Source of the DNA: Thermococcus profundus
Lineage (GTDB): Archaea > Methanobacteriota_B > Thermococci > Thermococcales > Thermococcaceae
NCBI RefSeq assembly: GCF_002214585.1
Contig: NZ_CP014862.1
Location: forward strand, 62,001-126,000
Length of the DNA stretch: 64,000 nucleotides
Direction of reading: 5' to 3'
Of the stretch, positions 1 through 64,000 are shown piece after piece (the stretch's first letter is position 1; every line of letters starts with the position of its first letter). Below the pieces are notes generated by a model. The model saw only the letters and a program-made list of their open reading frames with translations. It made no database searches and had not been told where the DNA came from. A program made the position numbers and the translations under genes.

Positions 1-2
1 AT

Positions 3-200
<198 letters not shown>

Positions 201-325
201 TCACCGGGATTAAATGAACGAGGGGGAATATAAAGTTTTCGTCGGGAAAAAAGAGAACCCAGAGGCAACATCCGTTGAAAAGGGAAGCAATAGAAACTTC
301 GGTGTACATAAAAAATCAGAATGGG

Positions 326-859
326 TCAGTAGAGACCCAGCTTCTTCTTGTACTCCTCGCTCACCATGTCCGGGCTCCACGGAGGGTCGAAAGTGAGCTC
401 GATCTCAGCGTCCTTCACACCCGGTATCTCGAGTATCTTGTCCTCAACGGCGCGAAGGATCCACATCGTCATTGGGCAACCTGGAGTTGTCATCGTCATC
501 TTGACGTAGACCGTGTTGTCGGGTCTTACCTCAAGCTCGTATATCAAGCCGAGGTTGACAACGTCGATGCCTATCTCAGGATCTACGACCTCTTTGAGCT
601 TCTCAAGGACGAGCTCCTTGGTAAGCTGGACGTTCTCTCCTGTTTCTTTAACCTCTCTCTCCCTGTTGACGGTTATCAGCCCAACGCCCTCGAGCTTTCC
701 TATCTCTGAGTGGAGCTTTATGAGGACGTTGTCAATGTCGGGTGTATCCTTGGCCAGCGTGACCGTTACGTTCCCCTTCTCATCGACCTCGACTGAACGG
801 ATGAACTTCTCATCTACCACAGACTTGACAACACTCTCAACCTCTTCCTTCGTGACCAC
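326..859 (-). CDS. MIP18/DUF59-family Fe-S cluster assembly protein
   Basis: A 177-residue protein. The C-terminal half (about 80-177) is a MIP18/DUF59 domain with the hallmark DPEIGIDVVNLGLIYE segment, and a cysteine in the TTPGCPM motif. Relatives (SufT, PaaD, eukaryotic CIA2) help mature Fe-S proteins. The N-terminal 75 residues form a second small alpha/beta domain that resembles a diverged copy of the same fold. The start is GTG, chosen because GGTGGTG lies 4-10 bases upstream. It is adjacent to ferredoxin but 131 bp away, so a shared operon is not certain. Confidence 0.85.
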   Translation of the reverse strand: MVTKEEVESVVKSVVDEKFIRSVEVDEKGNVTVTLAKDTPDIDNVLIKLHSEIGKLEGVGLITVNREREVKETGENVQLTKELVLEKLKEVVDPEIGIDVVNLGLIYELEVRPDNTVYVKMTMTTPGCPMTMWILRAVEDKILEIPGVKDAEIELTFDPPWSPDMVSEEYKKKLGLY

Positions 860-922
860 TATTCACCACCTGGCCGGTGTTGGGAAAGACAAATTTAAAC
901 CTTTTGGGTCAGAAATGGGTAG

Positions 923-1663
923 CTAGCGGGAGAGAATGTCCATTATCAGCCTTTCGGCCATTTGGGGGGTTAAGGCTCTCGCCCTCGTCTCCCTCAGGAC
1001 CCGCTGTACGGCGAGCCTCTTTGTCGAAGGGGCTTTTCTGAAGAGCTCCCACAGGAGTGGACAGCCGAACTTAAGGTCGTACTCTCCGCCGATTATCCTT
1101 ATTACCTCCCCCTTGTCGAGGGCTAGAAACGCCGGGAGGTTGAGGGGCACCAATCCATCCTTTTCATATATCGAGATGAGACCGGAACTCAGCAGATCAC
1201 CGCTCGCGAGGACTTTTATTCCGCTTTCCCTTGCGTACCTCTCAACGGCACCCATCACAAGGGAGTGACAGCGGCCGCAGATGGGAGCACCCTTCTCGAT
1301 CTGGGAGCGTACTACCTCCATGTAGCCGGGGACATCAACGAGAACCGCCCCCGCTTCCCGAACCCTTTCCAGAACACGTTCACTCATCTGGGGCAACCTT
1401 GCAGTCACCGGGATAACGTCAAAACCGGCCCATCGGAGTATCTTAAGCGCCGCCGTGCTGTCCGAACCGGCGGAGAAGGCTAGGGCTACCTTAACATCCA
1501 GAGGGGAGCGGTCGAAATCCTTCCCACTCAGCCTGTACTCAAGGAGATCCCCAAGCCGGGAGTAGCTCCGCTCTCCGATCAGAGCCCTAACCCTTTCAAG
1601 GGCTTCGCGGTTGTATTCAAGGCGGTAGCGCTTTACGAAGTCATTCCCCACTGGCTCGATCAT
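923..1663 (-). CDS. PP-loop ATPase, tRNA thiolation-like (COG2117 type)
   Basis: A 246-residue ATP pyrophosphatase. The PP-loop is AFSAGSDSTAA near residues 62-72. A CGRCH motif in the middle and an FGCP cysteine in the C-terminal third could bind a metal or Fe-S cluster or carry sulfur, as in TtuA-type tRNA thiolases. By family it should adenylate a substrate before sulfur or amine transfer; the substrate is not known. The start is the ATG at 1663; the reading frame stays open upstream but that part looks non-coding. It is divergent from bpsA, and the shared 110-bp gap holds AT-rich TATA candidates for both directions. Confidence 0.7.
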   Translation of the reverse strand: MIEPVGNDFVKRYRLEYNREALERVRALIGERSYSRLGDLLEYRLSGKDFDRSPLDVKVALAFSAGSDSTAALKILRWAGFDVIPVTARLPQMSERVLERVREAGAVLVDVPGYMEVVRSQIEKGAPICGRCHSLVMGAVERYARESGIKVLASGDLLSSGLISIYEKDGLVPLNLPAFLALDKGEVIRIIGGEYDLKFGCPLLWELFRKAPSTKRLAVQRVLRETRARALTPQMAERLIMDILSR

Positions 1664-1772
1664 CGGTCTTGGTTCCGGATGGAGGCTTATTAAACTTCCG
1701 TTTCCGGTGGAAAACCTTAAAAAAGGGCCTTTCCAACGTAATTCAAAGATCAGTTTTCTGGAGGTGCTTGAA

Positions 1773-2828
1773 ATGAAGGAGATAATGGAGAGGGTTAGGG
1801 AGAAGACGAGCATCCCCGTTTATGAGAGGACCATAGAGAACGTCCTGAGCGCGATTCAGGCGAGCGGGGACGTGTGGAAGATCGTAGACCTAAGCGAGGA
1901 ACCCCTGCCGCTCGTCGTTGCCGTCGTAACTACGCTTAGCGAGCTTGGCCACGTTGCTTTCAAAGACGGGAACGTCATCCTCACAGAGAGCGGCAGAAAG
2001 CTGGTGGAGAAGTACGGGATAGGCGAGAGGAAGGATTACACCTGCTCCCACTGCAAAGGCAAGACCGTCGAGCTCTCCGCCTTCAGCGACCTCTTAGAGG
2101 AGTTCAAGGAGATAGTAAAGGACAGACCCGAGCCTGCCCACCAGTTCGACCAGGCCTACGTCACCCCCGAGACCACTGTTGCCAGGGTGGCCCTCATGCA
2201 CACCCGCGGGGATCTGGAGAACAAGGAGGTCTTCGTACTCGGAGACGACGACCTGACCAGCGTGGCCCTCATGCTGAGCGGCCTTCCGAAGAGGATAGCC
2301 GTTCTCGACATCGATGAGAGGCTCACGAAGTTCATCGAGAAGACCGCGGAGGAGATCGGCTATGAGAACATCGAGATATTCACCTTTGACCTCAGGAAGC
2401 CGCTCCCTGATTATGCCCTCCACAAGTTCGACACGTTCATAACGGATCCTCCTGAAACTGTTCACGCCATCCGCTCCTTCGTCGGAAGGGGAATAGCTAC
2501 CCTCAAGGGGCCCGGTTGCGCCGGCTACTTCGGGATAACGAGGAGGGAAAGCTCACTAGATAAGTGGAGGGAGATGCAGAAGGTCCTTATCAACGAGTTC
2601 GGCGTTGTTATAACTGACATCATAAGGAACTTCAACGAGTACGTCAACTGGGGCTACGTCGAGGAGACCAGGGCTTGGAGGCTTCTCCCGGTCAAGGTGA
2701 AGCCAAGCTACAACTGGTACAAGAGCTACATGTTCAGGATCCAGACCCTCGAAGGTTCCAAGGGCTTCGAGGAAGAGATAACCGTCGGTCGGGAGCTCTA
2801 CGACGACGAGGAGAGCTCGACCACCTGA
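1773..2828 (+). CDS. bpsA: N4-bis(aminopropyl)spermidine synthase (branched-chain polyamine synthase)
   Basis: A 351-residue protein of the DUF43/BpsA family. These enzymes add two aminopropyl groups from decarboxylated SAM to the N4 of spermidine, making the branched polyamine that Thermococcus needs at high temperature. Visible features are an N-terminal winged-helix-like region, the GDDDLTS motif (about 160-170, with the catalytic Asp pair typical of BpsA), the DIDE cofactor strand and a DPPET motif. The start is the ATG at 1773, preceded by GGAGGTG; an in-frame GTG further up lacks such a site. In T. kodakarensis bpsA also lies near a Tk-SP-type subtilisin gene, which fits the next two genes here. 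Confidence 0.93.
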   Translation: MKEIMERVREKTSIPVYERTIENVLSAIQASGDVWKIVDLSEEPLPLVVAVVTTLSELGHVAFKDGNVILTESGRKLVEKYGIGERKDYTCSHCKGKTVELSAFSDLLEEFKEIVKDRPEPAHQFDQAYVTPETTVARVALMHTRGDLENKEVFVLGDDDLTSVALMLSGLPKRIAVLDIDERLTKFIEKTAEEIGYENIEIFTFDLRKPLPDYALHKFDTFITDPPETVHAIRSFVGRGIATLKGPGCAGYFGITRRESSLDKWREMQKVLINEFGVVITDIIRNFNEYVNWGYVEETRAWRLLPVKVKPSYNWYKSYMFRIQTLEGSKGFEEEITVGRELYDDEESSTT

Positions 2829-2870
2829 GCCGAGTTCAGCACAGTTTTAGAGGGCCAAAAAAGGCCCTCA

Positions 2871-4601
2871 TCATCTCCTTCTCCTGTTCTCCAGCAGGAT
2901 CACCGCGTAAAACGCCCCGAGGAGTCCGGCGATAAGTCCTGCGATGGCAACGTACTGCCTTCCCCTCCCCATCCAAGGGCTCTCGGCATGGAATCCCCCC
3001 TCGGCAACGGCACCTATGACGAGGGGGTTCTTTGAAGGGTAGATGTAAACCAGGCCATCAAGGCCCACAGTTGAGACTGCCCCCGTGGCATTCCCGATGT
3101 ACCGTCCATTCTTGATCTGCACTATCGTGGCGTTTTCCATCCTGAACTCCCCGTCTCTTTCTTTGGGCGCGGGAATCTCGGCGTAGATGGCTTTTCTGAG
3201 GAAATTCCAGCCACGGGTGTAAAGGGGAGTGTTTACGAGGCCGGCCCTTTCAAGCGCCCAGAGGACAGTTGCGGTGGACTTTATTCCCGAAGGGGCGCCC
3301 GCTGTGTAGCCCCAGCCCCCATCCGGCCCCTGCCTTTCTCCGAGGATGTAGAGCGTCTCATTAAGGGCCGCCTCCCTGCCGAACTCCTTGAAGACCATAA
3401 GTGCGTAGGCGTAGTAGTACGTCGGTGAGTCGTTGGCGATGCTCGATTCGAGGTACCTCAGGATTGGGGCGTAATCCACGCTGACGTTGAGGGAGCGGAG
3501 AACCCAAACCACGTACTCGGTGTTATAAAAGTCCCCCCAGCTGGTTCCGTTGATGTGTGAGAGCAGGTAGCTCACTTCCCCATCATAAGGAGCCCCAGTT
3601 TTAGACTTGATGCGGGCTATCTCCGCTATCTGCCACGGCTTCAGGGAACTGTATGTGGAAGAATTTGGAAGCTCCACGTCCATTCCACAGGAAAGGAAGT
3701 AGCTAGCGTAAACCACTTTTTCCCACTCAAAATGCAGCTGGGGCTGGATCTTGGAGACATAGGGGCAGGCTATAGATTTCAGACTCTCAAATCCCCAGAC
3801 TTTTGACGCCTCCATCAGATCCACAGGGTTGTAGCGAAGCGTCCCCCAGAAACCGAAGTGCTCCATTCTAACTAGCGCATCGTGGTACTTCTCATCGCCG
3901 GTGGCGTAGAGGAGGAGCGCGGCTTCTAGGGGGTTCCTAACGGCGATATTCCCGGGAACACTGGGGTCCTTGCCGAGGTATGCAAGTGCGAAGTACTTGA
4001 ACGGACCAGGTTCGGCGGTTTTCAGAAGTCCTCCATCGTGCAGGGCCATCGATGCAAAGGCGATCTCTTCATCTGACTTCGGCTGATGTGAGGAGAGCCA
4101 CGCCCTTCCCCTCTCAACGGCTTTCTTGACCTGATCTTTAAACTTCGGCAGCTTTGGATCGACGTATTTACTGTCAAGGAACTCCTGAAGGGCGGTAACG
4201 GCCACGGCAGTCCCGAGGTAGTCCTCCCATGAGCCGTCTGAATTCTGCTTGAAGATAAGCCAGTAGGCTGCGCCGTTTATTGTATCAAAGTACCTGCCGC
4301 GGGCCACACTCTCCCCCCGGATGAGGGCCATCAGGGCGAGACCGGTGAACTTTGCCTCGTGCTCCGCTCCGTAGACCCTCCCCCATGAATCGAAGGGCGT
4401 CTTAAGCTGGAGTAGCCATTCACACCCCTCGAGGACGCGGCCATAGTCTCCGACTTTGTAAAGGGCCAGAACAGCAAAGGAAGTCTCGGGAACGGTTGGG
4501 GTGTACACATACGGCATGTTTTCAAACTCAGAGGCGCCAGCCGGCACGGAGGATGAAAGGATTACCAGAAGGACGATGAGAGCGAGGGCTCTTGATTTCA
4601 T
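2871..4601 (-). CDS. Secreted, membrane-anchored squalene-cyclase-repeat protein
   Basis: About 576 residues. It has a signal peptide (MKSRALALIVLLVILSSS), a long extracellular part rich in alpha-toroid prenyltransferase/squalene-oxidase repeats (for example NSDGSWEDYLGTAVAVTAL and QGPDGGWGY), and a C-terminal membrane helix ending in NRRRR. No DxDD or other cyclase catalytic motif was seen, so it is probably a surface binding or scaffold protein, not a cyclase. The second of two nearby ATGs (4601) was chosen by spacing to GAGGTG. It lies 44 bp downstream of the subtilisin gene and probably shares its transcript. Function unknown. Confidence 0.75.
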   Translation of the reverse strand: MKSRALALIVLLVILSSSVPAGASEFENMPYVYTPTVPETSFAVLALYKVGDYGRVLEGCEWLLQLKTPFDSWGRVYGAEHEAKFTGLALMALIRGESVARGRYFDTINGAAYWLIFKQNSDGSWEDYLGTAVAVTALQEFLDSKYVDPKLPKFKDQVKKAVERGRAWLSSHQPKSDEEIAFASMALHDGGLLKTAEPGPFKYFALAYLGKDPSVPGNIAVRNPLEAALLLYATGDEKYHDALVRMEHFGFWGTLRYNPVDLMEASKVWGFESLKSIACPYVSKIQPQLHFEWEKVVYASYFLSCGMDVELPNSSTYSSLKPWQIAEIARIKSKTGAPYDGEVSYLLSHINGTSWGDFYNTEYVVWVLRSLNVSVDYAPILRYLESSIANDSPTYYYAYALMVFKEFGREAALNETLYILGERQGPDGGWGYTAGAPSGIKSTATVLWALERAGLVNTPLYTRGWNFLRKAIYAEIPAPKERDGEFRMENATIVQIKNGRYIGNATGAVSTVGLDGLVYIYPSKNPLVIGAVAEGGFHAESPWMGRGRQYVAIAGLIAGLLGAFYAVILLENRRRR

Positions 4602-4645
4602 CTGCATCACCTCAAAAGAAGAAGGGGAAGGGAAGTTAAAAGACT

Positions 4646-7013
<2,368 letters not shown>

Positions 7014-7556
7014 TCAATTCCAGAGTATTATGCACTCCTGTGGCACATTTTCCACTATCCTCACATTCTTCCCGGCTTTGTATATCTTGAGCCCCTTCTT
7101 TCTCAGACAATCGGCGTCTATCATGAGGAGAACGACATCCCTTCCGTGTCTCATTCCCGTTTCCAACGCTTCAATCCGGTCGGTACTCAAGTGAACGTAC
7201 TGGCGTTTCATTGGCTTCAGACCTTCCCTTAGAATCGACTGCAGGTTTCTCCTTGGCGTTCCGTGATACAGAATGCGGCTTTCAGTATCCTCTTCGTGAT
7301 CCAAGCTGACGGGATAGCTGTGGCCGTAGCGGGCCCTAATTCTCGCCCCTCTAATTTCGTAGCGACCCTTTGGATCGTTCTCAACGATTTCCCTGACGAA
7401 TTCTTCGGTGACATATGGATAAACAGTTTTCAGTGCAGTGACAAGTCCGTGGAGAGAAACGAACCCTTCCACGTCCGGTTTGAGTCCAAACTCCTCCGGC
7501 GAGTGCCTCAGGATATAGGCCATCAGCTTGCTTACCCTCGTCCTCTTTGATCCCAT
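7014..7556 (-). CDS. kptA: RNA 2'-phosphotransferase (Tpt1/KptA)
   Basis: A 180-residue protein. In the family, the enzyme removes a 2'-phosphate from RNA using NAD+, yielding ADP-ribose 1'',2''-cyclic phosphate. Motifs in order are [12 protein letters not shown] (Arg17-His18), RARYGHS (about 74-80), LYHGT (about 97-100) and HLST (about 122-125), giving the Arg-His-Arg set of the family. The ATG at 7556 follows a TATA-like stretch by about 25 bases and has no clear ribosome site, so the message may be leaderless. A longer frame reaching back into the neighbouring gene is not supported. Confidence 0.92.
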
Positions 7557-7587
7557 AGTAAAAAGTTGGGGAGAAAAGCTAAAAACC

Positions 7588-9333
7588 TCACGGAAGCTCC
7601 ACCAGAGCCCACACCGGCCTGTGGTCTGAAACCTCCACGTCACAAAGGCAGCCGTAGTCTTTAATTTCAGCCGGCCAGTTCTTCTTAAGCAGGATGTAGT
7701 CTATGTTCTCTTTGTCCCTGACGCCGTTCCTCTCCCAGAGGAAGGTGTAAGGCGGCCTCTGCTCAAATGCATCCCTGTACTCGCGGGTGAGTATCTCTAT
7801 CGCTTTCTCGTCCGGCTCGGCGTTCGTGTCGCCGAGTATTATCTCCGCTATGGGTCCGCTCTCCGCGAACTTGAGGAGCTCCTCGGCCTGCATCGCCCTC
7901 TCCTCTTCGCTCAAACCCATATGGACGTTCACGAGGGTGAGACCCAACTCCTCGAAGCTAACCTTCTGGGCTGGCCTGGCCTGACCGACGCTCTTGAGGT
8001 TGAGCTCGCCCTCCGTCTTCATGTGCCAGTGGGAGAAGACCGCTATTCCGTAGGTGCCCTCCACTGCAGGCTTGTACTCGTAAACGTAGCCGAGGTAGGC
8101 CGAGAGCATGAGCGGGACGTCCTGGTAGCCGTTGCCTATCATCCCACCGACGACCTCCTGGGACGCCCAGATGTCAGGTTTCTGTTCTTTTAGGAGATTA
8201 ACAAGCTCGTAGCCGTTGAACTTCCCGTCGTAAGGCCCGAAACCCTGGTGGACGTTGTAGGTCCAGATGAGAACCTCTTTTTTGGCCGGTTCGTAGACCG
8301 GAGAGGCGTTGAAGATGGCTAGGACGATTATAGAGGCCAGGAGGAGGCCCCCGAGGGAAGCCGCTATCTCCCTTACGCTTGGAACCCTGATCTCCACCGA
8401 CTTTCCATAGGCGCTCATGGCGTAGACTACGGATGCCGCAAGGATGAGGGCCTCAAGCCTGTCCTCCATGAAAGCTAAACCGATGTCCCTGCCCACATAG
8501 GCCCCGAGGGCAAGGGTCGCGACCAGGAAGAGATAGACCGCTCCGATGACTCCTCCCCTGCTGCCCTTGGAGCTTTCGACGAGAGCTATTGAAGATGCCA
8601 GCGCAAGCGGGAGGCCGATTAAAGCGGCCGGCCTTACGAAGAGCGCCGCAGAGCCAAGGATCAGCAGGAGTGCGGCTATGCCAGGCTTTTTGCCCAGATA
8701 TGGGCCGAGGAGGATAGCCAGTGCGACGACGAACGAGAAGCCGACGAACTGTGGGAGGTAGTAGACGGTAACTCCTGAGTAGCGCATGATCGCGTTGGGA
8801 TATATGAGCCCCAGCTCAATCAGTGCCGCGAATGCGTAGAGGCCGAAGCCGGGCTTCTTGAACGTCCCGGGCTCCTTCCAGAGGGCGTAGGCTCCAAGGA
8901 ATATTAGGGCGGCGAGGATAATCCTGGTGTGGGGAAAGTCAATAGGCTCGCCACCAACGGCAAGGACGCGGAGGGTTAAGTCGGCCACGAGGCCAAATGC
9001 GAGGTACTTAGCGTCGAGTTCCTTAACGAGGGCCAGGGCTATTGGAATCGTGAACGCAGCTATCAGGTGGGTGTATTCGGTGGCGTCCGTGAGCAGCGCC
9101 GCCAGGGCGTACGCAGCCATTATGGCCGCACCGGTCTTCCGGCTCATCCTGCCAACGAGGAAGGCCGCTATGATAAATAGCACTATTCCAAGCCCAGACG
9201 GGAAGTTCATGCCGTAGAAGAAGGTCTTTTCAAGGCTGGAGTATGCACCGGCCACAAAGACCCTCAGAGAGGATGCCAAGAGTATTCCAGTACCAGTCCC
9301 GAGCAGGATTCTATCCCCTTCACTGATCTTCAT
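7588..9333 (-). CDS. Polytopic membrane protein with C-terminal endonuclease/exonuclease/phosphatase domain
   Basis: About 581 residues. The first 350 form roughly ten hydrophobic segments. The last 230 are an EEP-superfamily domain with all key motifs: WTYNVHQG (metal Asn), SQEV (Glu), VNVHMG (His), GDTNAEP (catalytic Asp/Asn), IDYIL and SDHRPV (catalytic His). Relatives hydrolyse phosphodiesters of lipids, nucleic acids or nucleotides. The membrane part suggests a lipid or GPI-like substrate, but this is inference. ATG 9333 was chosen for the preceding AGGTGATGG; a longer frame upstream lacks such a site. Confidence 0.8.
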
Positions 9334-9440
9334 ACCATCACCTAAAACCCAGGTTGTTGGGAAGACACTTAAACTTTGTTGATGTTTCAACTGCCAAGAG
9401 GAACGAGGAGAAAAAAAGTAAGACAAACACCCAAATTACC

Positions 9441-10760
9441 TCAGCGGAACCTCCTCTGCGCCATCTCGGCCGCGACGGTTATCGGGTCGATGGTCGGGCT
9501 TATCGGCGGTGCGTAGGCGGTCTCAAGGTAAGCAACGTCCTCAACCGTTGCACCTTTCTGCGCTAGGGCGGAGAGCGTCATTATCCTACCCCATACGCGC
9601 TCGCCGCCGACTATCTGGCCGCCGATAAGCCTCCTGTCGGACTTTCTAAAGATCAGCTTGACGGTTATGGGCTTTCCTCCGGGGTAGTACTCAGGCTTTG
9701 TAGAGCCCCTGAACTTTCCAACGACGACATCTATTCCTTCCTTCTTTGCCCTCTCTTCGGTGATTCCGAAGGTGCCGATTTCGAGCCCAAACAGCTCGGT
9801 TATGGCCGTGTTGAAGACGGGCCTGAAGGAGACGTCCTTCCCCGCTATGTGCTCCGCCGCCACTTTTGCCATCCTCACCGCTGAAGTTCCGAGCTGGCTG
9901 AGCGTTCTCTTTCCTGTTACCGCATCTATGACCTCAGCACAGTCGCCTATCGCGTAGATATCCGGGTCACTCGTCTGGAGGTGTTCGTTAACGACTATTC
10001 CGCGGTTCACTTCTAGGCCCGCCTGCCTGGCAAGGTCAGTGTTTGCCCTAACGCCGGTGGCAACGAGAACGAGATCAGCAGGAATTTCATCATCGCCTAT
10101 TTTAACTGCCTTAACCGGGCTTCCAACTATCTCGCTAACGCCTACTCCAAAGCGGAATGAAACGCCGTGGCTTTCCATCTCGGCCTGGACTAGCTTTGCC
10201 GTGTCCTTGTCCAGCATGGTTGGCATTAGACGGTCCATCAGCTCGACGACGAGGACTTCCATGCCGAGCTTGACAAAGGCCTCGGCACCCTCAAGACCTA
10301 TAAGCCCAGCGCCGATAACTATGGCTCTCTTCGGCTTCCTCTCCGCTATGTAGGATTTAATTCTGCGCACGTCGTCGAGGCTCTTGAGGGTGAAAACTCC
10401 TTTGTTCTCAACTCCCTTAATCGGCGGAACGAAGGCCTTTGAACCTACGGCCAGAACAAGCTTATCGTAGGAAACCTCACCCTTATCCGTGATTACGACA
10501 TTCCTCCCGAGGTCTATGGCTTTAACCTCCGTTTCCAGCATCATCTCAATCTTCTGCTTCTCGTAGAACTCTTTCGGGAAGACGATAACATCCTCGGGCT
10601 TCTCAATCGTGCCGCTTATGACGTGGGGGAGAGCACAGGGTGAATACTGCATCGTTGGTTCCTTTCCTATAACTGTAATCTCTGCCTTTCTGTCGAGCTT
10701 GCGCATGAAGAGGGCGAAGTTGCTTCCGGCAGTACCAGAACCAACAACTACGATTTTCAT
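9441..10760 (-). CDS. FAD-dependent NADH oxidase / pyridine nucleotide-disulfide oxidoreductase family
   Basis: A 439-residue flavoprotein. Near the N terminus is an FAD-binding GSGTAGSNFA motif, followed by an active-site cysteine in YSPCALPHVISG. A second dinucleotide site GAGLIGLEGAE lies near 150-160, then the FAD-binding YAIGDCAEV and a C-terminal dimerisation domain. It is closest in pattern to the NADH oxidases (Nox) of Pyrococcus and Archaeoglobus, with CoA-disulfide reductase and NAD(P)H sulfur reductase as relatives. The exact electron acceptor cannot be set from sequence. GGTGGTG precedes ATG 10760, and a TATA box (CTTTTATA, reverse strand) lies near 10793-10800. Confidence 0.85.
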   Translation of the reverse strand: MKIVVVGSGTAGSNFALFMRKLDRKAEITVIGKEPTMQYSPCALPHVISGTIEKPEDVIVFPKEFYEKQKIEMMLETEVKAIDLGRNVVITDKGEVSYDKLVLAVGSKAFVPPIKGVENKGVFTLKSLDDVRRIKSYIAERKPKRAIVIGAGLIGLEGAEAFVKLGMEVLVVELMDRLMPTMLDKDTAKLVQAEMESHGVSFRFGVGVSEIVGSPVKAVKIGDDEIPADLVLVATGVRANTDLARQAGLEVNRGIVVNEHLQTSDPDIYAIGDCAEVIDAVTGKRTLSQLGTSAVRMAKVAAEHIAGKDVSFRPVFNTAITELFGLEIGTFGITEERAKKEGIDVVVGKFRGSTKPEYYPGGKPITVKLIFRKSDRRLIGGQIVGGERVWGRIMTLSALAQKGATVEDVAYLETAYAPPISPTIDPITVAAEMAQRRFR

Positions 10761-10916
10761 AGACACCACCGGAGGGAGAAGGAAGGGGAGGTATAAAAGG
10801 GTTGGCTTGAAAACTACAGGTGAATCTTGAAAAGAATCCTGAATTGTTTTGCGAAGGCTACAAGTTTTGTCGGGAACTTTAACTTCAGCAATATGGGTGG
10901 AAAAGAGCTGAAAACC

Positions 10917-11624
<708 letters not shown>

Positions 11625-11686
11625 TTATAACCTTTTTCTTGACTGAAAGATGGCAAACTCTGACGACCGTTCCCTCTAACCAAACC

Positions 11687-11695
11687 TTTATATAT
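11687..11695 (+). promoter_or_regulatory. TATA box of the SRP RNA gene
   Basis: TTTATATAT preceded by the purine/C stretch CAAACC acts as a strong archaeal TATA/BRE element. Its spacing of about 25 bases places transcription initiation near 11714, where the 5' strand of the SRP RNA terminal helix begins. Confidence 0.8.
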
Positions 11696-11713
11696 CCGGT
11701 CTCAATAACTACT

Positions 11714-12035
11714 CCCGGCGGCGGGCTAGGCCGGGGGGTTCGGCGTCCCCTGCAACCGGAAACCGTCGATATGCCGGGGCCGAAGCCCGGGGGGCGGTTC
11801 CCAAAACCGCGCCCGGAAGCCGGGGTGCAACGGTGATCCCTCGTCCCGGGGGGCCGGCGGTGGGCGGGGTCCGGCTGGAGGGCCGGGCTAACGCCCTTTG
11901 CCCGCCGAACCCCGCCAGGCCCGGAAGGGAGCAGCGGTAGGCGGGACGTGCGGCGCTCCCGGGGTAGCGGGGGTGAGCGAGCCCCGGTGGAAGGGCGCGG
12001 CGGAGGGTTCCCACCCCCGGGCGCGCCCGCCGCCA
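11714..12035 (+). ncRNA. ffs: Signal recognition particle 7S RNA
   Basis: A very GC-rich, non-coding stretch of about 320 nt. The 5' end GCGGCGGGC (11718-11726) pairs exactly with GCCCGCCGC (12025-12033), closing the Alu/terminal helix. The conserved helix-8 SRP54 site is present around 11920-11950, with AGGCCCGGAAGGGAGCAGC and the pairing GCGGTAGGCGGGACG. A TATA box lies about 25 bases upstream and a T-rich stop (CTTTTTC) just after the end. Exact ends are uncertain by a few bases. Long open frames across this region are GC artefacts. Confidence 0.95.
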
Positions 12036-12121
12036 CTAGAGAACTTTTTCTAACAAAGCCTGATGCGTGGAAAGCAAAACCTTATTAGCGGAGTTGCTCC
12101 TTTTGCTCCAGAGGTGTTCAT

Positions 12122-13024
12122 ATGGCGAGCCTTAAGGTCGAGCTTTTCGGAATCAAGTTCGAGAACCCGCTCATTTTGGCATCCGGGATAAACGACAAGA
12201 CCCCCGAGCAGTGGATAAGGGCCCACGAGGAAGGTGCGGGCGGAGTAGTGACTAAATCAATTGGAATCGAACCGAGGAAGGGCTACGACAACCCCACGAT
12301 AGTAGAACTCCCCTACGGCCTGATAAACGCGATGGGCCTACCGAATCCGGGCTGGAAGCGCTTCATTGAGATGGTTGAAGGTCACACTTTCGACTTCCCG
12401 GTCATCGTGTCCATATTTGGTGGAACGCCTGAGGAGTTCGCCTTTCTCGCGGAGAAGCTGAGCGGTGTTGCTGATGCATTCGAGCTCAACCTATCCTGTC
12501 CGCACGCTAAGGGCTACGGCATGGAGATAGGCCAAAAGCCAGAGAACGTATATGAGGTCGTCAAGGCCGTCAAAGATGCTACCGACAGGCCTGTCATAGC
12601 CAAGCTCACACCAAACATCGACGACATAACCAAACTCGGTTTAGCAGCTGAGAAAGCTGGTGCCGATGCGGTCTCGGCCATAAACACGCTGAAGGCAATC
12701 GCCATAGACGTCTACGCCAGAAAGCCAATACTGAGCAATAGAGTCGGAGGCTACTCCGGACCGGGTGTTAAGCCCGTAGCTTTGAGGGCAGTTTACGACC
12801 TTGCGAAAACCCTTGACATTCCCGTAATTGGTATCGGGGGAATAACAACCTGGCAGGACGCGGTTGAGTTCCTTTTGGCCGGTGCCTCAGCTTTACAGAT
12901 TGGAACCGCTGTCTCTCTCGGCGGCTGGAAGGTCTTCAGGGAGATAAGCGAGGGGATAGAACGCTACCTTAAGGGAGAGGGCTTTTCGAGCGTGGGAGAG
13001 ATAGTAGGTCTGGCGCTGGAGTGA
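12122..13024 (+). CDS. pyrD: Dihydroorotate dehydrogenase, catalytic subunit (class 1 type)
   Basis: A 300-residue TIM-barrel flavoenzyme that oxidises dihydroorotate to orotate in pyrimidine synthesis. Visible features are NPLILASGI at the N terminus, the NAMGLPNPG loop, ELNLSCPH (FMN and substrate region), KLTPN and the FMN-phosphate site GIGGI followed by GASALQIGT. The cysteine in LSCPH is where class 1 enzymes have their substrate-proximal loop; class 1B enzymes use a PyrK Fe-S/FAD partner, which is not encoded next door. Ribosome site GAGGTG precedes the ATG. It is directly downstream of the SRP RNA with its own weak promoter region. Confidence 0.92.
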   Translation: MASLKVELFGIKFENPLILASGINDKTPEQWIRAHEEGAGGVVTKSIGIEPRKGYDNPTIVELPYGLINAMGLPNPGWKRFIEMVEGHTFDFPVIVSIFGGTPEEFAFLAEKLSGVADAFELNLSCPHAKGYGMEIGQKPENVYEVVKAVKDATDRPVIAKLTPNIDDITKLGLAAEKAGADAVSAINTLKAIAIDVYARKPILSNRVGGYSGPGVKPVALRAVYDLAKTLDIPVIGIGGITTWQDAVEFLLAGASALQIGTAVSLGGWKVFREISEGIERYLKGEGFSSVGEIVGLALE

Positions 13025-13038
13025 GCGAAAGAGTTATC

Positions 13039-13056
13039 TAGTAGAAAAGCCTACTA
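13039..13056. promoter_or_regulatory. Inverted repeat upstream of vapBC, possible operator
   Basis: TAGTAG, six spacer bases, then CTACTA, located 18-35 bases ahead of the VapB start. Related half-sites (CTACTAT, ACTAT) recur up to the start codon. VapB-type antitoxins with AbrB folds usually repress their own promoter, so this is a plausible binding site. It is not proven; the arms are short. Confidence 0.4.
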
Positions 13057-13067
13057 TACTATGGTGA

Positions 13068-13704
<637 letters not shown>

Positions 13705-13708
<4 letters not shown>

Positions 13709-14424
13709 AGCGCGCGGTAGTTCTCTTCAGCGGGGGGCTTGACAGTACTGCCTGCCTTTACTGGGCGAAGAAGAACTACGATGAGGTCATAATGCTCACG
13801 GCCAATTATGGTAGCAACGAGGAGAGGGTAACTAACAGGGTGGCAGAGTTCTTTTCTAAGGAGTTAAACGTCCCTCTCAAGATAGTCAAACTGGACTTCC
13901 TCGAGGAGTTCTCCAAGTTGAGAGGAACGACGCTCGTCGGCGGGGAGACTCCGAAGGTTACCGGAGAAGAGCTTGAGGACATGGACGTTGCGCAGAAAAC
14001 CGCCAAGAGCGTCTGGGTTCCAGCTAGAAACGTCGTCCTCATAAGCGCTGCTGCCTCGCTCCTCGATGCGCTGGGTGGTGGAGACATAATAGTCGGCTTC
14101 AACGCCGAGGAAGGGGCCACTTTTCCAGACAACACTCCGGAATTCGTCGAAAAGATGAACGAGATGCTCAGGTACGGCACGATGGCCGAGGTGAAGGTCG
14201 TTGCACCGCTCATAGATCTGGACAAAAAGGGCATTGCAAGGCTTTTGAAGGAGCTGAACGCTAAGTACGAGTACTCCAACTCCTGCTACATGCCGAAGGG
14301 CTTCACCGAGGACGGAAAGCCGATTCACTGCGGCGAGTGCGAGAGTTGCGTGAGGCGCCACCGCGGACTGATGGAGGCCCTTGGAGAGGACAGGACGGTT
14401 TATGCAGTGGAGCCTAAGATTTAG
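13705..14424 (+). CDS. queC: 7-cyano-7-deazaguanine synthase
   Basis: A 239-residue PP-loop enzyme making preQ0 from 7-carboxy-7-deazaguanine, ammonia and ATP; in archaea preQ0 goes into archaeosine in tRNA. The PP-loop FSGGLDSTA is at 8-16, and the zinc cysteines are in NSCYMPKG and [12 protein letters not shown] near the C terminus. Its ATG overlaps the vapC stop by four bases, so it is translated from the toxin-antitoxin transcript, an odd pairing for a housekeeping gene. Its last 11 bases overlap the convergent ABC ATPase gene. Confidence 0.95.
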
Positions 14425-15226
14425 ACCCCTCTCTCAGCAGTTCGATTATTGACTCCTCGATGCCAGCGCACTCAACTTCCCTGGGGTCTTTACCTTTTCT
14501 AATCAGCTCGACGGCCCTTGTGAGATCGTTCTCCACGGTTTCGTCCTCAAAGATGAAACGGACCTTTTTGAGAAGCTTAACCGCTTTCCCCACTGGGTTG
14601 GCTATGACCTTTCCTCCGTAGAGAACCACGAGGGAGTCTATTTTTGGGAGATTGTCGAAGACGTGGGAGACTACAACAACGCTTATGCCGCGCTCCTTCT
14701 GAACGGTCTGTATTCCCTCCATTATCTCAGTCTTGGCAATGATGTCCACGTTGCTGAAGGGCTCGTCTAGAAACACCACACGCGGATACCCTGCGAAGGC
14801 CACGGCAACGAGGAAGCGCCTCTTGTAACCCATTGAAAGCTCTCCAAACCGCCTTTTTCTTACGGATTCCAGGCCAAAGAGTTCAATTAAATCCTCCGTG
14901 TTGTCTTCCCCCCTGTACTCAGCGACCTCCATTAAATACTCCCCAACCTTAAGCCTCGGGTGGAGCACGGGCCTCTCAAAGGCGAAGCCAGCCTTCTGAA
15001 GGGGATATTCGGGGAGAGGCTTTCCCTCTATCCTCACCTCGCCGGAGTCCGACCTTATGAGCTTGGCAATGATCTTTATGAGGGTGCTCTTCCCACTACC
15101 GTTTGGGCCAAGTATGTACGAGATGCCCTCCGTAAGTGTGAAGGTAACGCTGTCGAGGGCTTTAACAGCGCTTTTTTCCCGTCCGTAGGTTTTACTCAAG
15201 TCCGAGACCTCTAAAAGCTGACGCAA
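14414..15226 (-). CDS. ABC transporter ATP-binding protein (cluster A)
   Basis: About 270 residues. It has Walker A GPNGSGKS, a Q-loop-region change (no clear Q, reads AGFAFERPV), signature LSMGYKRR, Walker B VVFLDEPF and H-loop VVSHVF. The C-terminal 70 residues extend past the core as in ABC-2 type exporters. The most likely start is TTG 15226, spaced six bases from GGAGGTG; an alternative GTG at 15235 overlaps that site. It is the last gene of a four-gene reverse cluster and overlaps the gene before it by 35 bases. Substrate unknown. Confidence 0.85.
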
Positions 15227-15614
15227 CGGCAACACCTCCGACGAGACCGAGAAGGAGGAACTTCACAACAGTGCCCTGCCCTATCTCAGGTTCAATCCTT
15301 ACGTAAACGTCTTTGTCTATTGGCCCGATGTAATCAAAGTAAACCCCCCTTAAGACAACGTGCACTTCTCCAGGCTCTTTTAGGATCCCGTCTGCAGTTA
15401 CCACCTCACCCCTGGGTGTAAATTCTACCTTATAGAGCCCCGACGTGTCTAAGGGGATGCTTTCTCCTATGGCCCTGCACTGATCCGGGATATGGAGGTT
15501 TACAGGTTCCCACTCCCTTGAAACACCCTCCAAACTCGAACTGTACGTGAGGACAAACACCAGAGAAAGGAGTGCGTATGAGATCAAAAATATCTTAAAT
15601 AGACCCATTCTCAT
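15192..15614 (-). CDS. Small membrane protein of ABC cluster A
   Basis: A 140-residue protein with an N-terminal membrane helix (LFKIFLISYALLSLVFVL), an extracellular beta-rich domain of about 80 residues with one cysteine (PDQCRA), and a second hydrophobic segment near the C terminus. No known domain was recognised. It is translationally coupled to both neighbours (start overlaps the permease stop, end overlaps the ATPase start), so it is probably an accessory subunit of the transporter. A similar-sized protein holds the same position in cluster B at 55780-56229. Confidence 0.7.
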   Translation of the reverse strand: MRMGLFKIFLISYALLSLVFVLTYSSSLEGVSREWEPVNLHIPDQCRAIGESIPLDTSGLYKVEFTPRGEVVTADGILKEPGEVHVVLRGVYFDYIGPIDKDVYVRIEPEIGQGTVVKFLLLGLVGGVAVASAFRGLGLE

Positions 15615-16396
15615 CCCAAATCCCTCCTTTCAAAGACCACATATGCTCCAATAAGAAGGAGGGGCAACAAAATCGTTCCAGAGAGAGCATAGGGAGACAG
15701 ACGGGTTTTGAAGTCCAAGAATATCCAGAAAAAGACGTTGTTGTAGGGCATGAAAAGCTGTCCCACATTTTTCTCTGTCATTGACAGTAGAACAACCCCT
15801 ACAAGGGCAAGGATCGCGGAGGCGTGGTCGCGAAGGAGTGAAAGGGCGAACATTGCCACGGCCACACCCCACAGTGCGGCACTGAAGAGCACTACCACTA
15901 GAGCCGCCACCCCCCTCGTGCCCGGATCAACGGTGTATGTGCTGAACATGAACTTCAGGAGGGGAGCAAGAACGACGGAAAGATACGCCGAGTAAACAAT
16001 AAGAACCTTTGAGTATTCAATCAGGGCCCTTCCCCTTGACCCGGCCAGCACTACCACGTTGACTATGTCCCCGCTTGAGAGTGCCCTGCCGAAGGTGTAA
16101 ACAGCGAAAGTTCCCGTTAGAAAGAACACTGCCAAAAGACCCCATTGGAGGGTCTCCGAAAACGCCTTCAGCTGGACTTCCGAGAGCTTTGAAAATAATA
16201 AAGCCGAGTCCGAGGAGAACCGAGACAGAAGATCCTGGGAAAGATTGCAGGGTACGATCTTCTCAAATGAGGCGAGTCCGCTGGGAGAGTAGGAGGTTAT
16301 CTTATTCCACATTAAGAGGTACACAATCGAAGGGGTAAGGATTATAAGGAGGATAACACCGGAATCCTCCCTCAGCCTGCTTCCGAGCCACTTCAT
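15611..16396 (-). CDS. ABC-2 type permease of cluster A
   Basis: About 261 residues with six hydrophobic segments and an extracellular loop after the first (about 30-85), the usual layout for ABC-2 export permeases. The ATG at 16396 shares an ATGA with the preceding gene's stop; an upstream GTG would add five residues. By context it pairs with the ATPase at 14414-15226. Cluster B has a permease of similar size and layout. The cargo is unknown; the cluster's secreted proteins suggest surface or stress roles, which is inference. Confidence 0.78.
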   Translation of the reverse strand: MKWLGSRLREDSGVILLIILTPSIVYLLMWNKITSYSPSGLASFEKIVPCNLSQDLLSRFSSDSALLFSKLSEVQLKAFSETLQWGLLAVFFLTGTFAVYTFGRALSSGDIVNVVVLAGSRGRALIEYSKVLIVYSAYLSVVLAPLLKFMFSTYTVDPGTRGVAALVVVLFSAALWGVAVAMFALSLLRDHASAILALVGVVLLSMTEKNVGQLFMPYNNVFFWIFLDFKTRLSPYALSGTILLPLLLIGAYVVFERRDLG

Positions 16397-17253
16397 CTCC
16401 TCACTCTCCACAGGATTATTCCGGCTATCACTAAGATGAGGGCACCGGCCAAGTACCCTGTCGGGTTATCCTCATCAAACCTACTCCCGACCCGGGCTCC
16501 GAGCAGCCTTGCCGTTTTTTCTGACTTGACAATGCCCCCAAAAACTTCCACGGAGCCGTTCAAAATCCCGAGGGGATCACCGGGATAAATGGCATGAACT
16601 CCAATGACATAATGGTGGTAAAAATCCGCATCGATTATAGGAACCACCTGAGAATCAAAACGTATGCATTTCATCACAGTTGCATTCACCTCAGAACAAG
16701 AGTAGATCACAGTGTCCCTCCCCTTCACCGAATAAGAGGGACCAAAAGCCATATCAGCGAGAGAGCCGTTATATGGAACGTTTTTCCACAGAACTTCATC
16801 GGCATCTTTTTTAACAACTGCTTTTTCATTGAAGTGATAAGTGTACTTAAACTGATCATCACAAACATAAAATGGGAAGAACGCTGTATTGTTGTTAAGG
16901 ACAAAAGAGTTTGTATTCCTGTCAACAGTAAACGTCTTCTCCAAGGTCATGTTTACGGTAACATTCCTCCCATATGCCCGAGTTATTAAGTATTCTATTT
17001 TTATTACACATCTCTCCTGTGTTCGGCCTATCACACTCACGTTAGTTATTAAAGCATGGTAGCCAATACTTCCTAGGAGATATCCACTCCCGTTCCACTC
17101 CACAAGGCTCGTGCCTATACTATACATCGCCTTAGGGTGATCAGCCTCGCTTTTGTTCACCGCGACTCCGTAGTGAGCACTTTGAGTAACCAAACTCAAG
17201 GAGACCACAAGTAAACCAATGAAAAAGAGGGAAAAGACACGAGATGACCACAT
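16393..17253 (-). CDS. Secreted, C-terminally anchored protein of cluster A
   Basis: About 286 residues. An N-terminal signal peptide (VFSLFFIGLLVVSLSL) is followed by a beta-rich extracellular part with many N-glycosylation sequons (NVSV, NVTVNMT, NATV) and paired cysteines, then a C-terminal helix (AGALILVIAGIILW) ending in RVRR. No named family was recognised. It starts the cluster A operon. ATG 17253 is favoured by GGTGAT spacing; ATG 17259 is an alternative. It is AT-richer than its neighbours. Possibly a substrate-binding or receptor-like partner of the ABC proteins. Confidence 0.7.
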   Translation of the reverse strand: MWSSRVFSLFFIGLLVVSLSLVTQSAHYGVAVNKSEADHPKAMYSIGTSLVEWNGSGYLLGSIGYHALITNVSVIGRTQERCVIKIEYLITRAYGRNVTVNMTLEKTFTVDRNTNSFVLNNNTAFFPFYVCDDQFKYTYHFNEKAVVKKDADEVLWKNVPYNGSLADMAFGPSYSVKGRDTVIYSCSEVNATVMKCIRFDSQVVPIIDADFYHHYVIGVHAIYPGDPLGILNGSVEVFGGIVKSEKTARLLGARVGSRFDEDNPTGYLAGALILVIAGIILWRVRR

Positions 17254-17381
17254 TTTCATCACCACTCTTATTCGGTTGGCACATCTGTGTAGGCTGGAAT
17301 GGATGTTGTGATTAAAAAACTTTTCCATGTTGTATTTACATGTTCCTGACAATAGTAAAACCCTCAGAAGACACCGCAAGA

Positions 17382-17390
17382 TTTATAAAT
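17382..17390 (+). promoter_or_regulatory. TATA box for the tRNA-Phe/tRNA-Gly unit
   Basis: TTTATAAAT preceded by a purine-rich GCAAGA stretch, about 30 bases before the first base of tRNA-Phe. No comparable element lies in the 17-base gap between the two tRNAs, so both are probably made from this promoter. Confidence 0.75.
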
Positions 17391-17417
17391 TAGCTCCGGC
17401 CTTTTATCTTTGGACGT

Positions 17418-17494
17418 GGGGCGGTAGCTCAGCCTGGGAGAGCGCCGGACTGAAGATCCGGGTGTCGGGGGTTCAAATCCCCCTCGCCCCACCA
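17418..17494 (+). tRNA. tRNA-Phe (GAA)
   Basis: Acceptor GGGGCGG pairs with TCGCCCC (one G-U), followed by A73 and an encoded CCA. The D arm TAGCTCAG, anticodon loop CTGAAGA within the CCGGA/TCCGG stem, and T arm GGGGGTTCAAATCCCCC are all present. Anticodon GAA reads Phe codons. No intron. Confidence 0.97.
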
Positions 17495-17511
17495 CGTTCT
17501 TGAATGGCAGC

Positions 17512-17589
17512 GCGGTGGTAGTCTAGCCTGGTCTAGGACACCGGCCTTCCAAGCCGGTGACCCGGGTTCAAATCCCGGCCACCGCACCA
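17512..17589 (+). tRNA. tRNA-Gly (TCC)
   Basis: Acceptor GCGGTGG pairs perfectly with CCACCGC, followed by A73 and encoded CCA. The anticodon loop CTTCCAA in the CCGGC/GCCGG stem gives TCC, reading GGA/GGG Gly codons. The T arm CCGGGTTCAAATCCCGG is canonical. It follows tRNA-Phe by 17 bases and is probably co-transcribed with it. No intron. Confidence 0.97.
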
Positions 17590-18102
17590 TTCAGCCCTTT
17601 GCTCCGCAAAGCGCTGGCGGAAAATTCTTAACTGTATCTTCCGGAGCATTCTCTTAGTGAATGCCCTTCTCATACTTCCGGGTTTTCAGTGATTCTCCCG
17701 CTCCAATTGGAAGTTTTAACGAGGTTTAATCACACTATAACCCCCAAAGGGCGTTAAAAAGAAAGAAAACCCGCACTCCTCTGCTCATTTAATAATAGAA
17801 TCCTCCATTATCGACCAATCTCACAAGAACATTCAAGCTTTTGGTGAAGCTTTTCCTAAAAGCTTCAGCGCCGCTTTCACTGTCGTTCAACCGTCCTCAA
17901 CGGATGGCGGAAAATAACGTACTCTTCTAAAAATTCAAGATCTTTAAGGGTCTACTCGCTATTTTTCATTCCAAAGCCGTTGCCCTTAACAAGGCATCCA
18001 AAGACGAGAAATGAGGGCAACTTAACTAGAAATCAACACAACGATAAGCCAACTACCGCTGAAGTTAAAAAGCCGCGTCTCCCAGCTCCCCCGGTGGTGG
18101 GA
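17590..18102. other. Intergenic region after the tRNA pair
   Basis: A 513-bp gap between tRNA-Gly and the DUF89 gene. No supported protein gene. It contains the 11-base direct repeat TGGCGGAAAAT (near 17613 and 17903), a perfect hairpin at 17845-17867, and several AAGCTT-containing segments. No copy of a tRNA 3' end was seen, so there is no sign of an integrated element boundary. The region just before 18103 carries GGTGGTGGGA, the DUF89 ribosome site. Confidence 0.6.
17845..17867. repeat. Perfect 10-bp hairpin (TGAAGCTTTT/AAAAGCTTCA)
   Basis: Two exactly complementary 10-base arms separated by CCT. As RNA it would form a stable stem with a three-base loop; as DNA it is an inverted repeat. 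It is preceded by a partial copy (TCAAGCTTTT). It lies in the long gap between tRNA-Gly and DUF89, too far from either for an obvious terminator or operator role. Function unknown. Confidence 0.7.
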
Positions 18103-18954
18103 ATGAAAATCCACTACGAGTGCTTCTCCTGCGCCGCCAACCAGTGTCAGAGGATAGTTGAGATGGGAACTGACGATCCCGAGCTGAGGAAGAAAGGGGT
18201 AATTGAGGCCGCAAAGCTGATGGCGAACATCAACGAAAACTCCGTTCCAGCCGTCTTCGGAAGTGAGGTCTTCCTCGGCGTTTATAGAGCGATAAACAAC
18301 GATGACCCCTTCAGGGAGTACAAGAAGCTCTCCAACAGGCTCGCGGAAAAGGTCGTGAAAGACCTTGAAAAGGAGGGGATAAGCCTCAAAACGGCCCTAA
18401 AGCTCGCCATCATCGGAAACGTGATAGACTTTGCGGTCGGCTATTCTCCAGAGAGGATCGAGGAGGACGTTAGGGCAATGCTAAACGAGGATCTCCACGT
18501 CGACCACTCGGAGGAGCTCTTTGAAGCCATCAAAAACGCGGAGACCCTCCTATACCTCACGGACAACTGTGGAGAAATATACTTCGACAGGCTCTTCATA
18601 AGGAGGATCAAAGAGGAATTTCCACACCTTAAAATCTACATAGCCGGCAAAGAAGGTCCGATAATAAACGATGCAACCGTTGAAGACCTGAAGAATGCCG
18701 GCTTTGAGGAGCTTGGAGAGGTTATCTCAACGGGCACGAGGATCGTAGGGGTTCCGCTCGAGGGGGTTTCAGAGGATTTCAAGGCCGTCTTTGAGAGCGC
18801 CGACGTGATAATAGCCAAGGGTCAGGGCAACTTCGAGACGCTGAGTGAGATAAAGGACAAGAGGGTCTTCTACCTGCTCAAGGCCAAGTGCAGGCCAATA
18901 GCGAGGGAGCTGGGAGTGCCGCATGGGAGTATGGTTTGCCTGCGGGCTAGGTAG
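18103..18954 (+). CDS. DUF89/ARMT1-family damage-control phosphatase
   Basis: A 283-residue protein of the DUF89 metal-dependent phosphatase family, which removes phosphate from damaged or side-product metabolites such as sugar phosphates. Visible are the N-terminal cysteine-containing segment YECFSCAANQCQR typical of archaeal members, the metal-site LTDNCGEIYFDRL (Asp/Asn) near 155, and the GKEGPIINDAT and AKGQGNFETL motifs with further catalytic residues. The frame extends 41 codons upstream but GGTGGTGGGA points to ATG 18103. Its last eight bases overlap the convergent DUF763 gene. The physiological substrate is not known. Confidence 0.85.
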   Translation: MKIHYECFSCAANQCQRIVEMGTDDPELRKKGVIEAAKLMANINENSVPAVFGSEVFLGVYRAINNDDPFREYKKLSNRLAEKVVKDLEKEGISLKTALKLAIIGNVIDFAVGYSPERIEEDVRAMLNEDLHVDHSEELFEAIKNAETLLYLTDNCGEIYFDRLFIRRIKEEFPHLKIYIAGKEGPIINDATVEDLKNAGFEELGEVISTGTRIVGVPLEGVSEDFKAVFESADVIIAKGQGNFETLSEIKDKRVFYLLKAKCRPIARELGVPHGSMVCLRAR

Positions 18955-20092
18955 GCCTTTTCTCCCCCTCCGGGAACTTCCAGTTCTTTGTTATTTTCGT
19001 CACGTTCCTCACAAGGGCCTTTTCTTGGGGGTGCTTTGATACGAGCTCCTCAAGGAAAGAAATAAGCTCGTCGTAGGCGGGTTTATCTATCGGGAAGGGC
19101 ACCCCGTCCTTCCCTCCCACGGCGTAGGAGAACTTGAACGGATCAGGCGGGTGAGTTACCGGGTCCTTCCAGCTCGGATGAACGTCGTAGACCAGCTCAA
19201 GAACCAGCGAGAGCGCCCTGAGCGTGCTTGGCCCGAGGCCCTTCAAAAGCAGAAACTCCTCGTAGTTAGAAACGCTCAGCTCTCTCGCGAACTCTAAGGC
19301 CCGTTTATTGAGCTCGAACCTCCCGAGGCTCTCGTAGCGCTCTATCACATCCTTCTCCCACGGCTCCCTCGGCTTGTAGTACACCAGCGGCCGGTAGCCC
19401 TTTGCTATTGCCCTCAGGCTTTCAAGCTCCCTCTCGATTTTAGTTGGCTTTTCCTGTACCACGTCGAGGAGCGTCCTCTGGAACTCCTTCGCTTCCTTCG
19501 AGACGGTGTTGAGGGCGAACTCCCTCTGCAGACCGGCGATGGCCTTGTGGGGGTCGAGCGTGAATGTCTCGGCATCAAACCAGTGGAAACGCCTTGCCAT
19601 CCTCTCCCTTTCGTTCATACCCTGCTGTATAACCGCCCAGTTGCCCTCTTCATCCAGAAAGAAGACGTGATGGTAGAGCTGGTAGCCAGTCTGGAGTGCT
19701 ACCGTGTCAACCTTCGCAACGAGCCGGGAAGTCCTCACGTAGGGCTCGGGGTCTAGGTCGTAGAGTCCTGCTATTCTCCTCAGCTCCTCTGGAGTTGCCC
19801 TGCTCTTCTTCCCCTTCCCGCCGGCCGCTTTAACACCGAGCTCCTCCCTCCAGAGGGCGTCCTTTATCATTCCAGCGGTTACGGTAGTAGAGCCAGAGGA
19901 GTCCCAATCCATGCCTATAACGTTGTTGAGTGCCTGGAACCAGATAGGGTCGGAGAGCCTCTCCAGAAGACCCTTCGTGCCGTACTCATCCACCGCGAGA
20001 AGGAGGACTAAGCGCGTTAGTTTCCTCATCCTTTGTGCGAGCCAATGTGGGACATGCCCGCCGTGGAGGGGTAAATCAGCGACGTTCCTCAT
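18947..20092 (-). CDS. DUF763 family protein
   Basis: About 381 residues, of the DUF763 family found in archaea and thermophilic bacteria. The opening RNVADLPLHGGHVPHWL and the helix-hairpin-helix-like KGLGPSTLRALSLVLELV segment near 285-300 suggest nucleic-acid binding. No catalytic assignment is possible from sequence. ATG 20092 was preferred because the family begins at this motif; ATG 20125 would add 11 residues. There is no strong ribosome site for either. Transcribed away from serK. Confidence 0.75.
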   Translation of the reverse strand: MRNVADLPLHGGHVPHWLAQRMRKLTRLVLLLAVDEYGTKGLLERLSDPIWFQALNNVIGMDWDSSGSTTVTAGMIKDALWREELGVKAAGGKGKKSRATPEELRRIAGLYDLDPEPYVRTSRLVAKVDTVALQTGYQLYHHVFFLDEEGNWAVIQQGMNERERMARRFHWFDAETFTLDPHKAIAGLQREFALNTVSKEAKEFQRTLLDVVQEKPTKIERELESLRAIAKGYRPLVYYKPREPWEKDVIERYESLGRFELNKRALEFARELSVSNYEEFLLLKGLGPSTLRALSLVLELVYDVHPSWKDPVTHPPDPFKFSYAVGGKDGVPFPIDKPAYDELISFLEELVSKHPQEKALVRNVTKITKNWKFPEGEKRPT

Positions 20093-20246
20093 TGGACCAT
20101 ACTTACAATTCCAGCGTTTTAACATTTACCAAAATGCCCAAACAAGGACGTTAATGTTGCCAAATGAACGCATGTCCTCGATGGAAAGTCTTTTATCCCC
20201 TCGTTTCGATATCCGTCTGCAGGTTTAAGGTTGCGGAGGGTTAAAG

Positions 20247-20975
20247 ATGGGAGTCGAAAAGGTTCCGAAGTACGACATACCCACGAAGAAGGTTGATTAC
20301 GTTTTTATCGAGCTCGACAAGATGAAGCCTCACGAGCAGCTCGTTCAGAAGGAGCTTGAAGCTTTTATCGAGAGCGTTACCGGCTCCGGGATCTTCTGGA
20401 AGCCTATGCTCCTCGCGAAGGTTCCGGGAGAGGACACCTACCTCATAGTTGACGGCCACCACCGCTGGGCCGGCCTTCAGAAGCTCGGCGCCAAGAGGGC
20501 TCCATCAGTTATTCTCGACTACTTCAGCGACGATGTGAAAGTTTACACCTGGTATCCTGCGTTCAAGGGCGACCTCAACGAGGTCATCGAGAGGCTCAGG
20601 AAAGAAGGCCTCGAGGTCATCGAGGATCCAGAGGCCGAGGAGAAGGCCGAGAGGGGTGAGATAGCCTTCGCACTCGTCGGCGAGAAGAGCTTCGCCATAC
20701 CCGGCGGCCTCGACGAGCAGAAGAAGGTCAGCAAGGTCCTCGACGAAATGAGCGTTGAAGGCAGGATTGAGCTCATCTACTACGGTCTCAAGGAAGATGC
20801 TAGAGAGGACATGGGCAAGGGCGAGATCGACTACGTCTTCATCAGGAAGGCCCCGACCAAGGAAGAAGTTATGGAGCTCGTCAAGCGCGGAGAGGTTTAC
20901 TCTCCAAAGACCACGAGACACGTCCTCCCGTTCAACCCGGACAAGATCGACGTGAAGCTCGAGGAGCTGTTTTAA
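20247..20975 (+). CDS. serK: ADP-dependent free serine kinase (ParB/sulfiredoxin-like fold)
   Basis: A 242-residue protein matching SerK of Thermococcus kodakarensis, which phosphorylates free L-serine with ADP to give phosphoserine for cysteine and other synthesis. The catalytic Glu30 (KPHEQL) and the VDGHHRWAGL motif with Asp69 and His72 are all present. The fold is ParB-like, so automatic annotation often calls it a ParB or transcriptional protein. A purine-rich GGAGGG lies upstream. It is a single gene with a T-rich stop after it (around 20990-20998). Confidence 0.95.
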   Translation: MGVEKVPKYDIPTKKVDYVFIELDKMKPHEQLVQKELEAFIESVTGSGIFWKPMLLAKVPGEDTYLIVDGHHRWAGLQKLGAKRAPSVILDYFSDDVKVYTWYPAFKGDLNEVIERLRKEGLEVIEDPEAEEKAERGEIAFALVGEKSFAIPGGLDEQKKVSKVLDEMSVEGRIELIYYGLKEDAREDMGKGEIDYVFIRKAPTKEEVMELVKRGEVYSPKTTRHVLPFNPDKIDVKLEELF

Positions 20976-21048
20976 TTCCAGTATTCTTCTTGTTTTTTAG
21001 AAACTTTTATCTTGTACTGTCATGAGCAGTTCAATGGAGGCAATGTCC

Positions 21049-23010
21049 ATGAGTATATCTTGGGTTGCTTCTACTACGAATATACTTTGGATTGTAAGTG
21101 ATTTGGAACAGTACAAGGCTTGGTTAAGCAAGTTTCATGGGATAAACCTAGAGAACAATCAAAGTCTTGCTGACAATATTTTTCTTGGATATAAGTTCTT
21201 TTTTGATGTAGGATTTAGAGCTCTTATCGAAGACTTGGACTCTTATCCTTGGTTCAATGGAAACGATGAAATTTTCATGAGAGCTTGGACCCGAGGTGTT
21301 TATTTAGATGAAATCCCTAACAGCTCGGAATATGTTGTTTTTCTTAAAAACTTGTGGTATAAGAACTTAGAAAAGGTGCTATTGGCCAAAAATTGGGAAT
21401 CTCTTGAGAAAAGGTTAAAATACTTCCGAAAAAACGTCCTGTCGAGATTTTTTAAAGTGCTTGAATGTTGTATAACACCGAAGTCTCCATTTACTCGGGA
21501 CCAACTATACCGTTTGTGGGCTATGGACGATGCTCTTGTTAGATATGTAGATTCCCAAATGGGTCATCCCAAAGCATACATTGATATTCTGATCCCAACT
21601 ACAAGTAAATATTACAGGAATAACAAAAATTACTTGGTCTCAGTTTTTCAAGGCTATGTTTATACCCTCCAATATTTGTGGTATTCAATACTCGATAAGG
21701 AACAATTTCTGAGGATTCCACATCTAAATGAAATGCATATTGCAGATAAAGTGTTTGGAAAGGAAGTATTAAGAGAATTAGGTGGATGGCTACCAGAAGA
21801 GGAGTTTAAAATAAGGCAGACTGAATTTGAGCGTTATATAAAATGGAAAAGCCTAGATCGTTTTTTTGGAATTTTGAATATGCATCTTGTTAGGAAGCTT
21901 GAAAAAGAGTACGGGATCCGAATTAGTCCCTCTAATGGAGAGATATTTGAACTGCATTGTAAATGTAACCCCCGAGAGATCCTTAAAAAGTTCTATTCCA
22001 CACCATTCCCTGAGCCCAATTTCATGAGTCTTAGCAATAATCCAGATAAAACTATGAACTATGAAGATTGGAAGAAGTATTTAAATGTAAAATTTCTATG
22101 GTATCCCTTGGATGTTCTTAGCTCTGGAGCTGGTGGTACATTTAATGGAGCAGCTGCGCTTATATACCTTCTTTCAGGTATTTGTGAATTTAAGAAAGAG
22201 CATGGGATTAAGGATCCTACTCGAGTCCTACGAATAAAACACAGAGAATATTTTGAAGATAAATTGATTGGTCATAGGATATCATACGCTCTCTTGGTAG
22301 AGGCCTTCGGAGAACTTTACTCTCATCCCGGCTGGATTGTTTTTTATGACGTGGGGACTGATTTTTCAGGTACAGGAGGTTCTTGGTATTATTCTGTAGA
22401 AGAGGTAATTAAGAAGTATCATCAAATGCTGAAAATCGACGAAATTATTGTGCCTGAAATGATTTTTAGAAAGTATCTAGTTGATGAATCGATACGTGAA
22501 GTTTCAAAGGAGCATCTTCAAATAGAAGAACTGAAAAAGAAGGTCTTAAGTTGTGAAAATCTGCTTAAAGGAACAGAAGAAGCCCTATCTGTATGCAGAG
22601 GATTACTCCCGGAGCTCATTGTCTATCTTCTAATAAATTCTGAGGAACTACCCATCAAAACTCTGAAAAACGTAAAATGGCGCGCTAAGGTCCGAGGAGA
22701 AGAAATAGACGTATTGGCAATCGATGAGATAGGGAGACCCCATGTTTTTGAATGTAAGTTTGATGTCCACAAAGAAGAGTTTGAGTCGATAGTACAACAG
22801 TTAGAGAGAAAAAAGATGGCTATAAGAGATGCATACAAAAAACTGCCTGTTCTCTATTTGATCTTTCTTTTCAACAAAAACAATTATGATTTAACACCCC
22901 TCACTAAACATGACATCAATGTTATAACATTGGAGAGAGAGCTTAGAAAGTATTTAGGCATTGGAACTATTGATAAGCTGTTGAATATGAACAAAACATC
23001 CCTTGATTGA
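21049..23010 (+). CDS. AT-rich orphan protein with C-terminal PD-(D/E)XK nuclease-like domain
   Basis: About 653 residues. I do not recognise the first 500, which are rich in aromatic and charged residues and look globular and soluble. A charged helix (about 485-515) leads to a C-terminal segment with GEEIDVLAIDEIGRP then HVFECKFD: Asp554, Glu568 and Lys570 fit the D-(x)n-E-x-K core of PD-(D/E)XK nucleases, also used by restriction and CRISPR-associated nucleases. Codon use and base composition are much more AT-rich than the neighbours, a sign of transfer. Start ATG 21049 is spaced eight bases from GGAGG; ATGs at 21022 and 21043 are alternatives. No partner gene lies beside it. Confidence 0.7.
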   Translation: MSISWVASTTNILWIVSDLEQYKAWLSKFHGINLENNQSLADNIFLGYKFFFDVGFRALIEDLDSYPWFNGNDEIFMRAWTRGVYLDEIPNSSEYVVFLKNLWYKNLEKVLLAKNWESLEKRLKYFRKNVLSRFFKVLECCITPKSPFTRDQLYRLWAMDDALVRYVDSQMGHPKAYIDILIPTTSKYYRNNKNYLVSVFQGYVYTLQYLWYSILDKEQFLRIPHLNEMHIADKVFGKEVLRELGGWLPEEEFKIRQTEFERYIKWKSLDRFFGILNMHLVRKLEKEYGIRISPSNGEIFELHCKCNPREILKKFYSTPFPEPNFMSLSNNPDKTMNYEDWKKYLNVKFLWYPLDVLSSGAGGTFNGAAALIYLLSGICEFKKEHGIKDPTRVLRIKHREYFEDKLIGHRISYALLVEAFGELYSHPGWIVFYDVGTDFSGTGGSWYYSVEEVIKKYHQMLKIDEIIVPEMIFRKYLVDESIREVSKEHLQIEELKKKVLSCENLLKGTEEALSVCRGLLPELIVYLLINSEELPIKTLKNVKWRAKVRGEEIDVLAIDEIGRPHVFECKFDVHKEEFESIVQQLERKKMAIRDAYKKLPVLYLIFLFNKNNYDLTPLTKHDINVITLERELRKYLGIGTIDKLLNMNKTSLD

Positions 23011-23190
23011 AATATCTGGTAACAACTTATTTTAATCCCATCTTTCCTACTCTTAATGCCCGATGACGATGGATCAACCGGCTGAGCCGTGATGACCAGT
23101 CCAGGAATCCGAGGGCTGCATATGCACCTACATAACCACTTACAAAAAAGGTACTTATATTCGCTCACCGTCGGTTCTTACGGTGGAAGC

Positions 23191-23652
23191 ATGACCCCAG
23201 TCAAGGCGATACTCTCAATGCTGGCCCAAGCTCAGTTTGAGACCTCAGGCTCACCGAGTTCCCCCACCCCCCACTTTGGGTACTTCAACATAGTGGGCTC
23301 CCGGGAGGCCGTTCCAGAGAGGGACGCCCTTTTGATTACGAGGCCGGGCGAGAGAGACCCTCCGGGTTGGGACGTCATTCTGGTGAGCACCGTCCCCGGC
23401 TTCATCGGCCCCCGGGAGCTCCCGAAGCTCCTTCACGAGATACTGGAGAGGCTCAGGGAGAATCCCAACAAAGCTGTAGTCCTGGAGTGCCCCGAGTACC
23501 TGGCAGTCTACAACGGGTTCGAGAGCTTTCTGAAGTTCCTCCACACGCTCAGGGATTACATCCTCATGAGCGGGGGAAGGCTCTATTTGATCACCGACCC
23601 CGCCTCCTGGGACGAGCGTCAGTTCGCCCTCCTGAAGAGGATCGAAGGTTAA
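23191..23652 (+). CDS. DUF835 domain protein
   Basis: A 153-residue protein, almost all of it a DUF835 domain (LITRPGERDPPGW, then CPEYLAVYNGFESFLKFLH and GGRLYLITDPASWDERQFALL). The domain occurs in archaeal signalling proteins and resembles a P-loop-less RecA/KaiC-like fold; no enzyme activity is known. The ATG at 23191 follows GGTGG. Its 3' end overlaps the opposing small gene by 62 bases. A TATA-like ACTTATATT lies about 35 bases upstream. Confidence 0.78.
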   Translation: MTPVKAILSMLAQAQFETSGSPSSPTPHFGYFNIVGSREAVPERDALLITRPGERDPPGWDVILVSTVPGFIGPRELPKLLHEILERLRENPNKAVVLECPEYLAVYNGFESFLKFLHTLRDYILMSGGRLYLITDPASWDERQFALLKRIEG

Positions 23653-23938
23653 TCCACCTATCGAGCCTGACGGGATTCCTTCTGATCTCCCTCAGCGTGA
23701 GAACGTAGAGGTTTCTCCCATCCACAGAGCGCTTTATCCTAACCTCCCCTTTCTCCTCCAGGAGGTGGAGGGCGTCCTTCACAAAACCCGGCTTGAGGCC
23801 CAGCTCTCTAACCTTCTCCCAGAACGGTTCGGCGAGGGAATGCTTAGATGCTACTCGAACCAGCTCCCTGGCCAGCTCCAGTTTTCGGTCACCCCTGGCC
23901 ACGGCGTATGCCTTCGAGAGAGCCTTTAAGTTCCCCAC
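23591..23938 (-). CDS. Small winged-helix-like protein
   Basis: A 115-residue basic protein. Residues 45-90 look like the recognition helix and wing of a winged-helix domain (LKPGFVKDALHLLEEKGEVRIKRSVDGRNLYVLT). The last 20 residues are Arg-rich. Its 3' end overlaps the DUF835 gene by 62 bases in the opposite direction. A good reverse-strand TATA box (GTTTTATATAC, 23968-23978) about 30 bases ahead of the start supports a real, leaderless gene. Probably a DNA-binding regulator; target unknown. Confidence 0.6.
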   Translation of the reverse strand: MGNLKALSKAYAVARGDRKLELARELVRVASKHSLAEPFWEKVRELGLKPGFVKDALHLLEEKGEVRIKRSVDGRNLYVLTLREIRRNPVRLDRWINLRSSSGGRTDARPRRRGR

Positions 23939-24055
23939 GACCCGGCACCGTTAACAGTTGGCACAGGGTATATAAAACGATTTTCCGGACGGTGCAAACT
24001 TAAATAGTGCAAACCTTTTAAACTCTTAGGAGTATACAGGGTACAGGCGGTAAGA

Positions 24056-25417
24056 ATGGGAAAGGTTAAGGGCCCCCTCATCCTCCTAGTCATGCTTCTC
24101 CTGCTGGCATCTTCTTCCCTGGTCTCAGCCGGCGGAAGCGAGAAAAAGGTCTACGTGGCCAAGTTCGAGGGAGTTATAACGAGCTATTCCGCCGACCAGT
24201 TCTCCAGGTACATAGACGCCGCGGAGAGGGGAAACGCAGAGGCCCTCATAATAGAGATCGACACCCCAGGAGGAAGCGGGGAGGCTATGCAGGAGATAAT
24301 CCAGAGGATAAAGGAATCCACCGTTCCGGTTATCATCTACGTCTATCCCCCAGGAGCGATAGCAGCCTCAGCCGGAACCTACATCGCCCTCGGATCCCAT
24401 CTTGTAGCGATGGCCCCATCGACCAGCATCGGCGCCTGCGAACCCATCATGGGCTACTCAGCCAACGGAAGCATAGTAAAGGCTCCGGAGAAGATCCGGA
24501 ACTTCTACATTGCATACATCAAGAGCCTCGCCGAAGCCAGCGGGAGGAACATGACCGCGGCAGAGAAGTTCATAACGGAGGATCTCAGCCTGACGCCGGA
24601 GGAGGCCATGAAGGCCCACGTCATCGAAATTACTGCCTACGACGTTAACGATCTCCTCAAAAAGGCGAACGGGATGAAGACCAAGATCCCGGTCAAGGGA
24701 AGGGGCTACGTTACTCTCAACTTCACGGACGTTAAGATCGTGACGCTCGAGCCGTCCTTCAAGGACGAGGTGGTGCGCTACATCTCGGATCCGACCGTAG
24801 CGTACGTTCTCATAAACATAGGAATCCTCGGCCTCATATTCGGCTTCCTAACGCCGGGATGGCACGTTCCGGAAACAGTCGGGGCGATACTCCTAGTGCT
24901 CGGCCTCATAGGTCTCGGCTACTTCGGCTACAACGCGGCAGGCTTGATTCTGGTATTCCTCTCGATAATATTCTTCATAGCGGAGGCTCTGACTCCAACT
25001 TTCGGCCTCTTCACGGTGGCGGGGGTTGTAACGATGGTCATAGGGGGAATCCTGCTCTTCGGGGGCGGCAACGAGTACCTCATTCAGACCTCAACTTTCT
25101 CGACCCTAAGGATCATCATAATAGTCATCACGCTCCTTCTCGGCCTGTTCTTCGCCTTCGGAGTTGCTGCGGTCGTGAGGGACAGAAGAAGAAAAGCCCA
25201 AACCGGAAAAGAGGAGATGATAGGCGAGGTCGGGAAGGTGGTTCAGGAGCTCAATCCCGAGGGAATGATAAAGATCAGGGGCGAACTCTGGAAGGCCGAG
25301 AGCAAAACCCGGGAACCGATAAAGGTCGGGGAAAACGTCCGGGTCGTTGGAATGAGGGGATTGACTCTCATAGTCGTAAAGGAGGGGGCCAGCCCCGATG
25401 AAGGAAAGGAGGTGTGA
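24056..25417 (+). CDS. nfeD: NfeD-family membrane serine protease (ClpP class)
   Basis: A 453-residue protein. A signal peptide is followed by a ClpP-like protease domain with Ser105 (AASAGTY) and Lys146, the Ser-Lys dyad positions of the Pyrococcus enzyme PH1510, then four membrane helices (about 240-370) and a C-terminal OB-fold NfeD domain. The Pyrococcus homologue cleaves the C-terminal hydrophobic part of its stomatin partner. The stomatin gene follows by three bases, so the pair is an operon. Located in the membrane with the protease domain outside. Confidence 0.95.
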   Translation: MGKVKGPLILLVMLLLLASSSLVSAGGSEKKVYVAKFEGVITSYSADQFSRYIDAAERGNAEALIIEIDTPGGSGEAMQEIIQRIKESTVPVIIYVYPPGAIAASAGTYIALGSHLVAMAPSTSIGACEPIMGYSANGSIVKAPEKIRNFYIAYIKSLAEASGRNMTAAEKFITEDLSLTPEEAMKAHVIEITAYDVNDLLKKANGMKTKIPVKGRGYVTLNFTDVKIVTLEPSFKDEVVRYISDPTVAYVLINIGILGLIFGFLTPGWHVPETVGAILLVLGLIGLGYFGYNAAGLILVFLSIIFFIAEALTPTFGLFTVAGVVTMVIGGILLFGGGNEYLIQTSTFSTLRIIIIVITLLLGLFFAFGVAAVVRDRRRKAQTGKEEMIGEVGKVVQELNPEGMIKIRGELWKAESKTREPIKVGENVRVVGMRGLTLIVVKEGASPDEGKEV

Positions 25418-25420
25418 TGT

Positions 25421-26227
25421 ATGGCAGGCATAGGAACGATTGTTTTGGGAATAGTTTTGCTTTTTGTTTTGACGATTCTGGCAAGCGCGATAAAGATAGT
25501 GAAGGAATATGAAAGGGCAGTGATCTTCAGGCTCGGTAGGGTAGTTGGAGCAAGGGGGCCGGGACTGTTCTTCATCATACCTATCTTCGAAAAGGCGTAC
25601 ATAGTTGACCTGCGCACCCGCGTCCTCGACGTTCCGGTTCAGGAGACCATAACGAAAGATAACGTTCCGGTCAAGGTGAACGCGGTAGTGTACTTCCGCG
25701 TAGTCGATCCAGTCAAGGCCGTTACGCAGGTGGCCAACTACATAATGGCGACCAGCCAGATAGCACAGACAACGCTGAGGAGCGTTATAGGTCAGGCCCA
25801 CCTCGATGAGCTCCTGAGCGAAAGGGAGAAGCTCAACATGGAGCTTCAGAAGATCATCGACGAGGCAACCGATCCCTGGGGAATTAAAGTCTCTACCGTC
25901 GAGATAAAGGACGTTGAACTGCCAGCTGGAATGCAGAGGGCGATGGCTAAGCAGGCCGAGGCCGAGCGTGAGAGGAGGGCGAGGATAACGCTGGCAGAGG
26001 CAGAGAGACAGGCGGCAGAGAAGCTTAGAGAGGCCGCTGAGATCATCAGCGAGCACCCAATGGCCCTCCAGCTTAGAACCCTTCAGACAATAAGCGACGT
26101 GGCCAGCGACAAGAGCAACGTTATCGTCCTGCCGCTCCCGATGGAGATGCTCAAGCTCTTCAAGAGCTTTGCAGAGGCGGGAGAAGCCGTTAAAAAGCTC
26201 ACCAAAGAGAAAGGGGCCTCCGAGTGA
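25421..26227 (+). CDS. Stomatin/slipin-like (SPFH) membrane protein
   Basis: A 268-residue protein. An N-terminal membrane helix (1-25) is followed by an SPFH/band-7 domain ([23 protein letters not shown] onwards) and a long Ala/Glu/Arg coiled coil (about 175-215), then a hydrophobic C-terminal patch. This is the partner of the NfeD protease; the archaeal pair is thought to act in membrane quality control. Its ribosome site GGAGGTG overlaps the end of nfeD. A T-rich stretch after the stop (26237-26252) is a likely terminator. Confidence 0.95.
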
Positions 26228-26257
26228 GGCCGCTACTTTTTTAAACTCTTTTCTGTC

Positions 26258-26275
26258 AATCTGAGCTGTCAGATT
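26258..26275. promoter_or_regulatory. Inverted repeat ahead of pyrE
   Basis: AATCTGA, four bases, TCAGATT: a perfect seven-base inverted repeat just upstream of the TATA-like ATTTAAAC at 26282-26289 and 29 bases before the PyrE start. It could bind a regulator or be part of the stomatin gene's 3' hairpin; the sequence cannot decide. Confidence 0.35.
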
Positions 26276-26303
26276 TGGAATGATTTAAACGGGTGTGTTG
26301 ATC

Positions 26304-26867
26304 ATGGACGAGAGGGAGGCGCTCATAGAGAAGATGTTCAAGGCAGGGGCCGTTCTCTTTGGGCACTTCGTCCTGGCCTCCGGGAAGGAGAGCAGTTATT
26401 ACATCAACGTCAAGAGGGTAATAACCCATCCAGAGGCCTTAAGGCTGATAGCGAGGCTAATGGCAAAAAAGGCCATGGAGATGGGGATAGAGTTCAGCAG
26501 GGTAGCCGGTCCCGAACTCGGTGCCGTTCCAATAGCGACGGCGCTCTCGCTTGAAACCAACAGATCCCTCGTCGTAGTGCGAAAAAAACCCAAGGGATAC
26601 GGGACGAACAGCCAGATTGAAGGGGAAGTGGAGGAAGGTGATAAAATCCTCCTCGTGGAGGACGTCACAACAACCGGGGGGAGTGTTTTAAAGGCCGCAG
26701 AAGTCCTGGAATCGCTGGGAGCGGAGATAGCGGGGATAGCAGTGGTCGTTGACCGTGAAGAGGGGGCAGAGGAGAGAATAACGTCGAAAGGCTACAAATT
26801 CCTTCCAATACTCCGGGTTTCGGAGCTCCTGGCCAAGAAACCTACTCCCAGTGGAGATAGGGATTGA
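26304..26867 (+). CDS. pyrE: Orotate phosphoribosyltransferase
   Basis: A 187-residue enzyme that joins orotate and PRPP to give OMP in pyrimidine synthesis. It shows KESSYYINVK at the N terminus (orotate site), the flexible loop VRKKPKGYGT and the PRPP-binding motif LLVEDVTTTGGS. ATG 26304 gives the standard N terminus; GTG 26295 would add three residues. A close TATA element suggests a leaderless message. Its last 26 bases overlap the opposing ParA-like gene. Confidence 0.95.
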   Translation: MDEREALIEKMFKAGAVLFGHFVLASGKESSYYINVKRVITHPEALRLIARLMAKKAMEMGIEFSRVAGPELGAVPIATALSLETNRSLVVVRKKPKGYGTNSQIEGEVEEGDKILLVEDVTTTGGSVLKAAEVLESLGAEIAGIAVVVDREEGAEERITSKGYKFLPILRVSELLAKKPTPSGDRD

Positions 26868-27678
26868 GAAACTCCCTGACCGTCCGGAAGAGAGACTGAA
26901 AAAAGCCCTCTTGCTTTTCTACTTTCCGCCCAAACATCCACTTTACGAGGTTCTCGCCTGCCTCCTGGATGTCGACAGAGGCCCTGCACTTTGGGTATGC
27001 CTCAACGACGGGCAATCCCTCGTTCAGGGCCATTGGGACCCTCTCGTCGAGGGCAACCACGCCAAGAACGGGAACCCCGATGGACCCTTCAACTAGCTCG
27101 ATAACACCACCAATCTCGGCCCTAGCCTCCCTGACCTTGTTGAGTATCACGCCGACTTTAAGACCGAACTCGTCCCCTATGGCCTTCAGCTTGACGACCT
27201 CGTTCTCTATCATCCTCTCGACGGAGTATATGGGTGACCGTTCAAGCTCGACTATTATGAGCTGGTAATCAACAAGGTTGAACGTCGAGAGGGTATCGAA
27301 GGGTATTCCAACTGGGGAATCCACTATGATGATATCGTACCGCTTTTTGAACTCCCAGACCACCCTCGCCAGCTGGCGGTGATCCAAGTTGAGAACATCG
27401 TAGAGGTTAGGACTGCCAGGGACGATGTAGACTCCAGTCCGCTCATCATGGTAGACGGCTTTGAACGGGTTAAGGGAGGGATCCTTCAGAACATCGTGGA
27501 GGCTTATTCTAGGAAGGTACAGCCCAAAATGGAAGCCCAGCTTGGGAAGGTAGAGGTCACCGTCAACGGTCAGAACGTCCCTCTGAAGGCGCTTCCTAAA
27601 ATAGACGGCTAGGTTAGAGGTCATGGTGGTCTTTCCAGCGCCCCCTCTACCTGTAATGACAATGCCGGGCGTTCGCAT
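26842..27678 (-). CDS. ParA/MinD-family P-loop ATPase
   Basis: A 278-residue ATPase. It has a deviant Walker A, GRGGAGKTT, with the signature lysine replaced in the first position (GR rather than GKGG), a switch I DGD, and the Walker B-like IIIVDSPVG. The C-terminal segment (GRKVEKQEGFFQSLFRTVREFLNPYLHW) is amphipathic and could bind the membrane as MinD does. MinD/ParA relatives place proteins or DNA in the cell. No ParB or MinE partner is adjacent. The gene converges on pyrE with a 26-base overlap. Confidence 0.8.
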   Translation of the reverse strand: MRTPGIVITGRGGAGKTTMTSNLAVYFRKRLQRDVLTVDGDLYLPKLGFHFGLYLPRISLHDVLKDPSLNPFKAVYHDERTGVYIVPGSPNLYDVLNLDHRQLARVVWEFKKRYDIIIVDSPVGIPFDTLSTFNLVDYQLIIVELERSPIYSVERMIENEVVKLKAIGDEFGLKVGVILNKVREARAEIGGVIELVEGSIGVPVLGVVALDERVPMALNEGLPVVEAYPKCRASVDIQEAGENLVKWMFGRKVEKQEGFFQSLFRTVREFLNPYLHWE

Positions 27679-27741
27679 CCCCCCGGGTTCTGATTTAAAC
27701 TCCGAAGAAATGATACCGCACGGGCAAAATAAAATTGGCGA

Positions 27742-27957
27742 TCAAACGAAATCCTCAAGGGTCTTGGCCTTCACCATGATGTGGGCTTTCTCGGTCCCGT
27801 AGAACACCTCAACCAGACCGTCTGACTCAAGGGCTTTAACAGTCGAGAGCAGCGTTGGCATAGGGGTATCAAGCTCAGAACTCAAGTGCTGAAGTGCCAC
27901 CGCCTTCTTTTTAGTCGCCAAGACTTTGTACACAAAATCCTTGCTCCTTCCGAACAT
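27742..27957 (-). CDS. Small winged-helix regulator
   Basis: A 71-residue protein that is essentially one winged-helix domain (KAVALQHLSSELDTPMPTLLSTVKALESDGLVEVFYG), similar in style to small archaeal TrmB/MarR-like regulators. A reverse-strand TATA box (GTTTATTTA, 27991-27999) lies upstream, with the palindrome GAGTACGTACTC between it and the start, the position expected for an auto-repressor. It is divergent from the methyltransferase gene. Target genes unknown. Confidence 0.65.
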   Translation of the reverse strand: MFGRSKDFVYKVLATKKKAVALQHLSSELDTPMPTLLSTVKALESDGLVEVFYGTEKAHIMVKAKTLEDFV

Positions 27958-27974
27958 CGGGAGAGCACCAAAGG

Positions 27975-27986
27975 GAGTACGTACTC
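27975..27986. promoter_or_regulatory. Palindrome GAGTACGTACTC, probable operator
   Basis: A perfect 12-base palindrome between the TATA box and the start of the small winged-helix gene. Binding there would block transcription initiation, so autoregulation by the gene product is likely but untested. Confidence 0.5.
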
Positions 27987-28013
27987 AACATAAATAAACT
28001 TTATTGACCAAAA

Positions 28014-28030
28014 ATCGTCACCGTGACGAT
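28014..28030. promoter_or_regulatory. 17-bp palindrome ATCGTCAC-C-GTGACGAT
   Basis: Two perfect eight-base arms around a single C, placed between the divergent promoters of the small regulator and the methyltransferase gene. It sits nine bases upstream of the methyltransferase TATA box, where an activator or a repressor could act. Its arms are unrelated to GAGTACGTACTC, so it probably has a different binding protein. Confidence 0.5.
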
Positions 28031-28038
28031 GGCAATAG

Positions 28039-28047
28039 TTTATAAAC
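28039..28047 (+). promoter_or_regulatory. TATA box of the m5U methyltransferase gene
   Basis: TTTATAAAC lies about 25 bases ahead of the ATG at 28069. This predicts a transcript that starts at or very near the start codon (leaderless), which fits the lack of a clear ribosome site. Confidence 0.65.
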
Positions 28048-28068
28048 TTTTCCCGTCAAAAAGGGCCG

Positions 28069-29334
28069 ATGTCTGTGGAAGGAAGGGTGGAAAAACTCGA
28101 CGAGAACGGGCTCGGAGTCTTAAAAGCCGGTAGAAAAAAGGTGCTGGTGCCGTTCACGGCCCCGGGGGACAGGGTTAGGGTGAAGAAAACACGCAGAAAG
28201 AAGCGGAAAATAATAGCCGAAGAATTCGAGGTACTCGAGGCCAGCCCGATAAGGGGAAGCCCCAAGTGCCAATATTTCGGCCGCTGCGGCGGCTGTCTCC
28301 TTCAGCACCTGCCCTACGAAGAACAGATTAAGTTCAAGGAGTCAAAACTAGAGGCAATACTTGGTTTAGAGATCGATGTGGCTCCATCTCCAAGGATATT
28401 CGGGCATAGAAATCGCATAGATGTTGTCATTTCGACAAGAGGTATTGGGTTTAGGAGATACGGAACGTGGTGGGACGCCGTTGATATCGATGAATGCCCA
28501 GTCTTCGGCCAGTCCTCCGGCAGGGTTCTCAAATCCCTCAGGGAGTTCATAGAGGACAAAAAGCCGAGCCTCTACGAGATAAGGAAAAACCAGGGGTTCC
28601 TGAGGTACATCGTGATGAGGGAGGGCAAGTTCACGGGGGAGCTTATGGTGAACCTCGTGACCTCCGAGGGTGAGCTTCCCCAGGACTTCCCGGAGTACTT
28701 CGACTACGCTGACTCTATCTACTGGAGCGTTAACAGAACCCCAAGCGACGTCTCCTATGGGGATGTGGAGAGGTTCTGGAAGTCGGAGTTCATAAGAGAA
28801 CGGCTGGACGACGTTATATACTTAATCCACCCGAACAGCTTCTTCCAGACCAACAGTTATCAAGCGGTAAACCTGGTGAAGGCCGTCGCAAGGCTGGTGG
28901 AGGGAGAGAGAGTTCTCGACCTCTACGCTGGCGTCGGAACGTTTGGGATTTATCTTGCAAAGAGGGGCTTCAAAGTGGAGGGGATTGAAATAAACCCCTT
29001 CGCCGTTGAGATGGCACAGAGAAACGCGGAACTGAACGGGGTGGAGGCTGAATTCCGCATGGGGGCTGATAAGGATGTTGAGTCCCTGAAGGGGTACGAC
29101 ACAGTGGTTATAGACCCGCCCCGGGCAGGTCTCCACCCCAAACTCGTGAGGGGACTTCTCCGCGATGGTCCGGAGAACATTGTCTACGTGTCCTGCAACC
29201 CCAAGACCCTCGCCAGGGATCTTGGTGAACTCAAAAAGGCCTACTCAGTGGAGTCCGCAGTGGGGTTTGACATGTTCCCCCATACACCTCACGTGGAGGT
29301 TGTAGTTGAATTAAAACGTCAACAATCCCTTTGA
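28069..29334 (+). CDS. RNA (uracil-5-)-methyltransferase, TrmA/RlmD family
   Basis: A 421-residue enzyme that methylates C5 of uridine in RNA with SAM. It has an N-terminal TRAM RNA-binding domain, Fe-S cysteines in CQYFGRCGGCLLQH, the SAM motif VLDLYAGVGTFGIYLA, IDPPRAG with the catalytic region and the catalytic cysteine in YVSCNPKTLARD. Pyrococcus has two such paralogues, one for U54 of tRNA and one for rRNA, and sequence alone does not tell which this is. It is expressed from its own promoter, divergent from a small regulator. Confidence 0.92.
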   Translation: MSVEGRVEKLDENGLGVLKAGRKKVLVPFTAPGDRVRVKKTRRKKRKIIAEEFEVLEASPIRGSPKCQYFGRCGGCLLQHLPYEEQIKFKESKLEAILGLEIDVAPSPRIFGHRNRIDVVISTRGIGFRRYGTWWDAVDIDECPVFGQSSGRVLKSLREFIEDKKPSLYEIRKNQGFLRYIVMREGKFTGELMVNLVTSEGELPQDFPEYFDYADSIYWSVNRTPSDVSYGDVERFWKSEFIRERLDDVIYLIHPNSFFQTNSYQAVNLVKAVARLVEGERVLDLYAGVGTFGIYLAKRGFKVEGIEINPFAVEMAQRNAELNGVEAEFRMGADKDVESLKGYDTVVIDPPRAGLHPKLVRGLLRDGPENIVYVSCNPKTLARDLGELKKAYSVESAVGFDMFPHTPHVEVVVELKRQQSL

Positions 29335-29394
29335 AGAACCGCTAAGTTAATAAATCATAACACCATAGTTCGAGATTAGTTGGAGGTGAGTGAA

Positions 29395-29820
29395 TTGCTT
29401 GATGAAAGGGACAGGATCATAATTGAAATGCTGACCAAGGATGCCAGGACGCCTTTCACTGAGATAGCGAAGGTTCTGGGCATAAGCGAGACCGCAGTCA
29501 GAAAGCGCGTGAGGGCCCTGGAGGAATCCGGGGTTATAAAGCAGTACACCATCCTCATAGATCCGTCCAAGCTCGGATACAACCTCGTGAGCCTCACAGG
29601 GGTGGACACCCTCCCCGAGAAGATATTCGAGGTCGCGAGCAAGCTGAAGGAGTTCGAGTTCGTAAGGAACGTCTACCTGACCAGCGGCGACCACATGATA
29701 ATGGCAGAGGTATGGGCCAAGAACGGGGAGGACCTCTCCGACATAATCTCGAACAAAATCGGCAAGATCGATGGCGTTACCAAGGTCTGCCCCGCGATAA
29801 TACTCGAGAGGCTCAAGTGA
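29395..29820 (+). CDS. Lrp/AsnC-family regulator, LrpA type
   Basis: A 141-residue protein. The N-terminal helix-turn-helix ([26 protein letters not shown]) is followed by an alpha/beta RAM effector domain. Length and sequence closely match LrpA of Pyrococcus furiosus, an autorepressor that binds its own promoter. The start is TTG 29395, placed five bases after GGAGGTGA; no ATG fits. Its end overlaps the opposing ABC ATPase gene by eight bases. Confidence 0.88.
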
Positions 29821-30430
29821 GCCCCGAGCAGCTTTCTTCTTTTAAATTTCCGTCCACTATACGGAACGTTCTATCGCAGAGGGGACACATGATCTCGGGG
29901 AAGTGTGTAACGGCTATCACCGTCCTGCCCTCTTCCTTGAACTTTCGAAGGAGGCCAATGAACTGAACCCTGGATTCATAATCGAGGGAAACCAGGGGCT
30001 CATCAAGCAGTAGCAGGTCGGGGTCGCCCAAGAGGGTGCACACTATCTCGGCCTTTCTCACGTTGCCGTGGGACAGCTCCTCAACGGGCTTGTCAAGGTA
30101 CTCCTTGAGTCCCAGGGCCTCAATGAGATCCAGATCGACATTTCTAACCCCGAGTATTCTCCCAAAGACGTCGAGGTTCTCCCTCACCGTGAGCTTGGGG
30201 TAAAGGGCAGGCCTCTGGCCGAGTATCCCGACTGTCCTTGCGTTCACCATGACCTCCCCGGAGTACTCAACGAGCCCGGCTATGGCGTTGAGGAGGGTTG
30301 TCTTCCCTGTTCCGTTCTTGCCGACTATGCAGAGAAACTCCCCCCTCTTCACGCGAAGGTTGATCCCCCTGAGAACTGGAACGCCGCCGTAGGATTTCGT
30401 GAGCCCTCTGACTATCACAGCGTACTCCAT
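29813..30430 (-). CDS. ABC transporter ATP-binding protein (third system)
   Basis: A 205-residue ATPase with Walker A GKNGTGKT, a signature changed to LSHGNVRK, Walker B LLLLDEP and H-loop VTHFPE. Two Cys pairs (MCPLCDR) lie near the C terminus, and SCSGLT ends the protein; these could bind a metal. Its start overlaps the permease gene by 16 bases, so the two are coupled. Cargo unknown. Confidence 0.88.
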
Positions 30431-31464
30431 TCCTTAACCCTCCTGTAGAGCAGGACGTTGATGAGGGCCAAGAGGACTATGGTGAGAACCAGATAACCCA
30501 GATAGTCCCAGAAAAGGCCCGGGTTAACTTTCCGAAACATAAACGCCCTCAGAAGGACCCCTGAATAGTATGTCGGAAGCAGGTGGTCCAGCCTTTGAAA
30601 CGCGGAAGGAAAGAATCCAGCCGGATACAGCAAACCGGACATGAGAGCCAGAAAACCGGCAGTTATCTGGAGAAGCGATTTTGAGTGTCCCTCGAAGCGG
30701 AAGGCAAAGACAAAACACAGGCCGATTAGGGAGAGATAAAGGGTAGTCAGGAGGAGGACCAGAAGAACCCACCAGCTAAGCCCCACGTCACTTCCAGCGT
30801 AGTCGTAGACGAGCTTGGCCATGCCAGCTTGAACGAGGATTATTCCCTCCCCCACAAGGACCTTCGCAGTGAAGTTGAGGGGGAGCGAGGAGTAGAGTTT
30901 CAGCCTGGGCAGAACACCACGCTCCTCTATCGCGGTGCTCGGGATGAGCTCCATACCCACTAGAACCGAGAGCATAACGAGAACCCCTGGAAAGAAGAAC
31001 TCGGGAAGGGATGCGTGCCTGTTAAGGGGGCGCGCCTCTATTTGGGTGGCCCCCATCCTTATCCTGAGTATTTCCAAGAGGTTCTCGGAAATGGCCGCGA
31101 CGGGCGTCATAGAATCATCGTAGTAGACCACGTAGCTCGCGTTTGTGAAGTCCCTGTAGTTTTTTATCTCGATGACCACGTAGTACTCCTCCCTCTGGAG
31201 CTTCCTGACAGCCGAGTCCACGGAGGGCTCGAGGTTAGGGGAAGAAAAAGTCCTGGCTATCGCCATTATGGCGTTCACCTGGGCCTGGCTGAGGTTTTTA
31301 TCGTCTATGACCACGGCAATGGGGGTATCAGTTGGAATGGCCTCCTGGTAGGTTGTAAAAACAAGGCCAAAGAAGAGGGGGAGTCCGAATATCATGAAGA
31401 GAAGGGCCTTTCTCTTTGATGTGAGCTTTATCTCCTTGAGTATAAGGGGAAACAGCTTTGACAC
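30415..31464 (-). CDS. ABC-2 type permease
   Basis: About 349 residues. A first membrane helix (about 20-40) is followed by a large extracellular domain (40-160) and then five membrane helices. This is the ABC-2 drug/polymer exporter layout with a single permease and a separate ATPase. GTG 31464, five bases after AAGGTGGT, is the likely start; GTG 31473 is an alternative. Paired with the ATPase at 29813-30430. No cargo can be inferred. Confidence 0.82.
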   Translation of the reverse strand: MSKLFPLILKEIKLTSKRKALLFMIFGLPLFFGLVFTTYQEAIPTDTPIAVVIDDKNLSQAQVNAIMAIARTFSSPNLEPSVDSAVRKLQREEYYVVIEIKNYRDFTNASYVVYYDDSMTPVAAISENLLEILRIRMGATQIEARPLNRHASLPEFFFPGVLVMLSVLVGMELIPSTAIEERGVLPRLKLYSSLPLNFTAKVLVGEGIILVQAGMAKLVYDYAGSDVGLSWWVLLVLLLTTLYLSLIGLCFVFAFRFEGHSKSLLQITAGFLALMSGLLYPAGFFPSAFQRLDHLLPTYYSGVLLRAFMFRKVNPGLFWDYLGYLVLTIVLLALINVLLYRRVKEWSTL

Positions 31465-31511
31465 CAGGACCACCTTCAGAGGGAAAAGAAGAAATGGAAT
31501 AAAAAGCTAAC

Positions 31512-32630
31512 TCAGCCTTCTATGGTCATGTTGTTCAGTTGCTCTTGTATTCGCTTTTGAGCCTCTTGGGCTATCTGGTTAGCCTCCGCCCGCTGGGTGG
31601 AGGTGTATCCCCCGTACCCAGTGGCTACCTCTAGTACATCCTCGATCTCCTTCTTGGTAACCGTCAGCTCCTGAACCACGTACTTGCCGTCCGCCTTGAT
31701 CTTGATCTTCCCGATGATGCCCCGAAGCTTTTCAACGAGGGCTTTCTCCCTCGGATTCATATCACCCAACTGACCGAGGGACAGGGTGGTGTTGGCGAGG
31801 GTTAAGAGAGCATCGGCGTTCTTAACGATGTTTTTGGCAGAAGCCTCGTCGACGGCCTTGAGAACGGTCTTTACGGTGTACTCATCCCCGCTTATCTTGA
31901 GCTTGAAGGAGCCGTAATCGACTTTGCCGATGACACTGAGGATCTGGGCCTCCTCACTGCTGGAGGGCTTGATGTCACCAAGGTGACCCGTGAGGTAATC
32001 CACGTCGTAGACCAGCACGAGGTTGCCCGAGCCGACCTTGTCAACCACGTCCTTGTACTTCTCGGCCCACTTGCCTTTTCCGTTCTTGAGGTCTATGATG
32101 TCTTCAACGAGGGTGAGGCTTGATCCCATAACAACGTAGTCCTTGCCTATTGCCATGGAGAATTCATCGTCGTAGTATATGGTGGCGTCCTTGTAGGTCG
32201 TTCTCTTAACCTCGCTCTCGGAAGTCAGGTTCTCCACCTTCTTCTTTATCTCAGACGTATCGAAGTTCCCCTCAACGTATACGGCGACTTTTGGGCTTTC
32301 GTAATCGGATTTGGGAATGCTCGTAACGGAGAACACAACCCTCGAAACGTCCTCTGGATCGATACCCAAGTCCTCCTTCAGATCGGACCTCATCTCAACG
32401 TAAGCGTCGTAGACGGACTTACCTTCCTCATAGGGGGTCTCCTTCATCAGATCCTTCAGGTCGCTCAGCGTTGAGGCGTCAAAAACCCCGGCCACCACGG
32501 CGTCCTCTGGGACGAGCTTGAGCCAGTCTGCCCCTCCGGAGGACTGAGTGCATCCGCTTATCGAAACGGTGCCAAGAACTACTACAAACACCATAAGTAG
32601 TGCAAAGAGCCTTGTACCCTTTACGCCCAT
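31512..32630 (-). CDS. Surface lipoprotein, about 370 residues
   Basis: A 372-residue protein. A signal sequence ends in a lipobox (SISGC, Cys27), so it is membrane-anchored by lipid and exposed outside. The body is beta-rich with repeats of strand-like segments (VVAGVFDASTL, VVMGSSLTLVEDIIDL) and an Ala/Gln-rich C-terminal helix (AQEAQKRIQEQLNNM). No named family was recognised with confidence. It has its own reverse-strand TATA box (AAATATAAAT, 32688-32697) and ribosome site GGTGAG, so it is not simply part of the ABC pair downstream. Confidence 0.72.
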   Translation of the reverse strand: MGVKGTRLFALLMVFVVVLGTVSISGCTQSSGGADWLKLVPEDAVVAGVFDASTLSDLKDLMKETPYEEGKSVYDAYVEMRSDLKEDLGIDPEDVSRVVFSVTSIPKSDYESPKVAVYVEGNFDTSEIKKKVENLTSESEVKRTTYKDATIYYDDEFSMAIGKDYVVMGSSLTLVEDIIDLKNGKGKWAEKYKDVVDKVGSGNLVLVYDVDYLTGHLGDIKPSSSEEAQILSVIGKVDYGSFKLKISGDEYTVKTVLKAVDEASAKNIVKNADALLTLANTTLSLGQLGDMNPREKALVEKLRGIIGKIKIKADGKYVVQELTVTKKEIEDVLEVATGYGGYTSTQRAEANQIAQEAQKRIQEQLNNMTIEG

Positions 32631-32751
32631 CTTACTCACCTCTGTTCTAACGCAGCATTTCAAACATTGTATCTGATAATGACCACTATTTATATTTTTC
32701 CCCGGCCGCAAGGTTATTATTCCTTCCCCACAAACATCGGTAGGTGATAGG

Positions 32752-33960
32752 ATGAAAGTTGGAGTGGTCTTTGGTGTTAGCGAGCTGGCCGATCCTTCGG
32801 CCTTCGAAAAGAAAGCCTCGGATTTTCTAACTGCCCTCGCAAGGGAGTTTGAAATCATGGGGGGAGTCTTCGTATCGAAAAAGGCAGACTTCAAGGGGAT
32901 AAAGGAAGAGGTAGACTTCAACGAGGCAGACGTCCTCCTCATCTACCCCCTAACGGGTGGCACCGAGAACGGCCTAAAAGAGTTCGCAGTTTACAGAAAG
33001 CCCGTTGTGATCTACGGGGATCCGTTCAACAACTCGATAGCGGCGGGCATAGAGCTCAGGGAGTACTTCAGGGAGCGCCTCCTTCCGGCAGTGCTCGTCA
33101 ACAGCATGGAAGAGCTGAAGGCGGCCCTGCTGGGCTATGAAGACATGATGGAGATCTTCGAGAAGTTTTTGAGGGTGAGGCTCGGTCTCATAGGCAGGGT
33201 CTCGCCCTGGTTGATCAACGAGCGCTTTGAACTCCCCTACGTCCACATAAGCCTCAAGAAGTTCTACGAGTACTACGGTGGGGTAACCGAGGAAGAAGGA
33301 TGGAAGGCCGTCGAGGACGTAGTTTCAAGGGCCAAGGAGATAAGGGAGCCAGACAGGAAAGAGCTCACAAAGGCCGGGAAAGTCTACGTGGCCCTGAAGA
33401 GAATCGTTGAGGACTACAAGCTGGACGGCTTCACGATAGGGTGCTTCGACCTCATAGGGAAGATAAACACGACCCCCTGCCTCGCCCTGGCCATGTTCAA
33501 CGCGGAAGGAATTCCCGCCGCGTGCGAGGGCGAGCTGAACTCTCTTCTCGGCATGGTCATAGCGAGGCGCTTTTTCAACAAGCCTGCTTTCATGGGAAAC
33601 ATAGCGGACTACGGGGAAGATTACGTTATCCTCGCCCACTGCACTGCACCGTTAATAGGACGCTACATCCTCAGAACGCACTTCGAGAGCGGAACCGGCG
33701 TCGGTGTAGCCGTTGAACTGCCGAAGGGTAGAGCGAGCCTCCTTAAGATAAGGGGGAGGAAAGCCGTGGTGGCCGGCGTAGAAGTTGTGGGGATAGAGAA
33801 GAGCGAGCAACGGTGCAGGACACAGCTGAAGCTCCGTATCGAGGAAGCCGGCGACTTCATTGACGGAACGATAGGGAACCATCACCTCCTAATCTACGCG
33901 GACAGCGAGGAGCTGGCAGACTTGCTCAGCGAACTCGGGTTTGAGGTGATGCTCTACTGA
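32752..33960 (+). CDS. L-fucose/L-arabinose isomerase-fold protein
   Basis: A 402-residue protein with the two-domain fold of fucose and arabinose isomerases. It shows the N-terminal alpha/beta domain and, in the C-terminal half, segments such as GFTIGCFDLIGKINTTPCLALAMFNAEG, ACEGELNSLLGM and FMGNIADY, which resemble the isomerase metal-site region. Some thermococcal members lack known substrates. No sugar-use genes lie next to it; the neighbour is a divergent lipoprotein. Could be a sugar isomerase or a related sulfoquinovose or inositol pathway enzyme. The fold assignment is moderately secure, the substrate is not. Confidence 0.65.
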   Translation: MKVGVVFGVSELADPSAFEKKASDFLTALAREFEIMGGVFVSKKADFKGIKEEVDFNEADVLLIYPLTGGTENGLKEFAVYRKPVVIYGDPFNNSIAAGIELREYFRERLLPAVLVNSMEELKAALLGYEDMMEIFEKFLRVRLGLIGRVSPWLINERFELPYVHISLKKFYEYYGGVTEEEGWKAVEDVVSRAKEIREPDRKELTKAGKVYVALKRIVEDYKLDGFTIGCFDLIGKINTTPCLALAMFNAEGIPAACEGELNSLLGMVIARRFFNKPAFMGNIADYGEDYVILAHCTAPLIGRYILRTHFESGTGVGVAVELPKGRASLLKIRGRKAVVAGVEVVGIEKSEQRCRTQLKLRIEEAGDFIDGTIGNHHLLIYADSEELADLLSELGFEVMLY

Positions 33961-34026
33961 GCCTTCTTGCTTTCCTTTTTATTAAAAAACCAAGAAGAGA
34001 CCATCAGAAAACAAAAAAGAAAGAAT

Positions 34027-36327
34027 TCAGGCCTTCTTCCCAAGGAGTTTTATGCCCAGCACTGAGGCAAGCCCTATGCCCACCGGGATTGGGTTCAGAG
34101 TAGCTGAGAGAATGCCCACCGTGGCGAGGAGCCCCCTGAGTTCTTTTCTTATATGAACGCCGAACCAGCCGGTCAGGCTTATGGCCAGGATGTACATCAC
34201 GAGCAGTGTCGCCCCGAAGTCATAAGCCACGATCAGCACTGTCTTCGCAGTCCACTCATGCACGGTTATCAGGAACATCTCCGGGTGGGTGAAGTAGATG
34301 TACGGGCCTATGTATCCCGCCAAGGCGTACTTCACCGCGTTCATTGCGGTCTTCCAGAAGTCTCCGCCGGCCAGCGTTGAACCGGCGTAACTGGCCAGGG
34401 CCACCGGTGGGGTAACGTCCGCCAGTATTCCAAAGTAGAACACGAAGAAGTGGGCGGCTAAAAGCGCTATCGGTGTTCCAAAGCCCGGAACGGGGAGGTT
34501 GTATGGCTCCAAGTTTTGAACGGCGTTGTATATTGCCGGCGCCGCAACCAGGGAGGTTATGATGTAGTTGGCGGTCGTTGGAACACCCATTCCAAGGATC
34601 AGGCTAAAGATCATCGTCAGGATCAGGAGGAGCCACAGGTTGCCAGCTGTTAGGTCGACGAGACGGTAGCCGAGGCTGGTAACGAGGCCCGTCATTGTCA
34701 GAACACCCTGTATCAGTCCGGCGCTCGCGGCCGCCAGCATAACCGCCACGCTCGTCGTTCCAGCGTCTATCATCGACTGGTACGTGGCCTCGTACATCTT
34801 CCTTCCTCCCTCGCTCTTTGAGATGTAGCCGACGATGAGGGAGAACACTATGCCCATGACGCCGCTCATCAGGAGAATCTGCTCCTTTGACATGCCCAGG
34901 TACTTCGTGAGGGCCACGAACAGAATGAACAGGAGGCTTATGTAGAGCTTCTCGTTTAGCTCCGCAAACTCCGTTGCAAAGGCAATCCCCACGAGAACGG
35001 CCGCCATGAGGAAGAGCACCCCTGCCACTGGAGTGGACATGGACCTTCCCGTGAACATGAGGAGCGTTGTTAGGAGAACCACTGCAACGTAGAAGCCTTC
35101 ATGACCCTTTATCTCGTCCTTCGATATCCAGGCAACCCAGATGGCCACACCGAGGGATGAAACAGCCGATACGTGGGGCGGAATTCCCCACACGAGGGCG
35201 ACTGTGATGACCACTATAGGAAGCAGGATGTAGAGCTTCCTAACGAAGTAGCTCAGCGGGGCGAAGTGTTCAGTTGGCATACCCTTGAGGCCGAGCCTCT
35301 TGGTCTCAAGGTCTATGAAGAGGTAAACCCCAGCGTAGTAAACCAAGGCTGGGATCACCGCCGCTATGATGAGCTTGTTGTAGGGAACGCCGAGAAGCTC
35401 GGCCATGATGAACGCCGCGGCACCCATGATTGGCGGCATGAGCTGGCCGCCGGTTGAGGCAACGGGCTCGACTGCTCCAGCTATCTCAGGCGGATATCCA
35501 GCCTTCTTCATCAGGGGTATTGTGAACGTTCCAGTTGTAAGGACGTTGGCTACGCTCGAGCCGCTGACGGTTCCCATGAGTCCGCTGGATACAACGGCGG
35601 ACTTTGCCGGGCCTCCGGGCCGTTTCCCGAAGAGCGTTATCATGAACTCCGTTATGTAGTCGCTTATGCCTATCTTCAGCAGGAACGCCCCAAAGAACAC
35701 GAAGGCAAAGACGTAAGCGGTCATAACGGAGAACGGGATCCCAAAGATGCCCTCCTCAAAGTAGAGCTGCTGCGTGAAGCGGATCCAGTCGAAGTTCAGA
35801 TCCCTGATTCCGTAGATGAGGAAGACCAAGACGACCGTCGGGAGGACCCATCCTAGGACCCTCCTCGTGGCCTCAAGCACGAGGATTATCGCGAGAACAC
35901 CGAAGATCACATCCTGCTGGTAGACGTCGGCAAACACAGAGTACCGAGGGTAAACGACGAAGAGGTAGAGTGAAGCAACAACTCCAAGGATGGCCAGGAG
36001 GTAATCATACACCGGCACCTTTTTGAAGCCCTTCTCGGTTTTCCTGAACGGATACAGCAGGTACGTCATCAGGAGTATCATCGCCAGCACGAACGCCTCG
36101 TTCTGTTTTGGCTGGAAGAAAGTTTTGAGTATCCCTATTTTTATGCCCATCCTAGCAAACATGTCGTAGAGGGTGTAGTTGAAGGTGAAGATAAAGAGAA
36201 TCTCGTATATACCGATGAGGATTGCGGCGGTCTTAACCACAAGATCCAGCCATGGGGGGAGCTTTCGTGTGCGTTCTATAACAACCTTCTCCTTTTCCCC
36301 GGCACCCTCAACTCCAACTTCGCTCAC
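34027..36327 (-). CDS. TRAP transporter fused permease (TAXI family)
   Basis: A 766-residue membrane protein with about 18-20 hydrophobic segments: a small DctQ-like part fused to a large DctM-like part, as in TAXI-TRAP carriers. Motifs include GFGTPIALLAAHFFVFYFGILADVTPPVALASYAG and GLMGTVSGSSVANV. With the solute-binding lipoprotein upstream it takes up an organic acid or related anion using an ion gradient. GTG 36327 is the start, preceded by GGGAGGTG; the DUF1850 stop overlaps this region by a few bases. Last gene of a three-gene operon. Confidence 0.93.
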   Translation of the reverse strand: MSEVGVEGAGEKEKVVIERTRKLPPWLDLVVKTAAILIGIYEILFIFTFNYTLYDMFARMGIKIGILKTFFQPKQNEAFVLAMILLMTYLLYPFRKTEKGFKKVPVYDYLLAILGVVASLYLFVVYPRYSVFADVYQQDVIFGVLAIILVLEATRRVLGWVLPTVVLVFLIYGIRDLNFDWIRFTQQLYFEEGIFGIPFSVMTAYVFAFVFFGAFLLKIGISDYITEFMITLFGKRPGGPAKSAVVSSGLMGTVSGSSVANVLTTGTFTIPLMKKAGYPPEIAGAVEPVASTGGQLMPPIMGAAAFIMAELLGVPYNKLIIAAVIPALVYYAGVYLFIDLETKRLGLKGMPTEHFAPLSYFVRKLYILLPIVVITVALVWGIPPHVSAVSSLGVAIWVAWISKDEIKGHEGFYVAVVLLTTLLMFTGRSMSTPVAGVLFLMAAVLVGIAFATEFAELNEKLYISLLFILFVALTKYLGMSKEQILLMSGVMGIVFSLIVGYISKSEGGRKMYEATYQSMIDAGTTSVAVMLAAASAGLIQGVLTMTGLVTSLGYRLVDLTAGNLWLLLILTMIFSLILGMGVPTTANYIITSLVAAPAIYNAVQNLEPYNLPVPGFGTPIALLAAHFFVFYFGILADVTPPVALASYAGSTLAGGDFWKTAMNAVKYALAGYIGPYIYFTHPEMFLITVHEWTAKTVLIVAYDFGATLLVMYILAISLTGWFGVHIRKELRGLLATVGILSATLNPIPVGIGLASVLGIKLLGKKA

Positions 36328-36328
36328 T

Positions 36329-36787
36329 TTAACACCTCCCAACTATTTTCTGGATGAGGAAGCATCTTTCAACCCTGAAGCTGACCAGGGTATCACCGGC
36401 AGGCTTGAGGGCCAGTCTACCGTTCACGTATATCCTGGCCCTGTTAAGGGGGATGAACCAGAAATCAAGGCTTTTCCCAAGCGGGATGTTTATCTCCTTA
36501 AAATAAAATCCGTTCCTTATTGTTTGGAAGTCCTCGGGAAGGCCGGCACCAAAGTCCTTCCACCACATCTGCCTAGCGTATATCCCGCTGGAGTTCACCT
36601 CGAGAACTTCTATAACTTCACTCCTCTCAACACTGTGGATGTAATCTATCGTTACATTGAGATCGCCGAGGGGATAAACCCTCTCGGAACTGCCGTCGCT
36701 TATGCTCAGGCAGTAAGACGGGAACAGAAAACCCAGACCAGCAACGGCGAACAGAAAAAAGAAAAGAAACTTTCTCAACGGCCTCAC
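36329..36787 (-). CDS. DUF1850 protein of a TAXI-TRAP operon
   Basis: A 152-residue protein. It begins with a basic start and a hydrophobic helix (KFLFFFLFAVAGLGFLF, signal or anchor), and the domain has the DUF1850 core DYIHSVERSEVIEVLEV and a FxFKEI segment. DUF1850 proteins are usually encoded between TAXI solute-binding proteins and their permeases, as here; their role is unknown. The gene ends immediately before the permease start and begins four bases after the binding-protein stop. Confidence 0.85.
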   Translation of the reverse strand: MRPLRKFLFFFLFAVAGLGFLFPSYCLSISDGSSERVYPLGDLNVTIDYIHSVERSEVIEVLEVNSSGIYARQMWWKDFGAGLPEDFQTIRNGFYFKEINIPLGKSLDFWFIPLNRARIYVNGRLALKPAGDTLVSFRVERCFLIQKIVGRC

Positions 36788-36791
36788 CCGT

Positions 36792-37859
36792 TCACGGCTT
36801 AAGGTTGTCCGGTACGGTGATTCCCTTCTCCTCGTAGTACTTGATGGCCCCTGGGTGGAGCGGGATGCTCATACCGTCGAGGGCAGTGTCGAGGCTTATG
36901 TACTTGGTCTTGGCGTGTACTTTGTGGAGCTCGTCGAGGTTGTCGAAGAGTATCTTGGTCATCTTGTAAACGAGGTCGTCCGGAAGGTCGGCGCTGACGG
37001 CGAGCATCGCCTTAACGGCAACCGTCGGGGTGTCCTCCTTCATGCCGTTGTAGGTGTCCTTGGGGAGAACCTGCCTGACGTAGAATATGTAGCCCTGATC
37101 CTTGAGCTTGGCCAGGATATCGTCCGGAATTGGGAGAACCCTGACCGGAGTCTGAACGGCTATCTGGTTGACCGCAGGGGTCGGGGCTCCGGACACTATA
37201 ACAGCGGCGTCGATCTGGCCGAGCTTGAGGCTCTGGGCGGCCTCACTGAACTTCTGGTTGATCTTGTCTATGCTGTCCCAGACGCCCGCAGCCTTGAGGA
37301 TCTGCTCGGCGGCAACGGCAGTACCGCTTCCGGGGGCGCCTATGGCAACCCTCTTGCCCTTGAGATCCTGGAGGCTCTTGATGTCACTGTTCGCCCTCAC
37401 AACGAACTGAACGGTCTCTGGGTAGAGGGCGGCAACGCCGCGGAGCTTCTTAACGGCCTTACCGTCAAACATGTATATGCCCTTGTACGCGTAATAGGCA
37501 ACGTCGTTCTGGAGTATAACGGCCTGGGCTTTACCCTCTCCAATCGCCTTGGCGTTGGTGACGCTGGCCCCGCTCGTCACTGCCTTGGCGCTGACCCCGT
37601 TCTTATTCAGTATCTCGGCGTACTTGGACCCAAGCGGGAAGTAAACACCGCTCGTGCCTCCGGTGTATATGGTTATCGTTCCACTATAGGTGCCGGTTGA
37701 GCTGGAGCTGCTGGAAGTGCTCTTGGTGGTCTGGCCCCCACTAGTGGTGGTTGGTGGAGCCCCACTAGTGGACGTCTTTTCACCACCGCCGCCTATACAG
37801 CCCGCGGCCACGGCCGCAAACACCAACACAACTATCAAACCAACTGCAGTCCACTTCAT
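36792..37859 (-). CDS. TAXI-family TRAP solute-binding lipoprotein
   Basis: A 355-residue lipoprotein with a lipobox at AAGC (Cys21), a long Thr/Ser/Gly linker (25-60) that is probably O-glycosylated, then a periplasmic-type binding domain. TITIYTGGTSGVYFPLGS and the KRVAIGAPGSGTA segment are typical of TAXI proteins. It captures the substrate for the TRAP permease. The substrate is unknown. A reverse-strand TATA box (GTATATAAAT, 37930-37940) and an inverted repeat above it mark the operon promoter. Confidence 0.92.
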   Translation of the reverse strand: MKWTAVGLIVVLVFAAVAAGCIGGGGEKTSTSGAPPTTTSGGQTTKSTSSSSSSTGTYSGTITIYTGGTSGVYFPLGSKYAEILNKNGVSAKAVTSGASVTNAKAIGEGKAQAVILQNDVAYYAYKGIYMFDGKAVKKLRGVAALYPETVQFVVRANSDIKSLQDLKGKRVAIGAPGSGTAVAAEQILKAAGVWDSIDKINQKFSEAAQSLKLGQIDAAVIVSGAPTPAVNQIAVQTPVRVLPIPDDILAKLKDQGYIFYVRQVLPKDTYNGMKEDTPTVAVKAMLAVSADLPDDLVYKMTKILFDNLDELHKVHAKTKYISLDTALDGMSIPLHPGAIKYYEEKGITVPDNLKP

Positions 37860-38167
37860 TGTCTATACCCCCAAACATGTCGTCCGAACAACTAAACAGT
37901 ACATTACAATCAAATTCTGTGAGTCAGGGCATTTATATACTTTACGTTTACCAACAGGTAAACCAAAAATCTTCCCCGTAATCCTCTGGTTTTCAAAAGA
38001 ATATCGGCCATATTAAGTCCTAGTTTGGAGCGAACTTCGAACGTATGTAGAGAGAATGCCACGGACGTTAGTTTTTTGCCATTCTTGTGTCTAAACCAGC
38101 CCAAATTCCCAAACGTTTAAAAGAGAATTTGGCTACCCTTACCTGAAAAATCCCCGGAGGCAAGGGA
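37860..38167. other. Divergent promoter region between the TAXI operon and hps-phi
   Basis: A 308-bp gap without a gene. The left part carries the TAXI operon promoter (reverse TATA, 37930-37940, and the inverted repeat just above). The right part carries the forward TATA-like CGTTTAAAAG (38112-38121) and the ribosome site GGAGG before 38168. The centre is AT-rich with no further structure noticed. Confidence 0.65.
37946..37963. promoter_or_regulatory. Inverted repeat GTTTACC-N4-GGTAAAC upstream of the TAXI operon
   Basis: Perfect seven-base arms, four-base spacer, immediately upstream of the reverse-strand TATA box of the TAXI-TRAP operon. This is where an activator or a BRE-blocking repressor would bind. 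No regulator gene is adjacent. Confidence 0.45.
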
Positions 38168-39388
38168 ATGATACTCCAGGTTGCACTTGATCTGACTGAT
38201 ATAGATCAGGCTCTTTCTATAGCCGAGAAGGCCGCACGCGGAGGGGCCCACTGGCTCGAAGTAGGGACACCGCTCATTAAAAAGGAGGGCATGCGCGCGG
38301 TCGAGCTCATGAAGCGCCGCTTCCCGGACAGGAAGATCGTCGCCGACCTAAAGACGATGGACACGGGCGCCCTCGAAGTCGAGATGGCCGCGAGGCACGG
38401 TGCGGACGTGGTCTCGATTCTCGGAGTTGCCGACGACAAAACCATACTGGACGCCGTCGAAGTGGCGAGGCGCTACGGCATAAGGGTCATGGTCGACCTC
38501 ATAGGCGTCAAGGACAAAGTGAAGCGCGCCAAAGAGCTTGAGAGGATGGGAGTTCACTACATCCTCGTCCACACTGGAATAGACGAGCAGGTTCAGGGCA
38601 AGAGCCCGTTGGAGGATCTCGAAAAAGTTGTCAAAGCTGTAAAGGTTCCAGTGGCGGTAGCGGGCGGCCTCAACCTTGAAACGATACCCAAGGTTATAGA
38701 GCTCGGAGCCACGATAATCATAGTTGGCGGAGCCATAACCAAGGCCGAGAACCCGGAGAAGATAACGAGGCAGATCATAGACCTCTTCTGGGGAGAGTAC
38801 ATGATGACAATAAAGAAGGCCATGGTTGACATCCTCGACCACATAAAGGGCGTCGCAGAGGGACTCAAGCTGGAGCAGGTCCGCGGCTTCGTCGATGCCA
38901 TGATAGGCGCCAACAAGATCTTCATCTACGGCGCCGGAAGGAGCGGTTTAGTTGGAAAAGCCTTCGCAATGAGGCTCATGCACCTCGACTTCAACGTCTA
39001 CGTGGTTGGCGAGACAATAACACCAGCCTTCGAGCCGGGGGATCTGCTCGTAGCCATCAGCGGCTCAGGCGAGACGAAGAGCATCGTCGATGCGGCGCAG
39101 ATAGCGAGGGCAGAAGGAGGCAAAGTGGTGGCGATAACCTCCTACGCCAACTCAACCCTCGGAAAGCTCGCCGATGTCGTCCTGGAGATCCCCGGAAGGA
39201 CGAAGAGCGACGTCCCAACCGACTACATAGCCCGTCAGATGCTCACAAAGTACAAGTGGATAGCCCCGATGGGAACCCTCTTCGAGGACTCCACGATGAT
39301 ACTCCTAGACGGCATCATAGCACTCCTCATGGCCACCTTCCAGAAGACGGAGAAGGACATGAAGAGGAAGCACGCAACGCTGGAATGA
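38168..39388 (+). CDS. Fused 3-hexulose-6-phosphate synthase / 6-phospho-3-hexuloisomerase
   Basis: A 406-residue bifunctional enzyme. The N-terminal half (1-212) is a decarboxylase-like TIM barrel (ADLKTMD and GVADDKTI motifs), which joins or splits formaldehyde and ribulose 5-phosphate. The C-terminal half (213-406) is a SIS-domain isomerase (AGRSGLVGKAFAMRLMHL, ISGSGETKS). In Thermococcales the fused HPS-PHI supplies ribulose 5-phosphate by the reverse ribulose monophosphate route because the oxidative pentose pathway is missing. It has its own promoter and GGAGG. Confidence 0.95.
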   Translation: MILQVALDLTDIDQALSIAEKAARGGAHWLEVGTPLIKKEGMRAVELMKRRFPDRKIVADLKTMDTGALEVEMAARHGADVVSILGVADDKTILDAVEVARRYGIRVMVDLIGVKDKVKRAKELERMGVHYILVHTGIDEQVQGKSPLEDLEKVVKAVKVPVAVAGGLNLETIPKVIELGATIIIVGGAITKAENPEKITRQIIDLFWGEYMMTIKKAMVDILDHIKGVAEGLKLEQVRGFVDAMIGANKIFIYGAGRSGLVGKAFAMRLMHLDFNVYVVGETITPAFEPGDLLVAISGSGETKSIVDAAQIARAEGGKVVAITSYANSTLGKLADVVLEIPGRTKSDVPTDYIARQMLTKYKWIAPMGTLFEDSTMILLDGIIALLMATFQKTEKDMKRKHATLE

Positions 39389-39445
39389 GCAGTTAAACTC
39401 CAACGTTTTTAAACTCCCCCTCCATTTTTTTGTTCGGTGGAAAAA

Positions 39446-40147
39446 ATGCCAGTGCTCGTTCTTCTTCGACACGGTGAGAGCCTCTGGAACAAGCTAAACC
39501 TTTTCACCGGCTGGGTTGACGTTCCTCTCAGCGAGAAGGGAATTAAAGAGGCGTTAAAAGCGGGAGAGCTCTTGAGAGGATTGAGATTTGACGTCATCTT
39601 CACTTCTGAGCTGGTAAGGGCCATCCAGACCGCGATGCTGGCGATGGCGGAGAGCGGGAGGGTCCCAGTGATACTCCACGAGGGCAGGATGGGTGAATGG
39701 GGGCGGATACACGGTGAGGACGGGAAGGACTTCATACCCGTAATCAAGAGCTGGCACCTCAACGAGCGCTACTACGGCGAGCTCCAGGGATGGAACAAGG
39801 ACCGAGCAAGGGAAGTCTTTGGAGAGGAGCGGGTCTATCTCTGGAGGAGGAGCTACGACATCGCCCCACCGGGAGGGGAGAGCCTCAAGGACACTGCAGA
39901 GAGAACTGTGCCGTTCTTCAGGGAGAGGATCCTTCCGGCTCTAGAAGAGGGAAAGAACGTCCTCGTCTCCGCCCATGGGAACAGCCTCAGGTCAGTGGTG
40001 ATGCACATAGAGGGGCTCACGAAGGAGGAAATCCTACGATTCAACATCCCCACAGGCGTGCCGCTCGTCTATGACTACGCCAATGGAGAGCTCGTAAGAA
40101 GGGGATACCTCACAGAAAAAGGCTACGACAAGGATTTGGGGATCTAA
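39446..40147 (+). CDS. Phosphoglycerate mutase of the histidine-phosphatase (cofactor-dependent) type
   Basis: A 233-residue enzyme with LLRHGESLWN (phospho-acceptor His), ERYYGELQGWNK and the second catalytic His in SAHGNSLR. Length and the long insert typical of dPGM point to a true 2,3-bisphosphoglycerate-dependent mutase rather than a broad phosphatase. Thermococcales are known for the unrelated cofactor-independent archaeal mutase, so a dPGM-like gene is worth noting. The ATG at 39446 follows GGTGG. Confidence 0.85.
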   Translation: MPVLVLLRHGESLWNKLNLFTGWVDVPLSEKGIKEALKAGELLRGLRFDVIFTSELVRAIQTAMLAMAESGRVPVILHEGRMGEWGRIHGEDGKDFIPVIKSWHLNERYYGELQGWNKDRAREVFGEERVYLWRRSYDIAPPGGESLKDTAERTVPFFRERILPALEEGKNVLVSAHGNSLRSVVMHIEGLTKEEILRFNIPTGVPLVYDYANGELVRRGYLTEKGYDKDLGI

Positions 40148-40252
40148 GAAAGAGTTGAGGAGGACTCCAAGTCATTCCATTTAAATCCCCTGCCAACACT
40201 GCCATGAAAGGTTTATTAAGAGATCCGCCCATCATAGACCTTGGGGACTAGA

Positions 40253-41035
40253 GTGATAGGGTTCACCCACGTTTTCGCTGGAATAGGCGGGGCCGGCTCC
40301 AACGTCGTGGATGGAATAACCTCCGACGTTGTTAAGGTCAGGATAAACCCCGGCCTGTACCTTCTGCGTACTGAAGCCTACACGACCAAAATGAGATCCT
40401 TCTTCTCGTCTTTACCAGAGAACTCTATCCTGTGGATCGTCACGGAGGACAAGCCGGTTAACGCCGAGATACTCAGGCTCATAGCCGAAAGCTCCCCCGA
40501 AGGCACGACCAGGCTCGCCTACGTATTCACGCCGTATAGAGAACTGGTAAAGGAAAAGAAACCCGAATGGGCGAGCTTGTTTGACACGGTGTTCTACGAC
40601 TCCCTCTGGGAATTCCTCGACGAGAAAAAGCCCCTCAGCGAGGCGTACCGAGAAGCCTCTGGAGTAATAGCCAGGGCCCTTACAAGCCTGCACTTCAACC
40701 TCGAGGGGCAGATGCTCATAAACATCGACTACGCCGACTTCTTCGCGGTCGTCAAAGGAGGCAACGTCGGCATCCTCCGCCTCCTTAGGAAGGTGAACTT
40801 CGACTGGCACTGGGGCATCTGGGACAGGGGGATAGTGATGACGCTTGTCCGGGAGGACGTGGAACTCAAAGCGGCCCATTCGGTTCTCAAAAAGTTCCAT
40901 GACCTCCTGAGGGAAAAGGACATAATCTGGGGAATGACCACCGAGAAGGGAACGCCTAACAGAATGGAGATCCTGGCACTGCTGGTGAAGAGATGGGGGG
41001 ATGATGGCGGTGCGGGTGAAAGCGGTACTGTTTGA
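40253..41035 (+). CDS. Divergent FtsZ/tubulin-like protein
   Basis: About 260 residues. Residues 7-17 (VFAGIGGAGSN) match the FtsZ glycine loop; 155-163 (LINIDYADF) match the FtsZ LINxDFADV helix and strand; and DIIWGMTTEKG (near 230) matches the NIIFGxxxDxxLGD end of the FtsZ fold. The canonical GGGTGTG (T4) GTP signature is missing; the corresponding region reads WIVTEDKPVNAE. It probably retains the fold but may not bind or hydrolyse GTP as FtsZ does. Start GTG 40253. It opens a five-gene operon (HAD, small protein, DUF4392, HD) with overlapping or very close genes. Confidence 0.7.
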   Translation: MIGFTHVFAGIGGAGSNVVDGITSDVVKVRINPGLYLLRTEAYTTKMRSFFSSLPENSILWIVTEDKPVNAEILRLIAESSPEGTTRLAYVFTPYRELVKEKKPEWASLFDTVFYDSLWEFLDEKKPLSEAYREASGVIARALTSLHFNLEGQMLINIDYADFFAVVKGGNVGILRLLRKVNFDWHWGIWDRGIVMTLVREDVELKAAHSVLKKFHDLLREKDIIWGMTTEKGTPNRMEILALLVKRWGDDGGAGESGTV

Positions 41036-41660
41036 CATAGACCACACGCTCCTGACGGAGATGCCACTAATCCAGCTCTTCCTTCCCCAGGTCTACGAAA
41101 AACTGTCAAAGAGGCTGGGAATAAACAAGGAAGAAGCCAGAAAGCGCTTTCTGGACGAGATATTCACCAGGAGAGAAACCTACGAGTGGCACGACTGGAA
41201 CTTCTTCTTCAGGCTCTTCGGGCTGGACATGAGGTACGAGGAAATATTGAAGAGGTATCCACACAAGCTCCGGGTTTATCCAGACACGATCCCCACACTG
41301 GAGTGGCTGAAGGGGATGGGAATAAAGCTTGGGGTGGTGACCAGCGGGCCGGAGTACCAGAGGCTGAAGCTCAAGCTGGCGGGACTGGATGGGTACTTCG
41401 ACTCAATAGTCACCAGGGACGACGTCGGGGTGATAAAACCGGATCCAAAGATATTCATCCGGGCCCTTGAGGAGCTGGAAGTTAAGCCCGGTGAGGCCCT
41501 CATGGTGGGGGATTCCCTCTGGCAAGACGTATACGGGGGAAAGAACGTGGGGATGAAAACCGTCTGGATATCCCGCGATGGAGAAACCGATTTCCATATG
41601 GCGGATTTCAGGATAAGGACACTTCACGAGCTCAGAAAAATAGTGGTGGTGGTTGAATGA
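41001..41660 (+). CDS. HAD-superfamily phosphatase
   Basis: A 219-residue HAD hydrolase with motif I DIDHTLL (Asp nucleophile), motif II TSG, motif III lysine (IKPDPK), and motif IV GDSLWQDVYGGKN. A helical cap (about 25-95) follows motif I, as in sugar- or nucleotide-phosphatases. Its start lies inside the end of the FtsZ-like gene (35-base overlap), so the two are coupled. ATG 41001 or 41004, or GTG 41010, may be used. Substrate unknown. Confidence 0.85.
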   Translation: MMAVRVKAVLFDIDHTLLTEMPLIQLFLPQVYEKLSKRLGINKEEARKRFLDEIFTRRETYEWHDWNFFFRLFGLDMRYEEILKRYPHKLRVYPDTIPTLEWLKGMGIKLGVVTSGPEYQRLKLKLAGLDGYFDSIVTRDDVGVIKPDPKIFIRALEELEVKPGEALMVGDSLWQDVYGGKNVGMKTVWISRDGETDFHMADFRIRTLHELRKIVVVVE

Positions 41661-41848
41661 GCGGAAGGCCCATCTTCGAAGGAGAAGGCGTCTTCGTCAA
41701 GTATGAGGAGAAGAAGGTGAAGCTTGAAAACGGCCACGAGCTCACCCACAGGAGCGAAGAGCCAACGGAGCTCTGGTGGAGGCTCAAGGAAGCAGTGAAG
41801 GGCAAAAAAGTGAGAATCGTGGCGTATGAAGTGGAGGACGGGGAATGA
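41657..41848 (+). CDS. Small conserved-looking protein of the FtsZ-like operon
   Basis: A 63-residue charged protein (SGRPIFEGEGVFVKYEEKKVK then ELWWRLKEAVKGKKVRIVAYE). Overlapping ATGA starts and stops with both neighbours show that it is a real gene. No family recognised; predicted soluble, mixed alpha/beta. Confidence 0.6.
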   Translation: MSGRPIFEGEGVFVKYEEKKVKLENGHELTHRSEEPTELWWRLKEAVKGKKVRIVAYEVEDGE

Positions 41849-42654
41849 TAGCCCACCTGATAAACACGGACGTCGGGAAGAGGGGAGTTCTTCCCCTTTA
41901 CCTCGATTATAGAAGGGAGAAATTCAGCTTCCTCCGGGATTCAGCAACCCTCTTCCTCGACAACCTTGACCGGGTTCTCATCGTGACGGGCTTTCCCATT
42001 CCCCCCGGAATGATCCCGGAAACAGACGGACCGCCTGGGGCTCTCGCAGTTGCCAAAGCGGTCCGCAGGCTAGGCGGAAAAGCCGAAATTTTAACCTATC
42101 CAGAGGTCAAAAAGGCCCTGGAACCATTCGGAGTGGAGTTCGCAGAAGATCCGGATCCATACAATTACTCGCTTATAATAGGCGTCGAAACGCCGGGGAG
42201 GGGCATCGACGGAAGGGCCCGCTCCATGAGCGGGAGAATCATAGAGAGGGAACTCTTCGACGGAATCTTCCTTGAGGCCCGGGAAGCCGGCGTCCCCACC
42301 ATCGGGATAGGCGATGGGGGAAACGAGGCAGGGATGGGCAGGATCAGGGATCTCGTGAGCAGGCACATTCCCCTCGGCGAGAGGATAGCGAGTATGGTGG
42401 AAACGGATGAACTGGTTCTCTCCGCGGTCTCGAACTGGGGAGCCTACGGGCTCTTGGGCCAGGCGTCAATTGAAGTAGGAAAGGACCTGCTGGAAGGCTG
42501 GGACGAAAGGACTGTGGTAACGGCGATGACTGAGGCGGGGCTTATAGACGGGGTCACCAGGAGGGTCGAAGCGAGCGTCGATGGAATCTCGCTCAACCTT
42601 CACATCAGGATGGTTGAACTTTTAAAGGGAATCGTGAGTGAGGCGATAGGGTGA
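41845..42654 (+). CDS. DUF4392 / D-glutamate-cyclase-like protein
   Basis: A 269-residue protein with the DUF4392 signature GIGDGGNEAGMG and preceding GVETPGRG, and N-terminal IVTGFPIPPG. The family includes the mitochondrial D-glutamate cyclase domain, which turns D-glutamate into pyroglutamate. The archaeal substrate is not known. Coupled by ATGA to the small protein before it, four bases from the HD gene after it. Confidence 0.8.
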   Translation: MIAHLINTDVGKRGVLPLYLDYRREKFSFLRDSATLFLDNLDRVLIVTGFPIPPGMIPETDGPPGALAVAKAVRRLGGKAEILTYPEVKKALEPFGVEFAEDPDPYNYSLIIGVETPGRGIDGRARSMSGRIIERELFDGIFLEAREAGVPTIGIGDGGNEAGMGRIRDLVSRHIPLGERIASMVETDELVLSAVSNWGAYGLLGQASIEVGKDLLEGWDERTVVTAMTEAGLIDGVTRRVEASVDGISLNLHIRMVELLKGIVSEAIG

Positions 42655-42658
42655 GCGG

Positions 42659-43279
42659 ATGAGGCTCGAAGAGTTCATAGAAGATCCAGGGAGCATAAGG
42701 CTCATAGAAAAAACGAGGGAGTTCGCAAGGAGCTTCTTTGAGAGGGAAGGAACCCACGGCTTTTCGCACGTGGAAAGGGTCTTCAACCTCTGCCTCCACA
42801 TAGGGAAAGAAGAAGGCGCCGATCTGGAGGTTCTGGCATTAGCGGCTCTCCTCCACGACATAGCGAGGCCCCTGGAGGACTCCGGGAAGGTGGAGGATCA
42901 CGCGGCGGAAGGAGCAAGGATCGCCAGGAGGTTCCTGAGGAGCATGGGCTACCCGGAAGAAAAGACTGAAGAAGTTGCCCACGCAATAGAGGCCCACCGC
43001 TTTTCCAGGGGGCCCGAACCGGGGACGCTGGAGGGAAAGATACTAAGCGACGCCGATAAGCTCGACGCGATAGGGGCTGTGGGAATAGCCAGGGTCTTCA
43101 TGTACTCAGGGGAGCACGGACGGGACATCGAAGCCTCGTTGAAGCATTTTGAGGAGAAGATCCTTAAGCTGAAGGATCTGATGTACACGGACACCGCCAG
43201 AAGGCTAGCAGAGGGGAGACACCGCTTTACAGAGGAGTTCATCGGGAGGATACGGAGGGAGATCGAGGGAGAACTTTGA
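42659..43279 (+). CDS. HD-domain phosphohydrolase
   Basis: A 206-residue HD protein: HGFSHVERV (His33/His37), LLHDIAR (His66-Asp67), EDHAAEGAR, IEAHRFSR and SDADKLDAIG (Asp). All metal ligands of an active HD hydrolase (YedJ-like nucleotide or nucleic-acid phosphohydrolase) are in place. Last gene of the FtsZ-like operon, after which a TATA-like GTTTTTAAA marks the next promoter. Confidence 0.88.
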   Translation: MRLEEFIEDPGSIRLIEKTREFARSFFEREGTHGFSHVERVFNLCLHIGKEEGADLEVLALAALLHDIARPLEDSGKVEDHAAEGARIARRFLRSMGYPEEKTEEVAHAIEAHRFSRGPEPGTLEGKILSDADKLDAIGAVGIARVFMYSGEHGRDIEASLKHFEEKILKLKDLMYTDTARRLAEGRHRFTEEFIGRIRREIEGEL

Positions 43280-43384
43280 GGAGAGGTGCTTTTTCTTTCA
43301 TCATTTTCCGGCCATAATAAGGTTTTTAAATGCCTCCTAGAATTTAGTTTAACCCGTTCATGGTCATTCTGAGGAGGTGAGAGA

Positions 43385-43897
43385 ATGAAGGCGCCGATCT
43401 GTGAGGTGTGTCTGAAAACTGACGATATTCTCTGCCCCGCTGACGAGAAGAAGCTCCAGGAAGGGATTATTTCAGAGCTCGACGTTAAGGTCTCAAGGCT
43501 CCTGTACAAGATTCTGGGGGACGTTGACATAGAGCTCAAGAAGGCCGTCGAGGCAGGGGATCTAATCGTTATAATCGTCGGAAAGGGTGACGTGCCGGTG
43601 GTCATAGGAAAGGGCGGAAAGAACATAAAGACCCTCGTCAAAGAGCTCGGCAAGAGGGTCAGGGTCATCGAGGGGATAGAGAACGAGACTCCCGAGGAGA
43701 TAAAGAAGCTCGCAACGGACCTCTTCTATCCGGCGACGGTCTTTGGAGTGAACATCGTCTACAAGCCAGGAGGCGGACACTACTACAAGATCCTCATCCC
43801 TGCTAGGGAGAGGAAGAGGCTCCCGGAGAAGCCCGAGCTCCTAGAGAGCATAGTGGGCCAGGTGGTCGGGTCGGAGGTCAAGGTCTCTTTTATCTGA
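43385..43897 (+). CDS. NusA-like KH-domain protein
   Basis: A 170-residue protein. An N-terminal cysteine segment (CEVCLKTDDILCP, Cys6/Cys9/Cys17) is followed by two KH motifs, one with the GKGDVPVVIGKGGKNIK loop. This is the archaeal NusA-like KH family, which binds RNA; transcription elongation or rRNA roles are suggested by homology to NusA. It has its own promoter (TATA near 43322) and GGAGGTG. Next to aspS. Confidence 0.85.
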   Translation: MKAPICEVCLKTDDILCPADEKKLQEGIISELDVKVSRLLYKILGDVDIELKKAVEAGDLIVIIVGKGDVPVVIGKGGKNIKTLVKELGKRVRVIEGIENETPEEIKKLATDLFYPATVFGVNIVYKPGGGHYYKILIPARERKRLPEKPELLESIVGQVVGSEVKVSFI

Positions 43898-43962
43898 TCC
43901 CGCTTTCCCTAATTCCTATAACTTTAAAAGCAAACCCGCGCGCTTTCTCCGGAGGGAGGTTC

Positions 43963-45279
43963 ATGCTGAGAACTCACTATTCGGACGAGATAACCGAAGA
44001 GCTCAACGGCCAGCGCGTTAAAGTGGCCGGCTGGGTCTGGGAGGTCAAAGACCTCGGCGGGATAAAGTTCCTCTGGATAAGGGACAGGGAAGGGATAGTC
44101 CAGGTAACCGCCCCGAAGAAGAAGGTCGATCCGGAGATATTCAAGCTCATCCCAAAGCTCAACTCGGAGGACGTTGTGGCTGTTGAAGGCATCGTCAACT
44201 TCACGCCCAAGGCGAAGCTCGGCTTTGAGATCCTGCCTGAGAAGCTCGAAGTCCTCAACAGGGCCGAGAGCCCGCTCCCGCTAGATCCCACAGGAAAGGT
44301 CAAAGCGGAGCTGGACACCAGATTAGACAACCGGTTCATGGATCTCAGAAGGCCGGAGGTAATGGCGATATTCAAAATACGCTCGAGCGTCTTCAAAGCA
44401 GTCAGAGACTTCTTCCACAGCGAGGGCTTCATCGAGATCCACACTCCAAAAATCATCGCAACAGCAACCGAGGGCGGAACCGAGCTCTTCCCGATGAAGT
44501 ACTTCGAGAAGGACGCCTTTTTAGCTCAAAGCCCACAGCTCTACAAGCAGATAATGATGGCGAGCGGCCTAGATAGGGTTTACGAGATAGCCCCGATTTT
44601 CAGGGCTGAGGAGCACAACACCACGCGCCATTTAAACGAGGCCTGGAGCATAGACAGCGAGATGGCCTTCATCGAGAACGAGGAGGAGGTAATGGGGCTC
44701 CTCGAGCGCCTGGTGGCCCACGCAGTAAACTACGTCCGCGAGCACAACGCGAAGGAGCTTGAGATACTCAACTTCGAGCTGGAGGAGGCGAAGGTTCCCT
44801 TCCCGCGCGTGAGCTACGACAAAGCCCTCGAGATCCTCTCAGACCTCGGAAAGGAGATTCCCTGGGGCGAGGACATAGACACCGAGGGGGAGAGACTCCT
44901 CGGGAAGTACATGATGGAGAACGAGAACGCTCCCCTATACTTCCTCTACCAGTACCCGAGCGAGGCCAAGCCATTCTACATCATGAAGTACGACGACAAG
45001 CCGGAGATAAGCCGCGCCTTCGACCTGGAGTACAGGGGGGTAGAGATAAGCTCAGGAGGCCAGAGGGAGCACCGTCATGATGTACTGGTCGAGCAGATAA
45101 AGGAGAAGGGACTCAATCCAGCCAGCTTCGAGTTCTACCTGAGAACCTTCCGCTACGGCATGCCCCCGCACGGAGGCTTCGGCCTCGGCGCCGAGAGGCT
45201 GATAAAGCAGATGCTCGACCTCGGCAACATCCGCGAGGTCATCCTGTTCCCGAGGGACAGGAGAAGGCTGACCCCATGA
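43963..45279 (+). CDS. aspS: Aspartyl-tRNA synthetase
   Basis: A 438-residue class II synthetase. It has an N-terminal OB-fold anticodon domain (1-105) and a catalytic core with motif 2 FRAEEHNTTRHLNE and motif 3 GFGLGAERLIKQ. The archaeal/eukaryal type lacks the bacterial GAD insert. It matches the well-studied enzyme of Thermococcus. In organisms with their own AsnRS it is discriminating. Ribosome site GGAGGGAGG. Its stop overlaps the frame of the surface-protein gene, which has its own promoter. Confidence 0.97.
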   Translation: MLRTHYSDEITEELNGQRVKVAGWVWEVKDLGGIKFLWIRDREGIVQVTAPKKKVDPEIFKLIPKLNSEDVVAVEGIVNFTPKAKLGFEILPEKLEVLNRAESPLPLDPTGKVKAELDTRLDNRFMDLRRPEVMAIFKIRSSVFKAVRDFFHSEGFIEIHTPKIIATATEGGTELFPMKYFEKDAFLAQSPQLYKQIMMASGLDRVYEIAPIFRAEEHNTTRHLNEAWSIDSEMAFIENEEEVMGLLERLVAHAVNYVREHNAKELEILNFELEEAKVPFPRVSYDKALEILSDLGKEIPWGEDIDTEGERLLGKYMMENENAPLYFLYQYPSEAKPFYIMKYDDKPEISRAFDLEYRGVEISSGGQREHRHDVLVEQIKEKGLNPASFEFYLRTFRYGMPPHGGFGLGAERLIKQMLDLGNIREVILFPRDRRRLTP

Positions 45280-45341
45280 TCACAAGGCCTTTATACTTTT
45301 TCCTCGTTTTTTATTCCAACACTGATCGGAGGCTGGTGAGG

Positions 45342-47486
45342 ATGCTAAAAACAAGGTCCGGAATAAAGGTTCTTGCAGTTCTGCTCGTTTTTATTCTGAT
45401 CCCGCTTTACCTGCCGCAGGCTTCGGCTGAAAGCACCGAAAAGGCCGAGATCTCTCCAATAGTCCTCGGCCTCGGGGACAGCGTCCAGATAGCCAACTAC
45501 ACCATCCAGTTCTACGACGTGAGTACCAACTGGACGCTCGTGACCATAAGGGTATCCTACCCCGGCGGAGCCCAGCTGCTCTTCCTCAAGGAGGGCCAGA
45601 CCGGGTACTTCCCATCAGAGGACGCGGAGGTATTCGAAGTCCTCCTCAACTCGATAGACGGGGAGAACGGAAAGGTAACCCTCTCCATAGACTCCCCCCT
45701 GAGGAAGGTCAGGGAAGACCTCCAGATGACCCCCGGCGAGACTGTAGTCTTAAACAAAAACGTCCTCGTTCACCTGTTCTCCTCCTGGGAGAACGGGGCT
45801 GAGATAGGGGTCAAGCTTCCCCCGCTGACGGAGCTCAAAATGTTCAACCTGAGCCGGGGGGAGTCGAAGAGTTTCGACTACCAGCTAACCCCCGAACTCA
45901 TGTACATGAACTACCTGCGCGTCGAACTCAAGAGCGCCACGAGGGACGCGGCGGTTCTCAACGTATATCTCCCGAGCCTCAACGCCGAGAACCTTACCCT
46001 GAAGGAGATCCCAGCCGGAAACGGATCAAAGCCTGTCGTGGAAAAGCCGACGGTCTACTCAGAGGTTTACAGGGGATACCTCTACACGGGTGAGACGGCA
46101 AAAATCGAAACAGAGAAAGGAGAGGTATCAATAAAGATCAAAGGCTTTTCAATCAGCTCAACCAGTGGAATAAGAATCACGTTCAACCTAAAGTTCAGTG
46201 CGGTAAACGGGAGCAGCATTTCCAAGGACGTTACCCTCTCACCGGAGCACGCCGCCAGTAAAGTTGACGGAATGCCCGTAATGCTCGCCACCTACGGTGT
46301 GGATCCGGGGCGCGGAAGGGTTCTTATAGGCTTATACGCCCCTATGGACTCGACGGTCTCAATACCCCCGAGACCCGCCAACGTCAGCGTTTCGGTGAGC
46401 GCCGTTCCCGAAAAACTGATGGTCGGCGATGAGGTCGCGGTCTACATAAACGTTGAGAACAATGGATGGGGAAGCGCCCACAACCTCGTTATAGCCGCCC
46501 CAGTCCCGGGAGGCTTTGAGCTCGTTGGAAACGAAACCGGATGGTCCGTAGGCGATCTGGATCCGTACTCAACCGTTCCCGCCATGGTCTACGTTCTCAG
46601 GGCAGCTACCCCGGGAGAGTTCAAAATATCCGGGATAACGGCGACTTACTACATGGAAAACGGTGAAAGAGCCCAGGTGAACTCCAGTCCCGTTACGGTC
46701 GATGTCTACGCCGTCCCCGAACTCAAGGTTACAGTTCTCGGCTCAAACTCGACATCTAACGGATGGAGCTCATACGTTCACGCAGAAAACGGAAGCTCCA
46801 TAGAGGTTCTCTTCAACATCACCGCCCTTGGGGACTCCCCTGAGTTCCAGTACATCACCGACGCGGTTGTTCACGTTAACTATCCAAGCGACGTCGTAGG
46901 GCCAGCGTTGATAAAGCTCGGGAACCTAAAGGCCGGTGAAAACATCGTGAAAAACCTCCAGATCCGGACCTTAAGCGAGGGGCACTTCCCGATCAAGGCA
47001 TCGCTGACCTATAAGGACCCCCTGGGGAGAGAGCACGAGCTCGACCTTGGAACGGTCCTCGTCATCGACACCGTGCCGCCAAAGGTCATAGTAAAGAAAG
47101 AAACGATCCACGTCTATCCAAGTGAGGAGGAACTCCCGAGGTTCGTCAACGAGACTCTTAAGAACTCAACGAACGCTACCGGACTGGCGAAGAGCATCTA
47201 CGGAGTCGTTAACGCGTACCTTCCGAAGGAAACCAACTACTGGAAGATAATCGCCGTTCTACTGGCGGTTCTGGTTCTAGTTCTCGCCTACCTAACCTAC
47301 GGTTACTACCAGGAGGTCCAGACGTTCAGGAAGTTCCTCCTCAAGAAGAGGAAGAGCAGACCTGGAGGACTGCCGAAGAAGTGGAAGAAGGACGAACTTG
47401 AGGTCCTGCTCAGGGAGATCCGCCTGGAGGTCGTGAGGGAGAACCTGCCAGCGGAGGGCGGGAGGCCTTCGGAGAGGAAGGGCTGA
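45342..47486 (+). CDS. Large surface protein with CARDB-like domains and C-terminal anchor
   Basis: A 714-residue membrane-anchored surface protein. Signal peptide (1-28), several beta-sandwich domains, with the segment [26 protein letters not shown]-type starts typical of CARDB/COG1361 domains (about 360-450 and 470-590), a membrane helix ([19 protein letters not shown], near 630-650) and a basic cytoplasmic tail of about 60 residues. Many N-glycosylation sequons. It might support the S layer or bind ligands; no specific role is visible. ATG 45342 follows GGTGAGG; a TATA-like TTTATAC lies about 50 bases ahead. Confidence 0.75.
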
Positions 47487-47541
47487 TTCCCCTCTTCCAA
47501 AATTTTTAAAGACCCGCTCCAAAGCGCTTCCGGTGGGGAAA

Positions 47542-47904
47542 ATGGGGATCTTCAAGTACAAACAGGTCGTTGTATCAAGAAAGGACCTCAAGCTGAGCAG
47601 GGGTAAATTTGCCGTCCAGGTGGCTCATGGAGCCGTTACCGCCGCTCTAAAAGCCCAGAAGGAGAAGCCGGAGTGGTTCAAGGCGTGGTTCCACGAGGGG
47701 CAGAAGAAGGTCGTCGTCAAAGCCGAGAATCTTGAGGAGCTCTTCAAGCTCAAGGCCGAGGCGGAGAAACTTGGCCTCCCAACGGCACTCATAAAGGACG
47801 CCGGCTTGACGGAGATTCCACCGGGCACGGTAACTGTTTTAGCTATTGGCCCGGGTCCCGAGGAGATAGTCGACAAGGTCACGGGGCACCTCAAGCTGGT
47901 GTGA
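47542..47904 (+). CDS. pth2: Peptidyl-tRNA hydrolase, archaeal Pth2 type
   Basis: A 120-residue enzyme freeing tRNAs from peptidyl-tRNA that falls off ribosomes. It has [24 protein letters not shown] (catalytic Lys, Arg/His region), [13 protein letters not shown] (Asp) and TVLAIGP. Length and motifs are standard. The ATG at 47542 follows GGTGGGG; the in-frame GTG three codons earlier overlaps that site. Confidence 0.96.
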
Positions 47905-47952
47905 GGCGGAATTCTTTAATATTCCTCAACGTTTTTTTACATGGTGAGTGAG

Positions 47953-49296
47953 ATGCGGTTAAAGAAACTCATCGTCAAGAACTTCAAGAGCCTGCGAGAC
48001 TGTGAGGTTGAGCTTGGAAAGTTCAACGTTCTAATCGGAGCCAACGCCTCTGGAAAAACAAATCTAATCGAGGTTTTCAAACTCCTTAGGAAAATCTACG
48101 TTGAAAAGGACACTAACCCCTTCCTCGAATGGTGGGGCTACAACAACGTCGTTTGGGGCGGAAAGGAAGAGCTCCCGATAACCGTGGGGATGCTCTTCGA
48201 TGTTGATGGTTATGAGGTGTACTTTGAGACGACCTTTACCGGAACGGGAGGAAGCTTTAGGATTCTGAGAGAGGTGATGGACGCCAGGGAGTACGTAATC
48301 ATTGAGAAAATTGGGTCAATAGTTAATATCAAACACTCCGAGGGCCTGATTAGGAGGATTAACGAATTCCCTGACCATGCAAAGTACATTGCAGAAAACC
48401 ATCATATCAACGAGTTAGATCCAATTCGACAAGACCTGAAGAACCTAAAACAGATGATCTCTCAACCTTTTAGCCTACAGGGAATGCCCCAAGAACACAG
48501 TGTTATCTCATTAATAGCCCCATTAACTCCGCAGACGATGATGCTAAACACTCTTTTTGTAGATAGCCCAGTGCGACTAACTCTTGTTGGTGTCCCTGAG
48601 AATTATACTTTCGTCGCGACTCCTTTTATGGGAGATGAGGATAATTTGGAAGTGTCTCTTTTGTCAAGATTTGTGATTAATTTTATAGATTTCCTAAACT
48701 CAATAACCCTTAGAAGACTTTCTTCGTCTGTTAAAACTCCCCAGCTACCCCGTAAAGAAACCCTTTTGGTGGAGGACGCCTCGAACCTCATCCCAGTCCT
48801 CTATAACATCTGGCTCCGTGAGGGAAAGTTACCCGCTGAGATAGCCGAACCACTCTCAATTGCCTTTCCGGACACCAGGGTCTTCTTCCAGCTCACGGAA
48901 GACGGAAGGGTGATGATGAAGGTCTTTGAGGGCGAACTCGAACTAGCGCCCCCGGGAATATCCGACGGATTCTACAAGACCCTTGCAATTCTTACAGCTA
49001 CATACCTTAAACCTCCCCTCCTTATCATCGACGAGGTGGAGAACTCACTGCATCCTGAGACCCTCGAACTGCTCCTTGATACCCTGAAGGAAAGCGAGAG
49101 CCAGGTGATAATAACCACCCACTCACCGGTTGTGGTTGACATGACTGACCCTAAGGATGTGATCTTCGTTGAAAAGATTCACGGAGAAACTGAATTCAAG
49201 AGAATTCCCAACCCAGAGGAGATTAAAAAGATGCTTCAGGAGAAAGGGCTGGCTTTCAGCGAGGGATGGCTCTACGGGGAGATCTTCAAAGAGTGA
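47953..49296 (+). CDS. ABC-type AAA ATPase (OLD/RecF-like) of a two-gene module
   Basis: About 447 residues. N-terminal FKSLRDCEVELGKFNVLIGANASGKTNLIE is the SMC/RecF-like start with Walker A at 29-36. The long middle is divergent and AT-rich. The end has a signature-like PPGISDGFYKTLAIL, Walker B PLLIIDEVENSLHPE (Asp360-Glu361) and H-loop TTHSPVVVD (His390). This is the AAA_15/21-type ATPase common in OLD nucleases, retron, PARIS and Gabija-like defence systems. The TOPRIM-like gene follows 19 bases downstream, suggesting one operon. ATG 47953 follows GGTGAG; ATG 47941 is an alternative. Function by inference only. Confidence 0.8.
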   Translation: MRLKKLIVKNFKSLRDCEVELGKFNVLIGANASGKTNLIEVFKLLRKIYVEKDTNPFLEWWGYNNVVWGGKEELPITVGMLFDVDGYEVYFETTFTGTGGSFRILREVMDAREYVIIEKIGSIVNIKHSEGLIRRINEFPDHAKYIAENHHINELDPIRQDLKNLKQMISQPFSLQGMPQEHSVISLIAPLTPQTMMLNTLFVDSPVRLTLVGVPENYTFVATPFMGDEDNLEVSLLSRFVINFIDFLNSITLRRLSSSVKTPQLPRKETLLVEDASNLIPVLYNIWLREGKLPAEIAEPLSIAFPDTRVFFQLTEDGRVMMKVFEGELELAPPGISDGFYKTLAILTATYLKPPLLIIDEVENSLHPETLELLLDTLKESESQVIITTHSPVVVDMTDPKDVIFVEKIHGETEFKRIPNPEEIKKMLQEKGLAFSEGWLYGEIFKE

Positions 49297-49315
49297 AAAT
49301 AAGCGGTGAATGTCG

Positions 49316-49840
49316 ATGTCATCAGGTTCAAAGGAGATTGTTTTAATCGTGGAGGATGCTTATGGGGGAGAGTTCTTCAAAAGGGTTCTAAAGAGACTCA
49401 ACGAGTTGGGGATGCTGAGTCGCAACGTTCGCCTTAAACGGCTTTCGGGTAGAAAGAATCCAATTCACGTTCCATATCTTTGCAATTCGAAGTTAGATAG
49501 AATGATACTAGCAGCTAGTACGTCGTCCCCTGATACGATTATAGTGGTCTACGATGGTGATGGTCCTAGTACATATCACAAAAGGTTCAATGATGCCAAA
49601 AGTCACATCCCCAAGAACATTAAAACATCTGTTAGGGTGTTTCTTTTTGAATACGAGATTGAAGAGTGGATATGCAGGAGTCTGGGCATAACGTGGGATA
49701 CCAAGCCCTCCGACGAACTCAAAAGAAAAATAAGATACAAGAAATCACTGCTTCCCACGTATGCGGACAAGCTGGACTTTGACAAACTTAAACGGAACTG
49801 CAAATCCTTTAGAAAATTCCTGGAGATTCTGGAGGAATAA
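49316..49840 (+). CDS. TOPRIM-like (DUF4276/RloB/AriB-style) partner protein
   Basis: A 174-residue protein. Glu13 ([13 protein letters not shown]), the acidic pair Asp80-x-Asp82 (VVYDGDGPS) and Glu114/Glu118 (FEYEIEEWI) follow the E...DxD...E order of TOPRIM-related nuclease families such as DUF4276, RloB and the AriB subunit of PARIS. It follows an ABC-type ATPase gene and precedes truD, with two bases between stop and start. ATG 49316 suits GGTGA spacing; ATG 49310 is an alternative. It is AT-richer than the flanks. A nuclease or toxin role is inferred, not shown. Confidence 0.7.
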
Positions 49841-49842
49841 AT

Positions 49843-51093
49843 ATGGACTACCGCGAGTTCTTCTCCCAATTTAGAAATCTCAGCGAGAAACCTGGGATAG
49901 GTGGGAGGATAAAAACACAGCCGGAAGATTTTGTAGTTATCGAAGATCCCATTCCATCGATCTTTGAGGGAAGGAAGCACGCGATATTCCTCCTCAAAAA
50001 GAGGAACTGGGACACGATGGCTGCCGTCAAAGAGATAGCCAAGAGGGCGGGAATAAGGCACCGCGATATAGGCTTTGCAGGGACGAAGGACAGGCATGCC
50101 GTTACCTATCAGTACATAAGCGTTCCAGCGGAAGCTAAGGAGAGGGTTAAGGGGCTCCAAATAAAGGACATCGAGCTCCGCTTCGTTTCCTCTGGGAGGT
50201 TCATCAAGCTCGGCCACCTAATCGGCAACCGGTTCAGGATAATCGTCCGCGACGTCGGTAAGGACTCCTTCGAGAGAACCAGGGAGATAGTGAAGGAGCT
50301 CCGCGAAAAGGGCGGTTTCCCCAACTACTTCGGCTACCAGCGCTTTGGGGAGAGAAGGGTCACGAACCACCTCATCGGAAAGCTCCTCCTTCAGGGGGAC
50401 TTTGAAAACGCTGCCAGACTCTTCCTCGGCGCCCATGAGGGCGGAATGGAAGGGGACGAGGCGAGAAAGAACTTCTGGGAAACTGGGGACGTTGACAGGG
50501 CTTTGAAGGAGTTCCCGAACTTCCTCAGGTATGAAAGGACGCTCCTGCACAAATACAAGGAGACCGGCAGCTGGAGGAGGGCCTTTCTCAGCCTTCCCCT
50601 TCCGGTAATGCGCATCTTCATCCACGCCTACCAGAGCTACCTCTTCAACCTCTACATATCAAGGAGGATCGAGGAGGGAATTCTCCTCAAAGAAGCCCTT
50701 GTTGGGGACATCGTTGTCCAGATGAAGGGAGGAATCCCCTACCGCGACAGAACCTACCGCGTCACCGAGACCAATGTTGATTTCGTGAACGAGAAGATAA
50801 TGAGAAACGAGGCCATGGTGTCCGGCCCATTGTTTGGGTTCTCAATGAGGCATGCGAAAGGCCTGCCCGGAAGGCTTGAAGGGGAGATCCTCGACGCTGA
50901 GGGGATCTCACTTGAGGCCTTCAAGCGGCTCCCGAAGCCGATGGCTGAGCCCGGCGGGAGGAGGGAACTGTTAATAAAGCCCCTCGGGCTCACTTACGGC
51001 TACGTCCCTGAAACGGGAATGTGGTTCCGCTTCTTCCTCCCAAAGGGGGTCTACGCCACTAGTGTGCTGAGGGAGATAATGAAAGACCACTGA
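49843..51093 (+). CDS. truD: tRNA pseudouridine synthase TruD
   Basis: A 416-residue enzyme making pseudouridine 13 in tRNA. The catalytic Asp lies in [14 protein letters not shown], and the TruD-specific [12 protein letters not shown], and NxF-type segments follow. Archaeal members carry an insert of about 100 residues (about 150-270), seen here. Two bases separate it from the TOPRIM-like gene, so it may be read through from that transcript. Complete. Confidence 0.95.
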
Positions 51094-51171
51094 TACGGAA
51101 AGGTTTAAAAAAGGAATCCGCCTTCCTACCTTGACAATCGGATGAACGATGAGGTTTCGGAGGGATGAAAG

Positions 51172-51543
51172 ATGGCGAAGCCGAGCTACGTGAAGTTTGA
51201 GGTTCCCCAGGAGCTTGCTGAGAAGGCCCTTGAGGCCGTCGAGCTTGCTCGCGACACCGGAAGGATAAGGAAGGGCACCAACGAGACCACCAAGGCCGTT
51301 GAGAGGGGCCAGGCCAAGCTCGTTATCATAGCTGAGGACGTTGACCCGGAGGAGATAGTTGCCCACCTTCCGCCTCTCTGCGAGGAGAAGGAGATCCCGT
51401 ACATATACGTTCCGAGCAAGAAGGAGCTTGGAGCGGCCGCCGGGCTTGAGGTTCCGGCCGCGAGCGTTGCCATCATCGAGCCCGGTAAGGGCCGCGAGCT
51501 CGTTGAGGACATCGCCATGAAGGTCAAGGAGCTCATGAAGTGA
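51172..51543 (+). CDS. rpl7ae: Ribosomal protein L7Ae (also box C/D, H/ACA and RNase P subunit)
   Basis: A 123-residue kink-turn-binding protein. It has the [34 protein letters not shown] core and the LGAAAGL motif near 90. Found in the 50S subunit and in guide RNPs. First gene of the conserved L7Ae-S28e-L24e string. A TATA-like AAGGTTTAAAAAAGG lies about 65 bases upstream. Confidence 0.98.
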
Positions 51544-51613
51544 GCTCCTTTTCCTCACCTTCACTCACGGAAAGGTTTAAGTTGATCTCTGCGAGTTTTA
51601 AGGGGTGTGAGAA

Positions 51614-51826
51614 ATGAGCGACGAAGGATACCCGGCTGAGGTTATCGAGATAGTCGCCAGGGCCGGCGTCACAGGTGGCGTTACTCAGGTCAAGGTTCGC
51701 GTTCTTGAGGGCCGCGACAAGGGCCGCGTCATCAGGAGGAACGTTAAGGGGCCGGTCCGCGTCGGCGACATAGTCATACTCAGGGAAACCGAGCGTGAGG
51801 CCAGGGAGATCAGGAGAAGGAGGTAA
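51614..51826 (+). CDS. rps28e: Ribosomal protein S28e
   Basis: A 70-residue OB-fold protein of the small subunit, matching standard length, with [21 protein letters not shown]. Its stop TAA lies six bases before the L24e start. Part of the conserved ribosomal string, downstream of L7Ae. Confidence 0.98.
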
Positions 51827-51831
51827 TGCTC

Positions 51832-52038
51832 ATGGCGAGGTGGAACGTCTGCTCCTACTGCGGAAGGGAGTTTGAGCCGGGAACGGGCAAGATGTACGTC
51901 AGGAACGACGGCAGGGTCCTGTTCTTCTGCTCAAGCAAGTGCGAGAAGCTCTACTTCATGGGCAGGAACCCCAGGAAGCTCAAGTGGACCAAGGCCTTCC
52001 AAGAAGCTAGACTCCAGAGGGCCAAGAAGAGGAAGTGA
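51832..52038 (+). CDS. rpl24e: Ribosomal protein L24e
   Basis: A 67-residue zinc-ribbon protein of the large subunit. It has [11 protein letters not shown] and FFCSSKCEK (four zinc Cys). ATG 51832 is favoured over 51826, because GGAGGT is spaced seven bases away; the latter would overlap the S28e stop. In most archaea this gene is followed by ndk and infB, here it is followed by a cluster of secreted and ABC genes. A T-rich stretch (52052-52058) is a likely terminator. Confidence 0.97.
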
Positions 52039-52363
52039 ATTTTCTCTATATTTTTTAATCTAATTCAATGTTCTTTTTAATGTGCTTCAATACCAAACGA
52101 ATGTCATAAAAGATCCGTCTACTACCTACAGTTTGTTATATAACGGATTACTTCTATCTACCCATTTTCCATCAAAACATAGAGAAACAAAATATGTGCC
52201 CGTCTATTCTGACTTTACCGGCATTTATCACAGATTAGGCTCTAGTGCGGAGAAAACGAAAATGAGCTCTCCCACTTCAAATTTCAATTGGAGGATTACT
52301 CATCCTCAAAAAGAAAGTAGAGTCCTCAAGAGATTAAATTTAAATATACATAAATTCAAAAAA
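52039..52363. other. AT-rich gap between rpl24e and cluster B
   Basis: About 325 bp of AT-rich DNA. A reading frame from 52082 runs through it into the secreted protein, but it lacks a ribosome site and looks non-coding; the promoter found at 52364 lies inside it. This is the left boundary of the insertion that separates L24e from ndk. No direct repeats or integrase remnants seen. Confidence 0.6.
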
Positions 52364-52373
52364 TTTATAAATA
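52364..52373 (+). promoter_or_regulatory. TATA box of cluster B
   Basis: TTTATAAATA in an AT-rich stretch. The expected start of transcription is about 25 bases on, near 52390-52395, exactly at the palindrome that follows. It probably drives the five-gene cluster. Confidence 0.65.
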
Positions 52374-52393
52374 GTGATAGTATTAATGATAAT

Positions 52394-52409
52394 GGGCACG
52401 ATAGTGCCC
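52394..52409. promoter_or_regulatory. Palindrome GGGCAC-GATA-GTGCCC at the transcription start
   Basis: Perfect six-base arms and a four-base centre. It lies at the predicted start site of cluster B and just before GGAGTGG, the ribosome site of the first gene. It may bind a repressor that blocks initiation or, as RNA, form a 5' hairpin close to the ribosome site. Confidence 0.5.
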
Positions 52410-52423
52410 AGGAGTGGATGGCC

Positions 52424-53323
52424 ATGTGGAAAAAGCCAGCAAGCCTCCTCGGAATACTGGTCTTAGCGGCGGCAATAACAATACCAGCAGTCGGGGCAGC
52501 AACTCCCACAGAAGATGCAGTAATGCACATCCAGAACCAGACATGGAGCGGTGTAAATAGCATGACCCTAGTTGCATCCCTCCGCCCACTTGTAGGTTCA
52601 AAGACCATAGGGCCAATCTATAAGTCCATACCCTGGGACGGCCTCGACGTTATAAGCGCGGCCATACTTGTTCACGGAGTACCATACGACCTCAGGGGAC
52701 AGTCAGGGCAGAAGTTTATGGTCGTCTACAAGATCGGAGCAACAGACTATGGAAGGGGAATTTACAGGGAGATCAACGAGCCCATGGCTAAAGGATATGA
52801 AAAGTTCGGGGTTCAACTGAGGAAACATTACTTCACAGCAGGTGGAGAAGCCACAGAAGCGTACAAAGTCATCTTCATAGTAACTGCATCAAGCGAACAG
52901 GAAGCTGAGCAGAAAGTTGAAACTTCTTTAGGAGCATCAGTTCCGATACTCGATGATCTGCTCAGTTTCGAAGCAGGAGTTGATTACTCAGTAACCAACG
53001 TTTACAAGACCTTCTACTCAGAAACCTACGGCGTTGAAGTGACGTTCTACAGGCACGTGTACTACGCAGAGCTCGAATTCAACGGAACGCTCACAAGGAC
53101 TCTTTACGAGAAATGTCCACTTGGGTACTGCCCGCTCTCATCAAAGCCCACCCCCTCAGTTGAGATGAAAGCTTCTCTCGGCCCAGAATCATCCTACTAC
53201 CGCACCTACTACCGTGACTTCGACGTTGGAACTGATGGCATGCTTTACTTTGTAGGGCCAGATGAAGTTTATGGACTCGGTGACTATACAATGCCATTAA
53301 ACTTTGAGGAGGTGAACGGATGA
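52424..53323 (+). CDS. Secreted protein, first gene of cluster B
   Basis: About 299 residues. Signal peptide MWKKPASLLGILVLAAAITIPAVGA, then an extracellular alpha/beta domain with conserved-looking YRxYYRDFDVG near the C terminus and paired Cys (CPLGYCPL). No membrane anchor at the C terminus. No named family was recognised. It starts 35 bases after the predicted transcript start, and overlaps the next gene by four bases, so it is translated in one operon. ATG 52424 (or 52418). Confidence 0.7.
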   Translation: MWKKPASLLGILVLAAAITIPAVGAATPTEDAVMHIQNQTWSGVNSMTLVASLRPLVGSKTIGPIYKSIPWDGLDVISAAILVHGVPYDLRGQSGQKFMVVYKIGATDYGRGIYREINEPMAKGYEKFGVQLRKHYFTAGGEATEAYKVIFIVTASSEQEAEQKVETSLGASVPILDDLLSFEAGVDYSVTNVYKTFYSETYGVEVTFYRHVYYAELEFNGTLTRTLYEKCPLGYCPLSSKPTPSVEMKASLGPESSYYRTYYRDFDVGTDGMLYFVGPDEVYGLGDYTMPLNFEEVNG

Positions 53324-54936
53324 AGCGATTTTTCTTCCTTTTCATTTTTGTTATCTTCGCCATGTCCAATTATGTCTCCGCCCAAGTAAACGTGTACCCC
53401 CTAACAGAGGATTTCAAGATGATCCCCTATCCCATTCCCCCATGCAGCCAGATTGGCAAAATCACCGAACTGTACTACAAGGTCAACGACACTTACTGGA
53501 TAGCCGTTGCAGGCCCGATAAAGGTCGAATGTCCAGGGGTGAATAACATATCCGTTGAAATACTCGGGATCAAAAACGTCACTGTCCCTCAGTACAATCT
53601 GACATTGACACTGATAAACGCCACCGTCAAAACAGAACAGAAGGAATATGAGCCATTAGGTCTCGTCACGAGAAACATAACGATCGAATACAAAAGATAT
53701 AACGAGACTTATGAGCTAGTGACTGTAAAAATCGAGAACATGAAAATGTACTGGAGCTACGCTCTCCAGGACTACGTCTACCCCAACCTTACCCCTGAGT
53801 ACTACGGGTTCCCCTCAAACATCACAATAAACCTGCTCATAAACAGAAAAACCGGAGAAGGCTATCTCCTCGATAACGGGATAAAGAAATACGTTGGAGT
53901 CACCCCCTTATGGAACCCCGCCCTAAATCCATCGGAGTACCCCAAACTCGTCCTCAGGAACCTGAGAAACCTCATCAACCAGATCAAAGCAAACCCCTGG
54001 ATCGTTGAAAACGTCGTCCAGAAGGCAAAACTCTCCAATAACATAAGTGAATCCAACAGCCTCCTGAATTCCCTAGCCCTTAACTTCACGGAGCAGGTCA
54101 TGAGCCTGCAAGTTACATATCTTGGGAGGAAAATGTACTTAGAGAACTCCGGAAGCCTCCCGTGCTTTATGCTCCCGATAGATGGAACATACCTTATAAG
54201 AACCTATCAAACCGGATGGCAATACCTTCCATCCAAGATAGACAACATGTCCCCAGACAAGTACGTGGAGAAAGTCCTGACGGATTATTTGAAGACCAGA
54301 AATGACGAGGAGCTCAAAAGGCTCATACTCCTGGGTGTATTTCACGAGAAAGTTTATCTGCCCATTCTCGTGGATTTCGATGACGTCCACAACAAGGTCA
54401 CTGCCATTGATTTCACCCTCCCCCCCAGCGAGAAATCACACCTCTTAGTTCTGCCGCTACCCAAAAAGTACGCGGAGGCGTTTAACGCCACATACCTCAT
54501 GCTGAACTTCGTGGGGCCTCACACCATGACCGTCAAATACGATCCAAGCTTATACACCCCCAAGGAAGTCACGTCAGAGTGGATAAAAGAAGGAGCCTGC
54601 ATGGGCCCCATAAAGTCCACCCTCATGAACGGCTTTATGAACGCCTTCCTTGAGTTTGAGGAAAGTGGTATGAACATCACGGCTCTGGACAAAATATACG
54701 AGAACGTGCAGAAAAATTTGGAATTGTGCGGCTTCAACGCGACATCCGCCACCACTGATAACTCCACTCAGCCAAAAAACCCCTTGCTCACGGTATCCAC
54801 AACCTCCAACTCCCAGTCCCCTGCCGTTTCGGGTTCTTCCATCTCACGCAAAAAGAACAGGGAAGGAATCTGCGGTCCCGCATTCCTGGTTCCACTGGCG
54901 TTAATCCCAGTCTGGATGTGGAGGAAGAGAAAATGA
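53320..54936 (+). CDS. CGP-CTERM surface protein of cluster B
   Basis: A 538-residue secreted protein. Signal peptide MKRFFFLFIFVIFAMSNYVSA, many N-glycosylation sequons, a Ser/Thr/Asn-rich stalk near 480-510, and a C-terminal GICGPAFLVPLALIPVWMWRKRK: a CGP motif, hydrophobic helix and basic end typical of the Thermococcales CGP-CTERM sorting signal, thought to be processed and lipid-anchored. Similar proteins occur next to ABC transporters. Domain identity of the main body is unknown. ATG overlaps the previous stop. Confidence 0.85.
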   Translation: MKRFFFLFIFVIFAMSNYVSAQVNVYPLTEDFKMIPYPIPPCSQIGKITELYYKVNDTYWIAVAGPIKVECPGVNNISVEILGIKNVTVPQYNLTLTLINATVKTEQKEYEPLGLVTRNITIEYKRYNETYELVTVKIENMKMYWSYALQDYVYPNLTPEYYGFPSNITINLLINRKTGEGYLLDNGIKKYVGVTPLWNPALNPSEYPKLVLRNLRNLINQIKANPWIVENVVQKAKLSNNISESNSLLNSLALNFTEQVMSLQVTYLGRKMYLENSGSLPCFMLPIDGTYLIRTYQTGWQYLPSKIDNMSPDKYVEKVLTDYLKTRNDEELKRLILLGVFHEKVYLPILVDFDDVHNKVTAIDFTLPPSEKSHLLVLPLPKKYAEAFNATYLMLNFVGPHTMTVKYDPSLYTPKEVTSEWIKEGACMGPIKSTLMNGFMNAFLEFEESGMNITALDKIYENVQKNLELCGFNATSATTDNSTQPKNPLLTVSTTSNSQSPAVSGSSISRKKNREGICGPAFLVPLALIPVWMWRKRK

Positions 54937-55027
54937 GTTCTTATATGCTTTTATCTTTGGAGTTTCAAGAGGATAATCTCACCGCCCTCTCATAAAATCG
55001 GAGCATCTACCTTAAGGAGGTCGAAAG

Positions 55028-55783
55028 ATGAAAGCCCTAATGAAAAACGCGTTTTCAGACTATCTCCACGTTGAGATACTGGCGGTCATTCTGGCGTCAG
55101 TAATGGTCGCAGCGGTTACATCCTACATAGCGGCGGATTCCGTCTACAAGGCGTCGATCATCGGAGGCTCCGTAACTCCCCTACTTGGAGCCCCCGGCCA
55201 TCTCTCAGGGCAGGTTCAGGAGAAGGCGCCGGACTACTATGCCTCCCAGTATCTCACGATGAAGGAGAAGATAGCGGGCCTCTTCGGGGCCCTCGTATGG
55301 TCGAACTCCAGCCTGCTCTCGTCCGTTTACGTCGTGGCCGTGATGATAGCCCTCTTCCCCCTGATGTACAGGACGAGGTCTTCCTTCGTTCCCCTGCTCT
55401 TCAGGGAGAGAGCCTCACCGGCGAAGACGGCTTTAATCGGACTCACGGTCTCTTTCATCATCTTCCTGCCCCTGGCGTTCTCCGCCCTCTTTCCCATCGG
55501 GGTGGTCTCGCTCAAATGGCTCTCCGGAATAAGCCAGCACTCCCTCCTCCTTCTCTCCTCAATCCTCATCTCCCTCCTCCTGACGGCAACGCTCGCTGTC
55601 TACTCAACATACATCCTGTGGGGCAGGCTCGACCTCTCCATAGTCTTCACCCTCCTCCTGGCTTTCCTCCTCTCCGGAAAGCTCGGCTTTGAGTGGTGGA
55701 CGGTGTGGATCTACCTCGGAACCTCCGCGGGCCTCATCGCAATCATGCTTTACTCCTTCCATAGGAGGTGGATGAGCGTATGA
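55028..55783 (+). CDS. ABC-2 type permease of cluster B
   Basis: A 251-residue membrane protein with six hydrophobic segments and a long first extracellular loop (about 35-85), like the permease of cluster A. GGAGG lies eight bases before the ATG. Its stop shares an ATGA with the next gene. It pairs with the ATPase at 56216-56926. Cargo unknown; the CGP-CTERM protein is encoded directly upstream. Confidence 0.78.
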   Translation: MKALMKNAFSDYLHVEILAVILASVMVAAVTSYIAADSVYKASIIGGSVTPLLGAPGHLSGQVQEKAPDYYASQYLTMKEKIAGLFGALVWSNSSLLSSVYVVAVMIALFPLMYRTRSSFVPLLFRERASPAKTALIGLTVSFIIFLPLAFSALFPIGVVSLKWLSGISQHSLLLLSSILISLLLTATLAVYSTYILWGRLDLSIVFTLLLAFLLSGKLGFEWWTVWIYLGTSAGLIAIMLYSFHRRWMSV

Positions 55784-56229
55784 ACTGGTCAAAAACCCTC
55801 ACGGCAGTGGTGGTGCTCTCGCTCCTGCTTTCAGCTTCGGTCGCCGTCCTCGGAATCCCGTACTGGAGTCCCCTGAAGTCCTCTATGCACGCTGAAATAC
55901 GGCTCGACCAGGCAGATCAGCTCCTGAAGTTCGGCAGGGCCGTTGACAAAAACGTTACCTACTCCTTCGACGTTTTCTGGCCCCTTAAAGCGGGAAAAAC
56001 CGAGTTGAACGTGAACCTCGCCAACCTGGCCTGCCCGGAGAACGCTAACTACATCATCAAAATCGTCACAATGAACGGCAGAGTTTTCCAAGGATCTGGG
56101 CCAGTGAGCTTCGAGTTCAACAGGAAGGATCCGTTCCTCTACCTTCACGTCACAGTGAACATACCAAACTCCTGCGGGGTTCTTCCAAGCAGAAACGGCC
56201 CGGAGGTGGTTGTGGATGCCCGCTCGTGA
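55780..56229 (+). CDS. Small secreted protein of ABC cluster B
   Basis: A 149-residue protein with a signal or anchor helix (LTAVVVLSLLLSASVAVLG) and a beta-rich extracellular domain with two cysteines (NLACPENA, NSCGVLP). No named domain. The order permease, small beta protein, ATPase is the same as in cluster A, although sequence similarity is weak by eye. Coupled at both ends (ATGA with the permease, 14-base overlap with the ATPase). Confidence 0.65.
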   Translation: MNWSKTLTAVVVLSLLLSASVAVLGIPYWSPLKSSMHAEIRLDQADQLLKFGRAVDKNVTYSFDVFWPLKAGKTELNVNLANLACPENANYIIKIVTMNGRVFQGSGPVSFEFNRKDPFLYLHVTVNIPNSCGVLPSRNGPEVVVDARS

Positions 56230-56926
56230 GCTCGCCAGCGTTAAAGACCTCACAGTGAAGTTCCGCTACAACATCGCCCTCGACGGGATAACCCTCGATT
56301 TAAAGGGCAACAGGGTTCTCCTTCTCGGCTCCAACGGTTCCGGAAAGACCACCTTAATGAGAGTCCTATCGGGAATTCTCAGACCAACCGAAGGCTCGGT
56401 GAAGGTTCTCGGGCTCGATCCTTTCAAAAATCCTTCCAAGCTCTACTCCCGGATGCTCTACGTGAGGGACGTTGAGGACATCCCCTACATGATGAGGGTT
56501 TCAAGCGTCATCGACTATCTCTCCGATCTCTACGGCCCGGAACCCGTCAAAAATGCCGTTGAAACGCTTGGACTTGAAGAGCACGCCTTCAAGCGTGTTG
56601 GAGAGTTATCAAAGGGTCTCAGGAGGAGGGTGGCGATGATAGAGCCGCTGGCTTCTAACAGGAAGCTCATCCTAATGGACGAACCCTTCAGCGGCCTAGA
56701 CGCAACGAGCAGGATAATCATAGCGAAGGCCCTCAACGACCTACCCAAGAAAACAGGCCTCGTTATCGCCAGCCACATACCGCTGAACCTTGGAATAGAC
56801 CAGATGGTCGTTCTCGAAGGTGGAAAACTCACTTATTCTGGTCCATACAAAGAGGAGGTCGCGGGGAAATACCTAGCCTGGATGGAGTTTGACTCCAAAA
56901 AACCTATTAACCATCCCGCCGATTAA
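56216..56926 (+). CDS. ABC transporter ATP-binding protein (cluster B)
   Basis: A 236-residue ATPase: Walker A GSNGSGKTT, signature LSKGLRRR, Walker B LILMDEPFSGLD and H-loop ASHIPL. The D-loop SGLDAT is standard. Like the cluster A ATPase, the Q-loop region lacks a clear Gln (reads MLYVRDVEDIP). GGAGGTGG precedes ATG 56216. It is the last gene of cluster B, followed after 15 bases by ndk, which has its own ribosome site. Confidence 0.88.
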   Translation: MPARELASVKDLTVKFRYNIALDGITLDLKGNRVLLLGSNGSGKTTLMRVLSGILRPTEGSVKVLGLDPFKNPSKLYSRMLYVRDVEDIPYMMRVSSVIDYLSDLYGPEPVKNAVETLGLEEHAFKRVGELSKGLRRRVAMIEPLASNRKLILMDEPFSGLDATSRIIIAKALNDLPKKTGLVIASHIPLNLGIDQMVVLEGGKLTYSGPYKEEVAGKYLAWMEFDSKKPINHPAD

Positions 56927-56941
56927 CTTTTGGTGTTGCCA

Positions 56942-57466
56942 ATGGCCGACAAGCAGATAGAAAGAACCCTCGTTATTCTAAAGCCCGATGCCGTCGTCAG
57001 GGGCCTCATGGGGGAAATCATCAGCCGTTTTGAGAAGCGCGGCCTCAAGATCGTAGGAATGAAGATGATTTGGATAACGAGAGAACTCGCCGAGAAGCAC
57101 TACGAGGAGCACAGGGGCAAGCCCTTCTTCGAGCCGCTCATCGACTACATCACAAAGGCCCCGAGCGTCGTCATGGTTGTCGAAGGCCGCTACGCCATAA
57201 GTGTCGTCAGGAAGATGGCAGGCGCAACCGATCCGAAGGACGCCGAGCCTGGAAGCATACGCGGCGACTACGGCCTCGACATAGGCGATTCAATATACAA
57301 CGTTGTCCACGCCAGCGACAGTCCTGAGAGCGCCGAGAGGGAGATAAACCTCTACTTCAAGCCGGAAGAGCTCTTTGAGTACTGCAAGGCAGCAGACTGG
57401 TTCTACCACACCCACGCTAGGGCAAAGAAGGAATACATGGACGATATGGACTGTCTTGAACGTTAA
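56942..57466 (+). CDS. ndk: Nucleoside diphosphate kinase
   Basis: A 174-residue enzyme moving phosphate between nucleoside di- and triphosphates. It has the [15 protein letters not shown] start, the [10 protein letters not shown] segment, RGDYG and the catalytic His in [12 protein letters not shown]. The archaeal long form has an extra C-terminal segment, as here. Usually directly downstream of L24e, here 4.9 kb away. ATG 56942 follows GGTG. Its stop overlaps the convergent membrane gene by four bases. Confidence 0.97.
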
Positions 57467-58350
57467 TCTATGACAATGGCCTTCCGGTCCTTCTCTTTAA
57501 CTTTCCTTCTGTAAAACTCCGCGTATTCGTCCATGACCTCGCCACATTCTTTTGGAAGATTTTTCCTGGTTCTCCTTACGTTATAACTACCCTGGAGCAT
57601 TATCAGCACAAAAGCCAAGGCCGGAATCAAGAGCAACGCCAGTAGCCCTGGCTCCATAAAAACGCCGACGATACCCGGGAGAAACGCGAATCCGTAGCCG
57701 AGAACCTTGTTCCATACACCTGAGGATGAAGCGGTTAACATGCACTCCACGACCTCTCTCCATTGCGGAAACTCCTCTGGAAGCTTTCCGCCGACTATTA
57801 TTGTATAGCCAACCTTGTAAACACTGTAGCTGGTTCTATCACTCAGGCAGTTAAAACCTTCTCTTCTGGCGAGTTCTCCCAGTTCCCCTCCGCAGGGGGC
57901 GGCATTAAGGCTCTGGAATGGGTTCCGGATGGAGAGGAAGATCAGTATGGCCAGCACGGCGAAGCCAAGAAGCATAAAACCCGGCCCCGCCGTTGCCATA
58001 AGGCCGATGTTCATTCCAAATATCGCCCAGAGGGAGAGTCCCGCGCTCAAATATTCGTCCACGCTGAGGGCACCCTTCGAGCGGAACCAGATGTATGCCA
58101 CGGCCACAATGATTGCCAGTGCAGTATCTAGGCCGATTGAGAACCTGCTCTGGACAAAGTTCCCGATGGGCGTTGAAACCACAGCAACGGCCCCAAGTAT
58201 GCCAAAATTACCGTAGAACTGAAGCGAGAGCAGGTATGTGAAGAACGGCATCAGTACCGCCACCTCAATTTCTCCTGCCCTTCCTCTGAATCTCCCATAG
58301 AGGAGTGCAATTAAGAGACCCAAGCTAGTACCAATGAGGAACCCTATCAT
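57463..58350 (-). CDS. Unrecognised membrane protein between ndk and infB
   Basis: A 295-residue protein with about six hydrophobic N-terminal segments (1-135), a soluble middle with cysteines (APCGGE, FNCLSD, VECMLT), two more helices (about 215-255), and a charged C-terminal tail. It breaks the ndk-infB pair on the opposite strand, so it is probably a later insertion. No named family. ATG 58350 or GTG 58353 may be the start; GGTGGTG lies upstream. Confidence 0.65.
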
Positions 58351-58441
58351 CACACCACCGGGTGGAATTACTACGGGAATTTTTAATACTTGCGCCGAAC
58401 CCTTTAAAAGCCCACGCCGGATTTTGGTTCAGGTGAGAGAA

Positions 58442-60238
58442 ATGGTGAAGAGGATTAGGCAGCCTATCATCGCGGTTCTCGGTCACGTGGACCACGGCAA
58501 GACCACATTGCTTGACAGGATCAGAAGAACGAAGGTCGCCGCCAAAGAAGCCGGAGGAATAACCCAGCACATAGGCGCGACCGAGGTTCCGATAGATACC
58601 GTTAAGACGCTGGCAGGGCCTCTCATCAAGCTCTGGAAGGGCGAGATAAAGCTCCCCGGCCTGCTCTTCATCGACACCCCTGGCCACGAGGCCTTTACAA
58701 GTCTAAGGGCTAGGGGAGGAAGTCTCGCCGACCTCGCAGTTCTCATCGTTGACATCAACGAGGGCTTCCAGCCGCAGACGATAGAGAGCATCGAGATACT
58801 CAGGAAGAACAGGACGCCCTTCATAGTGGCAGCCAACAAGATAGACAGGATAAAGGGCTGGAAGGTCGAGGAGGACGAGCCCTTCCTCGTCAACATCAAG
58901 AAGCAGGATCAGCGCGCTGTTCAGGAGCTCGAAACCAAGCTCTGGGAGCTCATCGGGAAGTTCTACGAAATGGGCTTCAACGCCAACCGCTTCGACCGCG
59001 TTCAGGACTTCACGAGGGAACTTGCTATAGTTCCTATCTCCGCTAAGTACGGCATCGGTGTTCCAGAACTGCTGGTTCTCATAGCCGGTCTTTCGCAGAA
59101 ATACCTCGAACAGAAGCTCAAGATAGAGGTTGAGGGGCCAGCGCGCGGCACAATCCTCGAAGTTCGCGAGGAACTCGGCCTCGGAACCACGATAGACGTC
59201 ATCATCTACGACGGAACCCTCAGAAAAGACGACACGATAGTCGTCGGTGGAAAGGACAAGGCGATAGTCACAAAAATCCGCGCCCTGCTCAAGCCCAAGC
59301 CCCTCGACGAGATACGTGATCCCCGTTTCCGCTTCGACCAAGTGGATGAGGTCGTTGCGGCGGCAGGTATCAAGATAGCCGCGCCCGGCCTGGAGGAGGC
59401 GTTAGCTGGTTCACCGGTTATAGCAGCCCGCTCCGAGGAGGAGATAGAGAGGGCTAAGGAAGAAATCCTCAGTCAGATACAGAGCGTCGTCATAAGCACC
59501 GGAAAGGTCGGTGTCATTGTCAAGGCCGACACCCTCGGAAGCCTTGAGGCCCTCAGCAAAGAGCTCGGGGAGAAGAACATCCCGATAAGGAAGGCCGATG
59601 TAGGAAATATCAGCAAGACCGACGTCATGGAGGCCCTAAGCGTTAAGGAGGAGGAGCCAAAGTACGGGGTTATCCTCGGCTTCAACGTCAAGGTCAACGA
59701 AGACGCTGAGGAAGTTGCAAAAGCCAAGGGCGTGCCCATCTTCGCCGGCAACATCATCTACAAGCTCATCGAGGACTACGAGGCCTGGGTCAAGGAGGAG
59801 GAAGAGAAGAGGAAGCGCGAGCTCCTCAAGAACGTCACCTTCCCGGGAGTCATCAGGCTCTATCCGGATGAGCGCTACGTCTTCAGGAGGAGCCACCCGG
59901 CCATAGTCGGCATTGAGGTCGTGGAGGGAAGGATAAGGCCCGGCGTCACTCTCATCAAGCAGAACGGCCAGAAGGTCGGCGTCATCAAGTCCATCAAGAA
60001 CAAGAACGACTTCGTCCAGGAGGCGAAGAAGGGTGATGCGGTGGCGATAGCCATCGAAGGAGCGATAGTCGGCAGGCACATACACCCAGGCGAGACCCTC
60101 TACGTTGATTTAAGCAAGAACGACGTCATAATCCTCGCCAAGCAACTCAAGAACGAGCTCGACGAGACAGACATAAAAGCCCTGAAGATGACGGCGAAGG
60201 TGAAGGCGCAGCAAGACCCGTTCTGGAGGGCCGTCTGA
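58442..60238 (+). CDS. infB: Translation initiation factor aIF5B
   Basis: A 598-residue GTPase placing initiator tRNA on the ribosome and joining subunits. G1 GHVDHGKTT, G3 DTPGHEAF, G4 ANKIDR and the following beta-barrel domains are intact. Several Thermococcales carry an intein in this gene; none is seen here. ATG 58442 follows CAGGTGAGAGAA. It is the second half of the conserved ndk-infB pair. Confidence 0.97.
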   Translation: MVKRIRQPIIAVLGHVDHGKTTLLDRIRRTKVAAKEAGGITQHIGATEVPIDTVKTLAGPLIKLWKGEIKLPGLLFIDTPGHEAFTSLRARGGSLADLAVLIVDINEGFQPQTIESIEILRKNRTPFIVAANKIDRIKGWKVEEDEPFLVNIKKQDQRAVQELETKLWELIGKFYEMGFNANRFDRVQDFTRELAIVPISAKYGIGVPELLVLIAGLSQKYLEQKLKIEVEGPARGTILEVREELGLGTTIDVIIYDGTLRKDDTIVVGGKDKAIVTKIRALLKPKPLDEIRDPRFRFDQVDEVVAAAGIKIAAPGLEEALAGSPVIAARSEEEIERAKEEILSQIQSVVISTGKVGVIVKADTLGSLEALSKELGEKNIPIRKADVGNISKTDVMEALSVKEEEPKYGVILGFNVKVNEDAEEVAKAKGVPIFAGNIIYKLIEDYEAWVKEEEEKRKRELLKNVTFPGVIRLYPDERYVFRRSHPAIVGIEVVEGRIRPGVTLIKQNGQKVGVIKSIKNKNDFVQEAKKGDAVAIAIEGAIVGRHIHPGETLYVDLSKNDVIILAKQLKNELDETDIKALKMTAKVKAQQDPFWRAV

Positions 60239-60252
60239 TCCTTTCTATTTCT

Positions 60253-61374
60253 TTACATCGACATAAGTCCTATCTCGTTGAAAATCTTCTTCACGTCCTT
60301 TGTTTTTATGACCCGGGGGTATGAGGAAGTAACTCTACGTGAGACCATTCGAAAAATGAGCTCCTCAAGCGTTTTGGATCCATACTTTTCGGAAAGCCAC
60401 AGCGCATGTACAGGAGATCCTCTCATCACTTCATCCCATGCCTTTACCGTTGCTTCCCATACTATTCCGAGATGTTCTATGTGTTTCTGGCTCTTCCTAA
60501 GTTTGGAGTTTATATCCTGAAGTTCTTTGATAGTTGTCTGTTCAGGGTCAATTTTGGTGCAACTCTCGATGAGCCCCTTCAGATTCTCTACTTCCCCAAG
60601 AACGGCTTTCCTGAAGAGCTTTGTCAAAAAGAAGTTGTCTTTATTGCTCTCCATCAGGTACTTTGCGGGCATGTATGCGAAGATGTTAATGTTGCCGTTG
60701 AGTATCATTTGACTCACTTCAATCAGCCGTTGGAATTCTTTAATGAGGTACTCTCTGAAGGTTTCCTCTGAAATTTCAAGGATTCCTTTCTTGTAACTCC
60801 ATATTGGCAAGCGGGGGATATTCAAAAAGAATTCATTATCCGGCCTTTGTCCTTCAGGGTAATACACAACGTGAAGTTCTAGGCTTCCACAGTGAATTTG
60901 GCCACAAATTCTTCTCCGTATCAAAGTTGGCATAAAGTCTCTCACATCATAAGGAACAGCTACATTTGTGAAGTCCTCGAGCCTGAACATCGGAAGCCAG
61001 TTGTATACCCAAGGTTGTTTGAGTCCAAGGTTAATTAACTCATCGGCGTACTCATAGATAAAATCCAAGAAATTGACGCGTTTGAGATGCATCTCCTCTC
61101 GGTACTTGTCCACGAGCTCCAGAATTTTCCATTTGTTTTCACGGAGATCTCTAATGAAGTCTTGCCATTCCCTTCTAACTTCTTTGACTTCAAAGGCATG
61201 TATCGTTATATCAATGTCCCTTGCCCCTGATGTCCTCAAAACACTTCCCGAGAGGTGGATTTCTCTGATTTTGAAAGGAAGATGATCTCTATTGACATAC
61301 TCAACTATCTCAATAAGCTCTTCGATCTTTCCCTTAAGCTTCTGAGCCTTTATTAAGTCAAAAACAGTCGGCAT
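60253..61374 (-). CDS. Nucleotidyltransferase-fold protein of unknown role
   Basis: A 373-residue protein. HLSGSVLRTSGARDIDITIH contains Gly43-Ser44 and Asp53-x-Asp55, the pattern of the Pol-beta nucleotidyltransferase fold (MNT, CD-NTase, tRNA CCA-type). The rest is helical and not recognised; the end is rich in basic residues. AT-rich. It converges on infB and is preceded by a TATA-like TTTTTATAG about 60 bases upstream with an inverted repeat between. Could be a toxin, antitoxin or signalling enzyme; no HEPN or effector partner was found next to it. Confidence 0.6.
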   Translation of the reverse strand: MPTVFDLIKAQKLKGKIEELIEIVEYVNRDHLPFKIREIHLSGSVLRTSGARDIDITIHAFEVKEVRREWQDFIRDLRENKWKILELVDKYREEMHLKRVNFLDFIYEYADELINLGLKQPWVYNWLPMFRLEDFTNVAVPYDVRDFMPTLIRRRICGQIHCGSLELHVVYYPEGQRPDNEFFLNIPRLPIWSYKKGILEISEETFREYLIKEFQRLIEVSQMILNGNINIFAYMPAKYLMESNKDNFFLTKLFRKAVLGEVENLKGLIESCTKIDPEQTTIKELQDINSKLRKSQKHIEHLGIVWEATVKAWDEVMRGSPVHALWLSEKYGSKTLEELIFRMVSRRVTSSYPRVIKTKDVKKIFNEIGLMSM

Positions 61375-61387
61375 AAGTTCATCCCTA

Positions 61388-61405
61388 ACTATCCGCTCTG
61401 ATAGT
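61388..61405. promoter_or_regulatory. Inverted repeat ACTATC-N6-GATAGT
   Basis: Six-base arms, six-base spacer, between the TATA-like element and the start of the nucleotidyltransferase-fold gene. A plausible repressor site; short arms make it uncertain. Confidence 0.35.
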
Positions 61406-61438
61406 ATTGCGTCTGAAGACTACTATAAAAACGTAACC

Positions 61439-62447
61439 CTATGCATACTCCAGCCTTTCTAGGAGCTTTTCGGCATCTTCAAATTTTTCCGCCTTTATGA
61501 GGCGGATGATTGTGAAGTACAGCCCGAGGAGTTCGAGGTTCTCCTCTGGCTTTTTGATGAGGGCTTCAACCTTAATTTCAAGCTCTTTCCTTATCCCATC
61601 AACTGCCTCCTTGGGGTAGTGGGCGTACTTTAAGCCCCTCAGCAAGCCGAGGAGCTTTGCGGCCTCCTTGGAGAGGTCTGGGGAAGTTTCTCTGGGGGCT
61701 TTTGAGGGGCGGAGCTTTTGGGCATTCTTCCCGCTGATCTCCTCCAAGAACTGCCGGAACTCTTCCAGTTCCGGCTCGATGTCGATGCCTGCGTTTCTAA
61801 GAACGACGAAGGGGTCATCCGTATCTTTGTGTATTGCCCGCCCAAGCACTTCGAGGTTTTCCTCAGTTACCTCTGGAAGCAACTTGTCCACGATTTTGAA
61901 CGTCTTTTCAATGCCTTCTCCATTACTTCTGCCGTTTTTCTCTCGTCTGTAGTTAGTCCTCTTTTTGCGGCTATGTTCGCAAGCGCCCTCGCAAGCCTCT
62001 TATAATTTTGCTTTATGTATGTGTAGTCATCCCTTGTTGTGTACAACGCATTTAGGAGCTCCTCCACTACTTTTGCCGATTTAATGTTATGAACCCCCCG
62101 TATGATGCGCCATTGCGACTGCGAGGAACGCGTGGAGTAGAGGATAATGCACAGTGATTATTTTTTCTTCCGGCGTTGCCTCACGTACATATTTTTTTGT
62201 AACCTGCTTCTTGTGTTGCGTCAGGGGTTCCTGTGCGCGGATCATGGCCGAGGATCGTCATTATTTTACTGACGTCTTGGTCTGGAGTCGCACGGCTGAG
62301 CAGGTAGTAGAGGCCCTTTCCATGCCTTTGTACTACGACAGATACTTTTTTCCGCAGGCTTTTTGGCACCTTTGTTTCCTCTTTTTTCTTCTCTTTCTTT
62401 CTGAAGATGAACATCCCGGCGAGCGGCAGGAGCGACAAGAACACCAC
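61439..62447 (-). pseudogene. Gene broken by three homopolymer frameshifts
   Basis: Reading on the reverse strand from GTG 62447, four consecutive frame segments make one plausible protein of about 330 residues: a hydrophobic N-terminal anchor with a Lys/Glu-rich region (to about 62215), a segment with VHYPLLHAFLAVAMAHHTGG, a helical segment (VHNIKSAKVVEELLNAL to TAEVMEKALK), and a C-terminal part (DKLLPEVTEENLE to LERLEYA). The changes of frame lie at an A7 run (about 62190), a G6 run (about 62095) and an A4 run (about 61906). Either the gene is decaying or the sequence has homopolymer errors here. Function unknown. Confidence 0.6.
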
Positions 62448-62485
62448 CCTCTAAACTTAAATCTTTGAGGAGATAAGCCTTTTCC

Positions 62486-62739
62486 TTACCTGTAGGCCCT
62501 CTCGCGCCGCTCAACCTTAAAGATGACCACCCTCATGTTCTCATCATCAACCTCGTAGAGAATCCTGAAACTGCCAACCCTGATCCTGTAAGTGCGTCCT
62601 CACCCCTAATCTTCTTGTAAGGGTAGGAAAAGGGATTCTGAGAAAGCGCTAGAATTATCCCCTTGAGCTTTCTCCTGTGGGCCGGCTCAAGGTTCTTAAC
62701 CTGCTTCGCGGCTTTACGAGTAAAAACGACCTCGTACAT
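62486..62739 (-). pseudogene. RelE-like toxin gene with a frameshift
   Basis: The N-terminal part (to about residue 49) reads MYEVVFTRKAAKQVKNLEPA onwards to KKIRGEDAL, typical of RelE. The frame then fails near 62590 and the C-terminal half appears in another frame as YRIRVGSFRILYEVDDENM and VERRERAYR, ending at the TAA at 62486-62488. A missing T in CTTTAC would restore an 84-residue RelE, an mRNA interferase of the ribosome. It is three bases downstream of the antitoxin gene. Loss of the toxin or a sequencing error are both possible. Confidence 0.75.
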
Positions 62740-62741
62740 GC

Positions 62742-62924
62742 TCAGTCCTCGAAGAGCTCTTCAAAGCGAACGAACTCGCCCCTCTTAACCTCTTCGCGCA
62801 TCTTCTTGAGTTCTTCTCTCTCCTTCTTGCTCAACGACTCGTAACCGAGGAAGTTGTCTATTTTCGCGTTGAGCTGAATGAGAAGGTGCTCAATCCTCTC
62901 AAGCCTCTCAACAACCTCACTCAT
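62742..62924 (-). CDS. RelB-like antitoxin
   Basis: A 60-residue, strongly charged helical protein (VVERLERIEHLLIQLNAKID, then SKKEREELKKMREEVKRGEFVRFEELFED) in the usual place ahead of relE. The acidic C-terminal helix is the part expected to bind the toxin. Intact, even though its toxin gene is frameshifted. Confidence 0.7.
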   Translation of the reverse strand: MSEVVERLERIEHLLIQLNAKIDNFLGYESLSKKEREELKKMREEVKRGEFVRFEELFED

Positions 62925-62983
62925 GCAACCACCGGATTAAACTCGCTCCCGAATTAAATAAACTTTGTCCCGCTAACTCGATA

Positions 62984-64000
62984 CTACAATTCATCAAAAT
63001 CCTCCAAATCCCAAACCAAAAACCCCTCCTCCCTAAGCTCCGCCTTTCCTTCAATCCTTTTGGCAACTAGCCCGTAGTTTTTCTTCCAGTCCTCCAATGC
63101 GACAAGCTCCGCCTTCCTCTCCAAACCCTTCAAAATTCCCCTCGCCTCTCTCTCGCTCAAATCCTTCCACTTCACTTCAACAAAGAGTGCCTTCCTCTCC
63201 CGCTCGTTGAGAGCAACGATGTCAATCTCCTCGCCCTTATACCACCACCTACCAATCTTGGTAAAGGGGAACCCCGTCAGCCTGAAGAAGACCTCGGGGG
63301 TTCTCACGAGCCTCTCGAAGACATAACCCATGTAGGCGTTAAAGTCCTCCGCTGAGCGCTCCCAAACTCTTTCTCCAAGGCCGGCCTCGAGGTAGCTCTT
63401 GTTCGGGAGAACGTAGCGGAACCAGAAGGTGAAGTAGTTGTCCTTAATCGAGTAAAGCCCCCGCTTGCTCATTGCTTTCAAGGTCGCCGTTACGGGGACT
63501 TCGCGCTCGACTATCCCGAGCCTCTGAAGAACCGTCAGGTACTTTGAGACGAGGCTCTTATCGAGTCCGGTGGCGTTCACTATCTCCCCAAAGCGGTTCC
63601 TTCCGCCTGCTATCGCCTGCAGTATCGCGAAGTAGTTTGCCGGTTCGCGGAGCTCCTCCCGGAGCAGGAACTCCGCCTCCTCGTAGAGGAAGGCACCCTT
63701 CGAGAGGACTTTCTCAACCACGTTCTCATCAAAGCCCTTCCTCGGATCGAACTGGAGCAGATACGCCGGGATTCCCCCAACAACGCCCCACGTCTTTACG
63801 AGATCTTCGGCAGTGTAGCCCGGCAGGAACTCCCCCAGGTAAAAGAACGGGATCTCGGTCAGCCGCCACTGTCCGGTTCTCCTTCCATAGAGGGGGCTTT
63901 TATAGACTAAAACCTCACTCTCCATCGCCGAAACGCTTGAACCACAGAGGACGAGCATTATTCTGGTCTTCGACAGCTTCAGATCCCAGGCCTTCTGGAG
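62984..64000 (-). CDS. Archaeal AAA ATPase with DUF234 domain (partial)
   Basis: The last 338 residues of a larger protein; the start and the Walker A region lie outside the window. Visible are LVLCGSSVSAME (sensor-like), the helical lid, a winged helix (RFGEIVNATGLDKSLVSKYLTVLQRLG) and a C-terminal DUF234 domain with GEEIDIVALNERERKALFVEVKW, a PD-(D/E)XK-like core. These ATPase_2/DUF234 proteins are abundant in hyperthermophilic archaea and tend to be accessory; activity unknown. Confidence 0.88.
   Translation of the reverse strand, partial: LQKAWDLKLSKTRIMLVLCGSSVSAMESEVLVYKSPLYGRRTGQWRLTEIPFFYLGEFLPGYTAEDLVKTWGVVGGIPAYLLQFDPRKGFDENVVEKVLSKGAFLYEEAEFLLREELREPANYFAILQAIAGGRNRFGEIVNATGLDKSLVSKYLTVLQRLGIVEREVPVTATLKAMSKRGLYSIKDNYFTFWFRYVLPNKSYLEAGLGERVWERSAEDFNAYMGYVFERLVRTPEVFFRLTGFPFTKIGRWWYKGEEIDIVALNERERKALFVEVKWKDLSEREARGILKGLERKAELVALEDWKKNYGLVAKRIEGKAELREEGFLVWDLEDFDEL

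Follow-up and report, generated by a model that had tools for sequence, protein, structure and literature searches.

The 64,000-nt stretch of DNA analysed here (the window) carries an AT-rich gene that stands by itself between serK and a small RNA gene of a Thermococcus chromosome, raising the question of how it arrived there and what its product does. A preliminary description regarded it as an orphan of 650 residues. The protein has 653 residues and is no orphan, as 23 further loci were found, in many archaea. Its product is likely a standalone, sensor-gated PD-(D/E)XK candidate immune effector, of a family with no description in the one open-access library searched. The features of the locus are as follows.

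20247..20975, forward strand: serK (ADP-dependent L-serine kinase), left flank of the insertion; NCBIfam NF053625 above cut-off.
20970..20979, forward strand: TTTTAATTCC, left junction, a near copy of the right-junction sequence.
20976..23029, no strand: inserted segment of about 2.05 kb with one gene, absent from the 29 congeneric genomes examined.
21001..21011, forward strand: AAACTTTTATC, plausible archaeal BRE/TATA promoter element of the gene, judged from sequence only.
21036..21040, forward strand: GGAGG, Shine-Dalgarno-like, 8 nt before the start at 21049.
21049..23010, forward strand: gene for a 653-aa putative sensor-nuclease, an ATG-initiated frame ending at 23010.
23030..23039, forward strand: TTTTAATCCC, right junction.
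23059..23114, forward strand: C/D-box sRNA gene (Rfam sR14), right flank; RF01145, 39.2 bits versus a gathering threshold of 38.

Four ATGs are in frame (21022, 21034, 21043, and 21049), and the last is the best supported start because GGAGG lies upstream of it and a 66% identical relative in genome G054 starts at the same residue (MSLSW in the window protein, MSISW in the relative). The gene has a GC content of 0.362 and a GC3 of 0.341, versus GC3 values of 0.66–0.76 in seven neighbouring genes, and codon choice is shifted relative to the neighbours for Lys (AAA/AAG), Glu (GAA/GAG), and Arg, bearing out the preliminary observation that composition and codon use differ from the surroundings. 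Across the family, genes are AT-richer than their flanks at 17 of 18 loci, with a mean difference of about -0.1 GC. Low GC is thus a family trait, and composition points to no particular donor.

Transfer had been proposed from composition, but the empty site is the stronger evidence for it. In 29 congeneric genomes the C/D-box sRNA gene follows directly after the serK stop; the distance from that stop to box C of the sRNA, measured automatically in 27 of the 29, is 29–65 nt (median of 34), versus 2086 nt in the window. The insertion is precise and adds one gene, and the proposal of a transferred gene stands. Its junction sequences, TTTTAATTCC and TTTTAATCCC, are near-identical, possibly reflecting microhomology or coincidence, and its ends show no terminal inverted repeats. 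Because the insert carries a single gene, we rejected the idea that it is left over from a larger mobile element. The 66% identical copy in G054 occupies the same place between serK and the sRNA gene, and in both genomes serK ends in TTTTAA, versus TTCTGA or TTCTAA in empty-site congeners. Because place and altered serK end are the same, the two insertions probably have one origin, despite serK of G054 being only 85% identical to that of the window, versus 90% for G020, which shares a higher serK identity. Downstream of serK in G054 is a HAD-like gene with a C/D-box-like sRNA sequence on either side (L029 11150-12300), and many congeners have a similar HAD-like gene after the first sRNA.

The C-terminal part of the protein carries the features expected of a nuclease.

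22597..23007, forward strand: predicted PD-(D/E)XK nuclease domain, residues 517–653, related to Card1/Can2 and DUF234 nuclease domains.
22612..22614, forward strand: E522, the glutamate in the helix of the core, present in all 18 nuclease-type members.
22708..22710, forward strand: D554, in 18 of 18 nuclease-type members.
22750..22758, forward strand: E568-C569-K570, with E and C in 18 of 18 and K in 16 of 18.

The window protein has all of the hallmark residues (E522, D554, E568, and K570), and the last three are where the preliminary description had placed them. A profile of the tail matched Card1 (8e-5), Can2 (4.6e-4), and AF1548 (2e-3) in the PDB, with catalytic residues aligned. In Pfam, tails gave weak but consistent matches to PD-(D/E)XK families (DUF234 in six members, as well as Card1_endonuc, Mrr_cat, and NERD); for the window protein alone, no match passed a curated cut-off. 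The core fold of the superfamily is alpha-beta-beta-beta-alpha. AlphaFold models built from the single sequence, one of the full length and one of the tail, are of too low confidence to be informative about it (pLDDT of only 35 and 41); the modelled element order is H510-529, E543-549, E552-558, E564-570, and H575-587. By profile matches and conserved residues, we assign the domain to the PD-(D/E)XK superfamily, in agreement with the nuclease core first suggested. The preliminary description had counted homologues without the D/E/K residues against that suggestion. D554 and E568 proved invariant among nuclease-type members, and K570 did not, being replaced by S in G276 (ECS) and by T in G1036 (ECT); three further relatives lack the nuclease as a result of effector replacement. 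Pfam matches to HindIII and Mannitol_dh and matches of the tail profile to Sp-100 were discarded as chance.

The remainder of the protein is the part that the family holds in common.

21049..22518, forward strand: conserved N-terminal module, residues 1–490, a predicted sensor, delimited by alignment.

This module of ~490 residues is found in every full-length member and varies less from member to member than the tail does. Residues G47, G377, H398, S412, Y413, W429, and F432 are invariant in the family, and P174, G202, Y203, W351, and D438 are nearly so. Its profile had no PDB match at E<=10 and no significant Pfam match, consistent with the first impression that it is unlike known proteins, and the whole protein had no significant match in PADLOC, PHROGs, or NCBIfam. 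Three relatives keep the module and have another tail. In G667 the tail is SLFN_AlbA_2 (1.8e-19), and in G487 and G672 it is a common helical tail (E 2e-10) unrelated to the nuclease. A tree built from the N-terminal part places the G487/G672 pair within the nuclease-type members (96/93) and requires two changes of tail. A constant front joined to an exchangeable effector is a frequent layout of prokaryotic immune proteins. At L061 8620-10647 and L063 8853-10859, a common tail of ~200 residues stands in place of the nuclease and has no significant Pfam match; it is possibly an unrecognised effector or a partner-binding domain.

The family comprises 24 loci including that of the window, and the other 23 are all archaeal and sparsely distributed. 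Profile searches for relatives covered archaeal genomes and tblastn searches covered plasmids and phages. By tblastn, a Haloarcula marismortui plasmid proved to carry a full-length relative (profile comparison E 2e-17), which was also reached independently from two other family members and was the sole match when four members were searched against plasmids. Searches of three members against phages by tblastn returned no match, and pattern scans of genome contigs and viral contigs returned no relatives. The family occurs in Thermococcus-type archaea, on the Haloarcula plasmid, and in further archaea, of which some are apparently methanogens. Weak matches to the family in G126 and G147 were discarded as chance.

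Within the genus, the gene is present in only three of 61 genomes and is a pseudogene in one of the three. In Thermococcus-type genome G036, the copy is a pseudogene of 45% identity, with two stops and a frameshift, and lies at another location, near what we take to be idsA and leuS. At least four copies are decayed (G036, G343, G1160, and G1205), perhaps also that of G1159, which has one in-frame stop; for draft genomes among these five, sequencing error is possible. The remnant in G343 (L027 9853-10556) has an internal deletion and lies beside apparent mttB genes, and G394 has an intact copy at the corresponding place, by apparent mttB genes. Between the window genome (G000) and G054, dN is 0.24 for the family gene versus 0.04 for serK, with dS saturated, and differences at the three codon positions are 0.29/0.16/0.56. 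The gene evolves fast under constraint.

These patterns bear on two alternatives to an immune function. One is a selfish mobile gene of the homing-endonuclease or transposase type, which would use the nuclease for its own spread; a single-gene insertion that is AT-rich, patchy in distribution, and accompanied by decayed copies would fit. However, insertion sites differ between lineages, intact genomes have one match each, terminal inverted repeats are lacking, and in three relatives it is the nuclease that was swapped out and the large N-terminal module that was retained. We regard this alternative as very unlikely. The other is a nuclease of DNA repair or recombination that has a large scaffold domain. 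PD-(D/E)XK domains are indeed frequent in repair enzymes, but so rare a presence in the genus, combined with fast evolution, frequent decay, and exchange of the effector, makes this highly improbable.

Neighbourhoods of several relatives contain defence genes. In G309, a type IIG restriction-modification (R-M) gene, an ATPase gene, the relative, an EVE gene, and a HicA gene are all on one strand, and in G1036 there is a 4-nt overlap between the relative and a type IIG R-M gene. The relative in G487 adjoins genes for HsdM, HsdS, a DUF262 protein, and an OLD-like ATPase, that in G341 is beside AbiEi-AbiEii, that in G541 is 1.9 kb from a gene for a NACHT protein, and that in G672 is near a PIN_8 gene. 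Directly upstream of the relative in G1130 is a gene that we take to be methyltransferase-like. No defence gene is evident near the relatives in G394, G754, and G667 or adjacent to the window copy. The pattern is one of association only. Near the relative in G701 are a helicase gene and a DUF6884 gene (L062 2967-5154), perhaps part of a DNA-modification system.

Since several relatives are located beside antiviral genes and the nuclease or effector domain is exchangeable, the product of the gene is probably an immune protein. The same two observations lend support to the preliminary comparison with single-gene defence nucleases that have a big sensor. The neighbourhoods could also reflect an accessory or back-up nuclease of R-M systems that works together with DNA methyltransferases, for example one that cuts when the resident R-M enzyme is inhibited, of which the Thermococcus copy would have become detached. 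Type I or IIG modification genes adjacent to the relatives in G309, G1036, and G487 are consistent with this, as is the presumed methyltransferase gene of G1130. Yet most loci are without such a neighbour, the window copy is alone between serK and the sRNA gene, and the adjoining R-M systems differ in type, and for the family as a whole we find an R-M accessory unlikely.

Comparison with known systems suggests where a standalone immune effector of this kind would fit. Card1 and Can2 (PF09002, Card1_endonuc) share with the window protein a C-terminal nuclease domain with alignable core residues and a layout in which a sensor, here a predicted one, precedes the nuclease. The Card1-type nuclease domain is matched by the family profile; with the window protein taken singly, the match does not reach curated significance. 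That Card1 and Can2 are the best solved relatives of the nuclease domain, and that PADLOC CARF_PDDEXK matches three members, could indicate an ancillary effector of type III CRISPR systems gated by cyclic oligoadenylate. However, the front part here spans ~490 aa and is not CARF: neither Pfam nor PADLOC yielded a CARF or SAVED match in it, and in the one member inspected the CARF_PDDEXK match falls on the C-terminal part. Most carriers are also without Cas10. Its palm domain (palm2) is found in three of 16 carrier genomes and is absent from the window genome, which is 99.96% complete, and no CRISPR genes were recognised beside inspected relatives. Because a CARF domain is lacking and Cas10 is so seldom present, a role in type III CRISPR immunity is unlikely in the extreme.

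The nearest working analogue of a standalone immune nuclease is Shedu (SduA), a PD-(D/E)XK immune protein encoded by a single gene, whose N-terminal sensory modules vary (PMC12839542). The single-gene PD-(D/E)XK architecture is alike, whereas in the family described here the front module is constant and the effector varies, and no member has a DUF4263 (PF14082) or SduA match in Pfam or PADLOC. The nuclease domain also resembles that of DUF234 archaeal ATPases (PF03008), with scores of 18.1 bits for the whole protein and 20.8 bits for the tail, both below the cut-off of 22.5, but the window protein had no ATPase match at E<=10. Likeness to Schlafen proteins (SLFN_AlbA_2, PF04326) is confined to the G667 relative, which joins AlbA_2 to the same N-terminal module; in the window protein the nuclease takes the place of AlbA_2. 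An ECK-type PD-(D/E)XK core is shared with type IV restriction enzymes (Mrr), and one member has a weak Mrr_cat match, but no modification-reader domain was detected in the family. On the best explanation, the family would be similar to Shedu or Card1 in logic and belong to neither.

For such a candidate immune effector, we infer the following mode of action. The N-terminal module would keep the C-terminal nuclease inactive and would sense a sign of an invading virus or plasmid. Sensing would free the nuclease, which would cleave with the help of E522, D554, E568, K570, and a metal ion; its target would be either the nucleic acid of the invader or, at a cost to the cell, any nucleic acid. The gene, carrying a promoter and ribosome-binding site of its own, would spread by horizontal transfer as a single-gene cassette and would often be lost. 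More tentatively, and with somewhat less than an even chance, the ~490-residue module may be a new archaeal immune sensor fold for a specific invader cue, and a chassis that swaps PD-(D/E)XK, Schlafen-type, and at least one unknown helical effector, wired into R-M operons in some lineages.

A 2026 survey of archaeal immunity reported that in nearly a third of archaeal genomes no defences other than CRISPR and restriction-modification are seen, and that archaeal defence systems may evade homology-based detection (PMC12988326). If our reading is correct, a family with a constant module and interchangeable effectors, unnamed in the libraries scanned, would be such an escaped system. The gene is a defined, testable single-gene candidate in a genetically manipulable genus, and the conserved H398/SY/GW/D motif offers residues for mutation in the putative sensor.

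Three other places in the window merit mention. A low-GC pair at 47941-49840 (forward strand) encodes an SMC/AAA-type ATPase (451 aa) and, 13 nt on, a 176-aa protein that is presumably TOPRIM- or RloB-like, such that the pair appears by eye to resemble two-gene defence pairs of an ATPase plus an effector. At 62984-63958 (reverse strand) is what we take to be the C-terminal part of a DUF234-type archaeal ATPase, the tail of which, GEEIDIVALNERERKALFVEVKW, is strikingly like GEEIDVLAIDEIGRPHVFECKF of the protein studied here. Lastly, an AT-rich gene at 60253-61374 (reverse strand) encodes 373 aa with a possible nucleotidyltransferase motif, SGSVLRTSGARDIDI, and is a candidate acquired gene.
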